In this document: positions 1 to 64,000 of the stretch, piece after piece
Layout: every line of letters starts with the position of its first letter
How positions within the stretch are numbered: the first letter of the stretch is position 1
Source: Herpetosiphon aurantiacus DSM 785
GTDB lineage: Bacteria; Chloroflexota; Chloroflexia; Chloroflexales; Herpetosiphonaceae
Direction of reading: 5' to 3'
Assembly (NCBI GenBank): GCA_000018565.1
Contig: CP000875.1
Span: forward strand, 1,999,199 to 2,063,198
DNA length: 64,000 nt
The notes under the pieces: model-generated
Database searches by the model: none
Told to the model about the DNA's origin: nothing
The model's input: only the letters and a program-made list of their open reading frames with translations
Made by a program: the position numbers and the translations under genes

Positions 1-705
1 TTCGGTGATCGCTGCGCCTGGACATGAAGGTTTATTGTAATCGCGGTGCGATGAAATGCCACCACCAAATTTCTGATAGCGAATCTCAAAGCTGTTTAAT
101 TTGCGTTTGAGCACTGCCACCGCATGGCCAACCAGGGCTGCAACGGGAGCCGACCACTGGGTTTTTTCAAAATAGCCACATACTTCGATGCCGATTGAAT
201 ATTGCAATGTACCTTTACTATCGCGATAGCCATTACCTTGAGCGGCGTGAATCCCTTGATCGTACATCGGCGTGAACAACCAAATCCAGGTTTCATCGAT
301 AAATAAGTGTGGGCCACGATCCCAGCCAGCGCTGGTGCGATAGTATTCGCGCAGGGTTTCGAGCTGTTTGAGGCGTTTGCGGTAAATTTGGCCTTCGCTC
401 AAACCAGTTTCTTGGTTATCCCAGCGCCAGCCTGAGGGGTAAGGAGCAGCGGCAGTACTTGGTACAGCGGTATGGTGCAACACCACAAAGTTAGGTGGCA
501 CAGCCCCAAAGTTATAGGTATCGACGTAATGGGTAAATTCATCGGCTTTCAGACCCTGACCGACATACAAAAACTGGTCAACAGGCACGACCCCGCGCGT
601 GCCTTCCTCGCTGAGCGTATCTTCATGCGGCATCGCATCTTTGGGGTCAGGCAAATCAAATTCGGGTAAGGGTTCGTCGTGCAGCGGTTGATTGGCATCA
701 GTCAT
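1..705 (-). CDS. N-acetylmuramoyl-L-alanine amidase (Amidase_2/PGRP fold), partial
   Basis: Reading the minus strand from the ATG at 705 gives 235 uninterrupted codons that run off the left edge, so the C-terminus is missing. The start is supported by GGAG six bases upstream of the ATG. After an acidic N-terminal stretch of about 70 residues come the features of the zinc amidase fold: FVVLHHTA, GWDRGPHLFI, QGIHA, SIGIEVCGYF and SHRDYNKPSCPGAA. In this family the first His, the His of SHRD and the Cys of CPG bind zinc and cleave the amide between MurNAc and L-Ala of peptidoglycan. No signal peptide is visible at the start. The gene lies 99 bases downstream of the prenyltransferase on the same strand. 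It could belong to an autolysin, to a phage-like lytic protein or to recycling; the missing end prevents a choice. Confidence 0.82.
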   Translation of the reverse strand, partial: MTDANQPLHDEPLPEFDLPDPKDAMPHEDTLSEEGTRGVVPVDQFLYVGQGLKADEFTHYVDTYNFGAVPPNFVVLHHTAVPSTAAAPYPSGWRWDNQETGLSEGQIYRKRLKQLETLREYYRTSAGWDRGPHLFIDETWIWLFTPMYDQGIHAAQGNGYRDSKGTLQYSIGIEVCGYFEKTQWSAPVAALVGHAVAVLKRKLNSFEIRYQKFGGGISSHRDYNKPSCPGAAITE

Positions 706-804
706 TGATTGATCTCCTTCGCACAAAACACCGAGAACAGCCCAATTATACAATTCAAGCTTAGAGGTTGGCTAGGTACGATTATCGCCCTAGCCAATTC
801 GAGC

Positions 805-1671
805 CTAGTTGCCAACATACAAACTAGTGAGCGTAAAAAGAAAGAGCACGCCAGCGATATAGCTATTCACATTGAAAAAGGCAATATCAATTTTGGAAAG
901 ATCGCGGGGGTTGATTAAGCTGTGTTCGTAGACCAACAAGCCTGCTGCCGCCGCAACCCCAACGTAAAACGGCCAACTTAGGCTTAACGAAACTCCCACC
1001 GCCAGCAACAAACCAATCATCGCAATATGGCAAATTTTGGCGACACGCAGCGAGGTGGCAATGCTAAAACGAGCAGGCAATGAGTGTAAACCTTCCTTGC
1101 GATCAAAGTCAACATCTTGGCAGGCGTAAATTAAATCAAAGCCGGCAATCCAAATGCCGACTGCTGCTGCTAATAAAATCATCGAAAGCCGAAAATTGGG
1201 ATCAACGGCCAGCCAACCGCCAGCAGGCGCAATGGCATCAGTAAAGCCTAAACCAAAGTGGCACAACCACGTAAAGCGCTTCATGTAGGAATAACCTGTC
1301 AGGGCAATTAACGCAATTGGCGAGAGTAGCAAACACAATGGGTTGAGCAACCCAGCCGAAATCACTAAAACCGCCAACGAAACTAAACCAACGATCAAGA
1401 CTGATGTGGCTGAAAGTGTCCCAGCAGGAATTGGCCGAATGCTGGTGCGCGGATTACGCGCATCAAAATGGCGATCGAGATAGCGATTAAAGGACATCGC
1501 GGCGGTGCGTGCCGCCACCATCGCTAAAGTCACTAAGATCAGCGGTTGCCAACCAGGGAATTGTTTATTGGCTAAAAACAGACCCAAATAGGCGAAGGGT
1601 AGGGCAAAAACCGTGTGTTCTACCTTGATATTGATCGCGGTTTGGTGCAAGGTTTGGCGTAAACTTGTCAT
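805..1671 (-). CDS. mqnP: UbiA-family prenyltransferase, probably MqnP-like (menaquinone pathway)
   Basis: A 288-residue integral membrane protein with 8-9 hydrophobic segments. It carries the two Asp-rich motifs of the UbiA family: N62-x3-D66-x3-D70 (NRYLDRHFD) and D186-x-D188-x-D190 (DVDFDRKEG). These bind the Mg-diphosphate of a polyprenyl donor, and the enzyme joins the prenyl chain to an aromatic acceptor in the membrane. The N-terminal IKVEHTVFALPFAYLG is typical of the UbiA-like subgroup annotated as 4-hydroxybenzoate polyprenyltransferase or MqnP of the futalosine route. As Chloroflexota use menaquinone, MqnP is the better guess, but no other menaquinone gene lies in the window. The ATG at 1671 is preceded by AGGA. 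The 264-base gap to serC holds the divergent serC promoter. Confidence 0.85.
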   Translation of the reverse strand: MTSLRQTLHQTAINIKVEHTVFALPFAYLGLFLANKQFPGWQPLILVTLAMVAARTAAMSFNRYLDRHFDARNPRTSIRPIPAGTLSATSVLIVGLVSLAVLVISAGLLNPLCLLLSPIALIALTGYSYMKRFTWLCHFGLGFTDAIAPAGGWLAVDPNFRLSMILLAAAVGIWIAGFDLIYACQDVDFDRKEGLHSLPARFSIATSLRVAKICHIAMIGLLLAVGVSLSLSWPFYVGVAAAAGLLVYEHSLINPRDLSKIDIAFFNVNSYIAGVLFLFTLTSLYVGN

Positions 1672-1792
1672 GCTGCGTTTCCTATGGTCGATAAATCAAG
1701 CCTCTCTCTGTATTCATTATATAGCAGCAGCATGCTTGTGGTAATCCTACTTTGTGCTCGCTATTCGGGCTACTATGCCAATTAATCAGGCT

Positions 1793-1821
1793 TTGACTTT
1801 TATGCCAGCATTCCCTACAAT
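1793..1821 (+). promoter_or_regulatory. Sigma-70-type promoter of serC
   Basis: TTGACT at 1793-1798 and TACAAT at 1816-1821 are separated by 17 bases. Transcription would start near 1828 and give a leader of about 108 bases before the serC ATG at 1936. Confidence 0.6.
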
Positions 1822-1873
1822 GTGCCTTGTATCACAAACTGCTGGCAATGCTGCCTGAGCTAAACGACCACCT

Positions 1874-1913
1874 CGTGTTCAACGTTGAATACGTTTGGAT
1901 AGGGGCTTTTTTT
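1874..1913 (+). promoter_or_regulatory. Hairpin and T-run in the serC leader (possible attenuator)
   Basis: A 9-bp stem (1874-1882 with 1885-1893, one G-U pair) lies in the predicted leader and is followed 13 bases later by seven T at 1907-1913. The distance between stem and T-run is not classical for an intrinsic terminator, so attenuation is only a possibility. Confidence 0.25.
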
Positions 1914-1935
1914 GTTTGCGCCGAGGAGTGTACAA

Positions 1936-3018
1936 ATGACGGTCTACAACTTCAATGCCGGTCCTGCGATTTTGCCACCCAGTGTTTTGAGCCAAGCCCA
2001 AGAAGAACTTCGCGATTTTGCGGGCACTGGCATTTCGGTGATGGAAACCAGCCATCGCGCTAAAGAATTCGAAGCGGTTAATAACGAAGTCGAAGCTCGT
2101 TTTAAGGCTTTGCTGGGCATCGAAAGCGGCTATCGGGTTTTGTTGCTACAAGGCGGAGCCAGCACCCAATTTGCCATGATTCCCATGAATTTCTTGGGAG
2201 CGGATCAGGTTGCTGATTACATCATCACGGGCACATGGGCCGAAAAAGCCCGTGATGAAGCCCAAAAAATCGGCAAGGTGCATATTGCGGCTACTACTGA
2301 AGCCGAAAATCACAACCGTATCCCCAGCCAAACTGAACTGCAATTCAGCGAAAATCCAGTGTATGTGCACTTAACCACCAATAACACGATTTATGGCACC
2401 CAATGGCAGAGCACCCCGGAAACCAACGGCGTGCCAATTGTCGCCGATATGAGCAGCGATATTTTTTCGCGGCCTTTCGATGCTAGCAAGTTTGGTTTAG
2501 TCTATGCTGGCGCACAGAAAAATCTTGGGCCTTCTGGCGTAACTGTGGTGCTGATTCGCGAAGATTGGCTGGATAAAGGCGCGAAAAACGTGCCCACTAT
2601 GTTGCGCTATAGCACGCACGCTAAAAACAACTCGCTCTATAACACCCCACCAACTTTTGGGGTCTATATGCTGAACCTCGTTTTAGCTTGGATTCAAGAG
2701 CAAGGTGGTTTGGCGGGCATGGCTGAATACAACACCCGTAAAGCCAATGTTGTCTATAATGCGATCGATAATTCGGGTGGTTTCTATCGTGGTCATGCCG
2801 TGGCTGATAGCCGCTCCCAAATGAATGTAACCTTTAATCTACCCACCCAAGAGCTTGAAAAGCAATTCTTGGCCGAAGCCAAAGCCCAAGGCATGATCGG
2901 CTTGCCAGGTCACCGTTCGGTTGGCGGGGTGCGGGCCTCGATCTACAATGCCATGAGCATCGAAGGGGTTGAAGCCCTCGCCAGCTTTATGGCCCATTTT
3001 GCCGCCAAACAAGGCTAG
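1936..3018 (+). CDS. serC: Phosphoserine aminotransferase
   Basis: SerC converts 3-phosphohydroxypyruvate and glutamate to 3-phosphoserine in serine synthesis, and also acts in pyridoxal phosphate synthesis in some bacteria; it is a cytoplasmic PLP enzyme. The 360-residue protein starts MTVYNFNAGPAILPPSVL, the typical SerC opening. It continues with HRAKEFEA, the LLLQGGASTQFAMIPMN segment, VADMSSDIFSRP, and the PLP lysine in YAGAQKNLGPSG. It ends with GLPGHRSVGGVRASIYNAM. An in-frame upstream start at 1912 exists, but GAGGAG at 1923-1928 places initiation at 1936. It is a single gene ending in a bidirectional terminator that it shares with the convergent iron transporter operon. Confidence 0.96.
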   Translation: MTVYNFNAGPAILPPSVLSQAQEELRDFAGTGISVMETSHRAKEFEAVNNEVEARFKALLGIESGYRVLLLQGGASTQFAMIPMNFLGADQVADYIITGTWAEKARDEAQKIGKVHIAATTEAENHNRIPSQTELQFSENPVYVHLTTNNTIYGTQWQSTPETNGVPIVADMSSDIFSRPFDASKFGLVYAGAQKNLGPSGVTVVLIREDWLDKGAKNVPTMLRYSTHAKNNSLYNTPPTFGVYMLNLVLAWIQEQGGLAGMAEYNTRKANVVYNAIDNSGGFYRGHAVADSRSQMNVTFNLPTQELEKQFLAEAKAQGMIGLPGHRSVGGVRASIYNAMSIEGVEALASFMAHFAAKQG

Positions 3019-3030
3019 TTAACTGCAATC

Positions 3031-3072
3031 AAGCGCTCAGCGACAGGATGGTGAGCCTGTTGCTGAGCGCTT
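3031..3072. terminator. Bidirectional terminator between serC and fbpC
   Basis: A 17-bp stem (3031-3047 with 3056-3072, around AGCGCTCAGC) lies between the convergent stops of serC and the ABC ATPase gene. Confidence 0.6.
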
Positions 3073-3080
3073 TGCTGAGC

Positions 3081-4109
3081 TTATTCTGCTTGAAATGCCA
3101 CAACTGGGCCTTGGACACTCACGCCGACTTGCATTTTAGGCGCAAGATCGAGCCTTGGGCCAGTTCGCGCCGCAATCGTTAAATTGCCTATTTGCAGATC
3201 GATCAGTTGATCGTGGCCATAAAAGCGTTGACCCATGATCTGACCATGACCGCTTGGGTCGGGCACTAGATTCAGCGCTTCAGGCCGAATCATCAGGGTC
3301 ACTGGGCCATGCATTGGTTTGGTTAAGAGCAATTGGCCTAAAGCGCACTCAACTCGATTTTCTCGCGCAACCCCAGGCAAAAAGTTGGCCTCGCCCACAA
3401 ATTCGGCCACGGCTCGGCTGGTTGGGCGCAAATAAAGTTCATGCGGGGTGGCGCTTTGCAAAACCTTGCCCCCAAGCATCACGGTTACTTGATCGGCTAA
3501 GCTCAAGGCTTCTTCTTGATCATGAGTTACAAACAGGGCCGTCGCCCCAACTTGGCGCAAAATCTGTTTGGTGGCCGTGCGTACTTGGTCGCGCAAGCCT
3601 GCATCGAGGTTGGAAAAAGGCTCATCGAGTAGTAATAATTGAGGTTTGGGTGCTAAGGCGCGGGCGAGAGCGACCCGCTGTTGTTGACCACCCGAAAGCT
3701 CATGGGGCATGCGCTGGGCTAAACCACTCAATCCAACGAGTTCCAGTAATTCGTCAATCCGTTGTTGTTTATGAGTTTGACGACTCAAGCCATAGCCAAT
3801 ATTTTGGCCGACTGTCAAATGGGGAAACAAGGCATACTCTTGAAACACCATGCCAATCTGGCGTTGCTCAGGCGGAACTTGGCGATGGCTATTGGCGATT
3901 TCGCGCTGGCCAAGCCAAATCTGGCCTTGATCAAGCGTTTCAAAACCAGCAATCAAGCGGAGTAAGGTAGTTTTGCCACAGCCCGAAGGCCCAAGCAACG
4001 CCCCCAAACTGCCTTGGGGCAACTGAAAATCAACCTGATCTAGAACGGTAGTTGCATTGAAGGTTTTGCTAACGCCCCGACAGTTAATGGCTAAATTGGC
4101 TGTTTGCAT
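3081..4109 (-). CDS. fbpC: Ferric iron ABC transporter, ATP-binding protein
   Basis: A 342-residue ABC ATPase of the FbpC/PotA type that powers import through the permease encoded just upstream. It shows Walker A GPSGCGKTT, the Q-loop region GMVFQEYALFPHLTVGQNI, signature LSGGQQQR, Walker B LLLLDEP, the D-loop SNLD and the H-loop FVTHDQEEA. A C-terminal TOBE-like domain of about 100 residues follows, as in transporters for iron, polyamine and similar ligands. The ATG at 4109 (MQTANLAIN) was chosen because GTGAG precedes it and because the next upstream start would overlap the permease gene without a ribosome site. It is the last gene of the binding protein-permease-ATPase operon. Confidence 0.9.
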   Translation of the reverse strand: MQTANLAINCRGVSKTFNATTVLDQVDFQLPQGSLGALLGPSGCGKTTLLRLIAGFETLDQGQIWLGQREIANSHRQVPPEQRQIGMVFQEYALFPHLTVGQNIGYGLSRQTHKQQRIDELLELVGLSGLAQRMPHELSGGQQQRVALARALAPKPQLLLLDEPFSNLDAGLRDQVRTATKQILRQVGATALFVTHDQEEALSLADQVTVMLGGKVLQSATPHELYLRPTSRAVAEFVGEANFLPGVARENRVECALGQLLLTKPMHGPVTLMIRPEALNLVPDPSGHGQIMGQRFYGHDQLIDLQIGNLTIAARTGPRLDLAPKMQVGVSVQGPVVAFQAE

Positions 4110-4119
4110 GGCTGTGATC

Positions 4120-5712
4120 TCACGTTTTGCGTTCATTGGCCAGCAGCAAGGCCAACGAAGCACCTGCTGCGACCATCAACAATAACGCTGGTAAGGCGGT
4201 CTGGGAAAACCGTAATTCGGCGGTGTTGTTCCAAATATCGGTGGCCAAGGTATGAAAGCCAGTTGGCCCCAAAAGTAAGGTTGCTGGTAATTCTTTCAAG
4301 GTTGATAGAAATACCAAGGCCGCACCAGAAATAATCCCTGGCCGTAATAATGGTAAGGTGACACTCAGCACCACCCGCCAAGCTGGCTGGCCCAGCGAAC
4401 GCCCAGCTTCTTCCAAGCGCGGATTAATTTGTAACAAACTGGTGCGTAGGCTGCCAATCGCTTGCGGCAAAAAGCGCACAGCATAGGCCAAAATCAACAA
4501 ACCCAAGGTTTGGTAGGCCCAAGGCAGATAATTCGCACCCCAAAAAACCAAGGCTAGCGCCACCACAATTCCAGGCAGCGCATAGCCAACATAGGTTGCC
4601 CGCTCGATCAAACTGGTCAGACGGCTGGGATAGCGCACGGCCAAGAAAACCACTGGAAAGGCCAAAACAATCGTGACCAAGGCCGCTAAACTAGCAGCCA
4701 GCAGCGAATTGGCTAAATCTGTTAGTTGTAAATTCCAAGTTTGGCCTGCACGCAAGCCGATAATTAGCCACGCCACAATTGCCACAATTGGCAAAACAAC
4801 CGCAAACAGCACCACAATTGCGCAGAAGATTAAGGCAGGCCAGCGCCAAATCCCTAATCCGACTAATTTGGGTTGGCGGCTAACTCCCGCCGACGAGCGA
4901 TAATAACGGGCACGGCCACGACTCAAGGCTTCGGCGGTCAATAAACCACAGGCCAAACCAACTAGCAACAACGATAACACCGCCGCCCCAGTTCGATCAA
5001 ATGAGGCGCGATATTGCAGATAAATCGCTCGTGTAAACGAATTGTAGCGCAATAACGAAACTGCCCCGAAATCGCTCAAGGCATATAGGATCACCAATAA
5101 ACTGCCTGCCGCCAAGGCTGGCCGCAACTGTGGCAGCGTGATCCGCCAAAAAATGTGGCTTGAGCGTTGACCAAGTGATCGGGCAGCTTCTTCTAGCGCG
5201 GGGTCGAGTTTGCGCAAGGCAACCCGCACATTTAATACAATGTAGGGATAGCCAAATAGAATCAGTGCTCCGGCAGCGCCCCAAAAGCCATACACTTCGG
5301 GCAAGCGCTCAACTCCCAACGGTTCGAGCCATTGCTGCACTAAGCCACGTGGCCCGAGCACCGCGATAATCGCCCATGCCCCGATGTAGGAAGGAATCGC
5401 CATTGGTAGCATAATTAATGTTAGCCAAATTCGCGCTCCTGGTAAATTGGTGCGAGTGGTCAGCCAAGCTAAGGGCAGCCCGATCAAGAGCGAGCCAGCG
5501 GTCACCGTGATCGCCAGTAGCGCCGAGCCAGTGAACACGCGCAAGGTGCTAGGGCGTTGTAATTGAGCCCATGCTGTCGAGCCGGCCTCGCTGGTACGCA
5601 ACAGCAAATAACCAACTGGCAAAACCATGATTAACGCAATCAGGCCAGCACTGATCGTTAAGAACAGTGCTGACCAACGGCCAGATCGAAAGCGCAAATG
5701 TTTAAAAACCAT
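4120..5712 (-). CDS. fbpB: Ferric iron ABC transporter, fused permease
   Basis: A 530-residue protein with about 12 transmembrane segments made of two homologous halves, the architecture of FbpB/SfuB permeases in which two BPD_transp_1 domains are fused. Both halves carry an EAA-type cytoplasmic loop that docks the ATPase: EEAARSLGQRSSHIFWRITL in the first and EEAGRSLGQPAWRVVLSVTL in the second. It would move Fe(III), delivered by the lipoprotein encoded upstream, across the cytoplasmic membrane. The start codon is ATG with GAG upstream. The gap to the binding protein gene is 36 bases and the gap to the ATPase gene is 10 bases, so the three genes form one operon. Confidence 0.9.
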   Translation of the reverse strand: MVFKHLRFRSGRWSALFLTISAGLIALIMVLPVGYLLLRTSEAGSTAWAQLQRPSTLRVFTGSALLAITVTAGSLLIGLPLAWLTTRTNLPGARIWLTLIMLPMAIPSYIGAWAIIAVLGPRGLVQQWLEPLGVERLPEVYGFWGAAGALILFGYPYIVLNVRVALRKLDPALEEAARSLGQRSSHIFWRITLPQLRPALAAGSLLVILYALSDFGAVSLLRYNSFTRAIYLQYRASFDRTGAAVLSLLLVGLACGLLTAEALSRGRARYYRSSAGVSRQPKLVGLGIWRWPALIFCAIVVLFAVVLPIVAIVAWLIIGLRAGQTWNLQLTDLANSLLAASLAALVTIVLAFPVVFLAVRYPSRLTSLIERATYVGYALPGIVVALALVFWGANYLPWAYQTLGLLILAYAVRFLPQAIGSLRTSLLQINPRLEEAGRSLGQPAWRVVLSVTLPLLRPGIISGAALVFLSTLKELPATLLLGPTGFHTLATDIWNNTAELRFSQTALPALLLMVAAGASLALLLANERKT

Positions 5713-5748
5713 AGCTCAATCTAGCAAGCCAAGCTTGCAATGACGTGC

Positions 5749-6888
5749 TTATTGGATCGCCCCAACATCTTGCAACAATTCTAAGGTTCCTTGCAAATCT
5801 TTCAAATTGCTCAAATCGATGTTTGGGGTAATAATTTCGCCCAATGGCTTGATTGCTGGGTTGGTAATAATTCCAGCTACCAAGGGATATTCATTGGTTT
5901 TATCGGCGAAATAGAGTTGGGCACCGTCGCTCAACAAATAATTAGCAAAGGTTTGAGCGGCTTCAGGATTCTTGGCAGTTTTGAGCACACCCACGCCAGC
6001 AACATTCACCAACGAGCCAATATCGCCATTGCCGAAGTAGTGGTTAGCAGCCTTGGCATCTGGTTGCTCTTTTTTCAAGGCAAACAAGTAGTAGTGATTG
6101 ACCAAGCCGGTATCAACTTCGCCACTCGCAACGGCTTTGACAATCGCTGAGTTCGATTCATAGACTTTAACGTCGTTGGCGATCATGCCTTCGAGCCATT
6201 GTTTGGCCATATCTTCACCTTGGCTTACCCGCAATGCGGTGACAAAGGCTTGCAATGAACCATTGGTTGGAGCCCAAGCGACCCGACCTTTCCACTCTGG
6301 TTTGGTCAAATCAAGAATCGAAGCTGGCAAATCGGTGCTGGTCAAGACATCGGTGTTATAAACCAAAACCCGAGCGCGACCCGAAGCACCAACCCATGTG
6401 CCTTCGCTTGAAACAAAACGTGGATCAACCAAGTTCAACAATGACCGATCAAGTTGCACAAAGCGATCGCTCAATGCGCCTAATGCACCAGCATCTTGGC
6501 CGAAGAAGACATCGGCTGGGCTATTATCGCCTTCTTCAAGAATTTGCGCGGCCATCTCGGCAGTATCGCCATAGCGTACTTCGACGGCAATCCCAGTTTC
6601 TTGGGTAAAAAGCTCCAACAAGGGAGCAACTAAGCTTTCTGAACGCCCTGAATATACAACCAAACTGCCGCCAGCTGGCTCAGTGGTGGTGGTGGTTGGC
6701 ACGGTTGGCGAAACCTCAGCAATAGCAGTCACTTCGACGGTAGCAGTAGCTTCGGCTGCGCTAGCGGTCGTTGGGGTTGCTGCAGCGGTGGTTGGTGCTG
6801 TTACAGCCGTTGGAGTTGCTTCCCCACCACAGGCTGCAATCACAATGCTCAGACAGAGCAACAGCATCAAAGAACGCACAAGTTTCAC
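5749..6888 (-). CDS. fbpA: Ferric iron ABC transporter, substrate-binding lipoprotein
   Basis: A periplasmic-type binding protein (family 1, FbpA/IdiA class) of 379 residues that hands ferric iron to FbpBC. Translation starts at GTG 6888, because AAGGAG lies six bases upstream and is itself read as codons in the longer frame. A lipoprotein signal ends in IAAC with Cys20. A low-complexity Ala/Thr/Pro linker of about 50 residues follows before the folded domain starts at LVVYSGRSESLVAPLLELF. The segments ADVFFGQDAGALGAL, GRARVLVYNTD and GLVNHYYLFAL are typical of iron-binding members; the paired tyrosines in NHYYLF match the iron-ligand tyrosines of the family. The upstream region carries a long palindrome (6952-6986), a candidate operator. 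Other anions or sugars are possible ligands, but iron fits the whole operon best. Confidence 0.9.
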   Translation of the reverse strand: MKLVRSLMLLLCLSIVIAACGGEATPTAVTAPTTAAATPTTASAAEATATVEVTAIAEVSPTVPTTTTTEPAGGSLVVYSGRSESLVAPLLELFTQETGIAVEVRYGDTAEMAAQILEEGDNSPADVFFGQDAGALGALSDRFVQLDRSLLNLVDPRFVSSEGTWVGASGRARVLVYNTDVLTSTDLPASILDLTKPEWKGRVAWAPTNGSLQAFVTALRVSQGEDMAKQWLEGMIANDVKVYESNSAIVKAVASGEVDTGLVNHYYLFALKKEQPDAKAANHYFGNGDIGSLVNVAGVGVLKTAKNPEAAQTFANYLLSDGAQLYFADKTNEYPLVAGIITNPAIKPLGEIITPNIDLSNLKDLQGTLELLQDVGAIQ

Positions 6889-6951
6889 GAAGTACTCCTT
6901 AGCCAACTTGCTCGATCATTGAGCAAGCTTTAGCAAGTATTTATCACAATG

Positions 6952-6986
6952 GTAAAAACTATTTTTTCTGAAAAAACAGTTTTTAT
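6952..6986. promoter_or_regulatory. 35-base palindrome upstream of fbpABC, candidate operator
   Basis: Two 17-base arms (6952-6968 and 6970-6986) are inverted copies with two mismatches. The left arm begins GTAAAAACT and the right arm ends AGTTTTTAT. It lies 64 bases upstream of the fbpA start. GTAAAAAC also occurs in the leader of the siderophore operon at 21.5-21.7 kb, suggesting a common metal-responsive regulator. The rest of the 6889-7256 gap holds a doubled CTTGAATCCCCCT near 7150-7190 and nothing else I recognise. Confidence 0.4.
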
Positions 6987-7256
6987 CAGGCGGAAGTATA
7001 ACGCCCACGATTGCTCATGTCAAATAGTTGTGCCTTGGAGATTTTTATTCCAGCACTATAGTATGCAATTTGGCTGATTATTGTTACTTGCTAAAACGAA
7101 GAGTTAAATTGGGTCATCTAAGCGCTATTTACCGCTATTGTGAGCGTTCCCTGCTTGAATCCCCCTGATTTCCGCTTGAATCCCCCTCTCGCCATTAGAT
7201 CTATCTTCCCCTAGAGTAACGTTACAATCTCGTAATAGCGGAAGGATTGAATAATC

Positions 7257-7661
7257 ATGCGAATTATCAAACGGGGAATTCTGCTTGGCCTGCTTGGCCT
7301 TATGACTATGGTTGGTAGTGTTGTAACCCGACCTAGCACGCCGGCCGACGCTGCGAAGCTATGTCTTCAATTTCTCTACGATGTGAATTACCCTGATGGC
7401 ACAGTTGTGGGCAAAAACCGCCAATTGCGTAAAGAGTGGCAGGTTTTCAACTGTGGAACCCGAACTTGGGGCACGAGTTTTACATTCCGCCGCGTATCAC
7501 ATCTCTTTCCAGTTGGGGCATTTGCAACTGGCGCTTTTAACTTAACCAGCCCTATTGCTGGCAACCAACAAGGAACGATCTATGTGGACTTAACCACTGG
7601 CTCGGAAAGTGGAAATTTCAAAGCCTCGTATCAACTGTATACGCCGGGCGAAAAAGCATGA
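7257..7661 (+). CDS. Secreted Ig-like (NBR1-type) domain protein, C-terminus cut off by an IS element
   Basis: 134 codons beginning with a signal peptide (RGILLGLLGLMTMVGSVV, cleavage near ADA) followed by one beta-rich domain. LYDVNYPDGTVVGKNRQLRK, then EWQVFNCGTRTWG and further strands resemble the Ig-like domain found next to BRCA1 (NBR1 type), which is common in Chloroflexota surface proteins. The function is unknown; such domains bind partners or polymers. The stop TGA at 7659-7661 is not native: it is formed by the first bases of the inserted element. Joining the codon GCA at 7656-7658 to the sequence after the insertion (9538 onward) restores a frame that adds FGDIFWFDLTIN and then TAG, which closes the domain. 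The native protein was therefore 146 residues. The start has AAGGA upstream. Confidence 0.8.
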   Translation: MRIIKRGILLGLLGLMTMVGSVVTRPSTPADAAKLCLQFLYDVNYPDGTVVGKNRQLRKEWQVFNCGTRTWGTSFTFRRVSHLFPVGAFATGAFNLTSPIAGNQQGTIYVDLTTGSESGNFKASYQLYTPGEKA

Positions 7662-9533
7662 TAGTGCTGGCGAACCCTGTTTGTGCAGCACTGGGCTGAA
7701 ACGAACCAACGATCATTGGTGGCTATGGAGCCGTGTCTGTTCACGTATCTGAGACAGAGCAGGCGGTGGACGGAGGGCCACAAAGCGCGACGTTTGGGTT
7801 TGGTGACGCGACCCACCGGTCACCCATGCCACACTCCTCAGCAGATTCAGCGCACACGCGGTCAGCACATGCTGGAGTCGCGTTTTCGCCATCCCACCAT
7901 AGCGACTCTGCCGCATCCCACAGACTCGGGTTGCTTGCGACATTAGTCCCTCGACTCCCGCCCGTTTTGCATACTGCCGTTTGAAGGCATCGGTTGTTTG
8001 GGCGTGCCGCCGCTGCTGAAGGACTTCATGCTGTTCTCGGGGGCGGAGCGAAAGGCCTCGTGCTGCGGTTGCCGTATGCGTACACTGTGTTCGGACTGGA
8101 CACGCTCGGCAGTCACGCGGTCGAAACGTCACGCGAATGGCAGGATTCCCGTGTCGATCCTGATGCGAAATCCATTTGGTACTTGCGTGTCCTTGGGGAC
8201 AAATGACCACCTTCGCGTCCCAATCGACCTGAAATCGCGTGATATCGAAGGCGGTCGGGTCTTTCGCTTGCCAGGCACTATCGCGAGCAATTGGCCCGCA
8301 CAGTGTAATCCCATAGGTGGACTGGCTGGTGAGCATCGCTGCTGCATCGGTATAGCCCGTATCAACAAGATGGGTGCTGGGAAGGAGATCATGGCGAGCA
8401 AGGCCCTCATGAATCTGGTCTAAGACTTCACCATCACGAATCGTGGATGGCGTGGTAAGCACATGCGTGATGAGGCAGGGCAGATCAGCATCGAAGGTTT
8501 CAGTCAGATGCACTTTGTATCCCGTCCATTCCATATTGCGTTTCGTGCTGTACTGCGCATCGCGATCATAGGGCGAATGAATGCGCATCCTGCTCGGTGG
8601 CATATCAGCCACTTCACGCCAGCGAACTGGTCCATTGGGGGCATGGTATTGTTGCCACCAAACGCGACGAAGGATGCATACGGCGGGATGAACGTGCAGT
8701 TCACGCGGGGCAGTCGGTGCCGCAAGGAGGGTGAGGAGTTCAAACCCATCGGCTCCAATCTGCTCGGCAAGACGTTGACGGTCGGCGGCTGCCTTCGGAA
8801 AGCGATATGCATCAGCACGTGGCCCATAGCGATCAAACCACGGCGGTGGAATCTGGCAGCGGACCCATGCGGGAGCCACGGTTGCGAGCGCATTGAGGGT
8901 GGCACGCATCGTTTCGCCAAGACATTCAATGCGACTCAGGCCACGAACTGCCGCGAGGACATGGGTCGAATCGGTGCGTTGTTGCCCGCGTGTTCGCAGT
9001 AATCCGTAATCGCGAAGGCGCTCCAGCAGGGTTTCAAAGAGGATAGACGCACCATCTCCCGCCACAAGCCGGGCGCGGAACTCGCTGAGGACGGAGGCAT
9101 CAAAGCCACGATCAGCAAGCGGAAGGCCCAAGACATATTTCCAATCAATGCGCATCCGCACGGCATCGGCGGCTTGGCGATCGGGGAGATCTTCCATGAA
9201 CTGGAGGATGGTGACCATGGCGAGTCGTGCTGGCGCGAGGGCCGGTTGACCAGTATGGGAAAAGAGCGTGCTGAATTGCTGATTGTCAAACAGCATGCCA
9301 AAGTGATCACGGAGGTGCATGAGTCGGTTGCCATGTGGAGCAATGGCGTGTGCCAATTCAACGGTGTCCTCAGGAATGGGATAGTCACCAAACAACGCCG
9401 CACGCATGGTCATGGATTCGGCTCCCTTTCGCACCGGTGGTGCATCCATCAACAGAGCAGATTCCATGATAGCCGAAGATCGCGGGCAAGAGACCGTACT
9501 GCACCGCACAAACAGGGTTCGCTAGCACTATCA
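7659..9533. mobile_element. IS1182-family insertion sequence, 1,875 bp, apparently complete
   Basis: The ends are inverted repeats: the left end reads TGATAGTGCTGGCGAACCCT from 7659 and the right end, read inward from 9533, is TGATAGTGCTAGCGAACCCT. Identity continues to about 28-30 bases with one or two mismatches. AGCA is duplicated at 7655-7658 and 9534-9537 as target site duplication. One long transposase gene fills the element on the minus strand. The insertion lies in the last codons of the Ig-like gene, which becomes continuous when the element and one AGCA copy are removed. The precise ends and undamaged ORF point to a recent insertion. Confidence 0.92.
7713..9413 (-). CDS. IS1182-family transposase (DDE)
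   Basis: A transposase of 566 residues. The N-terminal DUF772-like region includes FSTLFSHTGQPALAPARLAM, TILQFMEDLPDRQAADAVR and DWKYVLGLPL. The DDE catalytic core starts with QRTDSTHVLAAVRGL, followed by THLVDTGYTDAAAML and the CP-rich DCRACPVRTQCTHT segment. The region GLRPREQHEVLQ-like to KRAGVEGLMSQATRVCGMRQ near the end carries the last acidic residue (VEG). The start is the ATG at 9413, with GGGAG eight bases upstream; longer in-frame starts reach nearly to the terminal repeat and lack a ribosome site. No frameshift or stop is seen, so the enzyme may be active. Confidence 0.92.
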   Translation of the reverse strand: MTMRAALFGDYPIPEDTVELAHAIAPHGNRLMHLRDHFGMLFDNQQFSTLFSHTGQPALAPARLAMVTILQFMEDLPDRQAADAVRMRIDWKYVLGLPLADRGFDASVLSEFRARLVAGDGASILFETLLERLRDYGLLRTRGQQRTDSTHVLAAVRGLSRIECLGETMRATLNALATVAPAWVRCQIPPPWFDRYGPRADAYRFPKAAADRQRLAEQIGADGFELLTLLAAPTAPRELHVHPAVCILRRVWWQQYHAPNGPVRWREVADMPPSRMRIHSPYDRDAQYSTKRNMEWTGYKVHLTETFDADLPCLITHVLTTPSTIRDGEVLDQIHEGLARHDLLPSTHLVDTGYTDAAAMLTSQSTYGITLCGPIARDSAWQAKDPTAFDITRFQVDWDAKVVICPQGHASTKWISHQDRHGNPAIRVTFRPRDCRACPVRTQCTHTATAARGLSLRPREQHEVLQQRRHAQTTDAFKRQYAKRAGVEGLMSQATRVCGMRQSRYGGMAKTRLQHVLTACALNLLRSVAWVTGGSRHQTQTSRFVALRPPPALSQIREQTRLHSHQ

Positions 9534-9576
9534 AGCATTTGGTGATATCTTTTGGTTTGACTTAACAATTAACTAG
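9534..9576 (+). pseudogene. Severed 3' end of the Ig-like gene
   Basis: The first four bases are the target duplication AGCA. Thereafter TTT GGT GAT ATC TTT TGG and so on encode FGDIFWFDLTIN followed by TAG at 9574-9576. These twelve residues match the end of an NBR1-type Ig domain and are in frame with the gene upstream of the insertion element. Confidence 0.8.
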
Positions 9577-9600
9577 CCAATTACCATCAGCATTTACTAG

Positions 9601-9631
9601 AATACCTTCGAGCGGTTGGCTTGAGGGTATT
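9601..9631 (+). terminator. Terminator-like hairpin after the severed Ig-like gene
   Basis: A 13-bp stem with wobble pairs (9601-9613 with 9619-9631, AATACC to GGTATT) has a 5-base loop and is followed by TCTTGTTTA. It lies 25 bases after the native TAG and was probably the terminator of the gene before the insertion. Confidence 0.45.
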
Positions 9632-9741
9632 TCTTGTTTAGCCATTCACTCAAACCGCGAAGCTTGGCCAAATTTGAGCATAGTAGTGCCCAAAATCGCG
9701 TATAATCAACCAAATACCTAATGCAGCAGAATGGAGCACCC

Positions 9742-11397
9742 ATGCACTATGATGCCGATGTGGTCATTGTTGGAGCAGGTTTGGCAGGGCTGGTGGCCGC
9801 TGCTGAGCTAGCCGATGCCGGCAAAAAGGTGATCTTGGTTGATCAAGAATCCGAGCAAAATCTTGGTGGTCAAGCATTTTGGTCGTTTGGTGGTTTATTT
9901 CTCGTCGATTCCCCAGAACAACGTCGCCTCAAAATCAAAGATTCCTATGAATTAGCGTTACAAGATTGGCTAGGAACTGCCGCGTTTGATCGGCCTGAAG
10001 ATTATTGGCCGCGCAAGTGGGCTGAGGCGTATTTGGCCTTTGCTGCTGGCGAAAAACGCCAATGGCTCTATGATCAAGGGATGCGCTTTTTTCCTGTGGT
10101 TGGCTGGGCTGAACGTGGTGGCTATGGGGCAATTGGCCATGGCAATTCGGTGCCACGCTTTCATATTACGTGGGGCACTGGCCCAGGTGTCGTTGCACCA
10201 TTCGAGCGCCGCGTGCGAGCTGCCGCCCAAAAAGGTTTGATCACGCTTAAATTTCGCCATCGGGTCAATCAATTATTGCTCAATGGCGGGGCAATCGCGG
10301 GCATCGAGGGCGATATTTTGGAGCCAAGCAGCCTGCCACGCGGTGCACCAAGCTCGCGCAAGGTCGTCGGCAGCTTCACATTTCATGCACAAGCCGTAAT
10401 TGTAACTTCAGGCGGTATCGGCGCAAACCACGATTTAGTACGCAAAAATTGGCCTGAACGGCTGGGCCAAGCTCCCAAAACCATGGTTGCTGGTGTGCCC
10501 GATTATGTTGATGGCCGCATGCTGGCAATTACCGAGGCTGCTGGTGGCACGATTATCAACCCTGATCGGATGTGGCATTATACCGAGGGCTTGCAAAATT
10601 GGAAGCCAATCTGGACTAACCATGGGATTCGGATTTTGCCCGGGCCATCGTCGATGTGGTTCGATGCGCTTGGTCAGCGATTACCAGTGCCACTTTTCCC
10701 TGGCTTCGATAGCCTTGGCACACTCAAACATTTGATGCACACTGGCTACGACTATAGCTGGTTTATTCTGACTCAAAAAATTATCGAAAAAGAATTTGCG
10801 CTCTCTGGATCGGAGCAAAACCCCGATTTGACCAACAAAAGCGTACGCCAAGTGCTCGGTCGGGTCTTACCGGGCGCAACTCCGCCAGTCGAAGCATTCA
10901 AACGCCATGGAGCCGATTTTGTTGTGCGCGATAATTTGGCCGATTTGATCAAAGGTATGAATGCCCTGACCGCAGAGCCATTGCTGGACGCGGCGGCGAT
11001 TGAGCGCGAAATTCAGGCACGCGACCGCGAAATGACCAACCCATTTACCAAAGATATGCAAATTACGGCTTTGCGCGGTGCTCGTAACTACATCGGCGAC
11101 AAATTGATTCGGGTTGCCAAACCGCACAAAATTTTAGATCGCAGCGCTGGGCCATTGATTGCGGTGCGTTTGAATATTCTGACCCGCAAAAGCTTAGGTG
11201 GCCTGCAAACCGATCTTTCGGCACGGGTGATTGGCCAAGATGGACAGCCGATCAGCGGTTTATATGCTGCTGGTGAGGTAGCAGGCTTTGGCGGCGGTGG
11301 CATGCATGGCTATCGTTCGCTCGAAGGCACTTTCCTTGGGGGCTGCATTTTCTCTGGGCGCACCGCCGGAAGGGCAGCGGCTGAGGCTTTAGCTTAA
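9742..11397 (+). CDS. FAD-binding dehydrogenase (fumarate reductase/3-ketosteroid dehydrogenase-like)
   Basis: A 551-residue flavoprotein with an N-terminal Rossmann fold, DVVIVGAGLAGLVAAAELA, and the acidic end of the second strand in VILVDQE. A flavin-contact segment NLGGQAFWSFGGLFLVDSP follows. The C-terminal GLYAAGEVAGFGGGGMHGYR contacts FAD, and LEGTFLGGCIFSGRTAGRAA closes the fold. Length and motifs match the group usually annotated as putative FAD-binding dehydrogenase, related to the succinate dehydrogenase/fumarate reductase flavoprotein and to 3-ketosteroid-delta1-dehydrogenases. The substrate is not known. The ATG at 9742 is chosen because GGAG lies five bases upstream; an ATG 21 bases earlier has none. 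It is a single gene ending in a bidirectional terminator. Confidence 0.88.
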   Translation: MHYDADVVIVGAGLAGLVAAAELADAGKKVILVDQESEQNLGGQAFWSFGGLFLVDSPEQRRLKIKDSYELALQDWLGTAAFDRPEDYWPRKWAEAYLAFAAGEKRQWLYDQGMRFFPVVGWAERGGYGAIGHGNSVPRFHITWGTGPGVVAPFERRVRAAAQKGLITLKFRHRVNQLLLNGGAIAGIEGDILEPSSLPRGAPSSRKVVGSFTFHAQAVIVTSGGIGANHDLVRKNWPERLGQAPKTMVAGVPDYVDGRMLAITEAAGGTIINPDRMWHYTEGLQNWKPIWTNHGIRILPGPSSMWFDALGQRLPVPLFPGFDSLGTLKHLMHTGYDYSWFILTQKIIEKEFALSGSEQNPDLTNKSVRQVLGRVLPGATPPVEAFKRHGADFVVRDNLADLIKGMNALTAEPLLDAAAIEREIQARDREMTNPFTKDMQITALRGARNYIGDKLIRVAKPHKILDRSAGPLIAVRLNILTRKSLGGLQTDLSARVIGQDGQPISGLYAAGEVAGFGGGGMHGYRSLEGTFLGGCIFSGRTAGRAAAEALA

Positions 11398-11400
11398 TTA

Positions 11401-11438
11401 TTTGAGCGGCTTCGATCAAAAACTTGAAGCCGCTCAAA
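11401..11438. terminator. Bidirectional terminator
   Basis: A perfect 13-bp stem (11401-11413 TTTGAGCGGCTTC with 11426-11438) with a 12-base loop and A/T flanks lies between two convergent genes. Confidence 0.8.
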
Positions 11439-11451
11439 TTCAGCTGATCAT

Positions 11452-12414
11452 TTAAAGCACATTAATCACTATTTTACCCTGAGCATGGCCAGCCCCAAGG
11501 TAGCGCAGTGCTTCAGCTGCCTCGGGCAAGCGGTAACAACGATCAATGACGGGCTTAAGTTGGCCTGACTCTAACAACTGTTGAAGCTTCAATAAGGTCG
11601 TATGGCGAATCGGCGCAACCCCCAGAAATTGCAACGTCTTGCTAGTTCCTAGCGATAGTATGCGGCCTAAAGCGACCGCTTGCAGAATTTGCGGTAAAGC
11701 ACCGCCAATTGCAATATATCGGCCAGTCGGCGTAAGCGCTTTACGATAGGTGAAAATCGATTGATAGCCATTGACTCCAAGTATCAGATCATAACGTTGA
11801 CGATGCTGGCGCAAATCCTCACGGCTATAATCAATCCAATGGCTGGCTCCGCTCGCTTGGGCAATGTCAGCATTGCGCGAACTACAGACCGCAGTTACTT
11901 CAGCGCCATAGGCTTTGGCAATTTGGATGGCAAAGCTGCCAACCGCCCCCGAAGCGCCATTGATCAACACCCGCTGCCCAGCTTGGATCTTGCCCAAATC
12001 GCTCAGAGCGTAGATTGCGGTGAATGCTGCCACAGGAGTTGCCGCTGCTGCCTCAAATGCAACATTCGCAGGTTTCAAGACCAGCTGATCTTCGGTTGCA
12101 CATACATATTCCGCTAACGAGCCTTGAGCTGTGCCAAAAACTGCATCACCAGGCTTAAATTTAGTTACCTGCGGGCCAACCGCCTCAACCCAGCCAGCGA
12201 GATCTAAGCCAAGCGAGTTGATTTTTGGCTTGTGCAAAGCTCCATTCAACATGCGAATCATGATTGGCCCAGTCATTTGATTCCAATCGAGGGTATTAAT
12301 TGAAGCTGAATGGACTTTGATCAATACGTGATTAGCTTGAAGCGAAGGGCGTTCAACCTCACGTAATTGGAGTACGTTTGGGTTGCCATATTCATAAAAA
12401 AGCATTGCTTTCAT
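11452..12414 (-). CDS. NAD(P)-dependent MDR-family oxidoreductase (quinone oxidoreductase-like)
   Basis: A 320-residue medium-chain dehydrogenase/reductase. The GroES-like N-terminal domain contains VLIKVHSASINTLDWNQMTG and LGLDLAGWVEAVG, and lacks the zinc-binding cysteine pattern of true alcohol dehydrogenases. The cofactor domain contains RVLINGASGAVGSFAIQIAK, the AxxGxxG-type NADPH motif of quinone oxidoreductases, followed by YGAEVTAVCSSRN. The C-terminal RYLGAGHAQGKIVINVL is typical of the group. Likely NADPH-dependent reduction of quinones or enones; the substrate cannot be read. The ATG at 12414 has AGGA upstream. Monocistronic. Confidence 0.87.
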   Translation of the reverse strand: MKAMLFYEYGNPNVLQLREVERPSLQANHVLIKVHSASINTLDWNQMTGPIMIRMLNGALHKPKINSLGLDLAGWVEAVGPQVTKFKPGDAVFGTAQGSLAEYVCATEDQLVLKPANVAFEAAAATPVAAFTAIYALSDLGKIQAGQRVLINGASGAVGSFAIQIAKAYGAEVTAVCSSRNADIAQASGASHWIDYSREDLRQHRQRYDLILGVNGYQSIFTYRKALTPTGRYIAIGGALPQILQAVALGRILSLGTSKTLQFLGVAPIRHTTLLKLQQLLESGQLKPVIDRCYRLPEAAEALRYLGAGHAQGKIVINVL

Positions 12415-12461
12415 CGAAATTCCTATATTTGCTAGCTGCAATAGTTCATATGATAAAGGGT

Positions 12462-12664
12462 GGAATGCCCCTCGCTCGCCGCAGTGGGAGACTTACAAGG
12501 GTAGGTTGTTAACAATGATTTGGATGGGATTTACCGCCGATTGGCATGCCCTCACCCCCTGACTCCCTCTCCCGCACGCGAGGCGAGGGGGAATCCCTCG
12601 ATCATGATCCTTGGAACGCCCCTCGCCCGCCGCAGTGGGAGAGGGGTTGGGGGTGAGGGAACTT
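12462..12664. repeat. Dispersed GC-rich palindromic repeat, family A (one full copy and one fragment)
   Basis: A full copy at about 12526-12664 starts with CCGATTGGCATGCCC, contains CCCTCACCCCCTGACTCCCT, and ends with CGCCGCAGTGGGAGAGG and GGGGGTGAGGGAA; its ends are inverted copies of each other. A fragment with CGCCGCAGTGGGAG lies at 12462-12491. Other copies are at 31096, 32795, 33301, 35605 and 50216. The copy ends seven bases before the stop of the next gene. Confidence 0.8.
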
Positions 12665-12670
12665 ACCAAC

Positions 12671-13414
12671 CTATCCTTCAACCTTGACACCTTTGATCAG
12701 CAGCCAAAGGCAAATTGAGGCTTCGCCCAGAAATGAGGGAATTTGGATGAAGGGAAAAAGACTGGCAGCAATATGGGGAGCAAGGATGCTGATAAAGCAA
12801 TTGATCACATAAGCTGCGCCCCCAAGCGCCAACAATACCCCAACGAAGCGCGGCAAAATCCGTGAGCGTAGAATTAACATGCCAGCAGTTAAGCAATAAC
12901 AGCCGACAAAGGCCAAACTCAGGTTAAAGCCGGTTGTTTCCAATTCGAGGGTGCTGGCGGCATGCAAATACAGTTGTTCTGTTGGCATTCCGTTGGCATA
13001 ACGGGTACTTTGCAACAAAATTAATGGCTCAAAGTGGTTGAGCAAATTGACACTCTCGATCGCCACGGCCACCAGAATAAAAAACAACACCATTCGTGCT
13101 AAGCTCTGGTTCGCCCGCCGAAACAGATCATAGAAAATCGCTGCCAAGGGAATATTGCACAAGGCAATAATTAAATGTACTGCCAAACCCATACGATAGA
13201 GGCTCGGCTGGGTTTGAATATTGAGGGCCGTTGCTGCCGCATCATTGACCACAATCAGGGCGGCTGGTACAAACCCCACCGCAAACAGGCCACCAATGAT
13301 AATTAACAGGTAGATTGCGCCAGCCATGCGCGATTTAAAACGCAGTCCAGCCAAATCTGGTTGAGGTTGCTCGGCAGTGTGTGGAAGGCTGATTCGTCCA
13401 GTTTGAAGTTTCAT
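12671..13414 (-). CDS. DUF4386-like membrane protein
   Basis: A 247-residue protein with six or seven hydrophobic segments, for example MAGAIYLLIIIGGLFAVGF, MGLAVHLIIALCNIPLAAIF and FVGVLLALGGAAYVINCF. The RMAGAIYLLIIIGG opening and the spacing of helices resemble the DUF4386 family of unknown function, found in many Gram-positive bacteria and Chloroflexota. The ATG at 13414 follows GGAG by six bases. It lies back to back with family A repeats downstream. No partner gene is obvious, and no enzymatic motif is seen. Confidence 0.72.
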   Translation of the reverse strand: MKLQTGRISLPHTAEQPQPDLAGLRFKSRMAGAIYLLIIIGGLFAVGFVPAALIVVNDAAATALNIQTQPSLYRMGLAVHLIIALCNIPLAAIFYDLFRRANQSLARMVLFFILVAVAIESVNLLNHFEPLILLQSTRYANGMPTEQLYLHAASTLELETTGFNLSLAFVGCYCLTAGMLILRSRILPRFVGVLLALGGAAYVINCFISILAPHIAASLFPFIQIPSFLGEASICLWLLIKGVKVEG

Positions 13415-13517
13415 TGTTGTCTCCATCAAGCGATAATTGCTTGGGCCAGCATAGCCGATGGAGCAGCAACAACTCATAGCTCTAAAGAACTATTGGAAAG
13501 GACTAATCAGTAAATCT

Positions 13518-16130
13518 TTACAATATGGCAAGCTCTTGGGCTTTGGCCACCGCCAAAGTGCGATTATTAACGCTGAGTTTGCCATAAATATTGCGCACAT
13601 GGGCTTTGACCGTATACAGCGAAAGATACAATTGATCAGCAATCGCCTGATTCGAAAGCCCAGCAGCAATCAAACCCAATACCTCAAGCTCGCGCTCACT
13701 TAATGGCTCGATCAGCGCAACTTGAGCGCTTGGCATCAATGGCATTTGCCCAAAGGCGGCTAAAATTTGGCGAGCATAAGCATTACCCAACCCACGCCCA
13801 ATCAACTCGCGCAATAGCTGTTTCAACTCTGGCCCTTCATCAATAAAAATTCTTATCAAGCCACCTGGTTCAGCCATGGCCAAAGCCGCTTGTAATGTAC
13901 GAAGTGCAGGCGCTTTTTGGCCTTGTTGTTGCTGGGCTACGGCCTGCAAAATCAAGCCATGCAGCTGTTGATCAAGCCAGCCCTTGGCTTGAAATTGCTC
14001 GATCAAGGGTTGTAGTAATTCCAAAGCCGCCGCCGCATTGGCCTGAGCGAGCAAAACTTTCGCCTGAATTAATGGGGAATCAATTGTTTGGGCTAATTCG
14101 GCGGCGGCCTGAAGCTCTGCTTGCGCCAACAGCACGCCAATCTGGGTCGTGATAATCTCTGGAAGCCGCTGAGTAAAGTTCTGTTGACGCACCGTTTGGG
14201 CCAGTTGCCCCAGCTTGGTCGCAGCCTGTTCGTTGGCTCTCCGCGCCAGTTGCAAGCGCACCAACCAAATTTCGCAAATAATCGAACGATCAATCAAGCG
14301 GTCGTATTGCTGGGCTAAATCAAGGCTTTGTTGGGCATAACGCTCAGCGGCATCTAGCTGATTCCATTGATAATAAATTCGCGCTAAACCTAAGTAGGCT
14401 TCGTAGATAATTTGCAGCGGTTGCTCGCCCGCCAATGCAAGAATTTGCTGGTAGGTTGCAGCGGCTTGATACAGTTGATTTTCTGATTCTTGCAGCTGGC
14501 CCAGACCAATCGTTGCCAAAATTCGGATAAAGCTGCTACCCGATGCTTGGGCCAAACTAACAGATTTGGTCAGGGCTTGGCGTGCCGCCGCCCGATCGCC
14601 ATGAGCCAAATAGCCAAAGCCCAACGTCCAGTAGGCCGAGGTCAGCGAAAACACATTATCAGCGGCCAAATATTCTAATGCTCGCTGCGATTGCGCCAGC
14701 GTTGACGCGAATTGGTATTGAGCCAACAACAAAATTGCCCGCGATGCTGCAATCTGGCCAATTAAGTTGCGCGTTTGATGATCATCTGGGAAGCTTTGGA
14801 GCGCGGCTTCGGCAGCAGCAAGTTTTTCGGCAACACCGGAGGTTTGGCCAAGCATCAACATCAACGACGCATGCCGCCACCACAACGAGGGCTGCTGCTC
14901 AAAAACACTTTTTGGCACAGTTGCCAACCAATCGAGCAAGGTTGTGACCGTACCGCGAAAGTGTAACGAAATCTGCTGCTGATCAATCAAGCGTTCGATA
15001 TGCGCAACATCATTGGCAGCGGCGGCATGGCGAAAGGCCTCAATCCCAAATCCATGAGCCTCGTACCAATGACTGGCTCGTCGATGCAACTCAGGCAGAT
15101 CATGGCCTAATGAGCTAATCGCCAAGCGCTGGCGCAGCAAATCGGCAAATAAATGGTGATAGCGATACCAATGGCGTTCATGATCGAGCGGCACGATAAA
15201 CAGATTGGCACGTTCAAGATAGGCTAAAGTTGCCGCGCCCGAAGCAGGAGCAGCAGCCAAAACTGCCTCACACAACGAGCCACACATCCGATCAAGCAGC
15301 GAAGTAACCAACAAAAATGTCTGGATCTCGGCAGGTTGTTGCTGTAATACCTCTTCAAGCAAATAATCCAATACAAACCGATGATTGCCAGTAAAGCCAT
15401 CAATCAGCGGGCTTGATGCTTGCTGGCCTTGCATGGAAATTGCCGCCAATTGCAAGCCAGTAATCCAGCCTTCAGTTTGATCGGTAAGGGCTTGGCTTGC
15501 TGATGCTAAAAGATCTAATTCCATTGTTTGGCTGAGAAATTGGTGGGCTTCCGCGACCGTGAAGCGTAAATCGGCCACGCGCAGTTCAGTTAATTGATGG
15601 CGTGCTCGAAGCCGTGCCAAGGGCAGATCAGGCTCCTCGCGGGTAATAACAACGATTTGCAATTGGGGTGGCAAGCGTTCAAGCAGCAAGCGCATGGCCT
15701 CAGCAATTGGTTTGGCCGTCAGCCAATGGTAATCATCAAGCACTAAAATCGATTGTTGCTCAATTGTCGCCAGCTGATTCAGCAGCAAGAACAAGATGGT
15801 TTCAGTTGAGGGCAATTCTGGGGCTTGTAACCGCTGAATAATTTCTAAGCCAAATGTTGGCTCAATTGTTTGTAAGGCTGCGACAAGATACACCAAAAAC
15901 CGCGCCAGATCATTATCGTTTTGATCAAGCGTCAGCCAGGCGACAGGCTGCTTGCAATTCGCAATCCACTGACTTACAAGCATCGTTTTGCCAAAGCCAG
16001 CCGGAGCCGACACCACCGTTAAACGCCGATCATGACGTTCTTTCAAGCGTTCGAGCAGCTGCGAACGCACGACACCATTCAAACGCGGAACTGGAATATA
16101 GCATTTAGTCGTTAATATTGGCATCACCAT
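13518..16130 (-). CDS. LuxR-family, MalT-like ATP-dependent transcriptional regulator
   Basis: An 870-residue STAND-type regulator. Residues 41-50 form the P-loop (SAPAGFGKTM), ILVLDDYHWL near residue 155 is Walker B, and the NB-ARC-like segment extends to about residue 340. The middle third is helical and TPR-like, rich in Ala, Leu and Gln, and probably senses a ligand or partner. The C-terminus (about 810-870) is a LuxR helix-turn-helix: LSERELEVLGLIAAGLSNQA followed by YLSLYTVKAHVRNIYGKL. Such proteins activate transcription after binding ATP and an inducer, as MalT does with maltotriose. The inducer here is unknown. MVMPIL offers starts at 16130 and 16124; AAGG sits closer to the optimal distance for the second, so the true start is uncertain by two residues. 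Neighbours give no clear target. Confidence 0.92.
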   Translation of the reverse strand: MVMPILTTKCYIPVPRLNGVVRSQLLERLKERHDRRLTVVSAPAGFGKTMLVSQWIANCKQPVAWLTLDQNDNDLARFLVYLVAALQTIEPTFGLEIIQRLQAPELPSTETILFLLLNQLATIEQQSILVLDDYHWLTAKPIAEAMRLLLERLPPQLQIVVITREEPDLPLARLRARHQLTELRVADLRFTVAEAHQFLSQTMELDLLASASQALTDQTEGWITGLQLAAISMQGQQASSPLIDGFTGNHRFVLDYLLEEVLQQQPAEIQTFLLVTSLLDRMCGSLCEAVLAAAPASGAATLAYLERANLFIVPLDHERHWYRYHHLFADLLRQRLAISSLGHDLPELHRRASHWYEAHGFGIEAFRHAAAANDVAHIERLIDQQQISLHFRGTVTTLLDWLATVPKSVFEQQPSLWWRHASLMLMLGQTSGVAEKLAAAEAALQSFPDDHQTRNLIGQIAASRAILLLAQYQFASTLAQSQRALEYLAADNVFSLTSAYWTLGFGYLAHGDRAAARQALTKSVSLAQASGSSFIRILATIGLGQLQESENQLYQAAATYQQILALAGEQPLQIIYEAYLGLARIYYQWNQLDAAERYAQQSLDLAQQYDRLIDRSIICEIWLVRLQLARRANEQAATKLGQLAQTVRQQNFTQRLPEIITTQIGVLLAQAELQAAAELAQTIDSPLIQAKVLLAQANAAAALELLQPLIEQFQAKGWLDQQLHGLILQAVAQQQQGQKAPALRTLQAALAMAEPGGLIRIFIDEGPELKQLLRELIGRGLGNAYARQILAAFGQMPLMPSAQVALIEPLSERELEVLGLIAAGLSNQAIADQLYLSLYTVKAHVRNIYGKLSVNNRTLAVAKAQELAIL

Positions 16131-16258
16131 GGCCTTAATTATAAAGCAAACCGTTCAGGTCAGCCTCGCAAACCAGTGCGTTTGCTATAATCAGACGCAA
16201 TCTGAGCGCTTATTTTGTAGATGGCGCTAGCTAAGATTTAATAGTTGTGGGAGCATTT

Positions 16259-16726
16259 ATGGTGAAGGTGTCAATCGTGCAGCCAGCTAATAGCACTGGC
16301 GAATTACTGGCTGACTATGATCGTTCAAGTAAAATCATTTCAGTCTACAATCCGCTACCACGGCAATGGGCATATACGATTAATGTTGATCATCAATTAA
16401 CCATTGATCTTGATGCCCAAGGTTGGGTGGCAAATATTGATCTGTTTGCTAAACCGCGCTTAAATCATACAATCGTTGTCCCGTACAATGCTAAGCGTGG
16501 GGCAATTCAATGTGCCATTCCACAATCAGGCGAGCGATTTATCCCAAACCCAATCGTTGTTGAAACTGATCAAGCACGTCGATTAATTCGTATAAGCCTT
16601 GATCCAACCAACGATCCTGAGCAAGGGCAATGGCTCAAAACCTCAGAGCAGGTCTATTTGCAGATCAACGCTGATCTACTTCGTACAATTGTGATCGATT
16701 TTGGAACAAAAGGACTATGGGATTGA
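16259..16726 (+). CDS. Hypothetical protein
   Basis: 155 residues, not recognised. GGGAG five bases upstream fixes the ATG at 16259. The protein is mainly beta-strand in character with many Ile, Val and Asp, no signal peptide and no membrane segment. Sequences such as KIISVYNPLPRQWAYTINVD and QGQWLKTSEQVYLQINADLL suggest a compact beta-sandwich. It is monocistronic, and the stop is nine bases from the stop of the convergent gene. Codon use looks like that of its neighbours. Confidence 0.6.
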   Translation: MVKVSIVQPANSTGELLADYDRSSKIISVYNPLPRQWAYTINVDHQLTIDLDAQGWVANIDLFAKPRLNHTIVVPYNAKRGAIQCAIPQSGERFIPNPIVVETDQARRLIRISLDPTNDPEQGQWLKTSEQVYLQINADLLRTIVIDFGTKGLWD

Positions 16727-16734
16727 GCTTATAC

Positions 16735-17229
16735 TCATTCGTTACGTTGCCAATCTGGCACAGCTAAAGCAAGCCCAATCTGTAAACAAGGTCGATAAAA
16801 TGGCTCAAGTGGCAATTGCTGAGCGATAAAGCTCGTTAATTGTTGAGCGCAATGCAACGCAATTGCTTGTGTTTGGCTAGGCCAGCCATTTGTTGGTGGC
16901 ACAATCTCAAACTCGGGATATTGGTTGCACTCGCTTAAGCGACCAATCCTCGTTACTGGGCCACCAAACCCATGGGGGCAACCAAACGCTGTTTGATTGG
17001 CAGGGGTAACATGACACCACCACGAAAGGGCTGAAATTGCGATCCCCTGTTCTGCACATCGTTGGATGATAGTTGGGGCTTGATTGTACGTCACAATCAA
17101 CTCGCTGAAACCACTGTTTGCGGCATAGATTTCAAACTCGGTCATAAGTTTTTGAAGCGCGGCCTGATGCGTTTCGGCAACAGCTTCGAGTGCTGCATAA
17201 TAGTGCTTGGGGAAAAGTTTTAGGTTCAA
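16735..17229 (-). CDS. Hypothetical protein
   Basis: 164 residues, not recognised. It begins at TTG 17229, supported by GAGGGAG seven bases upstream. No membrane segment. It contains SWWCHVTPANQTAFGCPHGF with Cys and His, and ends in CLQIGLALAVPDWQRNE. The regular Cys/His spacing could bind metal, but this is speculation. The 240 bases upstream to the next gene contain no feature I can identify beyond A/T-rich stretches. Confidence 0.58.
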   Translation of the reverse strand: MNLKLFPKHYYAALEAVAETHQAALQKLMTEFEIYAANSGFSELIVTYNQAPTIIQRCAEQGIAISALSWWCHVTPANQTAFGCPHGFGGPVTRIGRLSECNQYPEFEIVPPTNGWPSQTQAIALHCAQQLTSFIAQQLPLEPFYRPCLQIGLALAVPDWQRNE

Positions 17230-17470
17230 GTGACGACTCCCTCATTAAGTTGTCCCTCATTATATGACTGGTCAAAGATACTTGATCAGGCTTGAGGATG
17301 GTTAAATGAGTAGAATTCACGATTTTGAACAACCCCACAGTCCTGAATTACAGTTCTTGGACCCAAACTTCGATAAAATGAACAAGTATGAATCAGGCTT
17401 GCAGTTAACCCTACGTCAACGTGTAGTGTGATTACTTACCCACATTTCAGTTTGATTTAGGAGCGTACTG

Positions 17471-17893
17471 ATGCAACGAATAAGCGTAGTTGGCTTAAAA
17501 ATCGTGTTGGTCTTGGTTGGATTAATGAGTTTGTATATTAGCCTTGATTTTGGGCTGGGTGGCTTTGAAACGCTTGGTTGGCAGGGCGCACCGCCACACG
17601 TTGCCGAGCCTGGAAATCTGCGGTATGCCGTCCATGATAGTCATTTTCGCTTTTTGGCGGGAGTTTTTGGGACGCTTGGTGTGAGCATTCTGCTGGCTGT
17701 GCGCGATTTGGCTAAATATAGCTTGCTATTACAAACCATTTTTACGGCTTTTATCGTTGGCGGCGTGCTCCGGTTCAGCGCCAACAATCATGAGATATTG
17801 TTGAGTGGCGAATTATTGCTAGCGCTGATTGCCGAAATTGGCTTAATGCTGGGGTTGCACTGGTGGCTGCATCAAGCCTTAAAAATCAAGTAG
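17471..17893 (+). CDS. DUF4345-like membrane protein
   Basis: 140 residues with four hydrophobic helices: VVGLKIVLVLVGLMSLYISL, a middle pair around FLAGVFGTLGVSILLAVRDL and TIFTAFIVGGVLRF, and LLLALIAEIGLMLGLHWWL. The conserved HDSHFRFLAGVFG between the first two helices is the hallmark of DUF4345, a family without known function. AGGAG lies seven bases before the ATG. It is monocistronic and ends in a strong terminator shared with the sdh operon. Confidence 0.75.
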   Translation: MQRISVVGLKIVLVLVGLMSLYISLDFGLGGFETLGWQGAPPHVAEPGNLRYAVHDSHFRFLAGVFGTLGVSILLAVRDLAKYSLLLQTIFTAFIVGGVLRFSANNHEILLSGELLLALIAEIGLMLGLHWWLHQALKIK

Positions 17894-17923
17894 CTCTATC
17901 GCCACACTGCGGCTAACCAAAAT

Positions 17924-17953
17924 GGGGATTGAGCTAGTGCTAGCTCGATCCCC
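17924..17953. terminator. Bidirectional terminator between the DUF4345 gene and sdhB
   Basis: A 14-bp stem (17924-17937 GGGGATTGAGCTAG with 17940-17953) has a 2-base loop and is followed by GTTTACC on the plus strand. Confidence 0.75.
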
Positions 17954-17979
17954 GTTTACCGTCAATCGATCCCTAGATC

Positions 17980-18759
17980 CTACGCCCCACCAGTTTTGCC
18001 AGAGCCAGCGTTGTTGCCTTCACGCAGCTTGGCCCGAATGAGGTCGCGGTTCATCTTAGCGATAAACTGAATGCTAATTTCCTTGGGGCAGGCTGCTTGG
18101 CATTCGGCATAGTTGGTACAATTGCCAAAGCCTTCAGCATCCATTTGGGCTACCATATTGATCACCCGTTGGTCTTTTTCTGGCTCGCCTTGGGGTAGCA
18201 AGTTCAGGTGCGAGACCTTGGCGGCGGTGAACAACATCGCCGAGCCGTTGGGACATGCAGCGACACATGCGCCACAGCCAATACAGGCCGCTGCATCCAT
18301 CGCCAAATCAGAAATTTCTTTGGAAATTGGAATCGCGTTGCCATCTGGTGGTGAGCCAGTGCCAACCGAGATAAAGCCGCCAGCGGCGATAATTCGGTCG
18401 AGAGCTGCGCGATCAACGGCCAAGTCTTTGATTACAGGGAAGGGTTCGGCCCGCCATGGCTCAATATACACTTCGTCGCCATCTTTGAATGAGCGCATGT
18501 GCAATTGGCAGGTGGTGGTTGCCCGCTGTGGCCCGTGGGGAATCCCGTTGATCACCATCGAACAGGCACCGCAAATGCCTTCGCGGCAGTCATGATCGAA
18601 CGCTACAGGATCTTCGCCCTTGGTGATCAACTCTTGGTTGAGCACATCGAGCATTTCGAGAAATGACATATCAGGGCTAACATGGTTGGCATCGTAGCTA
18701 ACCATTTTGCCCGCTGTTTTGGCGTTATCTTGTCGCCAAATGTGCAATTTTAATTTCAT
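17980..18759 (-). CDS. sdhB: Succinate dehydrogenase/fumarate reductase iron-sulfur subunit
   Basis: The 259-residue electron-transfer subunit of complex II. It carries the [2Fe-2S] cysteines in [19 protein letters not shown] and the later TTTCQLHM. The [4Fe-4S] set is [15 protein letters not shown] and the [3Fe-4S] set is [16 protein letters not shown]. Electrons from the flavin in SdhA pass through these clusters to menaquinone at the membrane anchor. The ATG at 18759 has GAGG seven bases upstream. It is the last gene of sdhCAB and lies 16 bases behind sdhA. A Gly/Ala-rich tail ends the protein. Confidence 0.96.
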
Positions 18760-18775
18760 TGAAGCACCTCAGCGA

Positions 18776-20689
18776 TTACTTGTACGAACGAGTTGAAAGG
18801 TGAACGTTTTCAAATTCGAGAACTTCTTTGTGCATGGTTGGTTTGGTGCCAACGCCCTTGTATTCCCAAGCAGCCACAAAGGTAAAGTTCTCGTCGTCGC
18901 GTTTGGCCTCGCCATCCTCGGTTTGGCTTTCGGTGCGGAAGTGACCGCCACACGATTCGGTGCGCATCAGCGCATCGTGGCACATCAATTCAGCAAATTC
19001 GAGGAAGTCGGCCACACGTCCGGCTTTTTCCAACTCTTGGTTGAAGTATTCGCCGCTGCCTGGCACGCGCAAATCGCGCCAGAATTCTTCGCGGATCTGG
19101 GGAATGCGCTCTAAGGCGGTGCGCAACCCAGCATCATTCCGCGCCATGCCACAGTAATCCCACATCACTTTGCCAAGCTCGCGATGGAAATCATCAACAC
19201 TGCGCTTGCCATTGATTTCGAGCAATTGCTTGAGCCGTGTGGTTACTTCGCGCTCGGTTTCGGCAAAAGCTGGGTGATCGGTGCTAACTGGGGCTAATTT
19301 GGCGCTAGCAATGTAATCGCCAATTGTGTAGGGCAGAATGAAGTAGCCATCGGCCAAACCTTGCATCAAGGCACTGGCCCCAAGTCGGTTGGCTCCGTGG
19401 TCGGAGAAGTTGGCTTCGCCCAAAACGTGCAAGCCTTCAACATTGCTCATCAAGTTGTAATCAACCCACAAGCCGCCCATGGTATAGTGCACGGCGGGAT
19501 AAATCCGCATTGGCACTTCGTAAGGATTTTCGCCAGTGATGCGTTCGTACATCTCGAACAAGTTGCCATAACGTTCGGCAATCATATTTTTGCCTAAGCG
19601 CTTGATCGAATCGCTGAAGTCGAGATAGACACCCAAGCCGCCTGGGCCTACGCCACGGCCTTCATCACACACCTCTTTGGCTGCGCGTGAAGAAATATCG
19701 CGTGGCGAGAGGTTGCCGAACGAAGGATATTTGCGTTCGAGATAATAATCGCGTTCGCTTTCGGGTATATCCTTGGCGGCGCGATTATCGCCAGCTTTCT
19801 TGGGAACCCAAATCCGTCCGTCGTTACGCAACGATTCACTCATCAAGGTTAATTTTGATTGGTGATCGCCAGCAACCGGGATACAGGTTGGGTGAATTTG
19901 GGTAAAGCAGGGGTTGGCGAAGGCTGCACCACGTTTGTAGGCGCGATAGCTGGCAGTAACGTTACAACCTTTAGCATTGGTTGAAAGGTAGAAGACGTTG
20001 CCATAACCGCCTGTTGCCAAAACCACTGCATCGCCTGCGTGACGTTCGATCTTGCCGTTGATCAAATCGCGGGTGATAATCCCACGGGCTTTGCCATCGA
20101 CCAAAACAATATCCAACATTTCGCAACGTGAATACATGGCGACTTTTTTCAAGCCAATTTGGCGTTCGAGCGCTGAATATGCGCCGATCAACAATTGTTG
20201 GCCAGTTTGACCACGGGCATAGAACGTGCGCGAAACTTGTGCGCCACCAAACGAACGGTTAGCCATTACGCCGCCATACTCGCGGGCGAACGGCACACCT
20301 TGGGCCACACATTGGTCAATAATGTTAACGCTGACTTGCGCCAACCGATACACATTACCTTCACGTGCCCGATAATCGCCACCTTTGATCGTATCGTAGA
20401 ACAAACGGCGAACACTATCACCGTCGTTTTGATAATTCTTGGCAGCGTTGATGCCACCTTGCGCCGCGATACTGTGGGCGCGACGGGGGCTATCTTGGAA
20501 GCAGAAACACTTCACGTTATAGCCAAGCTCAGCCAATGAAGCAGCAGCAGAAGCGCCTGCCAAGCCCGAGCCAACCACCAAAACGGTGTATTTGCGCTTA
20601 TTGGCGGGGTTAACCAACTTCACATTGAAGCGGTGCTGATCCCATTTATCTTCCAGCGGCCCTGCTGGAATTTTAGCGTTCAATTGCAT
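18776..20689 (-). CDS. sdhA: Succinate dehydrogenase/fumarate reductase flavoprotein subunit
   Basis: The 637-residue catalytic subunit that oxidises succinate to fumarate with covalently bound FAD. It shows the dinucleotide fold [19 protein letters not shown], the flavin attachment histidine in [18 protein letters not shown], and the substrate segment TQIHPTCIP. Late motifs are [13 protein letters not shown] and [20 protein letters not shown]. The C-terminal [20 protein letters not shown] is characteristic. Length and motifs fit the non-proteobacterial (b558, B. subtilis/Chloroflexus-like) type. The ATG at 20689 follows AGGTGA. It lies 19 bases behind sdhC. Confidence 0.97.
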
Positions 20690-20708
20690 AATGCGTCACC
20701 TATTTGTA

Positions 20709-21380
20709 CTAGATTGGCTTTAGGAAACCAACTAAGACCGCAATTGGAATCGAAATATTTCCCAAAAACAACAAGGTGCCAATGCCGAGCGCAGCATTAC
20801 GCAGCAACCGATTGAACCGGCGGTTGTTTAAGCCCAAGGTTTGGAACAAGCTCCAAACCCCGTGAGCCATGTGCAAGCCAAGTGAGAGCATCGCCACAAT
20901 ATAAAAGAGCGAAACCCAAATGTTTTGGAAGCCATAGACCACGTTATTGTAAACATTGTGGACATCAAACGGCTGTGGCCCACCAGGCGCTTTACCAATT
21001 GTAAAGTGCAAAATGTGGTAGACGATAAACAACAGCAGAATGATCCCGCCATAGCGCATGGTGCGGCTGGCGAAGGTCGATTCGACATGCTGTTTTTTGA
21101 CGTAGCGTTGAGGTCGTGATTTGCGGTTTTCAATCGTCAATTGCACGGCAGCGATGATGTGCAAAATGACTGCGGTAAGCAGTACAACCCGCACAACCAC
21201 CAGCAACTCGCCAGTGCTCTTCAGAAATGCCGCATACTTGTTTAATGCTTCGGCTCCCAAATAAATTTGAAGATTGCCAAGCATATGTCCAATGACGAAG
21301 CCCACGCCAATCAGACCCGTCACGGCCATCACGACCTTCTTTCCGATGGATGTTCGGTAGAAAGAAAGTACCCCAGTCAT
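20709..21380 (-). CDS. sdhC: Succinate dehydrogenase cytochrome b558 subunit
   Basis: The 223-residue membrane anchor with five transmembrane helices that binds heme b and the quinone, as in the B. subtilis type with a single anchor protein. Visible features are SFYRTSIGKKVVMAVTGLIG, then GFVIGHMLGNLQIYLG (heme-ligand histidine in helix I) and IVYHILHFTIGKAPGG. The last conserved stretch is LGLHMAHGVWSLFQTLGLNN. The ATG at 21380 was chosen because AAGGAG lies six bases upstream; the frame is open further upstream but without a ribosome site. First gene of sdhCAB. Confidence 0.95.
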   Translation of the reverse strand: MTGVLSFYRTSIGKKVVMAVTGLIGVGFVIGHMLGNLQIYLGAEALNKYAAFLKSTGELLVVVRVVLLTAVILHIIAAVQLTIENRKSRPQRYVKKQHVESTFASRTMRYGGIILLLFIVYHILHFTIGKAPGGPQPFDVHNVYNNVVYGFQNIWVSLFYIVAMLSLGLHMAHGVWSLFQTLGLNNRRFNRLLRNAALGIGTLLFLGNISIPIAVLVGFLKPI

Positions 21381-21547
21381 TACTGACTCCTTTATCTGTT
21401 CCGACGTGGCATGTTTACCTTTTATATTATCGCTTAAAACTCGCTTTAGGTGAAACACCTGCTGCGCTTGGGTGAAGCTTTATCCACATGGCTTCCACAC
21501 AGGGTGTAAAGCCTTCTTAGCTGCTTTTAATCTTACGCTATTGTCAC

Positions 21548-21854
21548 GAGTAAAAACAACGATTTAGGCCTTTTGAATGCGCTAAATCACTGGTTTATGT
21601 TCTAGGGCTGGCTACCAATCGCCATCGGCCATCCGTAGCGCTCAAGTAGTCGGATTGTAACCAAATGAGCGGGTTTTTGGCGCTAAATGCTGTAATAAAG
21701 ACGGTTAACATAGAGTAAACTGTTTTTACTCGCGACTTATTCCAGTGATTGATTTGACAAATGCCATGAAGCGACTATACTTACCCGCAATAAAGACAAT
21801 AAACACTGATTAAATTGTCTTTATTGGTTCAGTTTTGTCACAACCAAACTGAAC
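21548..21854. promoter_or_regulatory. Divergent control region between sdhCAB and the siderophore operon, with several inverted repeats
   Basis: The 588-base gap (21381-21968) holds no gene. It contains CGAGTAAAAACA at 21548-21559, and the same 12 bases in inverse orientation at 21721-21732. The latter belongs to a 19-base dyad at 21713-21731 (GAGTAAA, five bases, TTTACTC). A perfect 13-base inverted repeat follows (CAATAAAGACAAT 21788-21800 with 21814-21826), then a perfect 9-base one (GTTCAGTTT 21827-21835 with 21846-21854). These are candidate sites for a metal-dependent repressor; GTAAAAAC also appears in the palindrome before fbpABC. Confidence 0.45.
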
Positions 21855-21968
21855 ATTGCGGCGAAGTTTACTCAAACCGTTTAAGCAATAGGCAATTTTC
21901 CGAGCCAAGCAGCACGGCGTTGGTCGTTTTATTGCGCTTAAAAACGGTTGATCGACGGAGTTACTAAC

Positions 21969-23012
21969 GTGGCGGTTACCATTGCCCAACCAGCATCACA
22001 GCCCAAACCAAAACGTCGCGCCGCTGCGGCTTTAGCAATTGGCCTGCTTGTAGCATTCGGCCTCTTGCTGGTGATTATGACCCTGAGTATTAATTTTGGG
22101 GCAGCCGATGTTGCTCCCAGCACGGTCTGGGCCTCGTTATTTGATTATGACCCCAGCTCAACCCAACACCTGATTATTCGCACCTTGCGCATGCCACGGG
22201 TTTTGGTGGCAGCAATTGTCGGGGCAATTTTGGCCTTGGCCGGGGCGATTATGCAGGGCTTGACCCGCAACCCACTGGCCGATGCAGGCTTGTTGGGCAT
22301 CGAAAGCGGCGCAGCCTTGGGCGTGGTCTTAGCAATCACCTTCTTCGATATCAAAACCCTCAATTTGTATTCGATTTTTGCCTTTGCTGGTGCAGCCGTA
22401 ACAGCGGTGCTGGTGTATAGCCTTGGCTCTTTGGGGCGCGGCGGGCCAACGCCACTCAAATTGACTTTGGCTGGCGCGATGATCACGGCTTTCTGTTCCT
22501 CGTTTACCAGCGCCATCCTGATTCTCGACCAACAAACGCTTGATGAAGTGCGGCTTTGGTTGGCTGGCACGGTGGCGGGTCGCGATTTAGGCTTAATCGG
22601 CCAAAGCCTGCCCTACGTTGTGGTTGGCATGATATTAGCCTTGAGCCTTGGCCGTTCGCTGACCGCAATGTCATTGGGCGAGGATGTGGCTCGTGGCTTA
22701 GGCCAACGCACTGGCTGGGTCAAAACTATTGCGGCAATTGCCGTAATTTTGTTGGCTGGCAGTGCGGTGGCGTTGGCTGGGCCGATTGGCTTTTTGGGCT
22801 TGTTGGTTCCACACATTATGCGCTTTATCGTCGGCCTCGATTATCGCTGGCTCTTGCCCTATTGCGCAATTGGCGGCGCGTTACTGCTCGTGGTGGCCGA
22901 CATCATTGGGCGGGTGATTGTGCGCCCGATGGAAGTTCCGGTTGGTGTAGTAACCGCGCTACTCGGCGGCCCAATGTTTATCTACCTTGTACGCTGGCGG
23001 GTGCAACGATGA
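21969..23012 (+). CDS. FecCD-family iron-siderophore ABC permease (first)
   Basis: A 347-residue permease of the FecCD/BtuC family with about ten transmembrane helices. Typical stretches are [40 protein letters not shown], the RxxLWLAG-type [13 protein letters not shown], and [13 protein letters not shown]. The cytoplasmic coupling region is followed by [15 protein letters not shown] and [20 protein letters not shown]. It would pair with the second permease as a heterodimer to import an iron chelate. GTG 21969 is the start, with GGAG eight bases upstream. The stop overlaps the next start by 4 bases (ATGA). Confidence 0.93.
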
Positions 23013-24064
23013 ACACTTTTCCATGGATTACGATTCGCCCTAAGTTTGGCAAGTTTTCGCTGCGAATCGACCGCCGTTTGCCCAAGGTTGCGCTGATTAT
23101 CGCGCTGCTGGTGATGGCAATTATGGTGGTCAACATGGGCGTTGGTCAATATGAAATTAGCCCGCTCGATGTAGTTAAAACCTTGCTCGGCATGGAAACT
23201 GGCGATCCGCAGCATGTGCTGATTGTGCGCACCCTGCGCTTGCCACGCATGCTGCTTTCGGCTTTGGTTGGTTTGGCGCTGGGCACGTCGGGCGCATTGT
23301 TGCAAGGCTTGACCCGCAATCCCTTGGCCGACCCCAGCATTATGGGCATCAACACGGGCGCTGGCCTAGTGGCAGTGGTATTGACAATTTTGGTACGCGA
23401 TTTTCCAGCGCGTTGGATTCCAGTCGCGGCCTTTGCTGGGGCGCTAGTCGCAGCAGTCTTGATGTATGTCTTGGCTTGGCGCAAGGGTGGCGATTCGCCG
23501 ATGCGCTTGGTGTTAATTGGGGTTGGCTTGAGTGCGGTTGGTTCCGCTGTCACAACCCTCGTGATCACGATTGGCAATATTTACGATGTGCAACGCGCTA
23601 TGATCTGGCTGACGGGCAGCGTTTATGGCCGCTCGTGGGTCGATTTTTGGGCCTTTGCGCCGTGGGTTGCGCTTGCTGTGCCGTTAGCCTGGTTTCAAGC
23701 TCGCCAACTCAATAGCCTGCATCTTGGTGAAGATGTGGCCTTGGGCTTAGGTGTCAATGTTGGTCGCCAACGCGCTTGGATTTTATTCATAGCCGTGGCC
23801 TTGGCTGGTGCCAGCGTCGCCGTAGCGGGTGTGATCAGCTTTGTGGGCTTGATTGCGCCGCACGTTGCGCGACGGTTGGTTGGTACCGATCACACTGGGC
23901 TTGTGCCAACCGCAGGTATGCTTGGCGCGTTGCTGCTAGTCGCTTCCGACTGGATTGGCCGCACGATTGCCGCGCCCAACGAAATTCCTTGTGGCTTGGT
24001 CACCGCTGTGATTGGCGTACCGTTCTTTTTGGCAATGCTCTACCAACATGCCCGAACAAAGTGA
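23009..24064 (+). CDS. FecCD-family iron-siderophore ABC permease (second)
   Basis: The 351-residue partner of the preceding permease, with the same family landmarks: [85 protein letters not shown] and [20 protein letters not shown]. The frame is open far upstream, but the ATG at 23009 overlapping the previous stop is the natural coupled start. The two permeases share the [10 protein letters not shown] motif and probably arose by duplication, as FecC/FecD and FepD/FepG did. Confidence 0.93.
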
Positions 24065-24071
24065 GGATGTG

Positions 24072-24902
24072 ATGTTAGCGACCGATACATTAACCTTGGG
24101 CTACGACGGCCCCAACATTCTCGATCAGTTGTCGATCACGCTGCCTGCTGGGCAGATCACCGCTTTGATTGGCCCCAATGGTTGTGGTAAATCAACCTTA
24201 TTGCGTGGTTTGGCTCGCTTGATTAAGCCCAAGCATGGTTCAGTTGTGCTTGATGGCCACGATATTCAGCGTATCCCGACCCGTCAATTGGCAACCCAAC
24301 TGGGCATTTTGCCGCAAAATCCGGTTGCGCCCGAAGGCTTGACCGTGCGTGAGTTGGTGGCGCAAGGTCGTTATCCCCATCAACGTTGGTTTCAGCAATG
24401 GTCGGCGACTGATGAAACAGCTGTTCGCTCGGCGCTTGAAATCACCAATATGGTTGAGCTCGCCGATCGGGCGGTCGATGCCCTGTCGGGCGGCCAACGC
24501 CAACGGGCTTGGATTGCCATGACCCTTGCCCAAGAAACCGATATTATCCTGCTTGACGAGCCAACCACCTTTTTGGATTTGGCGCATCAAGTCGAAGTCT
24601 TACAGCTTTTAGAACAGCTTAATCGTCAATCAGGCCGCACGATTGTGATGGTAGTGCATGATTTAAACCATGCCACACGCCATGCTGATCATGTGATTGC
24701 GCTGCGGGCTGGCGTTGTGCAAGCCGCCGGAGCGCCGCGCGATGTAATTACACCGTCGTTATTACGCACTGTGTTTGGCATCGAAGCTGAAGTTATCCCC
24801 GATCCGCGCAGCGGAGTGCCATTGTGCATTCCCTATGGTTTATGTGCTGCGGAAGCATCAGATTCTCTCTTGCATGCGGATGCTGTTGGCAACCGCGCTT
24901 AA
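24072..24902 (+). CDS. Iron-siderophore ABC transporter ATP-binding protein
   Basis: A 276-residue FecE/FhuC-type ATPase. Walker A is GPNGCGKST, the Q-loop is [20 protein letters not shown], the signature is [10 protein letters not shown], Walker B is DIILLDEP followed by TTFLDLAHQ, and the H-loop is MVVHDLNHA. The [11 protein letters not shown] segment after the Q-loop is typical of siderophore ATPases. The ATG at 24072 has GAGG five bases upstream and lies seven bases behind the second permease. It supplies the energy for the two permeases. Confidence 0.94.
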
Positions 24903-24919
24903 CTCTAGGAGTAACCTCA

Positions 24920-26011
24920 ATGGTTCGTTTTACCCGTTTACTCTCGTGTGGCTTGCTACTGACGGTGTTAGCAGCCTGTGGCGGTGCCGCCAGCACCCCA
25001 ACTAGCGCCCCAGCAGCGACCGCGACCACAGCTCCAACCGAGGCTGCTGCCGCTACGGCCACAACCGCGCCAACCGAAGCCGCCGTGGTCGAAGCAACTG
25101 CCACCGCTGCTAGCGATACAACGACTACTTCTGGCAATCGCACCTTCACCCATGCCTTGGGCGAAATCAGCATCCCCAATGTTCCGCAACGGGTGATCGC
25201 CCTTGATTGGATGTATTTGGAAGATGTGTTGGCCTTGGGTGTGCAACCAGTCGGTGCGATCGACTTAGAAAATTACCCCAAGTGGGTCGATTTGCCGTTG
25301 ACAATTGATCCCAGTGTCGTTTCAATCGGCGCAAATCCAGCACCCGATTTTGAATCAATTGCTGCTTTGAAGCCTGACCTGATTTTGGTTGGCTCGTTGC
25401 GGGGCGAAACGATTTACGATCAATTGAATGCCATCGCCCCAACCATGATGTTCAATCCCTATTTGAAAGAGGGCGAAGGCCAGCCATACGACGAAATGAC
25501 CACGACGTTCAGCACAATTGCCGCAGTGTTGGGCAAAGAAACCGAAGGCGCAGCCGTGTTGAGCAAAATGGAACAAACCTTTGCTGATTCCAAAGCACAA
25601 CTGGCAGCAGCTGGTTTGGCCGATGCTAACGTGTTGGTGGCGCAAACCTATGCCAGCAACAACGCTGCTGAAGTGCGTTTGTTCACCGATAACGCCGCCG
25701 TCATGGAAATTATCAAGCGTTTGGGCTTGAAAAACGCTTGGTCAGACCCAACCTATCAAGTTTGGGGCTTCTCATCGGTTGGCACTGAAGCGTTGGCTCA
25801 GTTTGGTGATGTGCATATGCTTTACATAACCGAAGAAGATAATGATCCCTTCCAGAGCGCCGCGATCAAGCCCTATTGGGATAGCTTGGAGTTTGTCAAA
25901 GCTGGCCAAGCACATACCTTGGATAGCCAAACTTGGACCTTTGGTGGCCCAATTGCCGCCGAAGTGTTTGCCCAACGGGTCACCGAAGCGCTCTTGTCGG
26001 AAAGCAACTAA
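24920..26011 (+). CDS. Iron-siderophore binding lipoprotein (first of two)
   Basis: A class III (TroA/FepB-like) binding protein of 363 residues. The lipoprotein signal ends LTVLAAC with Cys20. An Ala/Thr/Glu/Pro linker of about 50 residues tethers the domain to the membrane. The Peripla_BP_2 domain starts at TFTHALGEISIPNVPQRVIA and shows LDWMYLEDVLALGVQPVGAI, ESIAALKPDLILVG, and FTDNAAVMEIIKRLGLKNAW. AGGAG lies nine bases before the ATG. It is about half identical by eye to the protein encoded next, in the same order of motifs. Confidence 0.93.
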   Translation: MVRFTRLLSCGLLLTVLAACGGAASTPTSAPAATATTAPTEAAAATATTAPTEAAVVEATATAASDTTTTSGNRTFTHALGEISIPNVPQRVIALDWMYLEDVLALGVQPVGAIDLENYPKWVDLPLTIDPSVVSIGANPAPDFESIAALKPDLILVGSLRGETIYDQLNAIAPTMMFNPYLKEGEGQPYDEMTTTFSTIAAVLGKETEGAAVLSKMEQTFADSKAQLAAAGLADANVLVAQTYASNNAAEVRLFTDNAAVMEIIKRLGLKNAWSDPTYQVWGFSSVGTEALAQFGDVHMLYITEEDNDPFQSAAIKPYWDSLEFVKAGQAHTLDSQTWTFGGPIAAEVFAQRVTEALLSESN

Positions 26012-26070
26012 GCATTTTTTAGCGTTGGCCGTTTGAGCGTTCCAAGCGGCTAGCAGAATAGATAAGCACA

Positions 26071-27129
26071 ATGCAACGATTTTTGGCATTAATTGGCTTG
26101 GTCAGCATCTTGACTGCCTGTGGTTCATCGGCAGCAACCCAAGCACCGACAACCGCCCCAACTACCGCAGCCGCCGCAACCGCGACGACGGCCAGCGAAC
26201 CAACCGCTGCTGCAACCGAAGCCGCCGCTGAAGCAACCACCGCTCCGGCTGATAGCGCCGCTGGCACACGCACAATCAAGCACGTTTTGGGCGAAACCAC
26301 GATCACTGGCACGCCGCAACGAGTGGTTGTGCTCGAATGGGTTTACGTCGAAAACTTGTTGGCCTTGGGCGTGCAACCAGTTGGCGTTGCTGATATCGAA
26401 GCTTACAACACATGGGTCGATGTTCCAGTTGAATTGGGTCCAGATGCAACCGATGTGGGGACGCGTGGCGAAGCTAATCTCGAAACGATTGCTTCACTCA
26501 AGCCCGATTTGATCATCACGCTCAAATATGATGCTGATAAAAACTATCCCCAATACAGTGCAATTGCCCCAACCTTGGTGTTCAATCCCTATCCTGAATC
26601 AGGCGATCAATATGCTGAAATGATCGACACCTTCAACACGATTGCTGATGTATTGGGCAAAACCGAAGAAGCCAAAGCTGTGTTGAGCAAGATGGAGCAA
26701 ACCTACGCTGATGCCAAGCAAACCTTGGCAACCGCTGGCTTTGAAAATGCGCCATATGTTTTGGCCCAAGCTTATACCTCAAACAACGCCGCTGAAATTC
26801 GTTTGTTCACCGACAACTCGATGATTGCCAAATTGATCGCCAAAACTGGCCTCAAAAATGGCTGGACTGATAGCGCGTTCCAAGTTTATGGTTTCTCGAC
26901 TGTTAGCAGCGAAGTGCTGGCTCAACTTGGCGATGTGCACTTTATGTATGTTGTAGCCAATGATGACAACCCATTTGCTAGCGGCACGGTCAAGCCTTTC
27001 TGGGATAGCCTTGAGTTTGTCAAAAAAGGCCAAGCTTACCCCTTGGGTGGCGACGTTTGGTTCTTTGGTGGCCCTTTGTCAGCCGAAGTCTTGGCCCAAC
27101 GAGTGGTCAAAAGCTTAACCAAACAATAA
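26071..27129 (+). CDS. Iron-siderophore binding lipoprotein (second, paralogous)
   Basis: 352 residues with lipobox LTAC (Cys17), an Ala/Thr/Pro linker and the same binding fold as the preceding protein: HVLGETTITGTPQRVVVLEW, ENLLALGVQPVGVADIEAYN, ETIASLKPDLIIT, and LFTDNSMIAKLIAKTGLKNG. The clear side-by-side similarity shows a tandem duplication. The two copies probably recognise different ferric chelates while sharing one permease and ATPase. No strong ribosome site precedes the ATG (AGATAAG only), so this copy may be made at a lower level. The 59-base gap is the longest within the operon. Confidence 0.92.
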   Translation: MQRFLALIGLVSILTACGSSAATQAPTTAPTTAAAATATTASEPTAAATEAAAEATTAPADSAAGTRTIKHVLGETTITGTPQRVVVLEWVYVENLLALGVQPVGVADIEAYNTWVDVPVELGPDATDVGTRGEANLETIASLKPDLIITLKYDADKNYPQYSAIAPTLVFNPYPESGDQYAEMIDTFNTIADVLGKTEEAKAVLSKMEQTYADAKQTLATAGFENAPYVLAQAYTSNNAAEIRLFTDNSMIAKLIAKTGLKNGWTDSAFQVYGFSTVSSEVLAQLGDVHFMYVVANDDNPFASGTVKPFWDSLEFVKKGQAYPLGGDVWFFGGPLSAEVLAQRVVKSLTKQ

Positions 27130-27161
27130 TTAATCAGCGTTGATTGATAGAGGATGTGTGT

Positions 27162-27974
27162 ATGAGCGTAGGAAGTAGCCCACTTGCCCAAAGCCTGGAA
27201 CGCGCCGCGACCTTAGATCAATACTTGGTTGCGCGGATTGCCGAACCAAACGAGCCAGATTGGTTGCCTGCGACATCATTGACCGATCCTGCGACGCTAA
27301 GCACCATTTTGGAAGGCTTTGCGGCCTCGCGCAAGCTAGCTAAGCGTCGCTTGACAGGCTCGTTCTTTATTAGTTCGTATGTTTGGTATTTGGCTGGGGC
27401 AGCGATTGCCAGCTTACTAATCGATCAACGGATTCCCGACCTTGATCGAGCGAATGTGCTGGCACGTTTTCCTAGCAACGGCAATGCCGATCAGGCCGCA
27501 ATCGCCTTTGCTTCGCAACGGTTTTTCGGCTTAGCTGGCGATCAAAGCCAAGCTGGCGCAACCGTCGTTGCAGATAAAGCTAGCTTGCGCGAACAATTAC
27601 GCCAGCAATTCGAGCAGCATCTTGAGCCAGTGGTGCAATTGGTCGCTGATCAATCAGGTTTAGGCCAGCGTGCCCAGTGGAACATCATTGCCGATCGCTG
27701 TGCTGGCATTTTCTTGCGAGTTGGACAGCGACTTGATCAAGTTGCTGCTGCTTGTGAAGAAGGCTTGGCCTTTGTTGGAGCCAAAGGTTCGGCCATGAAG
27801 GCCAGTAAAACTGGGTATATTGAGCTGAATACTGCGAGCGATGCGAGTGCGACGTTTCTTCAGCGTGGTGGTTGCTGTTTGTACTACCAAGTTGAAGGTG
27901 GCCGTAACTGCAACGATTGCCCGCTATTACCCACTGCCGAGCGCTTGCAACGCATGGCGGGGTTAAGCAACTAA
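27162..27974 (+). CDS. FhuF-like ferric siderophore reductase (2Fe-2S)
   Basis: A 270-residue cytoplasmic protein whose C-terminus carries C238-C239-x10-C250-x2-C253 (CCLYYQVEGGRNCNDC), the [2Fe-2S] signature of FhuF. FhuF reduces ferric siderophores inside the cell so that iron is released. The middle segment SSYVWYLAGAAIASLLIDQR and the later NIIADRCAGIFLRVGQ also fit the FhuF/IucA-related fold. The ATG at 27162 has GAGG eight bases upstream. It lies 32 bases behind the second binding protein and closes the operon, completing the path from uptake to iron release. Confidence 0.88.
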   Translation: MSVGSSPLAQSLERAATLDQYLVARIAEPNEPDWLPATSLTDPATLSTILEGFAASRKLAKRRLTGSFFISSYVWYLAGAAIASLLIDQRIPDLDRANVLARFPSNGNADQAAIAFASQRFFGLAGDQSQAGATVVADKASLREQLRQQFEQHLEPVVQLVADQSGLGQRAQWNIIADRCAGIFLRVGQRLDQVAAACEEGLAFVGAKGSAMKASKTGYIELNTASDASATFLQRGGCCLYYQVEGGRNCNDCPLLPTAERLQRMAGLSN

Positions 27975-27985
27975 ACCCCAAGTTG

Positions 27986-28031
27986 AACACAGAGGTGCAG
28001 AGAATTGATTGATTCTCTGCGCCTCTGTGTT
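27986..28031. terminator. Bidirectional terminator between fhuF and ohr
   Basis: A 20-bp stem (27986-28005 AACACAGAGGTGCAGAGAAT with 28012-28031) has a 6-base loop. It lies between convergent genes, 12 bases after the FhuF stop. The remaining bases to 28110 hold nothing recognisable. Confidence 0.7.
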
Positions 28032-28110
28032 AATGCTATTTAATTACTTATGATCTTTACGCTCTTTGTGATTGCAAACATACTAGCCCCGGATCTCTAA
28101 CCCCTGAACC

Positions 28111-28530
28111 CTACTTTACGATCAACTCAACCTCGATATTGCCACGGGTTGCGTTGCTATATGGGCAAACTGTATGCGCTTTTTCAACCAAGGCTAAGGC
28201 CGTTTCGCGTTCGACTTTGGGTAAATCGATGGTCAAAGTTACGGCTAGACCATAGCCACCTTGGGCATTGGCCCCAAGGCTGACCGTGCCAGTCACGCTT
28301 GAATCAGTTGGATCGGCTTTGGCATGCTTGGCAACCAAACTCAAGGCGCTATGAAAACAGGCAGCATAGCCAGCAGCAAACAACTGCTCAGGGTTGGTCG
28401 CGCCACCTGGCCCACCTAATTCCTTGGGCGAGGCCAAATCAAGGGTTAAGCTGCCATCAGGCGCGGTTACTTGGCCAGTGCGTCCGCCGGTGGCTGTCAT
28501 GGTGGTCGTATATAAGGTTTTAAGTGCCAT
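28111..28530 (-). CDS. ohr: Organic hydroperoxide resistance protein (Ohr/OsmC family)
   Basis: A thiol peroxidase of 139 residues that reduces organic and lipid hydroperoxides in the cytoplasm. The two catalytic cysteines are C58 in LFAAGYAACFHSAL and C122 in HTVCPYSNATRGN, both in the Ohr context rather than the OsmC one. The N-terminus MALKTLYTTTMTATGGRTG is typical. The ATG at 28530 follows GGAG by nine bases. It is divergent from the OhrR regulator, and a perfect palindrome lies in the shared control region. Confidence 0.95.
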   Translation of the reverse strand: MALKTLYTTTMTATGGRTGQVTAPDGSLTLDLASPKELGGPGGATNPEQLFAAGYAACFHSALSLVAKHAKADPTDSSVTGTVSLGANAQGGYGLAVTLTIDLPKVERETALALVEKAHTVCPYSNATRGNIEVELIVK

Positions 28531-28571
28531 ATCATCAATCTCCAAAAATACACTAGATTTATATTGATAGC

Positions 28572-28595
28572 AATTATATTGCACGCAATATAATT
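28572..28595. promoter_or_regulatory. OhrR operator candidate
   Basis: A perfect 24-base palindrome: AATTATATTGC at 28572-28582, AC, then GCAATATAATT at 28585-28595. It lies between the divergent ohr and ohrR starts. OhrR-type MarR regulators bind A/T-rich palindromes of this size. Confidence 0.7.
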
Positions 28596-28653
28596 TGTCA
28601 AGAGCTAATTTTCGTGCTAGGGTGATTTAGGTAACATAAACAGGAGGCTAGCC

Positions 28654-29103
28654 ATGGATTTAGCAGAGCAAGGTTTATTATTGGAGCAGCAATTGTGCTT
28701 TGATGTCTATGCAGCCTCACGGGCGATCAACAAGGCCTATCGACCACTTTTGGAAGCCTTGAGTTTGACCTACCCCCAATATTTGGTGATGTTGGTGTTG
28801 TGGGAGCATGAGGCCCAGACCGTCAAGCAGCTTGGCGAACAATTGCAACTGGATTCGGGTACGCTCTCGCCATTGCTCAAACGGCTGGAAAGTGCGGGGT
28901 TTTTGCAACGCCAACGCCGTGCCAGCGACGAGCGCGAAGTCGAAATTCAATTAACTGAGGCAGGCCGCGCCTTGCGCCAACAGGCCAGCAATGTTCCAGC
29001 CTCAATTTTTCAGGCGATTGGGTTAAGTGCTGCTGAATATCTGCAACTTAAGCATTTGCTGCGCCAAGTGATGACTTCAGTTGAAGCAAATTACCCTGAT
29101 TAA
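28654..29103 (+). CDS. ohrR: Organic hydroperoxide-sensing MarR-family regulator
   Basis: A 149-residue winged-helix repressor of the OhrR group. The redox-sensing cysteine is C15 in LCFDVYAASRAIN, followed by YRPLLEALSLTYPQYLVMLV, which contains the tyrosines that normally hydrogen-bond the cysteine. The DNA-binding region is VKQLGEQLQLDSGTLSPLLK, and the wing is RQRRASDEREVEIQLTE. Oxidation of the Cys by organic peroxides releases the DNA and induces ohr. AGGAGG lies six bases before the ATG. Single Cys suggests the one-Cys mechanism. Confidence 0.94.
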   Translation: MDLAEQGLLLEQQLCFDVYAASRAINKAYRPLLEALSLTYPQYLVMLVLWEHEAQTVKQLGEQLQLDSGTLSPLLKRLESAGFLQRQRRASDEREVEIQLTEAGRALRQQASNVPASIFQAIGLSAAEYLQLKHLLRQVMTSVEANYPD

Positions 29104-29176
29104 GGCTGGTTAGTTTGTTCAAAACGACTATTTCGAGCTTATCTTGGCACGGTTGATAACCAAAAATTGTACTTTA

Positions 29177-29239
29177 GGGGGTGCAGGGGGATGAAAATAC
29201 CCTGCGTTCCCCGCCTTGAGGCGGGGCGGAGGGGTGGTG
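29177..29239. repeat. Dispersed repeat, family B (first copy)
   Basis: GGGGGTGCAGGGGGAT, CCTGCGT and a perfect CCCGCCTTGAGGCGGG hairpin followed by GGAGGGGTGGT. An inverted second copy with the same order of blocks lies at 33156-33218. The function is unknown. It sits between ohrR and the pyrG promoter. Confidence 0.7.
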
Positions 29240-29304
29240 ATCATGTTAATCTATAAAACCAGCTAGCCTAAATTCAACTGTCCCTACGATCAAACCATCT
29301 ATGG

Positions 29305-29351
29305 TATAATCAAGGCCCGTACTGATGATATTCAGTGCGGATTTTTTATTT
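29305..29351 (+). promoter_or_regulatory. pyrG -10 element and leader terminator (attenuator candidate)
   Basis: TATAAT at 29305-29310 is followed at once by AAGGCCCG and then by a 9-bp stem (29317-29325 CCGTACTGA with 29332-29340) and ATTTTTTATTT. Transcription beginning near 29315 would meet this intrinsic terminator before reaching the ATG at 29369. In Gram-positive bacteria pyrG is controlled by CTP-dependent attenuation at a leader terminator directly after a G-rich transcript start, and this layout is similar. No good -35 box is seen. Confidence 0.6.
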
Positions 29352-29368
29352 AACGCGGAGCACAGTAA

Positions 29369-30973
<1,605 letters not shown>

Positions 30974-30985
30974 TACCTTTTATGG

Positions 30986-31030
30986 TTCAGCAGCCCACTC
31001 CCACCTTGCTAGTGAGAGTGGGCTGCTGAA
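30986..31030 (+). terminator. pyrG terminator
   Basis: A perfect 15-bp stem (30986-31000 TTCAGCAGCCCACTC with 31016-31030) lies 12 bases after the stop codon. There is no long T-run. Confidence 0.65.
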
Positions 31031-31242
31031 GGAATGACGACGATTGCTAGACTAGCGGCTTTTGACTTGCGTCGATTCTTAAAATACTCTCCGTTCCCTC
31101 ACCCCCAGCCCCTCTCCCACTGCGGCGGGCGAGGGGAGCACTCCTAGCGCGATTCCCCTCGTCTTATATGCGGAAGTGGGGCAAGGAATGACGACGATTG
31201 CTAGACTAGCGGTTTTTGACTTGCGTCGATTCTTAAAATACT
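31029..31242. repeat. 60-base direct repeat enclosing a family A repeat
   Basis: 31029-31088 and 31183-31242 are identical except for one base (GCGGCTTTTG versus GCGGTTTTTG). Between them is a family A repeat (CCCTCACCCCCAGCCCCTCT from 31096, to about 31163). The 390-base gap from pyrG to cobA is filled by the pyrG terminator, this structure and the cobA terminator. Confidence 0.85.
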
Positions 31243-31298
31243 TAAGGTTGTTGCGATATCCTAGAGCCTTCAGCCACTAGCCATGTATCCCCTGCGTT

Positions 31299-31329
31299 AA
31301 AAAAAGATCAGGCTATTGCTAGCCCGATC
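31299..31329 (-). terminator. Terminator of the sulfate assimilation operon
   Basis: On the minus strand GATCGGGCTA, a 4-base loop and TAGCCTGATC (31329-31306) form a 10-bp stem followed by seven T (31305-31299). It lies 34 bases after the cobA stop and is the strongest intrinsic terminator in the region. Confidence 0.88.
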
Positions 31330-31363
31330 GCTATGTTCAATGTTCTTTGCTCTATGCTCTTGC

Positions 31364-32155
31364 TTAGGCAAATGCTCGGACAACTTCGGGCATTTCAAGC
31401 ACTGTCGATTCAAACCAATTAAGTTGTTCACGCAACGCCACAACTTCGCCCACAATTAAAATCGCTGGTGCGCCGATGCCAGCCGCTTTAACCGCAGCCT
31501 CAATTTGATCAAGTGGTGCGACCACCGTTTTTTGATCAGCAGTTGTGCCCCAGCGAATCACCGCCGTTGGAGTATCGGCAGGGCGACCATTGGCAATCAA
31601 ACTGGCAACTGTGTGGTTGATTCGCGTAATTCCCATCAAAAAGACCAAGGTATCAACACCTTGGGCCAAGGCTTGCCAATTGATGCGGCTGGTTGGCTTG
31701 GTTGGATCTTCATGACCTGTCACAAAGACAACCGATGAAGCCACATCGCGATGAGTCACTGGAATGCCCGCATAGGCAGGGGCCGCAATCGCCGAAGAAA
31801 TGCCGGGCACAACTTCCCATGCAATTCCGGCAGCGCTCAAGGCAGCAGCTTCCTCGCCACCGCGCCCAAATACAAATGGATCGCCGCCTTTGAGTCGAAC
31901 CACCAATTTACCTTGCTGAGCGTGCTCAATCAAGGTTGCGTTGATCCAATCTTGGCTGACGGAATGTTGGCCGCCACGCTTGCCAGCCGGAATCAACTCG
32001 GCATCGCTACGAGCTTCGGCCAATAATTCGGGCAACACCAAGGCATCGAATACCACGACATCGGCACTTTGCAAACGGCGCAACCCTTTGACGGTAATTA
32101 AATCGGCGGAGCCTGGACCAGCCCCGACTAATGCAACAAATCCTTCGCGTGTCAT
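31364..32155 (-). CDS. cobA: Uroporphyrinogen-III C-methyltransferase (SUMT)
   Basis: A 263-residue SAM-dependent enzyme that methylates uroporphyrinogen III twice to precorrin-2, the entry to siroheme. It shows the SUMT landmarks VALVGAGPGSADLITVKGL, VVRLKGGDPFVFGRGGEE, and VPGISSAIAAPAYAGIPVTH, then LVFLMGITRI and PTAVIRWGTTADQKTV. GGAGG lies four bases before the ATG, and the ATG overlaps the stop of the next upstream gene by 4 bases. It provides siroheme for the sulfite/nitrite reductase of the same operon. Cobalamin synthesis is the alternative use, but the context argues for siroheme. Confidence 0.93.
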   Translation of the reverse strand: MTREGFVALVGAGPGSADLITVKGLRRLQSADVVVFDALVLPELLAEARSDAELIPAGKRGGQHSVSQDWINATLIEHAQQGKLVVRLKGGDPFVFGRGGEEAAALSAAGIAWEVVPGISSAIAAPAYAGIPVTHRDVASSVVFVTGHEDPTKPTSRINWQALAQGVDTLVFLMGITRINHTVASLIANGRPADTPTAVIRWGTTADQKTVVAPLDQIEAAVKAAGIGAPAILIVGEVVALREQLNWFESTVLEMPEVVRAFA

Positions 32156-32748
32156 AGATCCTCCGTTGGCAAGTGATTGAGCGTCGGCGGCTGTTGGGCT
32201 AATTCAACCAGCAATTGATCAAAATATTGCTCACGTTCTGTCGTGGTTAGTGTCGCAAGTTCGGCGCGTTGAGCTGCGACAATTTGGGCCAGCGTAGCAT
32301 ACCGTTGATCAAAATAATTACTGAGCTGTTGGCGTAAGTAGCGACTTAAGGCTGGGCTAGCCCCACTGCTACTGACGCTAAATAACAACGAGCCTTGACG
32401 ATGGTTGGCGGTTGTGATGAAATTCCCCTCTTCAGCAGCATCGGCGATATTGAGGAGGATTGGGCGGTTGTGGCATTCGTGGGCAATTTGCTGATTGACC
32501 AAGCGTTGATTGGTTGCGGCAACAACCAAAAATGCGGCTTCACAATCACCAAATTGATATTCACGGGCAAGATGCTGAATTTGGTTGCTAGCTTGCCAGT
32601 GTTGCAGTTGTGGCGTTAGTTGAGGGCTGATCACAATTGGATTTGCGCCACCAGTGATTAATCCAGCAACTTTACGTTCGGCAACCGCACCGCCACCAAC
32701 GACCACACAACGCTGTTGGGCTAAATTGGTCAAGACTATTGGGTACAT
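32152..32748 (-). CDS. cysG: Precorrin-2 dehydrogenase/sirohydrochlorin ferrochelatase (CysG N-terminal, Met8-like)
   Basis: A 198-residue protein with an N-terminal NAD-binding motif, RCVVVGGGAVAERKVAGLI. The central ADAAEEGNFITTANHRQGSL contains the conserved DxxxxxNFxxPA-like region, and SSSGASPALSRYLRQQL is the typical helix of the dimer domain. It oxidises precorrin-2 to sirohydrochlorin and, in bifunctional members, inserts iron to make siroheme. In E. coli this domain is fused to the methyltransferase; here the two are separate but translationally coupled (ATGA). It matches TIGR01470-type stand-alone enzymes. A 600-base repeat-filled gap separates it from the reductase gene upstream. 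Confidence 0.9.
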   Translation of the reverse strand: MYPIVLTNLAQQRCVVVGGGAVAERKVAGLITGGANPIVISPQLTPQLQHWQASNQIQHLAREYQFGDCEAAFLVVAATNQRLVNQQIAHECHNRPILLNIADAAEEGNFITTANHRQGSLLFSVSSSGASPALSRYLRQQLSNYFDQRYATLAQIVAAQRAELATLTTTEREQYFDQLLVELAQQPPTLNHLPTEDL

Positions 32749-32794
32749 AATAATTAGCTGTAATGATTCATTGGGTTAACAATCAGTGCTCGTT

Positions 32795-32902
32795 CCCTCA
32801 CCCCCAGCCCCTCGCCTACCGCAGTGGGAGAGGGGAGTGGGATTACTCCGCGCAATGTTCTCCCTCGCCTGCTGGGCGGGAGAGGGGTCTAGGGGGTGAG
32901 GG
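32795..32902. repeat. Dispersed repeat, family A
   Basis: CCCTCACCCCCAGCCCCTCG at one end and TAGGGGGTGAGGG at the other are inverted copies, with CGCAGTGGGAGAGGGGAGTG and CCTCGCCTGCTGGGCGGGAG inside. It lies within the 599-base gap of the operon between cysG and the reductase gene. Between this copy and the next repeats there is only non-coding sequence with no feature I recognise. Confidence 0.85.
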
Positions 32903-33155
32903 CATGCTGGCTGTTGTTCATGCGATAAATCATAGCGATCAGCCTTTAGTCGCCAACCAAAATGGTCAGCGCCAAACAGCAGTGGTTGGGCAAAAGCAAC
33001 ATTGCAAATCATGTGGGCAGGCCCAGTATAATCAACAATTCTGGTTTTGCGTAGCAATACATCAGCCGATTTCTATCGAATTTGCGCCATGTTCGATGCC
33101 CTCACTTAACCCATCGCTTTCAAGGAGCGGTTTTTTAACCAAGAATTGGTTGTTT

Positions 33156-33218
33156 ACCACCCTTCCGTCCCGCCTCAAGGCGGGAGACGCAGGGGCTTTA
33201 ATCCCCCTGCACCCTCTC
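33156..33218. repeat. Dispersed repeat, family B (second, inverted copy)
   Basis: ACCACCCTTCCG, the hairpin CCCGCCTCAAGGCGGG, ACGCAGGGGC and ATCCCCCTGCACCCTC match, on the other strand, the blocks of the copy at 29177-29239. Confidence 0.7.
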
Positions 33219-33300
33219 AAGTTCAATCAGGGATATTTATGCATCCACCGATGAACTACCAGATCATTGGTAAAAGGGTAGCGACCTACGCTTGTAAACT

Positions 33301-33341
33301 CCCCTCTCCCGCCGCAGTGGGAGAGGGGTTGGGGGTGAGGG
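33301..33341. repeat. Dispersed repeat, family A (short copy)
   Basis: CCCCTCTCCCGCCGCAGTGG to GGGGGTGAGGGAA ends six bases before the stop of the reductase gene. Only the right half of the full element is present. Confidence 0.8.
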
Positions 33342-33347
33342 AATCTG

Positions 33348-35009
33348 CTAGCGACTTTTATTCCACGAGCCTTCTTCCGTCCACACGCCTTCTTCGGTTT
33401 CTGGCTCGCCAAAGCCAAGATAAACCCGCAGTTGGTCGTCGGTTTGGCGCTTGGCCCAATGGCGGAACTGATCTTCAGGGCTGGTACGTTGGGCTTGGTA
33501 GGTGGTGACCAAGTTGCCCAAACGATCGGCCAATTCTGACCATGGCACTTTGGTTGCCACCCGTCGGCCAATTGTTGCATCGTCGCCCAAAGCTCCGCCG
33601 AGCAGAATATCGGTGGCTGGTAGCTTATTTTTGCTGCCATCAGGGTTGCGAATCACGCCGCCCTGTAATCCAATATCGGCGATGCTATGTTGGCTACACG
33701 AGTGTGGGCAAGCCGAAAGATGGATGCGCAACGGCACATCAAGCTCAACTTTTTGATCCAATGCTCCAGCCAATTGCCAAGCAGCTTCTTTGGTTTCGAT
33801 TGTAGCAAAGTTGCAGTAGGGCAACCCAGTACAAGCAACGACTGTGCGTTGGATACGTGGGCCATTTGGCTGCAATTCTTGCAACAACGGCTCAGCCAGT
33901 AAGGCATCTAACCGCGCTTCAGGAATGTAGGGCAACAGCAAGTTTTGGCTGTGGGTTAGGCGAATTTCGCTTTGGCCATATTCACGTGATAAGCGAGCTG
34001 CTTCGCGAATTTGGGCTGGCGTAATGCGTCCAGTTGGTACAAGCAAGCCAACCCAGTAGAGATTTGGCTGCTTTTGGCGAAATACTCCAACGACATCGCC
34101 ACTGTAAACTGCTGGTGGCACATCGGTTGCCGCTCGTTCCAAGGGATGGCCAAGGTAGTTCACAACTTCTTCGCGGAAACGCTCTGCACCCCAATCGGCG
34201 ATCAGATATTTTAGCCGGGCATGGTTACGCTTTTCGCGGTAGCCAAAATCGCGATAGACCAAGGTGATGGCACGAGCAATTTCAACCACTGCATCGAGAT
34301 CGGCTGGCACAAACACATCAATGTTTTGAGCTAGATGTGGCTCGTGCGAAAGCCCGCCCCCAACCCAAACGTTGTAGCCCAGCACAATCTCGCCATCAAT
34401 TTCCTTGCGGCCAGGAGTGAACGAAAGATCATTGATTGGTGCTTGGGTCGCGTCAAGCCCGCCGCCAGCGACCGAAACTTTATACTTGCGGGGCAAGTTT
34501 GAGTAATCGGTGTTATAGGCAAAGTGCTCATCGAGTGCCTTGAAGAATGGCCGTGGATCGATCCATTCGTCGGCGGCAATCCCAGCAACTGGGCTACTCA
34601 CAACGTTGCGTGGCACATCACCACAAGCCTCAATCGACGAAAGCCCAACGCTTTCCAAAGTTTCAAATACGGTTGGAATATCGCGCAGCGCAATTGTATG
34701 CAACTGGAAGGTTTGGCGAGTGGTAATTTCAACCCGACCAGGGGCGACGGTTTCAGCCAAGTGCACAATTGCATCAGCTTGATCGGCAGTCATAATCCCG
34801 CCAGGCAAGCGCACCCGCAACATGAAAAAGCCATCTTTGGGCTTATCGTGATACAAACCATACCATTTGAAACGGTTCATATCACTTTCGGTAACTTCAT
34901 TGATATCGCCACTTTGGGCGTAGCGATAAATATCTTCAAGCACCGCTAAGCCATCTTTTTCCAGCTTTTGCAGTTCGACAGGGTTTAGTTTTGGGGTTGT
35001 AGCAGTCAT
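33348..35009 (-). CDS. sir: Siroheme-[4Fe-4S] assimilatory sulfite (or nitrite) reductase, ferredoxin-dependent type
   Basis: A 553-residue reductase that carries out the six-electron reduction of sulfite to sulfide. It has the duplicated ferredoxin-like (NIR_SIR_ferr) and siroheme-binding domains: [31 protein letters not shown] and [16 protein letters not shown] near residues 65-145. The cluster cysteines are C393, C399, C434 and C438 (ACTGLPYC and ACPHSC), which hold [4Fe-4S] bridged to siroheme. Sequence alone does not separate nitrite from sulfite use; the operon of cysH, sat, cysC and siroheme genes argues for sulfite. The ATG at 35009 has GAGGAGG upstream and overlaps the cysC stop (ATGA). 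Confidence 0.92.
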
Positions 35010-35560
35010 GCGCCCTCCTCGACGGCGGCAACCGTCGGTAGATAGCCGAGTTCTTCCAATGTGTTGACAATGCGGGCAACGCTAGCATCGAGCGATTCAG
35101 CGTGGCTTGGAATCACCACCTCAGGATTGGTTGGTGGTTCATATGGGTCGGAAACCCCAGTGAAATGAGGAATCTCGCCAGCTAAGGCTTTGGCATACAA
35201 GCCCTTGACATCGCGGTCGATACAAACTTCCAATGGGCAATCGATATAGACTTCGACAAAACGAGCGGTGCTGCCGCGAATTTCCTCGCGGGTTTGGCGA
35301 TAGGGCGAGATAGCGGCGGCAATTGCCACTCCGCCATGGCGCGAAACCAAATCACAAACCCAGCCGATGCGCCGCACGTTGGTATCGCGATCTTCCTTCG
35401 AGAAGCCCAAACCTTTGCTCAAATGGGTGCGTACCACATCGCCATCAAGCACCTCGACCCGTTGCTCGCGTTCGCGCAGCACTTCAGCCAAAGCCGCCGC
35501 TATCGTCGATTTGCCTGCGCCTGATAAACCAGTAAACCAGATAATATATCCCTGACTCAT
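35006..35560 (-). CDS. cysC: Adenylylsulfate (APS) kinase
   Basis: A 184-residue kinase that phosphorylates APS to PAPS. The P-loop is GLSGAGKS at residues 11-18. The following landmarks are [52 protein letters not shown] and [20 protein letters not shown]. The C-terminal [14 protein letters not shown] is also conserved. The start at ATG 35560 ([11 protein letters not shown]) has AAGGA upstream. The protein ends by overlapping the reductase start. It follows sat in the operon, separated by a family A repeat. Confidence 0.95.
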
Positions 35561-35604
35561 AGAAAATCCTTTATTGGGAAGGGTGATTGCTAATACTTTG
35601 GTTT

Positions 35605-35706
35605 CCCTCACCCCCAATCCCTCTCCCACTGCGGCGGGAGAAGGGAGTGCTGTCGGAGCGGTTCCCCCTCGCCTGCTGGGTGGGAGAGGGGGCTAGGGGG
35701 TGAGGG
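35605..35706. repeat. Dispersed repeat, family A
   Basis: CCCTCACCCCCAATCCCTCT at one end, GGGGGCTAGGGGGTGAGGGA at the other, with CACTGCGGCGGGAGAAGGGA and CTCGCCTGCTGGGTGGGAGA inside. It fills most of the 178-base gap between sat and cysC within the operon. Confidence 0.85.
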
Positions 35707-35738
35707 ATGTTCTATGTCCTATGTTCTTTTAACTCAAT

Positions 35739-36890
35739 TCACGCAGCGATCAACTCTTCGATAACCTCGCGGCGGCTGAACTCAGGTGGTGGTAATTCGC
35801 CGCGTGACAAGAGCGCCCGCACGGCAGTGCCACTCAAAATAACGTGGTGTTCGTGGGAGTGTGGGCAGGTTTTGGCCGAGGCCATCGCGCCACAACGTTG
35901 GCAGTAGAAGGTATGTTCAAAGAACAACGGCGTAATGCCCAAAGCTGTTGGATCAAATTCGTTGAAAATATATTGGGCATCATAAGTGCCATAGTAACTG
36001 CCAACCCCAGCGTGGTCGCGGCCAACAATGAAGTGGGTGCAGCCATAGTTTTTGCGATTCAAGGCATGGAAAATCGCTTCGCGTGGGCCAGCATAGCGCA
36101 TTGGCGCAGGGAAAACGCCCAGCAATACGCGGTTGGCGGGGTAGTATTCACGCAGCAAGCGCTCGTAGGAACGCACGCGAGCTGGCGCTGGCACATCATC
36201 GCTTTTGGTTGTGCCAACTAATGGGTGCAACAACAAGCCATCGACGACTTCCAAGGCGCATTTTTGAATATATTCGTGAGCGCGGTGAACTGGGTTGCGG
36301 GTTTGAAAGCCTACGACCGTGCGCCAGCCAGCATCGCTGATCGATTGACGTACTTCTTGAGGGGTGCGTGGCAAGTGTGGGAATGCCCCTTGCTCAACTT
36401 GCAACAACCAAATCGCCCCGCCAACTCGCCAGCGTGGCGCAGCATACAACCGGGCCACGCCTGGGTGAGCGCCATCGGTTGTGCGATACACGTGTTGTGC
36501 TTCGTGTTCAACATCAACTGGGAAAATATCTTCAACTTCGAGCACCGCCAAAATCGTGCCTTGTTCATCAGTTAATGCAACCGGCTGATCGAGCACCAAA
36601 TCGTAGGCTTGATCTTCGGTAATTGGCAAGGTAATCGGAATCGACCAGGGCAAGCCATTTTTGAGGTGCATCGTTTCGACGACCGCCTTATAATCGTGGC
36701 GATTCAAGAAACCAGTTAAGGGGCTATACGAACCAATCCCAATCATCAAGAGATCGGCGCGATGCGGCTCGTCGAGCACAATTCGTGGCAAATCTTGGGC
36801 CGATTGCAACAAATTTTCGCGTAAAAGGCCGCTAGGAATCCGATTGACCAACGTACCGCCGTGAGGCAAGATTAATGATGAAACAGCCAT
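35739..36890 (-). CDS. sat: Sulfate adenylyltransferase (ATP sulfurylase)
   Basis: The 383-residue, single-chain (dissimilatory-like) ATP sulfurylase that makes APS from sulfate and ATP. Visible motifs are the PUA-like N-terminal domain with [20 protein letters not shown] and [11 protein letters not shown]. The active-site sequence is [20 protein letters not shown], where the QTRNPxHRAHE signature binds ATP and sulfate, and [17 protein letters not shown] follows. Near the C-terminus [20 protein letters not shown] carries Cys and His residues that could bind zinc. GAGGG lies nine bases before the ATG. Second gene of the operon. Confidence 0.96.
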
Positions 36891-36922
36891 TGAAGCACAC
36901 CCTCGAACATAGAATAGCAGCT

Positions 36923-36946
36923 AGCATAAAGTGGCACCTTTATGCT
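36923..36946. other. Intercistronic hairpin between cysH and sat
   Basis: AGCATAAAG (36923-36931) pairs perfectly with CTTTATGCT (36938-36946). No T-run follows on the minus strand, so processing or mRNA stability is more likely than termination. Confidence 0.5.
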
Positions 36947-36988
36947 AATCAACATTGATTACACATAACATAACGAACAAATGGAATT

Positions 36989-37693
36989 TTAGATATGGAG
37001 TCCACACTCGGTTTTGTTAAAGCCAGCCCAGCGTCCGCTGCGTGGGTCACCGTTCACCGGGTGGCTTGTACAAGTGTGACATCCGAGGCTGGTGTAGCCT
37101 TGATCGAGCAATGGGTTATAGGGCACACCATTGGCATGGATGTAGCGCCAAATATCGCGCTCAGTCCACAAGGCTAAGGGGCAAATTTTAACCAGTTGAT
37201 GTTTTTCATTCCAAGAAACCACTGGAGTATTTGCCCGCGTGCTGCTTTGGTCGCGACGCAGCGCGGTTAACCAAGCATCGTAGGGAGCCAGCACATCTTT
37301 GAGCGGCTCAACCTTGCGTAGTTTGCAGCACAAATCGGGGTTCGTGCCCCAAAGTTCGGGGCCGTGGGTAGCGGCTTGTTCAGCCACAGTTTGGCGTGGG
37401 CGTGAATATTGCACTGTAATACCATAATGCTTTTCAATTTGCTCAACCAAGGCGTAGGTTTCGCTGAACAGCAAGCCTGTGTCGAGCACCAGCACTGGCA
37501 AATTTGGCTCAAGTTTGAGCGCAATATCGAGCAACACCATGCCAGATGAACCGCCAAACGAACACGTCAGGGCTAGATTGGGAAAATAGTGATCGATCGC
37601 CCAACGCACAATTGCTTGAGGAGTTTGGCTCGTTAATTGAGTATCGAGTGCTGTCAGAGCCTCGCGGCTTGGCAGGGTTGCGTGCATGACCAT
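36989..37693 (-). CDS. cysH: Adenylylsulfate (APS) reductase, [4Fe-4S] type, assimilatory
   Basis: A 234-residue reductase that turns activated sulfate into sulfite using thioredoxin. TCSFGGSSGMVLLDIAL is the PP-loop, and VLVLDTGLLFSETY follows. C122-C123 and C205-x2-C208 form the CC...CxxC set that binds [4Fe-4S]; this marks APS reductases, whereas E. coli-type PAPS reductases lack them. The catalytic Cys is C230 in KTECGLHI at the very end. The ATG at 37693 is preceded by GAGG and seven T; both are part of the riboswitch terminator, so SAM may control transcription and ribosome access. First gene of the operon. Confidence 0.94.
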   Translation of the reverse strand: MVMHATLPSREALTALDTQLTSQTPQAIVRWAIDHYFPNLALTCSFGGSSGMVLLDIALKLEPNLPVLVLDTGLLFSETYALVEQIEKHYGITVQYSRPRQTVAEQAATHGPELWGTNPDLCCKLRKVEPLKDVLAPYDAWLTALRRDQSSTRANTPVVSWNEKHQLVKICPLALWTERDIWRYIHANGVPYNPLLDQGYTSLGCHTCTSHPVNGDPRSGRWAGFNKTECGLHI

Positions 37694-37727
37694 AAAAAAA
37701 CCTCATCTGTATATTGGGCAGACGAGG
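37694..37727 (-). terminator. Riboswitch-controlled terminator in the cysH leader
   Basis: On the minus strand CCTCGTCTG (37727-37719) pairs with CAGATGAGG (37709-37701), followed by seven T (37700-37694) and the cysH ATG. The 5' arm can instead pair with the P1 3' strand CAGATGAG of the aptamer (37770-37763), which gives the antiterminator. Confidence 0.85.
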
Positions 37728-37762
37728 AGTAGAGATCGTGGCATGACTGTCACGGGCTACTG

Positions 37763-37871
37763 CTCATCTGTCAGACATCACTGTCGGAATTAGCACCTTA
37801 AACTTAACTGATCAGGTTAAGGATGGTTGCTGGGGCTTCGTCGGGCCGATCCCTCCGCCCCTCTGGATGAG
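37763..37871 (-). ncRNA. SAM-I riboswitch (S-box) aptamer
   Basis: Reading the minus strand, the aptamer shows the S-box core in order: CTCATCCAGAGGGGCGGAGG, then GATCGGCCCGACGAAGCCCC, AGCAACC, a variable P3 hairpin, AAGGTGCTAATTCC, and the P4 hairpin leading to CAGATGAG. CTCATC and GATGAG close P1. It binds S-adenosylmethionine; with SAM bound, P1 forms, the terminator at 37694-37727 can fold, and the operon is switched off. It controls the assimilatory sulfate genes downstream. Confidence 0.96.
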
Positions 37872-37902
37872 TGCAACGGGTTTAGTTTTTTAAGCTGTGA
37901 GG

Positions 37903-37931
37903 AATATAACATACTTGATAAACAAAGTCAA
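37903..37931 (-). promoter_or_regulatory. Promoter of the SAM-riboswitch sulfate operon
   Basis: On the minus strand TTGACT (37931-37926) and TATATT (37908-37903) are 17 bases apart. Transcription would begin near 37896, about 25 bases before the aptamer. Confidence 0.75.
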
Positions 37932-38077
37932 GAATTATTCTATCGTAATTTAGTCAAGATTTGGAGTATACTTAATAACGGATGAGTTCAACGGGCGATT
38001 TAGCCCATTCTAATGGTCAATTTTAATTTGCCTAGCTCTCTAGCTAGCAACGATAGCAATCAAGGATAGTTAACTAA

Positions 38078-38620
38078 ATGACTCAACAATATGCTTTGGC
38101 GACCCTCGGTGGTGGCTGTTTTTGGTGCTTAGAAGCGGTTTTTGATGATCTACAAGGAATCATCAGGGTTGAATCGGGCTATGCTGGTGGCCATGTTGCC
38201 AACCCAACCTACGAAGAAATTTGCGGCAAAAAAACTGGGCATGCCGAAGTTGTGCGCTTAACCTATGATCCCAGCGTGATCAATTTCAGCCAAATTTTGG
38301 ATGTCTTTTTCACCATCCACGATCCAACCACGCTGAATCGGCAAGGCTACGATGTTGGGCCACAATATCGCTCGGCGATCTTTTATCACGATGCTGAGCA
38401 AAAAGCCGTGGCTGAGCAAACGATTGCGGCATTAAATGCCAGCGGTCAGTGGCCCGACCCAATTGTGACCGAAGTAACACCAATTAACAATTACTATGAA
38501 GCCGAAGATTATCACCAAGAATATTTTGCCCACAATCCCTTCCAACCCTATTGTATGGCGGTCGTCTCGCCCAAAGTCCAGAAGTTTCGCAAAGAATTTA
38601 GCAAGCAGCGAAAATCTTAA
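38078..38620 (+). CDS. msrA: Peptide-methionine (S)-S-oxide reductase
   Basis: A 180-residue repair enzyme that reduces methionine-S-sulfoxide in proteins with thioredoxin. The catalytic cysteine is C14 in LGGGCFWCLEAVF. Further motifs are RVESGYAGGHVANPTYEEIC, the Glu of HAEVVRLTYDP and PQYRSAIFYHDAEQK. The C-terminal YYEAEDYHQEYFAHNPFQPY is typical. It is divergent from the sulfate operon, which fits a sulfur/oxidative theme, but has its own promoter region. No methionine-R-sulfoxide reductase domain is fused. Monocistronic. Confidence 0.96.
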   Translation: MTQQYALATLGGGCFWCLEAVFDDLQGIIRVESGYAGGHVANPTYEEICGKKTGHAEVVRLTYDPSVINFSQILDVFFTIHDPTTLNRQGYDVGPQYRSAIFYHDAEQKAVAEQTIAALNASGQWPDPIVTEVTPINNYYEAEDYHQEYFAHNPFQPYCMAVVSPKVQKFRKEFSKQRKS

Positions 38621-38660
38621 CCCAACCCCGATTGGATTGGCACAGTCGAGTTATGGTATA

Positions 38661-38699
38661 CTAGCTATAATTATGACACATTGTGTGTTATATAGCTAG
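38661..38699. promoter_or_regulatory. Imperfect inverted repeat upstream of the TetR gene
   Basis: CTAGCTATAATTATGACACA and TTGTGTGTTATATAGCTAG are imperfect inverted copies. It lies 41 bases after the msrA stop and 109 bases before the TetR gene, so it could be a terminator for msrA or an operator for the regulator. A 9-bp pair of arms (ATGGTTGGC and GCCAACCAT) flanks a decayed GC-rich stretch just after it. Confidence 0.4.
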
Positions 38700-38807
38700 A
38701 TAGTAGTTTGATTTACATGGTTGGCCTACCCTTGAACGCTGACCCACCCCACTCCTGCTGAGTGAACGAGGGGCAAAGCCAACCATTTCAGTTAACGAGA
38801 ATGTGCC

Positions 38808-39356
38808 ATGCAGCAAGAAGACATCCGAATTCAGCGCACCTTGAAGGCGTTGCGTCAAGCCTTTATAGAATTAATTATTGAGCAAGGCTACGAAGCGGTG
38901 ACCGTGCGAGCAATCATCCAACGCGCTAATGTTGGCAATAAGACCTTTTATCGTCATTATCCTGATAAAGAGGCGCTATTATATGCAGTTGTGGGTGAAA
39001 TGTTGATCGAAGGTCAACAGTTTTTGATTCCACCCGATTCGACGGTCGCCGCTGAACAAAATACCTTGAATGCCTTTCGCTTTGCCAGCCAATATCGTGA
39101 TGTTTTGCGGGTGTTGTTACGCAGCCCGATTGCCGAACAATTGCTTGGCCCCATGATCGAATTTGGTATTTCTGAGGGTGAGCGCTCGTTTGCTGGGCGT
39201 GGTTTGCCGACCGATCTAGTTTCTTATCATTTTGTGGCGAGCATGATGTCGTTGATGCGTTGGTGGTTTGAACGTGGCACCCAATATACGCCCGATGAAA
39301 TGGCCGAATTTGTCAATAAACTGCTGATTCGGCCAATGAGCGAGCCAAGTACTTAA
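38808..39356 (+). CDS. TetR/AcrR-family transcriptional regulator
   Basis: 182 residues. The N-terminal helix-turn-helix domain reads RTLKALRQAFIELIIEQGYE, VTVRAIIQRANVGNKTFYRH and YPDKEALLYAVVGEML, the TetR_N pattern. The C-terminal ligand domain is unspecific; MMSLMRWWFERGTQYTPDEM resembles the TetR_C_7 type seen in Firmicutes and Chloroflexota. The ligand is unknown. No transporter or enzyme gene is adjacent, so the target may be elsewhere or its own promoter. An inverted repeat lies upstream. Confidence 0.88.
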   Translation: MQQEDIRIQRTLKALRQAFIELIIEQGYEAVTVRAIIQRANVGNKTFYRHYPDKEALLYAVVGEMLIEGQQFLIPPDSTVAAEQNTLNAFRFASQYRDVLRVLLRSPIAEQLLGPMIEFGISEGERSFAGRGLPTDLVSYHFVASMMSLMRWWFERGTQYTPDEMAEFVNKLLIRPMSEPST

Positions 39357-39435
39357 CTAGCGACAAGGCAAAAAGGCTGTGGTAGACTGCCAATAGCGCT
39401 CCCTGATTATCCGCAGCAAACCAAAGGAGGCCTTG

Positions 39436-40833
39436 ATGCGTCGTATGATCGTTTTTGCTATTGTTGTCTTGTTGATGGCCGCGTGTAGCTCGCAATGGCC
39501 TAGCGCCCCAATTGCCAAAAGTACTCCTCATAATCCAGCCAATTTTCCTCCCAGCCCGCAAAACTCACCTACCATTGGTCAATGCCCGGTTTTTCCACTT
39601 GATAACATTTGGAATACCCCAATCGACACCTTGCCTGTCCACCCTCGTTCGAGCCAATATATTGCCAGCATTGGCGGCAGCGAAACCTTGCACCCTGATT
39701 TTGGCGCGGCCCAATGGAATGGTGGTGATATTGGGATTCCCTATGTGGTTGTGCCCGCTAACCAACCAACTGTGACCGTTAATTTTGTCGATTATCCGCA
39801 TGAGAGTGACCCCACCACTGGCTCAGGCCAATACCCAGTGCCACCGAATGCGCCACGTGAGCATGGTAGCGACCATCATGTGTTGGTGGTGCGTGAAGGT
39901 GAATGTAAGCTGTATGAGCTGTACAATGCCACCAAAATTAACGATACAACTTGGAATGCCAGTAACGGAGCAATCTTTGATTTACGCTCGAATAGCTTAC
40001 GACCTGATACCTGGACTTCCGCTGATGCAGCAGGTTTGCCAATCTTGCCTGGCTTAGTGCGCTACGAAGAGGTGCAAGCAGGCGAGATCAACCATGCAAT
40101 TCGCTTTACGATTCAGCGTTCACAACGGGCCTATGTCTGGCCAGCGCGGCATTTTGCGTCATCAATTACCGACCAAAATGTGCCACCAATGGGTATGCGC
40201 TTTCGGCTCAAGGCATCGTTTGATATTTCGGGGTTTTCCAGCGAGATGCAAGTTATTTTGCGGGCAATGCAGCGCTATGGCATCATTGTGGCCGATAATG
40301 GTTCAGATTGGTATATTTCTGGCGCACCGAATCCCAATTGGGATGACGATAATTTGGTGAGTAGTTTCGACCAAATTCGCGGTGATCATTTTGAAGCTAT
40401 GGATAGCTCGAGCTTGCAACTCAACCCTGATTCGGCAGCGGTTATCGCTAGTGCTGCCCCGCAACCAAGCAAATTGGCCGAATTTGGGGGCGTTGATCAA
40501 GGCCAACAATTGCGCTATGCGATTACAGTGGTTGGCACAGGCAGCCCACAAACCATGAATGATCAACTGCCTGATGGCCTAACAATTGTTCCGGCGAGCG
40601 CCACGATTAACCCAAGCAATTTGGCGGCCCCAGCCATTAGCAACAATAGTGTTCAGTGGAGCGGCACAATTCCCAATTCGCAGAGTGCGGTGATTAGCTT
40701 TCGTGCAACGGTCAGCACCAACGAGCGCCGCGTTATTATCAATACTGCCCAGATTAATGCTGCCACAGTGCAGGCCAGCATTATTGCCAATGGCTATCGT
40801 GTTTGGTCGCCCATGGTGCGCAAACTGAAGTAG
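39436..40833 (+). CDS. Lipoprotein with C-terminal DUF11-like repeat, unknown function
   Basis: 465 residues starting with a lipoprotein signal (lipobox MAAC, Cys17). A Pro/Ser-rich linker follows, then a domain starting CPVFPLDNIWNTPIDTLPVH and containing HGSDHHVLVVREGECKLYEL and GLPILPGLVRYEEV. The latter pattern recurs in uncharacterised secreted proteins of soil bacteria. The last 100 residues (LAEFGGVDQGQQLRYAITVV to RVIINTAQINAATV) look like a DUF11/isopeptide-type beta domain. AAGGAGG lies five bases before the ATG at 39436. The stop TAG is part of the ribosome site of the next gene, so the two are translationally linked. Confidence 0.72.
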   Translation: MRRMIVFAIVVLLMAACSSQWPSAPIAKSTPHNPANFPPSPQNSPTIGQCPVFPLDNIWNTPIDTLPVHPRSSQYIASIGGSETLHPDFGAAQWNGGDIGIPYVVVPANQPTVTVNFVDYPHESDPTTGSGQYPVPPNAPREHGSDHHVLVVREGECKLYELYNATKINDTTWNASNGAIFDLRSNSLRPDTWTSADAAGLPILPGLVRYEEVQAGEINHAIRFTIQRSQRAYVWPARHFASSITDQNVPPMGMRFRLKASFDISGFSSEMQVILRAMQRYGIIVADNGSDWYISGAPNPNWDDDNLVSSFDQIRGDHFEAMDSSSLQLNPDSAAVIASAAPQPSKLAEFGGVDQGQQLRYAITVVGTGSPQTMNDQLPDGLTIVPASATINPSNLAAPAISNNSVQWSGTIPNSQSAVISFRATVSTNERRVIINTAQINAATVQASIIANGYRVWSPMVRKLK

Positions 40834-40841
40834 GAGGTTTT

Positions 40842-41993
40842 GTGAACGAATTCGAGCCGATCTATCATCCTGAAAGTCGCCCGCTGAGTGTATGGCTTGC
40901 GCCAAGTAGCAAACTTGCCCGTGCTGATCTGGCGCGTGAATGCCGGATTCGTGGGCTATTGACCGAGCGCGATCCTAGCCAAGCGCCGAGTGAGATTCGT
41001 GAGTCAATCGCTGCAAGTCAAGGGGTGATACTCTATATTGATTCGTTGAAGGTCATGGTTAATCAACCGCTTGGCGTTGCTATTCAATACCTTCAACAAC
41101 ACCGCGAAATCCCATGGTGGCTTATTTGTGATGGGGTCGAAATCGCCGAAGTCTATGAATCAGAAACCTTTAAGCACCTCCCATTTGAGCAACTACAACA
41201 AAGCTGGCAGCTCGACCAACATAACCCAATCGGTATCGCCCAACAATTACTCAAAAGCATATTTCGGCGCTTTATCCGTCAAACTAATCCTTCGTGGTTG
41301 AGCCTACTGGCAGTTTCCCAAAACCCTGCACCTGCTGCAGGAACACATCTTGCACTTGATTGGAGCGATTGGACGAAAGATTATACGATCAATCCTGCGG
41401 CTTGGCCCGCAATTCAGCAAGCAATGCTTGATGTTAAGAATGTGATTGTTGAGCAAGCGGTGAAGCGTTTGCTGATTCTGCCGCAGGTGCATTTAACAGC
41501 TGCAATGTTGATTGGTGCGGTGATTAATGAGCGAGTTGCTGGGCCAGCCCAAATGTGGGTAGCTAATAGCTTCAATAATGTCCTAACTTGGTGGGATTGT
41601 AACGATCAAGCTACGGCTCATGGCATTACGCCGAAGGCAACTGAACTCAATCATGGACCTGATGTGAGCATGGAATGGGCGATTACCCAGCCAGCAGCAA
41701 AAGTCCAATTGCCGATTGAGCGTTATCTTGCGCAGCATTTGACCGATCGTGTGAAACAACGCACGCTTTATACCCGCGAAGGCATTGAGCATAGCAAGCG
41801 AGCCAGTGCGGTAGCTCAGCTGTTTCGGAGTGAGCTGCTAGCATCGCAAGCGGATGTTGTGCATTGCTTTGCGGCAATTCCGGCAGCGTTGGCGCTATGC
41901 TTTGGCCGGAAACTGAATGCATGTCCACCGATTCAATGCTATGAATTGAAGGGCTATGACGATTACAAACCATCATGGTTGATTAAGGCTTAA
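40842..41993 (+). CDS. SAVED-domain-like protein (possible cyclic-nucleotide sensor/effector)
   Basis: 383 residues starting at GTG 40842, with AGGAGG four bases upstream overlapping the previous stop. The C-terminal half resembles a SAVED domain: VHLTAAMLIGAVINERVAGP, SNVLTWW-like strand, then the hallmark end VHCFAAIPAALALCFGRKLN followed by CPPIQCYELKGYDDYKPSWL. SAVED domains sense cyclic oligonucleotides and activate fused effectors in CBASS and type III CRISPR defence. The N-terminal 150 residues (LSVWLAPSSKLARADLAREC, GVILYIDSLKVMVNQPLGVA) have an alpha/beta pattern like TIR or related domains, but I see no clear catalytic Glu. No CD-NTase precedes it. SAVED is moderately sure; the effector identity is open. 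Confidence 0.65.
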   Translation: MNEFEPIYHPESRPLSVWLAPSSKLARADLARECRIRGLLTERDPSQAPSEIRESIAASQGVILYIDSLKVMVNQPLGVAIQYLQQHREIPWWLICDGVEIAEVYESETFKHLPFEQLQQSWQLDQHNPIGIAQQLLKSIFRRFIRQTNPSWLSLLAVSQNPAPAAGTHLALDWSDWTKDYTINPAAWPAIQQAMLDVKNVIVEQAVKRLLILPQVHLTAAMLIGAVINERVAGPAQMWVANSFNNVLTWWDCNDQATAHGITPKATELNHGPDVSMEWAITQPAAKVQLPIERYLAQHLTDRVKQRTLYTREGIEHSKRASAVAQLFRSELLASQADVVHCFAAIPAALALCFGRKLNACPPIQCYELKGYDDYKPSWLIKA

Positions 41994-42031
41994 CCTTGCC
42001 CACCAAGCTCACAGAATATGCTATACTCTAG

Positions 42032-42054
42032 GGGTCATGCACACCGCATGACCC
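42032..42054 (+). terminator. Hairpin after the SAVED-like gene and before tRNA-Arg
   Basis: GGGTCATGC (42032-42040) pairs with GCATGACCC (42046-42054), loop ACACC, followed by TTCAATT. A TATACT box (42022-42027) lies just before it and could belong to the tRNA promoter. Confidence 0.45.
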
Positions 42055-42065
42055 TTCAATTACTA

Positions 42066-42142
42066 GCGGGCGTAGCTCAGTTGGATAGAGCATCGGTCTT
42101 CTAAACCGACGGTCGTGGGTTCGAGTCCCGCCGTCCGTGCCA
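42066..42142 (+). tRNA. tRNA-Arg (anticodon UCU)
   Basis: 77 bases including an encoded CCA. Acceptor stem GCGGGCG pairs with CGTCCGT (with G-U pairs), discriminator G. The D arm is GCTCAGTTGGATAGAGC. The anticodon stem TCGGT/ACCGA encloses CTTCTAA, giving anticodon TCT, which reads AGA. The T arm is GTGGGTTCGAGTCCCGC. All arms fold without mismatch. Confidence 0.95.
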
Positions 42143-42262
42143 CTTTCCCCATAACACTGGACTTGTTTTATCAGCCCATCCGTTGGCTAGCCTGCCAATC
42201 GATGGGTTGATTGCTTTTTGATCCGACTTTTGTGATCTAACAGCGTAAAAAGTAGGTCGTTT

Positions 42263-43084
42263 ATGCCCTCAGACATTATCAATATGGTCGTAGAACGTTT
42301 GCGCACGGTCGCTGGCGTTGAGGCTTTGGTGCTTGGTGGTTCGCGGGCACGTGGCAATCATCATACGGGTTCGGATATTGATATTGGGATGTATTATCGC
42401 CGCGATTTGGATATTGCTGCCTTACAACATCATGCCCAAGCCCTCGATGATTTGCAACGCCAGCAGCTAGTAACTGAACTTGGTGGTTGGGGGCCGTGGA
42501 TCAACGGTGGTGGTTGGCTGACGATTCATGCCATGCCAGTCGATTGGCTGTATCGCGATTTGAACAAGGTTGAACACGTAGTCGCTGCGTGTTTGGCTGG
42601 CGAAGTGACAATTGATTATCAGCCAGGCCACCCGCATGGCTTTGTTTCATCGATCTATGCAGCCGAAGTTGCGCTGTGCCAGCCCTTGTACGATCCGCAG
42701 GCAAGCGTGGCTAGCCTCAAACAACAGCTTGCAAGCTATCCGCCAGCTTTGCAGCAGGCATTTTTAGGGCGTTTTTGGGAGGCTGATTTTGCCTTGGCGA
42801 ATGCACGCAAGGCGCTACGCCGTGGTGATTTGGCCTACATCACAGGGTGTTGCTTTCGCGCAGTGATGGTATTGACCCAAACGATCTTTGCGCTCAATCA
42901 GCACTATTGGATGAACGAAAAAGGCGCGGTGGCACTGGCAAGTGGGTTTCGCCATGTGCCAGCCAACTTTGAACAACGAGTTACCCAACTATTCAGCCTG
43001 CTTCAGCCGCAACCTGAATCAATCGATCAAGCGTTGCAAGTGCTTGAAGCATTGATTCAGGCTACGGCGGCTTTGTTGGATTAG
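42263..43084 (+). CDS. Nucleotidyltransferase-fold protein (pol-beta superfamily)
   Basis: 273 residues. The N-terminal nucleotidyltransferase core shows VLGGSRARGNHHTGSDIDIG with GGS at 25-27 and the metal-binding Asp pair D38 and D40. The third acidic residue may be in IHAMPVDWLYRD. The C-terminal half is helical (EADFALANARKALRRGDLAY), like proteins that transfer a nucleotide to small molecules or that act as minimal nucleotidyltransferases. The closest style is the DUF4037-like group or aminoglycoside adenylyltransferase relatives. It does not look like a CBASS cyclase. It is separated from the SAVED-like gene by tRNA-Arg and a terminator-like hairpin. The stop overlaps that of the convergent anti-sigma gene. 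Confidence 0.8.
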   Translation: MPSDIINMVVERLRTVAGVEALVLGGSRARGNHHTGSDIDIGMYYRRDLDIAALQHHAQALDDLQRQQLVTELGGWGPWINGGGWLTIHAMPVDWLYRDLNKVEHVVAACLAGEVTIDYQPGHPHGFVSSIYAAEVALCQPLYDPQASVASLKQQLASYPPALQQAFLGRFWEADFALANARKALRRGDLAYITGCCFRAVMVLTQTIFALNQHYWMNEKGAVALASGFRHVPANFEQRVTQLFSLLQPQPESIDQALQVLEALIQATAALLD

Positions 43085-43893
43085 TTAACTTCTAAGCCTT
43101 CGGCAATTTGGATGAGGGTTGTTTGATCGAGTACATAGCTTTCAATGATGATGATTTGACCATTTTCTTCCCAGAGCACCAAGTTAACCGCGACTGTTTC
43201 AAGATCTTCTTGATACATCTTGCCTTCTTTGGCTTTGATGTATAACGGTGCTTGCTCGATATACAAGCCTTGGGTATTACGCACTGTGATAGGCGTGGTG
43301 CTGGCTGCCCCAACCCCGAGGCTGCTGCCTTCTTCAATGCTGCGCACTGAGATATAGATCGAGTCGGGCGTGCTGTCGTTGGCATAGTAACGACCGCTGT
43401 AGCTTGGTTTGGCAACATAGCCTGCGGGCAAATAGGTTAGATTGAACGGGCTGGCATCGCTGAGCACCGGTGGCGTAGCGGTTGGTTGATCTGGGATTGG
43501 TGGTACCTCGGTTGCGGTGAGCAATTGTTCAGCTTTGGTTGGCTCATTGGTGACACTCAACCAGCCAATTTGGCGCAAAATTTGGTTGGCATAGCTGCGC
43601 AATGGTGGCACTGCGATCGTTGCGATAACTAAGGCCATAACGACGGCTAAGGCCATACGCATTTTTGATTTCAACATAAAACCTCCAGAATACTGTTTGC
43701 GAATGCTGGGCTGTTGAAGCCGTTGGGCAGTAGCTGCCTGTTGGATGCTGCTTGGTTGCAAACGCAATTGTGCCAACTGTTGAGCCAGATGTAATAAGGC
43801 TTGATGATCCGGATCGGCGGACGATGGTAGTTGACCAGTCTCAAGTAAGTGGTCAACATCAGCATTAAATTGCTGGATTTGCTGCTCGATCAT
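43081..43893 (-). CDS. Anti-sigma-factor-like membrane protein
   Basis: 270 residues. The first 75 are cytoplasmic and helical (MIEQQIQQFNADVDHLLETG, then HLAQQLAQLRLQP), the place where anti-sigma factors bind sigma. One transmembrane segment follows (MRMALAVVMALVIATIAVPP). An outside domain of about 165 residues starts with a Pro/Thr linker and contains FNLTYLPAGYVAKPSYSGRY, similar to the DUF4367 domain of anti-sigma and sporulation proteins. It starts inside the stop of the sigma gene (ATGA), which ties the pair together. The sensed signal is unknown. Confidence 0.8.
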   Translation of the reverse strand: MIEQQIQQFNADVDHLLETGQLPSSADPDHQALLHLAQQLAQLRLQPSSIQQAATAQRLQQPSIRKQYSGGFMLKSKMRMALAVVMALVIATIAVPPLRSYANQILRQIGWLSVTNEPTKAEQLLTATEVPPIPDQPTATPPVLSDASPFNLTYLPAGYVAKPSYSGRYYANDSTPDSIYISVRSIEEGSSLGVGAASTTPITVRNTQGLYIEQAPLYIKAKEGKMYQEDLETVAVNLVLWEENGQIIIIESYVLDQTTLIQIAEGLEVN

Positions 43894-44441
43894 TGTTCGT
43901 ATCCTCTATTTGGCAGCCATTGACGAAGGCGTTGGAGGCTGCGATAGAGCATCACTCCTACATTACTTTCGCTATGACCAGTAATTTCGGCAATTTGGCG
44001 ATTGTTTAAGCCAGCCCCGAATTTCAGGGCAATTACATCGCGCTCATGGGCTTTGAGTTTCTTGAGTGCCTGATACAGCTGTTGATTGGTTTCGCTGCGT
44101 AAGGTGTCGGCAATCGGGTCGGTATTATCAGCAACGTGCTCACGAATAAAATCCAATGAGAGCCAGCGTTGTCGCCGTTGCCGCTGAAAATAACTGTCAA
44201 CACAATGGCGGGCAATGCCAAAAATCCATGCTCCAGGGCTGCCACGCTCGGCCCGATAGGTTTCAATGCGGGTCATGGCTCGCTCAAAGGTATGGGCAAC
44301 TAAATCGTCGGTGCTGGCAGGGTCGCGCACGCGATAGGCAATGTAGCGATAGATTGACGCATACTGCTGGGTATAGAGTTCTGCAAAATCAATCTGGTTG
44401 GTAGGTGAATCAAGTGTTGGTTGTTGAATCCTAATCATCAT
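43890..44441 (-). CDS. ECF-type RNA polymerase sigma factor
   Basis: 183 residues. Region 2 reads YASIYRYIAYRVRDPASTDD followed by LVAHTFERAM and GAWIFGIARHCVDSYFQRQR. Region 4 reads KAHERDVIALKFGAGLNNRQ and then IAEITGHSESNVGVMLYRSL, the helix-turn-helix that contacts the -35 element. It directs RNA polymerase to a regulon that is not visible here. GAGG lies before the ATG at 44441; a GTG nine bases upstream overlaps that site. It is co-transcribed with the anti-sigma gene. Confidence 0.93.
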   Translation of the reverse strand: MMIRIQQPTLDSPTNQIDFAELYTQQYASIYRYIAYRVRDPASTDDLVAHTFERAMTRIETYRAERGSPGAWIFGIARHCVDSYFQRQRRQRWLSLDFIREHVADNTDPIADTLRSETNQQLYQALKKLKAHERDVIALKFGAGLNNRQIAEITGHSESNVGVMLYRSLQRLRQWLPNRGYEQ

Positions 44442-44590
44442 TTGCCTCACGTATCTGACACACTTAAACTACACCTCATTCGCCAAAGTATTACAGGTTT
44501 GTTAAGGTCTTTTCGGAAGGTTGCTTGCCCATATTCAAAACTCGCCTGCTATAATGCGCTTAGCACCCAGCAAGTACGAGGAGCATTGCC

Positions 44591-45478
44591 ATGACCAAAC
44601 TGCGCCTAGCAGTCATTTTGAATCCCCATTCCAATCGCCAACGAGCAGCTCGACAAGCTCCCCACATTCTGGCGATGCTTGAGCATTTTGGGCTTGAGGC
44701 GACCTTATTGCAAACGACCCAGGTTGGGCATGCCACCCATTTGGCCCAACAATGTGTCGCTGAAGGCAATTGGGATGGGATTATTGTGGCAGGTGGTGAT
44801 GGCACGATTAATGAAATCGTCAATGGCATGGCTGGCTCGTCTATGCCGTTGAGTTTTATTCCGCTTGGCACTGGCAACGATTTTGTCAAAATGCTCAAAT
44901 TGCCAACCAATAACACGGTCGAAGCCATTCGTGCGATCGCGGCCAATCGGCTACGCCAAATCGACCTTGGCATAATCAATCAGCATTGGTTTATCAATGG
45001 GGTTGGGATTGGGTTGGATGCAAATGTGGCGATTGAGGCTCAAAAACTCAAACGGATCAAAGGTGGTTTGGTTTATATGATTGCCGTGCTCAAATCTATT
45101 TTGCACTATCAAGCCCGCGATTTGCTGATTGAAACTGATGATCTGACGCTGCAAAAACGGATTAATATGGCAACGGTTGGGAATGGTGGTTATCATGGTG
45201 GTGGCTTTTGGATTACGCCTGAATCGCAGATTGACGATGGGATGCTTGATGTTTGCCTGACTGGCGAACAATCGCGCTGGTCGATGGTCCGCGATTCGAG
45301 CCGTGTACGCCAAGGAAGCCATACCAACCTGCCAAGTGTGACAATGCTTAAAACCCGTACCTTTAAGCTGTATAGTGAACGTGGCGTGCCAGTGCATGTT
45401 GATGGTGAGGTTTTTAGTGCGAGCTTGCACGAGATTACAATCACAATTCAGCCAGCCGCATTAACGATTCGGGTCTAG
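44591..45478 (+). CDS. Diacylglycerol/sphingosine kinase-family lipid kinase
   Basis: A 295-residue member of the DAGK catalytic family (YegS/DgkB/BmrU). The nucleotide motif GGDGTINEIVNGM is at 68-80, followed by PLSFIPLGTGNDFVKML and the C-terminal VHVDGEVFSASLHEITI. It phosphorylates diacylglycerol or a related lipid at the membrane surface. It is followed after ten bases by a PlsY-like acyltransferase gene, so the pair may work in phosphatidate formation. GAGGAG lies eight bases before the ATG. Confidence 0.92.
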   Translation: MTKLRLAVILNPHSNRQRAARQAPHILAMLEHFGLEATLLQTTQVGHATHLAQQCVAEGNWDGIIVAGGDGTINEIVNGMAGSSMPLSFIPLGTGNDFVKMLKLPTNNTVEAIRAIAANRLRQIDLGIINQHWFINGVGIGLDANVAIEAQKLKRIKGGLVYMIAVLKSILHYQARDLLIETDDLTLQKRINMATVGNGGYHGGGFWITPESQIDDGMLDVCLTGEQSRWSMVRDSSRVRQGSHTNLPSVTMLKTRTFKLYSERGVPVHVDGEVFSASLHEITITIQPAALTIRV

Positions 45479-45488
45479 AGGGTTTGTC

Positions 45489-46094
45489 ATGCTGATTGGA
45501 TTATTGAGCTTATTGGGATATTTAATTGGTGGAATTCCCTTCGCCGTGCCTGTGGTGCGGCTGTTAAGTGGCCAAGATGTGCGTTCAACTGGCTCGGGCA
45601 ATGTGGGGGCACGCAACTCGTTGCGGGTAGCGGGCGCTTGGGCGGGTGTGTTAGTGTTGGTGCTCGATGCACTCAAGGCGATCATTCCCATGCTCGTAGC
45701 CGATTCCATGTTGGCAGAACAATGGCCAGTTGGCTTGGTTGGGGTTATGGCAGTTTTGGGCCATTGCTACTCGCCCTATTTGCTCTTGCGTAGTTTGAAA
45801 ACGCCTTGGCAACATTGGCGACACTGGCTTTTAAGTGTTGGCGGTCAGGGTTTAGCAACAGGTTTGGGCGTAATTAGCATGCTTACGCCAATCTTGGCGC
45901 TCCCATTATTAGCCGTGGGGGCGTTTTTTGCGCTTGGCTTGAAGCGGAGCAGTTGGGCGGCGCTGGTGATGATTGGGGCCGCGCCGCTTGCTACCTACCT
46001 GCTTGGCTATGTGCATTTTGTTTGGCTGAGCATTGCTGCTTGTGCAATCATCATTTTGAGCAAGCTCTGGCAGGATTATCCATTTAAAGAGTAG
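45489..46094 (+). CDS. plsY: Glycerol-3-phosphate acyltransferase PlsY family
   Basis: A 201-residue protein with about five or six transmembrane helices. GYLIGGIPFAVPVVRLLSGQ is followed by DVRSTGSGNVGARNSLRVAG, the conserved loop of PlsY that binds glycerol 3-phosphate, then LDALKAIIPML. The HCYSPYLLL and GGQGLATGLGVI stretches are the other PlsY loops. It transfers an acyl group from acyl-phosphate to glycerol 3-phosphate, the first step of phospholipid synthesis. The canonical KGGKG loop is altered to GGQG, so this may be a paralogue. It is in an operon with the lipid kinase. Confidence 0.83.
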   Translation: MLIGLLSLLGYLIGGIPFAVPVVRLLSGQDVRSTGSGNVGARNSLRVAGAWAGVLVLVLDALKAIIPMLVADSMLAEQWPVGLVGVMAVLGHCYSPYLLLRSLKTPWQHWRHWLLSVGGQGLATGLGVISMLTPILALPLLAVGAFFALGLKRSSWAALVMIGAAPLATYLLGYVHFVWLSIAACAIIILSKLWQDYPFKE

Positions 46095-46114
46095 GCTATT
46101 GGCTATGAGCTGAA

Positions 46115-46154
46115 GGCTATCGGAGCGATCTATGTGCTTAATCCCCCGATAGCC
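46115..46154. terminator. Bidirectional terminator between plsY and the beta-propeller gene
   Basis: GGCTATCGG (46115-46123) pairs with CCGATAGCC (46146-46154) between convergent genes. Confidence 0.5.
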
Positions 46155-46249
46155 TCTTGCCAGTCAACATTGTGGGCTTCGGCTGCTTCGTGGTTAATCT
46201 GGTTATTTTATTGCTGATCTCTGACAACTAGCCCCTTAGACCCTCATGC

Positions 46250-47641
46250 TTAGCGTCCCCAATCGATACTGCCTTCAGCATCGACATTTTGAATCAGTGG
46301 GGTGCTCAGTTGGGTTTTAGGGTCGTAGAGCTGAATGGTGCCACTTCCGCCAGGCGTACAAGCGAAACCATCATTAGCGCAAACCACGAGTGCCAGAATC
46401 TCGCCTGCAGGTGCCCAAGTAGCCTGCGAAACAAACTCCGTGCCAGGGTCAACCAGCGCCGAAACTTCAATCGGAATATCAACATAATTAACAATTTGTG
46501 GTTGATTGCCAGTGCGCACGAGATTTAACATTGGGCTACCCTTAGCCCCCAATGAGATGTAGGCAGCGCCATCGCCACGCAAGGTTGGTCGCACGCTAGC
46601 ACTTTGTACATCCAAGGCCAAGCCAATTGGCTTTGTACCACCATTAATTGGATCAATTTGCTCAATCGTACTGAAATCGATCAGCACGCGATAGCCAATA
46701 AAGCCAAAGCTATATAAGGCACTGCCATCGCGGTTCCAGAACGGTGCATAGAAAATGCGCCGTGGATCAGGGAAGGCGGCGTTTTGCACCGGAGCACTAA
46801 CCGGAGTCCAGCCGTTTTGACCTTGGCGACCAATCAGGCCAACCGTATTAAAGCCTTCGTTGATATCGCCAATGGTTGGTGAAACATAGGCCAAGCGCTT
46901 GCCATCAGGCGACCATGCTGGTTGGCAGCCTTGGGCCAGCGTCGTACTGCTGTTGCTATTCAAATCGACCACGATCAATTGGCTATCGTTGGCACATGCC
47001 AAAGGATAGCGATTATCAGGGCTGCCACTGACCACCGCCAAGGCCGTGCTATCAGGAGACCAACGTGGTGCTTCGTTGACATTTTGGGTCAAGGCTTGGC
47101 GATTTTCACCATCGCGATCAGCCACAAACAAGGTACGATTATCCAAATAGGCGATTTTGGTGCCATTTGGTGAAACTCGCGCCAATTCGCCCTGTTCAGC
47201 AATCAATTGCTCGGTTTTGGCTTTAACATTGTAGCTCCACAATGCGCCTGCTCGCTCAAAGAAGATTAATCCACTACTCGCACTTGGTGGGGCGGGTGTG
47301 GCGGTTGGTTCCGGCGTTGGCGTTTCAGTTGGCAAGGGAGTCTCGGTTGGCGTTGGGCTTTCCAAGGGTGTTGGGCTTGGCAAAGGCGTAACCGTAATTG
47401 GGCCAAGATTCACCGTTGGCGTTGGCTCACGATTGCCTGCGCTGGTTGGCGTTGATGCACCTGGCTCAGTGGTTGCGGTTGGGGTAGCAGTGCGGCGTTG
47501 CAGCCCTTGGTTTACTAAAGCAAAAGCCGTTGCAGTTTGTTGACGTAAATTTGGTGTAACGGTGATATCAACTGTTGCTGGTGTTGCACTACATCCTACG
47601 AGCATGCCTGACAGCAGCAACCAAGAAACCAATCGACGCAT
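46250..47641 (-). CDS. Beta-propeller (TolB/PD40-like) lipoprotein
   Basis: 463 residues. Lipobox LVGC with Cys17, then an approximately 100-residue Thr/Pro-rich linker (TPTETPLPTETPTPEPTATP), then a propeller domain. Repeats of the PD40 type can be read: ARVSPNGTKIAYLDNRTLFV, APRWSPDSTALAVVSGSPDN, QPAWSPDGKRLAYVSPTIGD and APFWNRDGSALYSFGFIGYR. TolB-like propellers bind other proteins or polymers; this one sits outside the membrane and has no enzymatic motif. It is 30 bases downstream of a glycosyltransferase gene on the same strand, so it may be part of that operon. Confidence 0.85.
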   Translation of the reverse strand: MRRLVSWLLLSGMLVGCSATPATVDITVTPNLRQQTATAFALVNQGLQRRTATPTATTEPGASTPTSAGNREPTPTVNLGPITVTPLPSPTPLESPTPTETPLPTETPTPEPTATPAPPSASSGLIFFERAGALWSYNVKAKTEQLIAEQGELARVSPNGTKIAYLDNRTLFVADRDGENRQALTQNVNEAPRWSPDSTALAVVSGSPDNRYPLACANDSQLIVVDLNSNSSTTLAQGCQPAWSPDGKRLAYVSPTIGDINEGFNTVGLIGRQGQNGWTPVSAPVQNAAFPDPRRIFYAPFWNRDGSALYSFGFIGYRVLIDFSTIEQIDPINGGTKPIGLALDVQSASVRPTLRGDGAAYISLGAKGSPMLNLVRTGNQPQIVNYVDIPIEVSALVDPGTEFVSQATWAPAGEILALVVCANDGFACTPGGSGTIQLYDPKTQLSTPLIQNVDAEGSIDWGR

Positions 47642-47670
47642 ACGCCTTTTCTCCTATCCTACACAGTAAC

Positions 47671-48957
47671 TTAATCATACCCAGTCAGCGCACGCTGTGG
47701 TTGTTGGGTAAGTAGTGTCCAATAGAGTTGTTCCACTTGCTCAGCAACCACTGTGCTAGCTAAACGGGTTTGGGCGGTTTGATAGGCAACTTGGCCCAAT
47801 TGCTCGGCTCGTTGCGGGTTGTGCAGCAATTCTGCCGCCAATACACCTAGTTGCTTGGCTGAGCGAGCCAGATAGCCATTCAGGCCATGCTGAATTAGAT
47901 CCGGTGTGCCGCCCGTTGCCATTGCCACAATCGGCATGCCCACAGCACAAGCTTCAAGCAAAACCCGACTGAGTGGTTCGCCCCACGTTGAGGGGAAAAT
48001 TAAGAGCTTGGCCCCCGCCATCAAGCGCAAAACCTCATCGTGCTCAACCCAATCGAGGGCTAGCACCTCAATGCCTTGAGCTTGAATTGCTGCAACCAGC
48101 TCTGAATTCTTGCCGCCAGCGATGACGAGGGTTGCCTCACCACCAGCTGCCCGAAAACTAGCCATAATTTCGGGTAGTAAATAGGCTCCTTTGTTGCGAG
48201 CCAATTTGCCAGTAAACAAGATATATGGCTGATTAATGGTCGTTTGCGCAGGCGTTGCTAGCACTTTGCTTATCGCTGCTACATTGACCATGTTGGGAAT
48301 TGGCCATAATTTGGCGGGTGCAACTACGCTGCTAAGCCGTTGGGTGATATAGCTACTCAGCGAAATAACCGCATCACAGGCTTGTAACAATTGTCGTCGC
48401 CGTTGCATATGCGCTTGGACATAGGGTAAGGCCAAGAGCGAAAGTATCCCAAGTAATGGTTTGCGGCGGGCAACCAAATCGGTGGCCGCCGCCGCCCAAT
48501 CAAAATCTTCAAGCGGGAATTGATCGCCATGTAAATTTGTGCCAAAATAATGATTTGGCCAATGATCACGCACGGTTGCCACAACCGGAATGTTCAGCTG
48601 TTGCCCCGCCAAGACGGCTGCACCAATCCCTTGGACGTGCTGTCCATGAATGATTACGTGTTCGCGCTGCTTGCCGATCGTCTTGACAATTGCTTGGGCA
48701 AATTGGGGCCAGAACAGTTCAAAGCGCGACCAATTGGCCACAAACGGCAAACGAGCAGGTTGATAGCCGACCTCAACCACCGGAACACCTGCTTCAACCC
48801 GCCGATGCAGCCCACGCACTCCAGCCTTGGGAACCAATGCCGTCACCTGATGGCCGCGTTCGAGCAACGCCAACGCCAAGGCATGACTACTCCAGCCTGC
48901 GCCACCGGTGCGTGGTGGAAATACGTCGGTTGGTAACAGCACATGCAGCGGTTTCAT
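47671..48957 (-). CDS. Glycosyltransferase family 4 (GT-B fold)
   Basis: 428 residues. The N-terminal domain opens LHVLLPTDVFPPRTGGAGWS with the GG-rich acceptor loop, and the C-terminal nucleotide-sugar domain contains PYILFTGKLARNKGAYLLPE. The donor-site sequence is KLLIFPSTWGEPLSRVLLEA, with the E-x7-E type motif, then AVGMPIVAMATGGTPDLIQH. It transfers an activated sugar to a surface polymer or lipid. The start overlaps the stop of the second glycosyltransferase gene (ATGA). Substrate cannot be read. Confidence 0.9.
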   Translation of the reverse strand: MKPLHVLLPTDVFPPRTGGAGWSSHALALALLERGHQVTALVPKAGVRGLHRRVEAGVPVVEVGYQPARLPFVANWSRFELFWPQFAQAIVKTIGKQREHVIIHGQHVQGIGAAVLAGQQLNIPVVATVRDHWPNHYFGTNLHGDQFPLEDFDWAAAATDLVARRKPLLGILSLLALPYVQAHMQRRRQLLQACDAVISLSSYITQRLSSVVAPAKLWPIPNMVNVAAISKVLATPAQTTINQPYILFTGKLARNKGAYLLPEIMASFRAAGGEATLVIAGGKNSELVAAIQAQGIEVLALDWVEHDEVLRLMAGAKLLIFPSTWGEPLSRVLLEACAVGMPIVAMATGGTPDLIQHGLNGYLARSAKQLGVLAAELLHNPQRAEQLGQVAYQTAQTRLASTVVAEQVEQLYWTLLTQQPQRALTGYD

Positions 48958-50132
48958 GGCTGCTCCTTAATCATGGTTTGCAATAATTGATATAAGGCTT
49001 GGCAATGGCGCTCCCACGAATAATACTCGACCACGCGTTGGCGAGCATTCAAGCCCCATTGTTGGCGTTGCGGGTCGTTGGCAACTGCCTGCATGACGCG
49101 AGCAAGGTCGTTGATATTGCCAGCTTCAAATAACCCACCTTCTTGCTGTGGCCGAATAATTGTATCGAGCGGCGGAATATTAGCTGTTACTACGGGCAAG
49201 CCAGCCGCCATGTATTCGTAAATTTTCAGTGGCGACCAAAAGAAGCCTGCCGCTTGTAAAGCTGGGTGACGAGCTGGATTGAACGGTGCAACCCCAACGC
49301 TAGCCTGCGCTAACAAGGCTGGTACGCGTTCGTGAGCTACTGCCCCTGCCCATTCAAAACGTTCGGCATACGGTGCTGCCAACCGTTGAGCTTCAGCTTG
49401 TTCTGGGCCACTACCAATTAATAAAAATCGGGCCGGGCTGCCTTGCTGAATCAAACGAATCGCTGCGCGAATAAAATCGGTCACCCCATGCCAATGGCGA
49501 AACGAACCAAGAAAGACAAACACTGGTTGGATTGGTGCTTGAGTTTGTGGGCTAAATGCCTGAACATTCGCGCCCCAAGGTAATTCGACGATTCGACTGC
49601 ATTCAATTTCGGGTGGCACGGTTGTGTGCAAGGGCGTGACAATTTTGGTGCTATGCCGGCATTGCCAAGCGGCCCAGCGCCGCATCGGGCCATGCTTGCC
49701 AGGCAATAGCCACGCCAAGCTATCATCTAGTTGGCGCTTGCGTACTTGGGGCGGATCAACGATCAAGGCATTGACTTCTAACAACGTCGGAATGCCTTGG
49801 CGAGCCGCAGCCAAGATGCCTGCTCCAGCAAAATTATAGTAGCGTTCCATTACCGCATCGGGCCGCAATTCGCGTACCAACCGTGCAATTGCTGAATAGC
49901 CAAGCAAACTCAAAGGCTTTGGCAAATCAGCTTCGTACCAAGTAATTGCTCCGGTTTGGCGCTTGGGCAGTTGCCATGGCTTGCGGCGTTGGCCTTGGGC
50001 TGGTCGTGTTATCACATGCATTTCCACGCCCAGTTGAGCCAAGCCTTGGGCAACTTCGGTTGTATGAATTGCGCCACCAAATGCACCAGGCACGCGGATG
50101 CCGCTGGCGATGTATAAGACTTTCACATGCAA
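48954..50132 (-). CDS. Glycosyltransferase (GT-B fold, GT4-like)
   Basis: 392 residues. It opens VLYIASGIRVPGAFGGAIHT and has the acceptor-side VMERYYNFAGAGILAAARQG. The donor-side sequence runs PVFVFLGSFRHWHGVTDFIR, followed by the late YMAAGLPVVTANIPPLDTII. RVVEYYSWERHCQALYQLL at the end resembles family 4 enzymes. It is the first gene of a pair with a 4-base overlap, so the two enzymes probably act in succession on one glycan. A short intergenic gap with a family A repeat separates it from xylA. Confidence 0.88.
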   Translation of the reverse strand: MHVKVLYIASGIRVPGAFGGAIHTTEVAQGLAQLGVEMHVITRPAQGQRRKPWQLPKRQTGAITWYEADLPKPLSLLGYSAIARLVRELRPDAVMERYYNFAGAGILAAARQGIPTLLEVNALIVDPPQVRKRQLDDSLAWLLPGKHGPMRRWAAWQCRHSTKIVTPLHTTVPPEIECSRIVELPWGANVQAFSPQTQAPIQPVFVFLGSFRHWHGVTDFIRAAIRLIQQGSPARFLLIGSGPEQAEAQRLAAPYAERFEWAGAVAHERVPALLAQASVGVAPFNPARHPALQAAGFFWSPLKIYEYMAAGLPVVTANIPPLDTIIRPQQEGGLFEAGNINDLARVMQAVANDPQRQQWGLNARQRVVEYYSWERHCQALYQLLQTMIKEQP

Positions 50133-50215
50133 TCCCTACAGGTTGTCGTTCAACCTTTATTATAGCCGCAAACGCCAAGCCAAAAGCAGCAAAAGCGACC
50201 TAGGATTCACTACCG

Positions 50216-50311
50216 ATTGGCATGCCCAGCAGGCGTGGGGGAGCCATCCCATCATGAGCATTGGAACTCCCCTCGCCCGCCGCAGTGGGAGAGGGCTAGG
50301 GGTGAGGGAAC
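50216..50311. repeat. Dispersed repeat, family A (internally deleted copy)
   Basis: Begins with CGATTGGCATGCCCAG and then ATCATGAGCATTGGAACTCC and CGCCGCAGTGGGAGAGGGCT, ending GGGTGAGGGAAC. It is the same order as the copy at 12526-12664 with the left core missing. It ends 15 bases before the xylA promoter. Confidence 0.75.
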
Positions 50312-50325
50312 TCTGGTCGTTTTAC

Positions 50326-50374
50326 TTGACAAACCAGACTGCTTGATCTAGATTATGCTTTGTAAGCGTTTACA
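50326..50374 (+). promoter_or_regulatory. xylAB promoter with LacI-type operator at the start site
   Basis: TTGACA (50326-50331), 17 bases, TAGATT (50349-50354). TGTAAGCGTTTACA (50361-50374) is a LacI/CcpA-type palindrome lying on the expected transcription start, so a bound repressor would block initiation. Confidence 0.75.
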
Positions 50375-50452
50375 CAATTTTTGCTCAGAATTACAACCTC
50401 AATCCAGCGTTTTGGGCTAAATCAGCGCCAAAAATGTGAAAATATTGGTAAA

Positions 50453-50476
50453 TTTTCTGCAAGCGCTTACAGAAAA
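50453..50476. promoter_or_regulatory. Second LacI-type operator upstream of xylA
   Basis: A 24-base near-perfect palindrome with arms TTTTCTG and CAGAAAA around CAAGCGCTTA. Its centre lies about 97 bases after that of the first operator and 60 bases before the xylA ATG, a spacing that suits DNA looping. Confidence 0.7.
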
Positions 50477-50522
50477 TCTGATCAGTGAACGATCAACTCC
50501 ATAGTACAAGGAGGTACCATTT

Positions 50523-51683
50523 ATGTACGACGCACAGCCTGCCCACAAATTTACGTTTGGCCTTTGGACGGTCGGCAATGTTGGCCGTGATCCCTTTGGC
50601 GAGCCAGTTCGTAAGCCGCTGAGTCCTCCTGAGATTGTCCATTTACTGGCAGAAGTTGGCGCTTGGGGCGTAAACTTCCACGATAACGATTTAATTCCAA
50701 TTGATGCAACTCCCAGCGAACGCGACTCAATTATCAAGGCCTTTCGTGGCGCTTTAGCTGAAACCGGTCTCGTTGTGCCAATGGCAACTACCAACTTATT
50801 CAGTCATCCAGCTTTTAAAGATGGCGCGTTTACCAGCAATGATCCAGCAGTACGCGCCTATGCGCTGCAAAAAACCATGGCCGCGATGGATTTGGGAGCC
50901 GAATTTGGGGCCACGACCTATGTATTTTGGGGTGGTCGCGAAGGCAGCGAAAGCGATGCCGCCAAAAATCCGCTTGAAGGCTTGAAGTGGTTTCGCGAGG
51001 CGCTCAACTTTTTGTGTGAATATAGCTTGGCCCAAGGCTATAACTATCGCTTTGCCTTGGAAGCGAAGCCCAACGAACCACGCGGCGACATCTTTTTGCC
51101 CACCACCGGAGCCATGTTGGGCTTTATCGAAACCCTCGATCATTCAGCAATGGTTGGGGTTAACCCTGAAGTAGCCCACGAAACCATGGCGGGCTTAAAT
51201 TTTGCCCATGCTGTGGCCCAAGCGCTTGATGCTGGCAAACTTTTCCACATCGACCTCAACGATCAAGCCAGTGGTCGCTATGATCAAGATTTCCGCTTTG
51301 CAGCGCATAACTACAAGCAAAATTTCTTCTTGGTCAAGTTGCTCGAAGATGTTGGCTATGATGGCCCACGCCACTTCGATGCCCATGCCTACCGCTCAGA
51401 AGATTTGCAAGGGGTCAAAGATTTTGCCCGTGGCTGTATTCGCAGCTATCTGATTTTGGCCGAAAAAGCCCGCCGCTTCAACGCTGATGCTGAAATTCAA
51501 GGTTTGTTGGCCGAATTGAAAACAGTTGAGCCAGCAGTGGCGGCGTTGGCTGGTAGCTATTCGCCAGAACGAGTTGCCGCGCTCAAGGCGCATGAATTTG
51601 ATCGGACGGGGCTGGGTGCACGCGGTTTGGGCTACGAAAAGCTTGATCAATTGACATTTGAATTATTGATGGGTGTTCGTTAA
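50523..51683 (+). CDS. xylA: Xylose isomerase
   Basis: A 386-residue TIM-barrel enzyme that converts D-xylose to D-xylulose. It is of the shorter (actinobacterial, group I) type: [38 protein letters not shown], and the metal/active site in [20 protein letters not shown] and [20 protein letters not shown]. The late metal ligands are in LFHIDLNDQ and [18 protein letters not shown] lies eight bases before the ATG. It is the first gene of xylAB behind two LacI-type operators. Confidence 0.97.
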
Positions 51684-51690
51684 GCTTTTA

Positions 51691-51744
51691 ACCACGAAGA
51701 ACACGAAGGCCACGAAGTTGCCTCGGTTGGTTTCTTCGTGGTTT
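51691..51744. repeat. Family C repeat (CACGAAG units) forming a hairpin between xylA and xylB
   Basis: AACCACGAAG (51691-51700) pairs with CTTCGTGGTT (51735-51744), with two more CACGAAG units inside. Further copies lie at 53911-53935 and 62542-62624. It lies within the operon and ends 20 bases before the xylB start. Confidence 0.7.
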
Positions 51745-51763
51745 ATTTTATTGGAGCACCATC

Positions 51764-53263
51764 ATGGCATATGTACTTGGTTATGATATTTCGACGACGG
51801 CAACCAAGGCACTGTTGATCGATCAGCAAGGAACGGTGGTGGCGATTGGCCAGGCGAGCTACGATTATGCTACGCCACATCCATTATGGAGCGAGCAATC
51901 GCCGCATTTATGGTGGCAGGCTTGCCGCGAAAGTACCCAAGAAGTGTTGGCAAAAGCAGGTGTGGCCGCCAACGAGATTATGGCAATTGGCTTGGCTGGC
52001 CAGATGCATGGCTTAGTTTTGCTTGATCAAGCGGGCGAGGTGTTGCGTCCAGCCTTGCTTTGGAACGATCAGCGGACTGCTGAACAGTGCGAGCAAATTA
52101 CCGCGCGACTAGGTGAACAACGCCTGATCGAATTAACGGGTAATCGGGCATTAACCGGCTTTACTGCGCCGAAAATTTTGTGGGTTCAACAGCACGAGCC
52201 AGAAATTTATGCCCAAATTGCCCATATTCTGCTGCCCAAAGATTATGTGCGCTATTGTCTGACTGGCGAATTTGCCAGCGATGTCTCTGATAGTGCTGGC
52301 ACGCTCTTGCTGGATGTACGCAGTCGTCAATGGTCGGCGGAAGTAGCTCAAGCCCTTGAGATCGATCTGGCATGGCTACCGCAATTATTTGAAGGCCCAG
52401 CCATCACAGGCCAATTGCATGCTGAGGCCGCAGCGGCTTTGGGCTTGGTAGCGGGCATTCCAGTGGTTGGCGGTGGCGGTGATCAAGCGGCCAATGCGGT
52501 TGGCACAGGTGTGGTTGCGGCTGGTAGCATTGCCCTGAGCCTTGGTACATCGGGCGTGGTTTTTGGGGCGACGGCTAGCCCAATTATCGAGCCACAAGGC
52601 CGCTTGCATGCTTTTTGCCATGCTGTGCCTGGGCGTTGGCATTTGATGGGCGTGATGTTGAGTGCGGCGGGCAGCTTGCGCTGGTATCACGATACCTTCG
52701 CCCCACAACTGAGCTATGACCAATTGCTGGAGCCTGCCGAAGCTGTGGCAGTTGGCAGTGCTGGCTTATTTTTTGCGCCTTATCTGACTGGCGAACGCAC
52801 GCCGCACCCTGATCCCTTAGCTCGCGGTGGCTTTATTGGCCTAACCGTGCGGCATACGCAGGCCCATCTTACGCGCTCGGTGCTCGAAGGCGTGGCCTTT
52901 GGTTTACGTGATAGCCTTGAACTAATGAGCCAAGCTGGAATCGGTACCATTGGCGCGATTCGGGCTTCGGGTGGTGGCACACGCAACCGCTTGTGGCGGC
53001 AAATTTTGGCTGATGTGCTAGGAGCGCCATTGGTTGGCGTGAGTACGACCGAGGGTGCGGCCTATGGCGCAGCATTGCTGGCAGCGGTTGGGGCTGGCTG
53101 GTATCGCGATGTCGATCAAGCGGTTGCGGCAACCGTGCGCTTGAGTGATCCCACTGAGCCGAGTGCTGATCAAGCCCGCTATGCCGAGTTGTATGCAACC
53201 TATCGCGCGATTTATCCCGCCTTGCAACCACTGTATCCAGCCTTGGCTGCGGCAGAGGCCTAA
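51764..53263 (+). CDS. xylB: Xylulokinase
   Basis: A 499-residue FGGY-family kinase that phosphorylates D-xylulose to xylulose 5-phosphate, which then enters the pentose phosphate pathway. Landmarks are the N-terminal LGYDISTTATKALLIDQQG, the substrate loop GLAGQMHGLVLLD followed by RPALLWNDQRT, GGGGDQAANAVGTGVV, and the ATP domain RASGGGTRNRLWRQILADVL. The Asp in GDQAAN is the usual catalytic base. GGAG lies seven bases before the ATG. It follows xylA by 80 bases and ends in a terminator-like hairpin at 53281-53305. Confidence 0.96.
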   Translation: MAYVLGYDISTTATKALLIDQQGTVVAIGQASYDYATPHPLWSEQSPHLWWQACRESTQEVLAKAGVAANEIMAIGLAGQMHGLVLLDQAGEVLRPALLWNDQRTAEQCEQITARLGEQRLIELTGNRALTGFTAPKILWVQQHEPEIYAQIAHILLPKDYVRYCLTGEFASDVSDSAGTLLLDVRSRQWSAEVAQALEIDLAWLPQLFEGPAITGQLHAEAAAALGLVAGIPVVGGGGDQAANAVGTGVVAAGSIALSLGTSGVVFGATASPIIEPQGRLHAFCHAVPGRWHLMGVMLSAAGSLRWYHDTFAPQLSYDQLLEPAEAVAVGSAGLFFAPYLTGERTPHPDPLARGGFIGLTVRHTQAHLTRSVLEGVAFGLRDSLELMSQAGIGTIGAIRASGGGTRNRLWRQILADVLGAPLVGVSTTEGAAYGAALLAAVGAGWYRDVDQAVAATVRLSDPTEPSADQARYAELYATYRAIYPALQPLYPALAAAEA

Positions 53264-53280
53264 ATTTAACGAAAATGAGT

Positions 53281-53305
53281 GCGCTGCTTGAAACTCAGGC
53301 AGCGC
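53281..53305. terminator. Terminator-like hairpin after xylB
   Basis: GCGCTGC (53281-53287) pairs with GCAGCGC (53299-53305). It is shared with the convergent small membrane protein gene. Confidence 0.55.
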
Positions 53306-53311
53306 AACGGT

Positions 53312-53776
53312 TTAATATTTTAGCTTGTTACGATTTGGAATAACCATTAATATCAACATCCCTAATAATCCTAATAGTGATAATAGACCGAGCCATACAG
53401 AATAGCCCTTGCTTTTGGTTGAAAAACACCATGCAGTGACCCATGCAATGCTACTAAAGAGCCAAAAAAAACCAGACAAGATTGCATCGCTGTTCTGTGG
53501 ATTACGACTGTAGAAAACCCCTCCAAGTATAAACGTCACGATGCATACAACGAATGCAATATTGGAGCGCTGTCGATCTATTTTTGCATTAGCTTGGATC
53601 GAATTGGGCACCTGATAAGGATAATTGATCGGCTGATATTGAGCTTGATAGGGATTTTGGCCATAAAGTGTTTGTGGTGGATATTGGCCTTGATAGAGAT
53701 TTGGGTCGTATGGCTGAGCATAATTTGGTTGATTATTGGGTGGCGTTGGCGATTGGTAATTGGGTTGGTTACTCAT
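53312..53776 (-). CDS. Small membrane protein with Pro/Gln/Tyr-rich N-terminus
   Basis: 154 residues, no named family. The first 65 residues are low-complexity and rich in Pro, Gln, Asn and Tyr (NYQSPTPPNNQPNYAQPY and similar), which suggests a disordered, cytoplasmic segment. Three hydrophobic helices follow: IAFVVCIVTFILGGVF, AILSGFFWLFSSIAWVTAW and LGLLSLLGLLGMLILMV. GAGGAG lies seven bases before the ATG at 53776. Such proteins are often annotated as DUF4190-like or septum-associated, but this cannot be shown. The gap to 54139 (363 bases) holds a short family C remnant (53911-53935) and no other feature. Confidence 0.68.
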   Translation of the reverse strand: MSNQPNYQSPTPPNNQPNYAQPYDPNLYQGQYPPQTLYGQNPYQAQYQPINYPYQVPNSIQANAKIDRQRSNIAFVVCIVTFILGGVFYSRNPQNSDAILSGFFWLFSSIAWVTAWCFSTKSKGYSVWLGLLSLLGLLGMLILMVIPNRNKLKY

Positions 53777-54139
53777 TAAATTTCTCCTCAAATCGTTGAA
53801 TGGCTCAATATAGCATGTTTGAATTGGTAGATTAATCCCAGTTAGTGTTGATTTTAAGCTCTATATTTTTTGGGACAATAGTTTCAGTAAAGAATACGAA
53901 TAACGTGTTTTAACCACGAAGCGCACGAAGTTGCATATTTGGTTAGCGGAATGAGCGATTTGGTTGTAGGTATTGCGCTGCATGGCCTTCTGATCCCTAG
54001 TCCCCTAGCCCCCTGACCACTCCTTATTGAAACCAAACCTGTGCCAATGGACAGGCTCATACTCCATCTATGTGGTGATCGATTGTGTTACAGGCCACGC
54101 TATAGTTGTTGCAGTAATTGTGTTTGGCTGGAGGCAACA

Positions 54140-54769
54140 ATGTTAATTGGTGTTTTAGGGGCTGGGCGGGTTGGCCAAATGTTTTGCGAATTGTTGGTTG
54201 AGCGTGGGCATCAAGTATTGCTAGCCAACTCGCGTGGCCCAGCCTCGCTGCAAATGCTGGTTGAGCAACTTGGCCCGCAGGTTATGGCGGTTGAACCAGC
54301 CGCGTTGCAACAGACCGAACTGATCATCTTGGTCGTGCGTTGGCAGCATATTCCCACTGCCTTAGAGCCATTGGCTGATTACAATGGGATTGTTATTGAC
54401 GTAATCAATAACCGTTTTGGACCGAATCCAAGCGATTTTTACGATTTAGATGGACGTGGCTCAAGTGAAATTGTGGCTGAATTATTGCCGCAAGCTCGTT
54501 TCGTTAAAGCCTTCAATCATCAGCCATTTGCTGATTTGGCCCATTTGAGTGAGCCGCCAACCCCCAAAGCCTTATTTGTGGCGGGCAACGATCAAGCGGC
54601 TAAGCGCGTTGTGATTGGATTGATTGAAGCATTGGGGGCAACCGCCATGGATTTAGGTAATTTGATCGATGGCGGGCGTTTATTCTCGACCGGAATCGGG
54701 CCATTAGCTGGCCATGGGCGAGTATTGACTGTGGCTGAAGCACAGGCGATTTTAGCTCAAACAGCCTAA
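54140..54769 (+). CDS. NADPH-dependent F420 reductase-like dinucleotide-binding protein
   Basis: A 209-residue Rossmann-fold protein. The N-terminal MLIGVLGAGRVGQMFCELLV followed by ERGHQVLLANSRGPASL matches the F420_oxidored group, where Ser/Arg after the second strand bind NADP. VIDVINNRFGPNPSDFYDLD and RFVKAFNHQPFADLAHL are also typical. It could reduce F420 with NADPH or have a related role on another substrate; no F420 gene is nearby. GGAGG lies five bases before the ATG; earlier in-frame starts lack a site. Confidence 0.82.
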   Translation: MLIGVLGAGRVGQMFCELLVERGHQVLLANSRGPASLQMLVEQLGPQVMAVEPAALQQTELIILVVRWQHIPTALEPLADYNGIVIDVINNRFGPNPSDFYDLDGRGSSEIVAELLPQARFVKAFNHQPFADLAHLSEPPTPKALFVAGNDQAAKRVVIGLIEALGATAMDLGNLIDGGRLFSTGIGPLAGHGRVLTVAEAQAILAQTA

Positions 54770-54776
54770 TTAGGGT

Positions 54777-54830
54777 TTGTCCATCCTCATAACTAGGTTT
54801 GTTGAGAACCAAAAGCCAGAGGATGGACAA
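54777..54830. repeat. Inverted repeat between the F420-reductase-like gene and the CRISPR
   Basis: TTGTCCATCCTC (54777-54788) is the exact reverse complement of 54819-54830. The 30-base loop makes it a poor terminator; it might be a remnant of a small mobile element. Confidence 0.45.
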
Positions 54831-54871
54831 CCATACTAGCGCTAGTCACATTCCACTACCACCGCCATCGT

Positions 54872-55052
54872 GCGAAAGCCCGCTGTAGAGATTCTTTATC
54901 TATGGAACCAACCCTTCAGCAACCCCAACTACGTTGATAACCCCGTTTTAATCCCTTGTAAGGATTCTTTAGTTATGGAACCCGAAGAGGAGCTGGTGAC
55001 ATGGTATCGACGGCGGTTTTAATCCCTTGTAAGGATTCTTTAGTTATGGAAC
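54872..55052. CRISPR. Mini CRISPR array: two intact repeats, one degenerate repeat, two spacers
   Basis: Two identical 37-base repeats at 54945-54981 and 55016-55052 begin GTTTTAATCCCTTGTAAGG and end AGTTATGGAAC. A degenerate copy at 54872-54908 keeps the last half (GATTCTTTA, TATGGAAC). Spacers are 54909-54944 (36 bases) and 54982-55015 (34 bases). Degeneration at the left suggests that the left end is the leader-distal (trailer) end in this orientation. No cas gene lies in the window, so function would depend on proteins encoded elsewhere. Confidence 0.82.
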
Positions 55053-55106
55053 GAATGAACTCATAGACCAATGATCTAAGAATGCTGATTGAGACCTGTA
55101 TGTGAT

Positions 55107-58100
55107 TTAGGAGAAGAGATCTACCACATCTTCGCGGGTCAGTGATTTGACGATTCCTTGTTCGCTGGTAATGATATTGTTTGCCAAGGCGCGTTTCCGT
55201 TCTTGCAGTTGCAAAATCTTTTCTTCAACACTATTGCGCACGATTAATTTATAGATAAAAACAGGCTTATCTTGACCGATCCGATGGGTGCGATCCGTTG
55301 CTTGCTGTTCGACGGCAGGGTTCCACCATGGGTCGATGTGAATTACATAGTCGGCTGCGGTGAGATTCAGGCCAACTCCGCCAGCTTTAAGGCTGATCAG
55401 GAAGAAATGAATTTGTGGGTCGGTTTGGAAACGATCCACGACCGCAGCTCGATTGTTTGTTTTACCATCAAGATAGGCATAGCTCAGGTTTCGTCGATCA
55501 AGTTCTTTCCACAGCAGCGTCAACATCTGAACGAATTGCGAGAAAATCAGGGCTTTGTGACCTTCGGCATGAAGAACCTCAAGGGTTTCCAGTAACTGAT
55601 CAAATTTGGCGGAGTGCCCTCGAAATGTTGCTTCAACTAGTTGTGGGTGGTTGCAAATCTGGCGGAGTCGGAGTAAACCCTCCAGAACTTTAATCCGACT
55701 ATCATTGATCCCTTGATCATCGATCAATGATAGCAACATGGCGCGATATTGGTCGCGATAACGCTGATAGAGCTTTTGTTGAGCTGGCTCCATATCACAA
55801 TACATGAGCCGTTCATTGCGGGGCGGCAATTCAGGGGCAACTTGGTCTTTGGTGCGCCGCAGGATAAAGGGATTGACCATTCGGCGGAGCAACTGCGCCG
55901 TTTGCTGATCGCCGTCGCGCTCGATTGGGGTGGCAAATTCGCTACGAAAATGCTCAAGGCTGCCAAGCATGCTTGGGTTGAGAAAGGCAAACTGTGACCA
56001 TAACTCTAAGATTGAGTTTTCAACGGGCGTACCTGTTAACGTAAGGCGATGGTCGGCATGCAGGGCGCGGGCGGCTCGCGCAGTTTGCGAGGATGGGTTT
56101 TTAATCGCTTGGGCCTCATCGAGCACAAGACAGTGAAACTGATAGGTAGCAAATAGATCGATATCGCGCAACAGCGTTCCATAGGTTGTAAGCACGAGAT
56201 CGTAATCGCTAAAGGCTGCGACGGTGTCAGGTCGGCCTTGATCGGTATGAACCAGCACTTGCAAATCGGGAGTCCAGCGGGCGATTTCACGTTGCCAGTT
56301 GAAGATTAATGAGCGTGGCATGACGATTAGACTGCTAGCAGACGCTTGACCACGAGCTTTCAACGACTGGAGAAAGGCGAGTGTCTGAATTGTTTTGCCA
56401 GTGCCCATATCATCGGCCAAGCACCCGCCAAATCCATACTTATAGAGGAAGTGAAGCCAATCGTAGCCCGCTTTTTGATAAGAACGCAACACTCCAGCGA
56501 AGCCTGAGGGAAGTGGCTGTGGTGCGATTCCATTGATAGTTTTTAGGCCTTGGAGGCGCTGTTTGAAGGTCGGATCAACCTGATCAGTGTTATGTAGCAG
56601 TCCATCCAACAAGGTAATTTGTGTCGGAGCAAACCGTAGCGTTTCTGCATGCATTTCACCAAGCGTAAAGAGATGACGATAGCGCTCTAGCCATAGCTCA
56701 GGAATTGCCCCAAGTGTTCCATCAGCCAACTTTACATAGCGTTTACGCTTGCGAATTGCCCGCCGTAGCTCAGCCAGCTCAAGCTCGGTTTCGCCAAAAC
56801 GGACAACGGCCTCAAGGTCAAACCAATCGATTCCCGATGAAACCCGCAAGGTGATGCTGGGCGTGTGACGGTTAACTCGCGCACCAAGCAATGATTCCTC
56901 TCCATAAATTGTGAAATTCATGGCCGCTAGTTTGGGCACATGGTTGAGCAAAAATGTAGCGCTCGTTGTTCCACTGCGCAAAGTTGCAACGCTTGGTTGC
57001 TGTCCACGTTTAAGCCCATGACGCATCAACTCACCCCAGCATTGCTCCTCGATGCTTGGTTGCCGCTGGATGCGCAGAATTGTCGCATGCTCGTGACTAT
57101 AGCGGATGGTTTCTGCTGGCAACTGGAGGTCATAGACCAATTCATGGTCAGCATAGCCAAAACGTAACTCAGCTCGCAAGGTCGATTCATGGTCGCTCAA
57201 ATACAAGCGTGGCTGAGGATCTGCCACAACCAATTCTTGGTGCGGTAGATCGCCACTAAGTGCGGTGTGCTCCGCTAGCGGCACGAGATACTGCTCGATA
57301 AATTCAGTGTGGTCAGCCGCCGGAATATTGAGATGGTTATGGCGGCGAAATAAGCTAAGTATATTACCAGGATCATCATAGCGCACGAGCCAATCGCGAT
57401 AGATAGCCCATTCAGCATTAAAGAGTAGAATCCTCACCTCGTCTGTATCGAGGTTGGTGCTTGTTTCGCCGAAGCGCAGCATTGGCGTGAGCGTCATTCC
57501 ATCGGTTGTGGCAGTGCCATGGAGTTGAATTTGCCCACGATTTACGGCTACTTGCAGTGTTCGTTGAAATGGGTGCAGATCATCGCCGCAAAAGATAGCG
57601 GCATCGGGCAAAAGTTGAACTAAGGCGTTGAGTATTATTGGCAACTGAAGGGTTATGCCATAGAAATAGTTTTGCGAAAAAGCTACGATCATGTTTGCCA
57701 AGGTTAACGCTGCTTCTGGGCTATGGGGAAATTGCTGAGGCTGAAGTTGGGTATGGGGAATTTTGGCATGTTTGAGCATAGCTGAGGTATTTAAGTGCTT
57801 GTGTAGCGCAACAGGATCATGCATCACTGGCTGTGGAATCACACGCTCAGCGAACGTATAGGGTACGAGTGTCCAACTAGCCCCGCGCTCTATCAAGCTA
57901 AATATCAACAGCATGCTGTTTTGACGGCGGCGGGTAGGCGGTTGAATATTGGCAAAAATCGAGCGCCAAATACTAGGTGGATGCGCTACAAGCTGATCAT
58001 AGAGGTAGAGCGCGGCTGCAACGACATGCTTACAAATCACGCCTTTGGCTGCATAAGGGCATGTGCAATCAGAAATTAACCAATGTTGATCACTGATAAT

Positions 58101-58274
58101 TGTGACGGTGTACGGGTTTTCTTGGCTACCATGGACAGCAAAGAGTGCCTGATCGTGATCAAGGTCAAGCATTTCAACCTGACCTGCTCGATAATACGCC
58201 TCGCCCGCTTGTACTACTCGCTGGCCGGCCTCAGCTCGGAGCGCTGAAATATTCAGTAAATCGGCGGCCAACAT
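55107..58274 (-). CDS. SWIM zinc finger SNF2-family DNA helicase/translocase
   Basis: A 1,055-residue protein. A SWIM zinc finger lies near residues 70-95 (DCTCPYAAKGVICKH, CxCxnCxH). A long middle region precedes the SNF2 motor in the C-terminal 450 residues: motif I DDMGTGKTIQTLAF, motif II LVLDEAQAIKN, motif III LTGTPVENSILELWSQFAFL, motif V GGVGLNLTAADYVIHIDPWW and motif VI QQATDRTHRIGQ. It is an ATP-driven DNA translocase, often linked to repair or genome defence. GGAG lies eight bases before the ATG at 58274. It is transcribed toward the mini CRISPR, whose last repeat ends 55 bases past its stop; no functional link is shown. Confidence 0.93.
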   Translation of the reverse strand: MLAADLLNISALRAEAGQRVVQAGEAYYRAGQVEMLDLDHDQALFAVHGSQENPYTVTIISDQHWLISDCTCPYAAKGVICKHVVAAALYLYDQLVAHPPSIWRSIFANIQPPTRRRQNSMLLIFSLIERGASWTLVPYTFAERVIPQPVMHDPVALHKHLNTSAMLKHAKIPHTQLQPQQFPHSPEAALTLANMIVAFSQNYFYGITLQLPIILNALVQLLPDAAIFCGDDLHPFQRTLQVAVNRGQIQLHGTATTDGMTLTPMLRFGETSTNLDTDEVRILLFNAEWAIYRDWLVRYDDPGNILSLFRRHNHLNIPAADHTEFIEQYLVPLAEHTALSGDLPHQELVVADPQPRLYLSDHESTLRAELRFGYADHELVYDLQLPAETIRYSHEHATILRIQRQPSIEEQCWGELMRHGLKRGQQPSVATLRSGTTSATFLLNHVPKLAAMNFTIYGEESLLGARVNRHTPSITLRVSSGIDWFDLEAVVRFGETELELAELRRAIRKRKRYVKLADGTLGAIPELWLERYRHLFTLGEMHAETLRFAPTQITLLDGLLHNTDQVDPTFKQRLQGLKTINGIAPQPLPSGFAGVLRSYQKAGYDWLHFLYKYGFGGCLADDMGTGKTIQTLAFLQSLKARGQASASSLIVMPRSLIFNWQREIARWTPDLQVLVHTDQGRPDTVAAFSDYDLVLTTYGTLLRDIDLFATYQFHCLVLDEAQAIKNPSSQTARAARALHADHRLTLTGTPVENSILELWSQFAFLNPSMLGSLEHFRSEFATPIERDGDQQTAQLLRRMVNPFILRRTKDQVAPELPPRNERLMYCDMEPAQQKLYQRYRDQYRAMLLSLIDDQGINDSRIKVLEGLLRLRQICNHPQLVEATFRGHSAKFDQLLETLEVLHAEGHKALIFSQFVQMLTLLWKELDRRNLSYAYLDGKTNNRAAVVDRFQTDPQIHFFLISLKAGGVGLNLTAADYVIHIDPWWNPAVEQQATDRTHRIGQDKPVFIYKLIVRNSVEEKILQLQERKRALANNIITSEQGIVKSLTREDVVDLFS

Positions 58275-58384
58275 TCTGAATTCTCCACCAATACCACCTA
58301 ATGGTTGCCGATAATCATAGCATATTGAGCTGATGGTAGTGCTTGCTGATTGATTTTGATGCTTTGTTCTCACGGAAAAGGTGC

Positions 58385-58639
58385 TTAATCAAGCTTATTC
58401 TTAGCCGCTATTTGCGCCCTTCGCCATTGATCAACGAATGCGGCATAGGCTGCTAATTTCCGGTCATACGAGTTGAGTAAGCTGAATATCGCCTCTTGAT
58501 CCGGCGATAGTGGATTGGTATTCAAAGAACAATAAAGGACGTAATGCATTCCCTGTGATGCGGTGGCAACATCACGCAGCACATGAAAAAGTTCATCAAT
58601 TAAATCAGCGGCACTCAACTCGACTGAACGATCTTCCAT
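58385..58639 (-). CDS. Hypothetical small protein
   Basis: 84 residues, probably all-helical (SAADLIDELFHVLRDVATAS, YDRKLAAYAAFVDQWRRAQI). GGAG lies six bases before the ATG at 58639. It lies 110 bases upstream of the SNF2 gene and on the same strand, so the two may be co-transcribed. No motif is recognised. Confidence 0.55.
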   Translation of the reverse strand: MEDRSVELSAADLIDELFHVLRDVATASQGMHYVLYCSLNTNPLSPDQEAIFSLLNSYDRKLAAYAAFVDQWRRAQIAAKNKLD

Positions 58640-58711
58640 ACTACACTCCAAGCGCTAATTATCGGTTTATGCTATGCTTTAAGCTCTGTTGTAGGAGTGT
58701 AACATACCGGA

Positions 58712-59047
58712 ATGAAGTATCGGCTAGAAATTTTTGGGCGCTCAAGTGATGCCACCTGTGGCTATGGCTGAGGCCCGCGCATGCCTTCGTTGAAGGTCGC
58801 AAATACGGTGGCACTCTCATTAGCTCGCTTGGTCGGTGATCAAGTTCAGGTGATCTATTATGATCTCGATGATCCTGTAGTGCTGCACCAGCATGCCGAG
58901 CGAATTACCTACTTTGCTGAGGAAGCATGGCCTTACCCGCTAGCGTTATTTGATGATGAAATATTGTTTGTTGGCGGGCTGCAACCGCTGAAATTGCTAG
59001 CAGCGGTGGTCGAACAACTGCGCCGTCGTGGGCTAAATTTGGCCTAG
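58712..59047 (+). CDS. Thioredoxin-fold small protein with an in-frame TGA at the redox site (selenoprotein candidate or pseudogene)
   Basis: From ATG 58712 the frame reads MKYRLEIFGRSSDATCGYG, then TGA (58769-58771), then continues open as GPRMPSLKVANTVALSLARL to a stop at 59045-59047. The part before the TGA looks like the first strand and redox loop of a thioredoxin-like protein (YuzD-like). The part after shows VQVIYYDLDDP, a cis-Pro segment (AWPYPLALFDDEILFVGG) and the last helix, with no Cys at all. Starting at ATG 58781 (GAGG seven bases upstream) gives an 88-residue protein without first strand and redox residues. The TGA may encode selenocysteine, may be a nonsense mutation, or the short form may be the real product. 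No good ribosome site lies before 58712 (AGGAG is 14 bases away). Confidence 0.5.
58783..58797 (+). promoter_or_regulatory. Hairpin 11 bases after the in-frame TGA (SECIS-like candidate)
   Basis: GCCTTC pairs with GAAGGT (one G-U pair), loop GTT. The stem begins 11 bases after TGA and the loop 17 bases after it, with G first and U second in the loop. These values match those of the E. coli fdhF element, but the bulged U of the classical element is absent. Confidence 0.3.
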
Positions 59048-59115
59048 ATGCTGTAAAGCGGAGGTTTGTATCGCAGCGCATTTAAGCGAGATCGAAGCCT
59101 ATTCGGCCTCGCTTG

Positions 59116-60135
59116 TTATTGTTTAAGCATCCAACAGGAATCGCGAATGACCAAGCGGGTTGGCACGGTGTGCAATAATTGGCTTGATTCACGATTTTGT
59201 AACATATCAATTAATAGCTGGACTCCCAATGATCCCATTTCACGAATCGATTGATCGATCGTGGTTAGACGGGGCGTGGTTTGCATGGTTTCAGGAATAT
59301 TATCGAAGCCAATCACCGAGAGATCTTGCGGCACATTGAGGCTGAGTTCCTTGGCTGCTTCAAGCACGCCAATCGCTGTGCGATCGTTGGCGGCAAAGAT
59401 TGCGGTTGGTGGATTGGGCTGGTTCATCAGGCGATAGGTAGCGTTTTTGCCGCAGGCCGAGGTAAAATCACCTTCACACACCAAGGCTGCTTCGAAGCTA
59501 ATGCCGGCCTTTGCCAAACCATCTTTGTAGCCTTCGAAGCGTTGCAGCGCACTCCACGCCGAGGGATGGCCTTGCACAAAGCCAATTCGGCGATGGCCAA
59601 GGCTCACCAAATAATCGACGGCTTGAATGGCCCCTTCATGGTTGGTGGCCACGACGGAAGGCACTTCGGCTCCTGCTCCATGCGGGTCGATCACCACGAT
59701 TTTGGCGTTTTCTTGGAAGGTTGGGGCTGAGGGCGAGACGATAATACAGCCATCGGTTAAGCCACTGCTCAATAAGGCCACATGCTCACGCTCCCACGAG
59801 GCTCGTTTGTTGCGGGTCGGGCTGCCGCTGGTATAAATCAATAAATCGTAGCCCGAATTTTCAATTGCTGCACCAACACCTTTGATCACTTCATGATAAT
59901 AGACTTCGATCAATTCAGGAACCAATAAGCCAATGACGTTGGTAGTACGGCTGCGCATACTTTTGGCGGCCAAGCTAGCAGTGTAATTCAAGTCGTCGAT
60001 CACCTGCCGAACTTTTTTATAGGTTTCAGGCGATACATCATCTTTATTATTAAGCACTCGCGAGGCTGTGCTTACCGAAACGCCTGCCGCTTTGGCTACA
60101 TCGTGAATCGTGACTGTCGATTGTTTTGAACGCAC
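59116..60135 (-). CDS. LacI-family transcriptional regulator
   Basis: A 339-residue repressor. The HTH and hinge read [34 protein letters not shown] and [14 protein letters not shown]. The periplasmic-binding-protein-like effector domain contains [40 protein letters not shown] and [20 protein letters not shown]. The effector is probably a sugar or nucleoside. It starts at GTG 60135 with GAGG seven bases upstream. Its own control region carries repeated GGAAACGATA, which differs from the TGTAAGCG palindromes before xylA, so it is probably not the xylose regulator. A hairpin (59084-59090 with 59108-59114) ends it. Confidence 0.92.
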
Positions 60136-60167
60136 AGCAATACCTCAATATTTAAAGGAAAATCTCT

Positions 60168-60189
60168 GGAAACGATACCGGAAACGATA
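60168..60189. promoter_or_regulatory. Tandem GGAAACGATA sites upstream of the LacI gene
   Basis: GGAAACGATA occurs at 60168-60177 and again at 60180-60189, a 12-base direct period, 33 bases upstream of the LacI start codon. The CG centre is usual for LacI-family sites; autoregulation is likely. Confidence 0.45.
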
Positions 60190-60386
60190 TCATGATAACA
60201 GGTTGGTGCTAAATGTCAATTAATTGGCCTGAGGGATGACCAATAACCAGCGTGCTGATTGCACCCACCGCAACCCTGACAACTTAGTTAATAGTGGAAT
60301 TATACCAGCTGATTGGTGCGTGATGGTTTATCATTCTTGGCGTATGATTGCTGCCAAGGTTGATTGGAACGCGAGGGCTTAATCAT

Positions 60387-60424
60387 AAAGCAACCAGTTG
60401 CTCAGAAGCATAACTGGTTGCTTT
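60387..60424. terminator. Terminator downstream of the VOC gene
   Basis: AAAGCAACCAGTT (60387-60399) pairs perfectly with AACTGGTTGCTTT (60412-60424). The 60190-60386 stretch upstream of the LacI gene holds no other feature. Confidence 0.7.
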
Positions 60425-60430
60425 TGTTGC

Positions 60431-60832
60431 TTACAACTGCTGAGCAATTTCCCAGAGGTGGCCAGCGGGGTCGGCAAAACTGGCGGTGCGCACACCCCAT
60501 GCCCGATCGATCGGCCCATTCAGGAATTCTACCCCACGGCTACGGAGTTCAGCATATATTTGATCGGTATTGGCAACCGTGATCGTATACAACGCTCGTG
60601 AATCGTTTTTGGGTACGGCCATCGGGGCTAACAATTCAACCGCCGCGCTCTCAGTGAGTAGGTTGATTAACGTTGAGCCAAATTGAAAAACCATCGAATG
60701 CTCGTCGCTAAATACCATTGGCAAGCCAAAAACCTGTTGATAAAACTGGCTGGTTTGCTGCATCGTGCTATCAGGCACAAATAGGGTGATTGCGCTGATG
60801 GCCCCGTCTGTCCATTGTGTTGCTTGATTCAT
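60431..60832 (-). CDS. VOC-family (glyoxalase/bleomycin-resistance fold) protein
   Basis: 133 residues with the paired beta-alpha-beta-beta-beta modules of the VOC fold: ITLFVPDSTMQQTSQFYQQV, FGLPMVFSDEHSMVFQFGST and TVANTDQIYAELRSRGVEFL, ending RTASFADPAGHLWEIAQQL. The closing DPxGHLWEIA with its Glu is a metal-ligand position of the fold. It may act on a small electrophile or bind a drug; the substrate is unknown. AGGAGG lies five bases before the ATG. Monocistronic. Confidence 0.88.
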   Translation of the reverse strand: MNQATQWTDGAISAITLFVPDSTMQQTSQFYQQVFGLPMVFSDEHSMVFQFGSTLINLLTESAAVELLAPMAVPKNDSRALYTITVANTDQIYAELRSRGVEFLNGPIDRAWGVRTASFADPAGHLWEIAQQL

Positions 60833-61049
60833 TCAATCCTCCTTAATACGAACGTGTCTAGTATAGAACATATTTGCTGATTTATAAAGTATTTTTAAAC
60901 GATATGATTGTTATGGATCGGTGTTTCGCGATGTTGGCTTTTGTGTTCTCACGTGATCAGACTTCTCACCCACAATTAAGCTGATTCGGCTACAATAGCC
61001 AGCGAATTCGATGCTACACGACGATCTTGCCGTGTAAAAAGGAGTTTGT

Positions 61050-62036
61050 ATGCGTATTTTGGTCTCCGGTGGCGCTGGCTATATTGGCAGCGTAACCAGT
61101 GCCGCATTGCTAGATGCTGGCTACGACGTTGTAATCTTTGATAATTTGCGCCAAGGCCATCGCCAAGCGGTTCCCGCCGCTGCGACCTTTGTCTTGGGCG
61201 ATCTGAATAATATTGCTGAAATTCGCAGTGCTTTTGAAGCTCATGGCCCTTTCGATGGGATTTTAAATTTTGCTTCGCATACCTTGGTTGGCGAGTCGAT
61301 GCAGCACCCTGAATATTATCTGCGCGATAGCGTGGTGGCGGGGATTAATTTGCTGACGGTTGCCGCTGAACATGGCGTGAAGGCTTTTATTCTCTCATCA
61401 ACCGCCAACCTCTTCGACGACCCCGCTAAAATGCCAATCGACGAAAACGAGCGAATTGTGCCAGGCTCGCCTTATGGTGAGATGAAATCGTGGATGGAGC
61501 GGGCGCTCTATTGGTATGAACGCGTGCATGGCATTCGCTATGGTGCGCTGCGCTATTTCAATGCCTGTGGTTGTACGCCGACGATTGGCGAACATCACGA
61601 CCCTGAAACCCACTTGATTCCGTTGGTTTTGCAAGTTGCCTTGGGCCAGCGCGAATCGATTGCGATCTTCGGCGACGATTATCCAACCCCCGATGGCTCG
61701 TGTGTGCGCGACTATGTGCATGTGAGCGATTTGGCCTCGGCGCATATTCTGACCTTGCAAGCCTTGCTCAATGGCGGAGCCAGCCGTCGCTACAATTTAG
61801 GCAATGGTGGTGGTTTCAGCGTCAAAGAAGTTATCCAAGCAGTGCGCAATGTGACTGGCCATGCGATTCCAGCGGTGGTTGCGCCGCGCCGCGCTGGCGA
61901 TCCGGCGACCTTGGTTGCTTCATCGGAAACGATTCGCCGCGAGTTGGGCTGGGAGCCACGCTATGCCACAATTGAGAGTATCATCGAAAGTGCTTGGGCT
62001 TGGCATCAACAACATCCTCACGGCTATAGCAAATAA
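61050..62036 (+). CDS. galE: UDP-glucose 4-epimerase
   Basis: A 328-residue extended short-chain dehydrogenase that interconverts UDP-glucose and UDP-galactose with bound NAD. The NAD motif is GGAGYIGS at 7-14, followed by [10 protein letters not shown]. The GalE-typical [20 protein letters not shown] is present, as is the catalytic Tyr-x3-Lys in [14 protein letters not shown]. The C-terminal part has [26 protein letters not shown] lies six bases before the ATG. It supplies sugar nucleotides for surface glycans; the two glycosyltransferases at 48-50 kb are possible users. Confidence 0.93.
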
Positions 62037-62060
62037 AATTTGCTTCAAGGAGCAGCATTG

Positions 62061-62537
62061 ATGGTTTCAACGACGCAACCAGCCTTTCAAGATCAATTGC
62101 AGGGCAATCATTGTTGGGGCTGTGGCAAGGATAATCCTCATGGCTTGCAAATCAAAAGCTATTGGGATGGGGCTGAGGCGATTTGTCATTGGCAACCACA
62201 GCCATGGCATTGTGCCTCGCCAACCCATGTGGTTAATGGCGGCATCATCGGCGCATTAATCGATTGCCACGCGATTATTAGCGCCATGGCCTTGGCGGCT
62301 CAACAGGCTGGGGTTGCGCTAAGCAGCCCCACTCCAATTTGGTATGTGACTGGTAAGCTTGAAATTGCCTACCACAAACCAACACCGCTTGGCCCAAGCT
62401 TGGAGTTGCGTGCCCGCTTCGAGGTGCAAAACGAGCGCAAAACCTTGGTAACCTGCACGCTTAACGCCGCCGATCAGCTGTGTGCAACTGGTACGGTCTT
62501 GGCCGTGCGCGTTCCCAGCGAATGGATGCGGTCTTAA
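62061..62537 (+). CDS. PaaI-family hot-dog thioesterase
   Basis: A 158-residue acyl-CoA thioesterase-like protein. QLQGNHCWGCGKDNPHGLQI is the usual opening of this subfamily, HVVNGGIIGALIDCHAIISA corresponds to the hot-dog helix with the conserved Gly-Gly and Asp, and YVTGKLEIAYHKPTPLG to the next strand. It probably hydrolyses an acyl-CoA or acyl carrier thioester. AAGGAG is eight bases before the ATG at 62061. It follows galE by 24 bases and could be co-transcribed. Confidence 0.85.
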   Translation: MVSTTQPAFQDQLQGNHCWGCGKDNPHGLQIKSYWDGAEAICHWQPQPWHCASPTHVVNGGIIGALIDCHAIISAMALAAQQAGVALSSPTPIWYVTGKLEIAYHKPTPLGPSLELRARFEVQNERKTLVTCTLNAADQLCATGTVLAVRVPSEWMRS

Positions 62538-62541
62538 TAGG

Positions 62542-62624
62542 TTGATCCACGAAGGACACGAAGAGCACGAAGCTGAGATTTGGATATCGTGTCCTTCGTG
62601 TCCTTCGTGCTCTTCGTGGATCAA
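62542..62624. repeat. Family C repeat: long hairpin of CACGAAG units
   Basis: TTGATCCACGAAGGACACGA and more CACGAAG units up to 62572 face their near-reverse-complement up to 62624 (CTTCGTGGATCAA). It makes a stem of about 30 bp and probably ends transcription of galE and the thioesterase gene. Confidence 0.75.
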
Positions 62625-62763
62625 ATACTCAACCCGCGTTCTACTACCCTCATTCGTGTTTTGACTAAACCCTGCATCTGTCAGAAGCCATGATTTGCAT
62701 GCTCTTTGTGCAATGTGTGTGAGCAATTGGAATTGTTAAAGCCAAAATCACCCGAAAAATCCG

Positions 62764-62793
62764 TTGACGCTGACTTTTGGCCTATGCTATAGT
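62764..62793 (+). promoter_or_regulatory. Promoter of the tail sheath gene
   Basis: TTGACG (62764-62769) and TATAGT (62788-62793) are 18 bases apart. The leader to the ATG at 62915 is about 115 bases long. The rest of the 62625-62914 stretch holds nothing recognisable. Confidence 0.65.
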
Positions 62794-62914
62794 AGCAGCA
62801 ATTCCACAACCTACTCCTACTTTCCACCCGATCGCTCAAAAGAGTTCAAATTCGTTTATGGCAACGTAATGCTGTAAATGCTTCTTTGGTGTGCGTATTG
62901 TTTAGGGAGGTATT

Positions 62915-63997
62915 ATGGCTGAAGTGATTTTGCCAGGCACCTACATCACGGTGCGTGATGAGGGGCTGATTAGCGCAGGGCGCATCGCCTCGGGCTATAT
63001 TGGCATTGTTGGCACGGCAGCAAGTGGTCCAATCAATCAAGTGCAAATTTTGGGCAGTTTCAGCGAAGCGAAGGCGATTTTCGGAGTCAGCGATGCTTGG
63101 CAAGGCGGCACAAAAAACGAGTTAACCCTCATTCGGGCCTTGGAACAGATTTATAACAACGGCGGCAAAACGGTCTATGCAGTGCGCAGCGAAGGCGTAA
63201 CAGTTGATAATTATAAAACTGCCCTCGCTGAATTGGAAAATGAAATCGTTAATTTGGTGTTATTGGCTGGTCAAGATAGCTCAAATGTGGGCATGGCCAA
63301 TGCTTTAATCGCGCACCTCACCACCACCGCAGGCATCAAACGCGAACGCATCGGCTTGATCGGTAGTGCGCTTGGCGATGATATCGCTAAAATCTCTGGT
63401 CATAGCTATGCCAGCGATCGCTTAATTTTCGTCGCACCTGGGATCAAAAGCTCAGTCAGCGATCCAGCGACCCAAACCGTCAGTCAAGTTTCCTTGCCTG
63501 GTAGTTATTTGGCCGCTGCGGTGGCTGGCTTGATCGCCGCCTTACCAGTGCAATCCAGCCCAACCAACAAAACTGTGGCAATTGAAGGTTTGACCACCAA
63601 CTTTAGCGCCTCGCAACTTGAACAATTGGTGCAAAAACGGGTGCTCGTGGTCGAAAAACGCGAAGGCTGGCGGGTGGTCAAAGGCATTACCACCGCCACC
63701 AACTCGGCTTGGCATCAAATTACCACCCGCCGTATCGTTGATTATGCAATTTATGGCGTGCGCTCAGCTTGTAATCCCTACATCGGCAAACTGAATAACG
63801 ACCGAGTACGCGGCGCAATGAAAGCGACGCTTGATGCCTTTTTGACCCGTATGGTCGAAGATGAGGCCTTGGTTGGCTATTCGTTGGATGTTTCAGCCAC
63901 TCGCGCTCAGCAAATTGCTGGCGAAGTGCAAGTGTCGCTCACGTTGCAACCAACCTTCAGTATCGATTTCATCTTAGTAACGATGTATTTGGGTTAG
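62915..63997 (+). CDS. Contractile tail sheath protein (phage tail/injection system)
   Basis: 360 residues, complete. The N-terminus LPGTYITVRDEGLISAGRIA, then GYIGIVGTAASGPINQVQIL followed by GSFSEAKAIFG is the typical start of phage and extracellular injection system sheaths. The C-terminal region RRIVDYAIYGVRSACNPYIG and the last domain LTLQPTFSIDFILVTMYLG carry the conserved sheath core with the mixed sheet linking subunits. Sheaths polymerise around the inner tube and contract to drive it through a membrane. The short length (no extra outer domain) fits small Afp/PVC-like sheaths. GGGAGG precedes the ATG and its own promoter is visible. The gene ends three bases before the right edge, so tube and baseplate genes are expected beyond it. 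Confidence 0.9.
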   Translation: MAEVILPGTYITVRDEGLISAGRIASGYIGIVGTAASGPINQVQILGSFSEAKAIFGVSDAWQGGTKNELTLIRALEQIYNNGGKTVYAVRSEGVTVDNYKTALAELENEIVNLVLLAGQDSSNVGMANALIAHLTTTAGIKRERIGLIGSALGDDIAKISGHSYASDRLIFVAPGIKSSVSDPATQTVSQVSLPGSYLAAAVAGLIAALPVQSSPTNKTVAIEGLTTNFSASQLEQLVQKRVLVVEKREGWRVVKGITTATNSAWHQITTRRIVDYAIYGVRSACNPYIGKLNNDRVRGAMKATLDAFLTRMVEDEALVGYSLDVSATRAQQIAGEVQVSLTLQPTFSIDFILVTMYLG

Positions 63998-64000
63998 GAG

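Follow-up and report, generated by a model that had tools for sequence, protein, structure and literature searches.

The end of a small secreted gene in Herpetosiphon aurantiacus raises the question of whether its present stop codon is its own or was supplied by a mobile element. The gene lies in a window of 64,000 nucleotides (C1:1999199-2063198), the whole stretch of DNA that was analysed, and the element begins at the stop codon itself. Insertion of an IS1182-family element that truncated the FW-domain gene is almost certainly the best overall explanation of this arrangement. The features that carry this reading are the following (positions are those of the window).

7257 to 7661, plus strand: truncated gene for a secreted protein of 134 amino acids with an N_BRCA1_IG (FW/NBR1 Ig-like) domain, from the PF16158 match and the ORF list
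7655 to 7658, no strand: left AGCA, one copy of the target duplication, from the flank read-out
7659 to 9533, no strand: insertion sequence of the IS1182 family, 1875 bp long; the genome has three near-identical copies, this one included
7659 to 7686, plus strand: left terminal inverted repeat, 28 bp, from the repeat finder and flank read-out
7713 to 9416, minus strand: transposase gene, 567 amino acids from ATG, from the NF033551 match, with the start set by plasmid homologues
9506 to 9533, minus strand: right terminal inverted repeat of 28 bp, identical to the left one at 27 of 28 positions
9534 to 9537, no strand: right AGCA, the other copy of the target duplication, from the flank read-out
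9538 to 9576, plus strand: severed gene end, codons for FGDIFWFDLTIN and then TAG, from the joined frame and the completion of PF16158

The insertion element

The first-pass annotation described an IS1182-like element with terminal inverted repeats at 7659 and 9533 and with AGCA on both sides, and all three features were recovered. The transposase scores 314.6 bits against the IS1182 transposase model NF033551 (cut-off 270), aligning over positions 14 to 488 of 488, and the Pfam families PF13751 and PF05598 also match above their cut-offs; the domains named are DDE_Tnp_1_6, DUF772 and DDE_Tnp_1. With a transposase above the curated cut-off, terminal inverted repeats and a 4-bp duplication, the element belongs to the IS1182 family. 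The transposase ORF as listed begins at a GTG at 9509, within the inverted repeat, and would encode 598 amino acids. Among plasmid homologues, 228 records were returned, every one less than 60% identical, and in six of the 10 listed the alignment begins at the first or second residue of the ATG form. For this reason, 7713-9416 was taken as the transposase gene.

The annotation also suggested a search for other copies. Three full copies, counting that of the window, are present in the 6,785,430-base genome (three contigs), all on contig C1, with the other two at 1689827-1691701 and 2562928-2564802. They differ at one position overall, the mismatch in the right inverted repeat, which is T in the window copy and C in the other two, whose repeats match at 28 of 28 positions. 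An element of which three copies differ at a single position, and whose transposase clears the IS1182 cut-off, is beyond chance. More diverged relatives occur on contig C2 and in four of the five other genomes of the genus. A literature search for IS1182 in combination with Herpetosiphon led to one paper, whose available text contains nothing on the window element.

The severed end of the domain

The stop codon TGA at 7659-7661 coincides with bases 1 to 3 of the element, as had been proposed. The insertion point falls directly after codon 134. When the flanks were joined by script on a single AGCA, a frame of 146 codons resulted, with the C-terminus FGDIFWFDLTIN followed by TAG, and the earlier reconstruction of the empty site was thus reproduced. 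The disrupted gene has lost 12 residues.

The domain match changes accordingly. The 134-residue product scores 36.7 bits against PF16158 (cut-off 28) over profile positions 1-94 of 108, and the joined 146-residue product scores 51.5 bits over positions 1-107, a gain of 14.8 bits. The present protein therefore stops short of a complete domain through the last strand, and the remainder lies beyond the element. Two tryptophans occur in the 134-residue protein and a third in the severed tail, fewer than the four that give the FW domain its name; membership in PF16158 by cut-off needs fewer than all four.

Distant homologues were used as a second line of evidence. A search of 400 genomes of the phylum gave 115 with a match, and 30 loci were fetched. 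They supplied 40 domains, which were selected with the truncated query only; matches that ended short of query position 118 were discarded. FG occurs at the aligned place in 37 of the 40, and the strand that follows it is rich in aromatic and beta-branched residues, as in FGDQIWVKINV and FGDSPWVLIKV. Against a profile of all 40 domains the tail adds 5.5 bits, and 11 of 1000 shuffled tails did equally well or better. When the profile was built from 11 short-loop homologues instead, the gain was 9.9 bits, a value that no shuffled tail out of 1000 reached, but the pattern used to choose these 11 itself contained the tail motif, which biases the test in its favour; the all-40 test is the less clear of the two. 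In an earlier set of 200 shuffles, the top-scoring shuffled tail tied with the real one. A search of PDB sequences returned only non-significant matches, to NBR1 (4ole, E 0.46) and ILRUN (6vhi, E 0.75), which are consistent with the family.

Since the Pfam match extends and rises and distant homologues end alike, the lost twelve residues are identified by homology as the last strand of the N_BRCA1_IG (FW) domain. Both the completion of an NBR1-type domain by the tail and the loss of the last strand from the truncated protein, as claimed earlier, agree with the profile boundaries. A different reading holds that the 134-residue form is a real and selected end, that the element provides a useful stop and that the downstream FGDIFWFDLTIN is a chance frame. 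The 134-residue form does clear the Pfam cut-off, and no relative with the longer form at this locus came to light among the five genus genomes or in the scan of GTDB genome contigs, where no close relative of the 134-residue protein was found. However, the tail occupies the final columns of the domain model, matches the ends of distant homologues, and scores as it does only rarely by chance, which leaves this reading extremely improbable.

A hairpin lies just beyond the severed end.

9600 to 9632, plus strand: terminator-like hairpin past the severed end, from the consensus scan and folding

Its folding energy is -20.3 kcal/mol (z -5.4), and none of 200 shuffled sequences was as good. The consensus scan by itself found one terminator-like site between 6900 and 9760, against a mean of 2.8 in shuffles. 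The first-pass annotation had called 9601-9631 the native terminator; a strong hairpin is indeed present, and its role as the terminator of this gene is a plausible interpretation. Reading frame, domain and hairpin agree with the earlier reconstruction.

The locus in the genus

The gene occupies a slot whose contents vary among related genomes.

7098 to 9691, no strand: interval common to none of the five compared relatives, from DNA comparison

The slot sits between a solute-binding-protein gene and a gene for an FAD dehydrogenase. DNA similarity ends no later than about 7098 and picks up again near 9692, just ahead of the dehydrogenase start, and the downstream gene is 97-99% identical at the protein level in all five relatives. 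The same slot measures about 185, 235 and 234 bases in G002, G004 and G001, about 3.8 kb in G003, and at least 6 kb in G005, where the upstream neighbour lies beyond the 8 kb fetched. The genes in the G005 slot look, from a reading of their ORFs, like a response regulator, a sensor kinase and an ABC exporter. The G003 slot holds two long ORFs, of 568 and 517 amino acids (2596-5900 of the fetched locus), neither of which matches a Pfam family at E 0.01.

Searches of the five other genomes of the genus found neither the protein nor the domain, and PF16158 has no other match in the H. aurantiacus genome. Because it is absent from the relatives and the contents of the slot differ, the Ig-like gene is variable, species-specific cargo among the genomes compared. 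The empty site of this gene was sought in the five relatives and was not found, the whole gene being absent. As a result, the sister comparison does not speak for or against the reconstruction, whose support comes from the distant homologues and from the empty site of a second copy of the element.

The variable slot also bears on whether the insertion had any effect of its own. If the gene was already decaying or unexpressed when the element arrived, the insertion itself changed nothing. Absence of the gene from all five relatives and its place in a variable slot suggest dispensability, as this account would have it. The frame is otherwise intact between its signal-peptide-like start and TAG; a Shine-Dalgarno-like GGAAGGA precedes it and the strong hairpin follows it, and these features make prior decay possible but unlikely.

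Target sites of the other copies

The copy at C1:1689827-1691701 (1500-3374 of C1:1688328-1693201) splits a PF00180 gene and has CAAA on both sides. The gene is unsplit in all five relatives, and the uninterrupted site carries a single CAAA in G003 and G005 and a single CAAG in G001, G002 and G004. The single, uninterrupted tetranucleotide in every relative means that the element does make 4-bp duplications; at this second locus, they are demonstrated against the empty site. The intact form in G003 has its best NCBIfam match to isocitrate dehydrogenase PRK08997, with 399.6 bits, below the cut-off of 510. The other PF00180 genes found in the genome are leuB, a gene of the isopropylmalate/homoisocitrate type and a divergent member of 359 amino acids. 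No monomeric isocitrate dehydrogenase (PF03971) was found in the genome, and the divergent 359-residue member may be the one on which the type strain relies.

The third copy, at C1:2562928-2564802 (1500-3374 of C1:2561429-2566302), interrupts a perfect 32-bp palindrome (16+16 bp) exactly at its midpoint and is the one copy of the three that lacks a 4-bp direct duplication. The cut is therefore not always of the 4-bp kind. It is possible that the third copy carries a two-base AT duplication inside a slightly shorter palindrome. A search of the genome that tolerated up to two mismatches gave no other occurrence of the palindrome arm. No empty copy of the palindrome was seen in the relatives, where the left flank aligns with G001 and with G002 for some 312 of its 500 bases and the match stops short of the junction. 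A short stretch near the third copy is shared with a place on contig C2 adjoining an IS1182-like relic and with other genomes of the genus.

Hairpins were also considered for the window and CAAA sites and were set aside, the best arms, at the junction or close to it, reaching just 3 and 4 bp. An inverted-repeat target free of 4-bp duplication, with 16-bp arms, occurs at one of the three copies. One element might still use two target styles through one mechanism, such as cleavage of the loop of an extruded hairpin with duplication of the loop sequence, a variant drawn in the available part of PMC5678879. In the window, AGCA lies exactly between AAA and TTT; as a loop on this 3-bp stem, which may be due to chance, it fits the idea weakly, and the CAAA site has no such stem. 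We regard a common mechanism as improbable. If true, it would explain the variable duplications of the IS1182 family.

Sequence of events and significance

In the reading we prefer, a functional-looking IS1182-family element transposed into the small secreted FW-domain gene after codon 134, with a presumed 4-bp staggered cut that duplicated AGCA. The gene now stops at the element-borne TGA, at the cost of 12 residues, the final beta strand of the one domain that it encodes. The truncated protein would be expected to fold poorly and may be unstable, as suggested earlier, and tolerance of the loss may reflect the dispensability of a gene that is species-specific cargo.

The event is real, was correctly read and is an ordinary one, and the FW-domain gene looks dispensable. 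Its importance is mainly for annotation. The reference FW-domain protein of H. aurantiacus lacks its last strand, and alignments and experiments should allow for the truncation. The split isocitrate-dehydrogenase-like gene, intact in five relatives, is relevant to metabolic modelling of the type strain.

Comparison with known systems

A close parallel is ISPse1, an IS1182-family element from Paracoccus described in the accessible text of PMC3281130. Like the window element, it has terminal inverted repeats and a 4-bp target duplication, but it is 1653 bp long with 16-bp inverted repeats, as opposed to 1875 bp and 28 bp. The staphylococcal members IS1272 and TnSha1 insert into inverted-repeat targets without target duplication, according to the portions available of PMC5678879 and PMC4923244. 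This targeting resembles that of the copy at C1:2562928, whereas the window and isocitrate-dehydrogenase copies give 4-bp duplications at sites that have no clear hairpin. Since inverted-repeat targets have been described for IS1272, insertion into palindromes is already known for the IS1182 family.

Bacterial proteins with the N_BRCA1_IG (FW) domain have been reported before, with members from Chloroflexi and one from a Herpetosiphon among them (PMC3357945 and PMC9582228, as far as their available text goes). They share with the present protein a PF16158 domain near the C-terminus. They differ in that here the domain stands alone after a signal-peptide-like segment and its last strand is missing. 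Because this gene is the sole PF16158 match in the genome, the Herpetosiphon FW sequence published in PMC3357945 is probably this protein.

Follow-up and report, generated by a model that had tools for sequence, protein, structure and literature searches.

Bacterial selenoproteins are often lost in annotation because their UGA codons are called as stops. A 2026 catalogue lists 119 prokaryotic selenoprotein families and describes the bSECIS element that follows the UGA as a loop of 3–9 nt on a stem of 4–16 bp, 16–37 nt from the UGA, with a G within the first two loop positions and an MFE of at most −7.5 (PMC13188914). The DUF1462 (YuzD) family, PF07315, has already been assigned to the thioredoxin clan (PMC3091736). 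A DUF1462 selenoprotein is absent from the 119 catalogued families, and the open-access papers searched contained none joining DUF1462/PF07315 with selenoproteins. Here we describe a gene from a 64,000-nucleotide stretch (the window; positions 1,999,199–2,063,198 of contig CP000875.1) of the 6.8 Mb genome of Herpetosiphon aurantiacus DSM 785, a gliding soil bacterium of the Chloroflexota. The gene very probably encodes a genuine selenoprotein whose family is undescribed and distantly related to DUF1462. None of the NCBIfam selenoprotein models matches any member of this family.

Results

Reading frame and conservation of the UGA codon

The frame opens at ATG 58712, runs through MKYRLEIFGRSSDATCGYG, a TGA at 58769–58771 and 91 further codons, and closes at TAG 59045–59047 (Table 1). 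A first-pass annotation, made from the letters and a list of open reading frames, had placed these boundaries exactly to the base, and its reading of the 91 codons as free of Cys is confirmed. Its remark that a good ribosome site is missing also holds, with a GGAG placed 14 nt 5′ of the ATG. In G001 and the sister genus G007, the gene overlaps the stop of the upstream gene (ATGA, GTGA), and translational coupling there may account for the missing ribosome sites.

Table 1 Features of the predicted selenoprotein gene in window coordinates.
Feature	Position	Strand	Basis
Predicted selenoprotein gene, 111 residues + stop (MKYRLEIFGRSSDATCGYG-U-GPRMPS...NLA)	58712..59047	+	Translation with TGA as U; TGA-bearing orthologues; dN/dS
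UGA codon for predicted selenocysteine, residue 20	58769..58771	+	Invariant in close family; 12 class members and 5 deeper relatives
Cys16 codon, candidate resolving thiol (CxxxU)	58757..58759	+	Alignment; absent in two deeper members (RHGU)
Pro76 codon, invariant	58937..58939	+	Alignment column; usual cis-Pro position of thioredoxin folds, cis geometry presumed
bSECIS-like element: core hairpin 58783–58797 (GCCUUC/GUU/GAAGGU) and lower GCG/CGC helix	58777..58800	+	MFE −9.4; conservation; wobble freeze
Possible −10 box TATGCT, weak	58673..58678	+	Read from sequence, putative; TATACT at a similar place in relatives

Homologues were found in 12 of the 158 genomes of the class, the window genome counted, and all 12 carry TGA at this position, in a search whose query held Cys there and was thus biased towards Cys homologues. 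Six are Herpetosiphon genomes (relatives 77–82% identical to the window copy), three represent other genera of the family (49–53%), and three belong to another family of the same order; the closest named relatives are contigs of Herpetosiphon geysericola and H. llansteffanensis, at 81% identity. TGA stands at the same place in five genomes from other Chloroflexota orders (G265, G184, G230, G278 and G237), and Cys replaces it only in one distant homologue (KCAGCCG, G453). TAA, TAG and sense codons other than Cys were not seen at this position in any member. The first-pass annotation had looked to Cys or TGA in relatives as the mark of a selenoprotein and to frameshifts as the mark of decay; the close orthologues keep the TGA in frame, and both Herpetosiphon and the three sister genera are free of frameshifts.

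Purifying selection on the codons past the TGA is strong. The six Herpetosiphon copies give a dS of ~0.4–2.9 and a dN/dS of 0.04–0.16 for this part, and their 108 variable columns are distributed over codon positions 1, 2 and 3 as 19, 17 and 72. In an alignment of 17 rows, which include L046 and L047 from a more distant thioredoxin family, the only invariant columns are Met1, the Sec/Cys column, Pro76 and Gly88. L019 and L020 have no Cys ahead of Sec, so Sec looks essential and Cys16 would be an optional resolving thiol. The UGA and an 8-bp hairpin are kept in a copy with a truncated C-terminus (L021, 82 residues, from the nearly complete genome G009). A DUF1462-like copy in G278 (L065, about 230–300) likewise has the UGA and an intact hairpin, with a 1-base shift after UGP that is either an assembly error or decay. 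In plasmids, the window protein as query gave no match, and the deeper relative L041 matched only a Listeria Cys protein.

Selenocysteine machinery

The window genome holds a tRNA-Sec with anticodon UCA (62.6 bits against a cut-off of 47) together with selA, selB and selD, so that the machinery named as a check by the first-pass annotation is complete. SelD is itself a selenoprotein here: an in-frame TGA interrupts selD at ASCAG-U-AAK, the usual Sec place of SelD, and the loop of its hairpin (AGGU) also begins 17 nt past the UGA. Sec decoding is therefore present in this genome, with selD as an internal positive control. In G184 (88% complete) selA was not seen. Co-occurrence with selA is uninformative, since 320 of 400 Chloroflexota genomes have the gene over the cut-off.

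A hairpin follows the UGA

The hairpin GCCTTC/GTT/GAAGGT, reported by the first-pass annotation 11 bases past the TGA with a loop led by G and then U, is found at 58783–58797. With a GUU loop beginning 17 nt past the UGA, a stem of 6 bp and an MFE of −9.4, it lies within all of the published bSECIS limits. Within the window, both strands counted, an equally strong hairpin in the right place follows 165 of 2271 TGA triplets; after 66 of the 2271 the frame stays open for 91 codons or longer, and four triplets have both. Judged by the window alone, a TGA with such a hairpin and open frame is not extraordinary and not rare enough to convince; the case rises far above chance because the arrangement is conserved in relatives, not through window statistics.

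All six stem pairs form in each of the 12 close members; L017 carries one compensatory change (U-A to C-G), and two pairs are altered on one side only. Covariation is limited, as a single pair is changed on both sides and 40 of 500 shuffles score equally high. In the WSQ group the stem is of another type (UGGUCUC/AGGNN/GAGAUCA), and L076 shows a third (AAUCUC/AGGAG/GAGAUU), both at a nearly equal distance from the UGA. The MFE of the 42-nt region, compared with synonymous shuffles, is not exceptional in most members, and a positional hairpin test was used instead. Under synonymous shuffling, the lineages are each modestly unusual (0.007–0.09) and give a combined p of ~6e-5, for a criterion that was partly chosen after the hairpins had been seen. 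The synonymous (wobble) sites of codons within the hairpin are frozen in Herpetosiphon: among amino-acid-invariant codons, 1 of 7 just past the UGA shows a synonymous change vs 48 of 62 elsewhere (p = 0.0018).

Fold and family

The AlphaFold model of the window protein has a thioredoxin fold (pLDDT 89.5, pTM 0.83), to which the first beta strand (LEIFG) and the active-site loop, both conserved, belong; Pro76 directly precedes the strand at 77–80. Two structure-comparison programs return the same top PDB match, the DUF1462 protein 1xg8 (S. aureus SA0798/SA0789), with a Foldseek E of 7.7e-5 and, in the second program, a Z of 9.6 over 101 residues at an rmsd of 3.4. In a global MAFFT alignment, the UGA falls on the second Cys of the 1xg8 motif CASC, in agreement with the first-pass annotation, which had set the TGA where redox proteins keep their second Cys. 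The Cys form L045 also aligns its Cys with the Sec.

Profile comparison with DUF1462 (hhalign) gives an E of 3.7e-6 and covers only the part past the redox site. The window protein scores 17.6 bits against PF07315, under the gathering cut-off of 25, and is accordingly filed as a distant relative of DUF1462 rather than a member; the cut-off is exceeded by the deeper Sec relatives L041 (42.9 bits), L042 (33.0) and L044 (29.1).

Gene neighbourhood

In the window genome the gene stands alone, and the redox neighbours of its deeper relatives are not adjacent to it in Herpetosiphon. Elsewhere in the window, an ORF at 62915–63997 resembles by eye a contractile tail sheath protein (MAEVILPGTYITVRDEG...). 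In deeper Chloroflexota, a thioredoxin reductase (TIGR01292, over the NCBIfam cut-off) lies directly 3′ of the gene in G265 and G184, and a TrxR-like reductase lies near it in G237. A Sec-containing protein disulfide oxidoreductase (PDO, TIGR02187), a known Sec family, is clustered with the DUF1462-like gene in G184 (L061:2400-3157, minus strand) and G230 (L062:5897-6700, plus strand); its in-frame UGA stands at FVTPT-U-PYCP (UPYC).

Further in-frame UGA codons were seen at these and other loci. Just upstream of the DUF1462-like gene, G265, G184 and G230 (L064, L061 and L062) each have an FmdB-family Zn-ribbon gene that ends in CAPRVGGG, CAPTGGG or CVPAPSGGG, then UGA, G(F/I) and a stop, with a hairpin at +18/19 in all three genomes; a C-terminal Sec is possible in these proteins. 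In G237 (L076), a tiny membrane ORF ending in GGGG-UGA-KV-stop lies 3′ of the DUF1462-like gene and is followed by the TrxR-like reductase. Directly after an ACR3 arsenite transporter, G252 and G185 (L046 and L047) have a further likely selenoprotein, a short thioredoxin-like ORF that contains SC-UGA-GPKGQSSE and a hairpin of 8 bp. Finally, a DUF1462/ArsD-like ORF in G230 (L050/L077, G230:C145) is preceded in frame by QSCG-UGA-GSSCGPSCGSDC and is possibly a further selenoprotein.

Discussion

The first-pass annotation had raised a possible undescribed selenoprotein, and the conserved UGA, the coding constraint downstream of it, the hairpin and the Sec machinery speak for that reading. It had also set beside it a pseudogene and a start at ATG 58781, both of which fall away. 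In favour of a Cys codon (TGC/TGT) that turned to TGA in a decaying gene are the weak ribosome site and a frame that is intact but for one stop. Yet all six Herpetosiphon genomes, and relatives with as little as about 25–35% identity, have TGA here and in no case TAA or TAG. The frame past it is under strong purifying selection, and the low dN/dS with variation at third positions excludes a pseudogene, which we hold to be extremely improbable.

A pair of separate products, with a 19-residue peptide up to the TGA and an independent protein begun at ATG 58781, is barely more credible. Herpetosiphon and the sister genera do retain that ATG, but other members have no Met24 (QVPS, RVPS, HLPS, RWSQ); other genera have Val, Leu or Trp in its place, so it is not a start codon. 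Orthologues do not begin there, and the conserved N-terminal strand LEIFG and active-site loop precede it in the predicted fold. Readthrough of the UGA by another route, such as Trp insertion or general suppression, would conserve the open frame equally well, but TGA terminates 12 of the 55 ORFs of the window, the full Sec machinery is present, and the position is that of a Cys of CxxC in a homologue, with a bSECIS-like hairpin following it. We give this route next to no chance, and all three alternatives are rejected.

As a selenoprotein, the window protein would be made by SelB and tRNA-Sec decoding UGA codon 20 as selenocysteine, guided by the hairpin directly downstream. It would act as a thioredoxin-fold selenol/thiol oxidoreductase. 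The attacking residue would be Sec20, immediately ahead of the long active-site helix; Pro76 would occupy the cis-Pro place, and Cys16 (CxxxU), where present, would probably resolve the selenenylsulfide. The gene lies beside thioredoxin reductase in deeper relatives, which makes the thioredoxin reductase system the most likely source of reduction; an oxidoreductase fed by this reductase is, on balance, the role and reductant that we favour. More tentatively, Chloroflexota might possess an undescribed electron relay of several selenoproteins, to which the DUF1462-like one would belong. The deeper lineages cluster DUF1462-U with thioredoxin reductase, Sec-PDO and an FmdB-like protein (C-terminal UGA); in Herpetosiphon, DUF1462-U alone is present and would draw electrons from the general thioredoxin system.

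The window thus adds a predicted selenoprotein missed by both NCBIfam and the 2026 catalogue. The uncharacterised DUF1462/YuzD superfamily gains a sign of a catalytic residue: Sec has evolved at precisely the site of one Cys, and this favours a redox role for the entire family. Neighbouring genes suggest the reductant, and the prediction is testable in a culturable organism, Herpetosiphon.

Among described systems, DUF1462/YuzD (PF07315; S. aureus 1xg8 and the Listeria CASCVGAPSS protein) shares the thioredoxin-like fold and the C-terminal part with the window protein, whereas the window family has Sec for the second Cys and a CxxxU or CxxxxU spacing rather than CxxC. ArsD arsenic metallochaperones (PF06953) have a related thioredoxin-like fold (Foldseek ranks 3–7), and membership was considered because of this similarity; it was rejected. 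The window protein has no vicinal Cys pair, and the ArsD profile was matched only weakly, by single members. Classical thioredoxin (PF00085) has CxxC in contrast to the CxxxU seen here, and a Thioredoxin match is absent at E up to 10. The thioredoxin-like selenoproteins already described (Sec.1/Sec.2 of PF13192, SaoT, the HUIPC family and Sec-thioredoxin) also combine a thioredoxin fold, Sec at the redox site and a bSECIS past the UGA (PMC13188914), but their families and motifs differ from those of the window protein.
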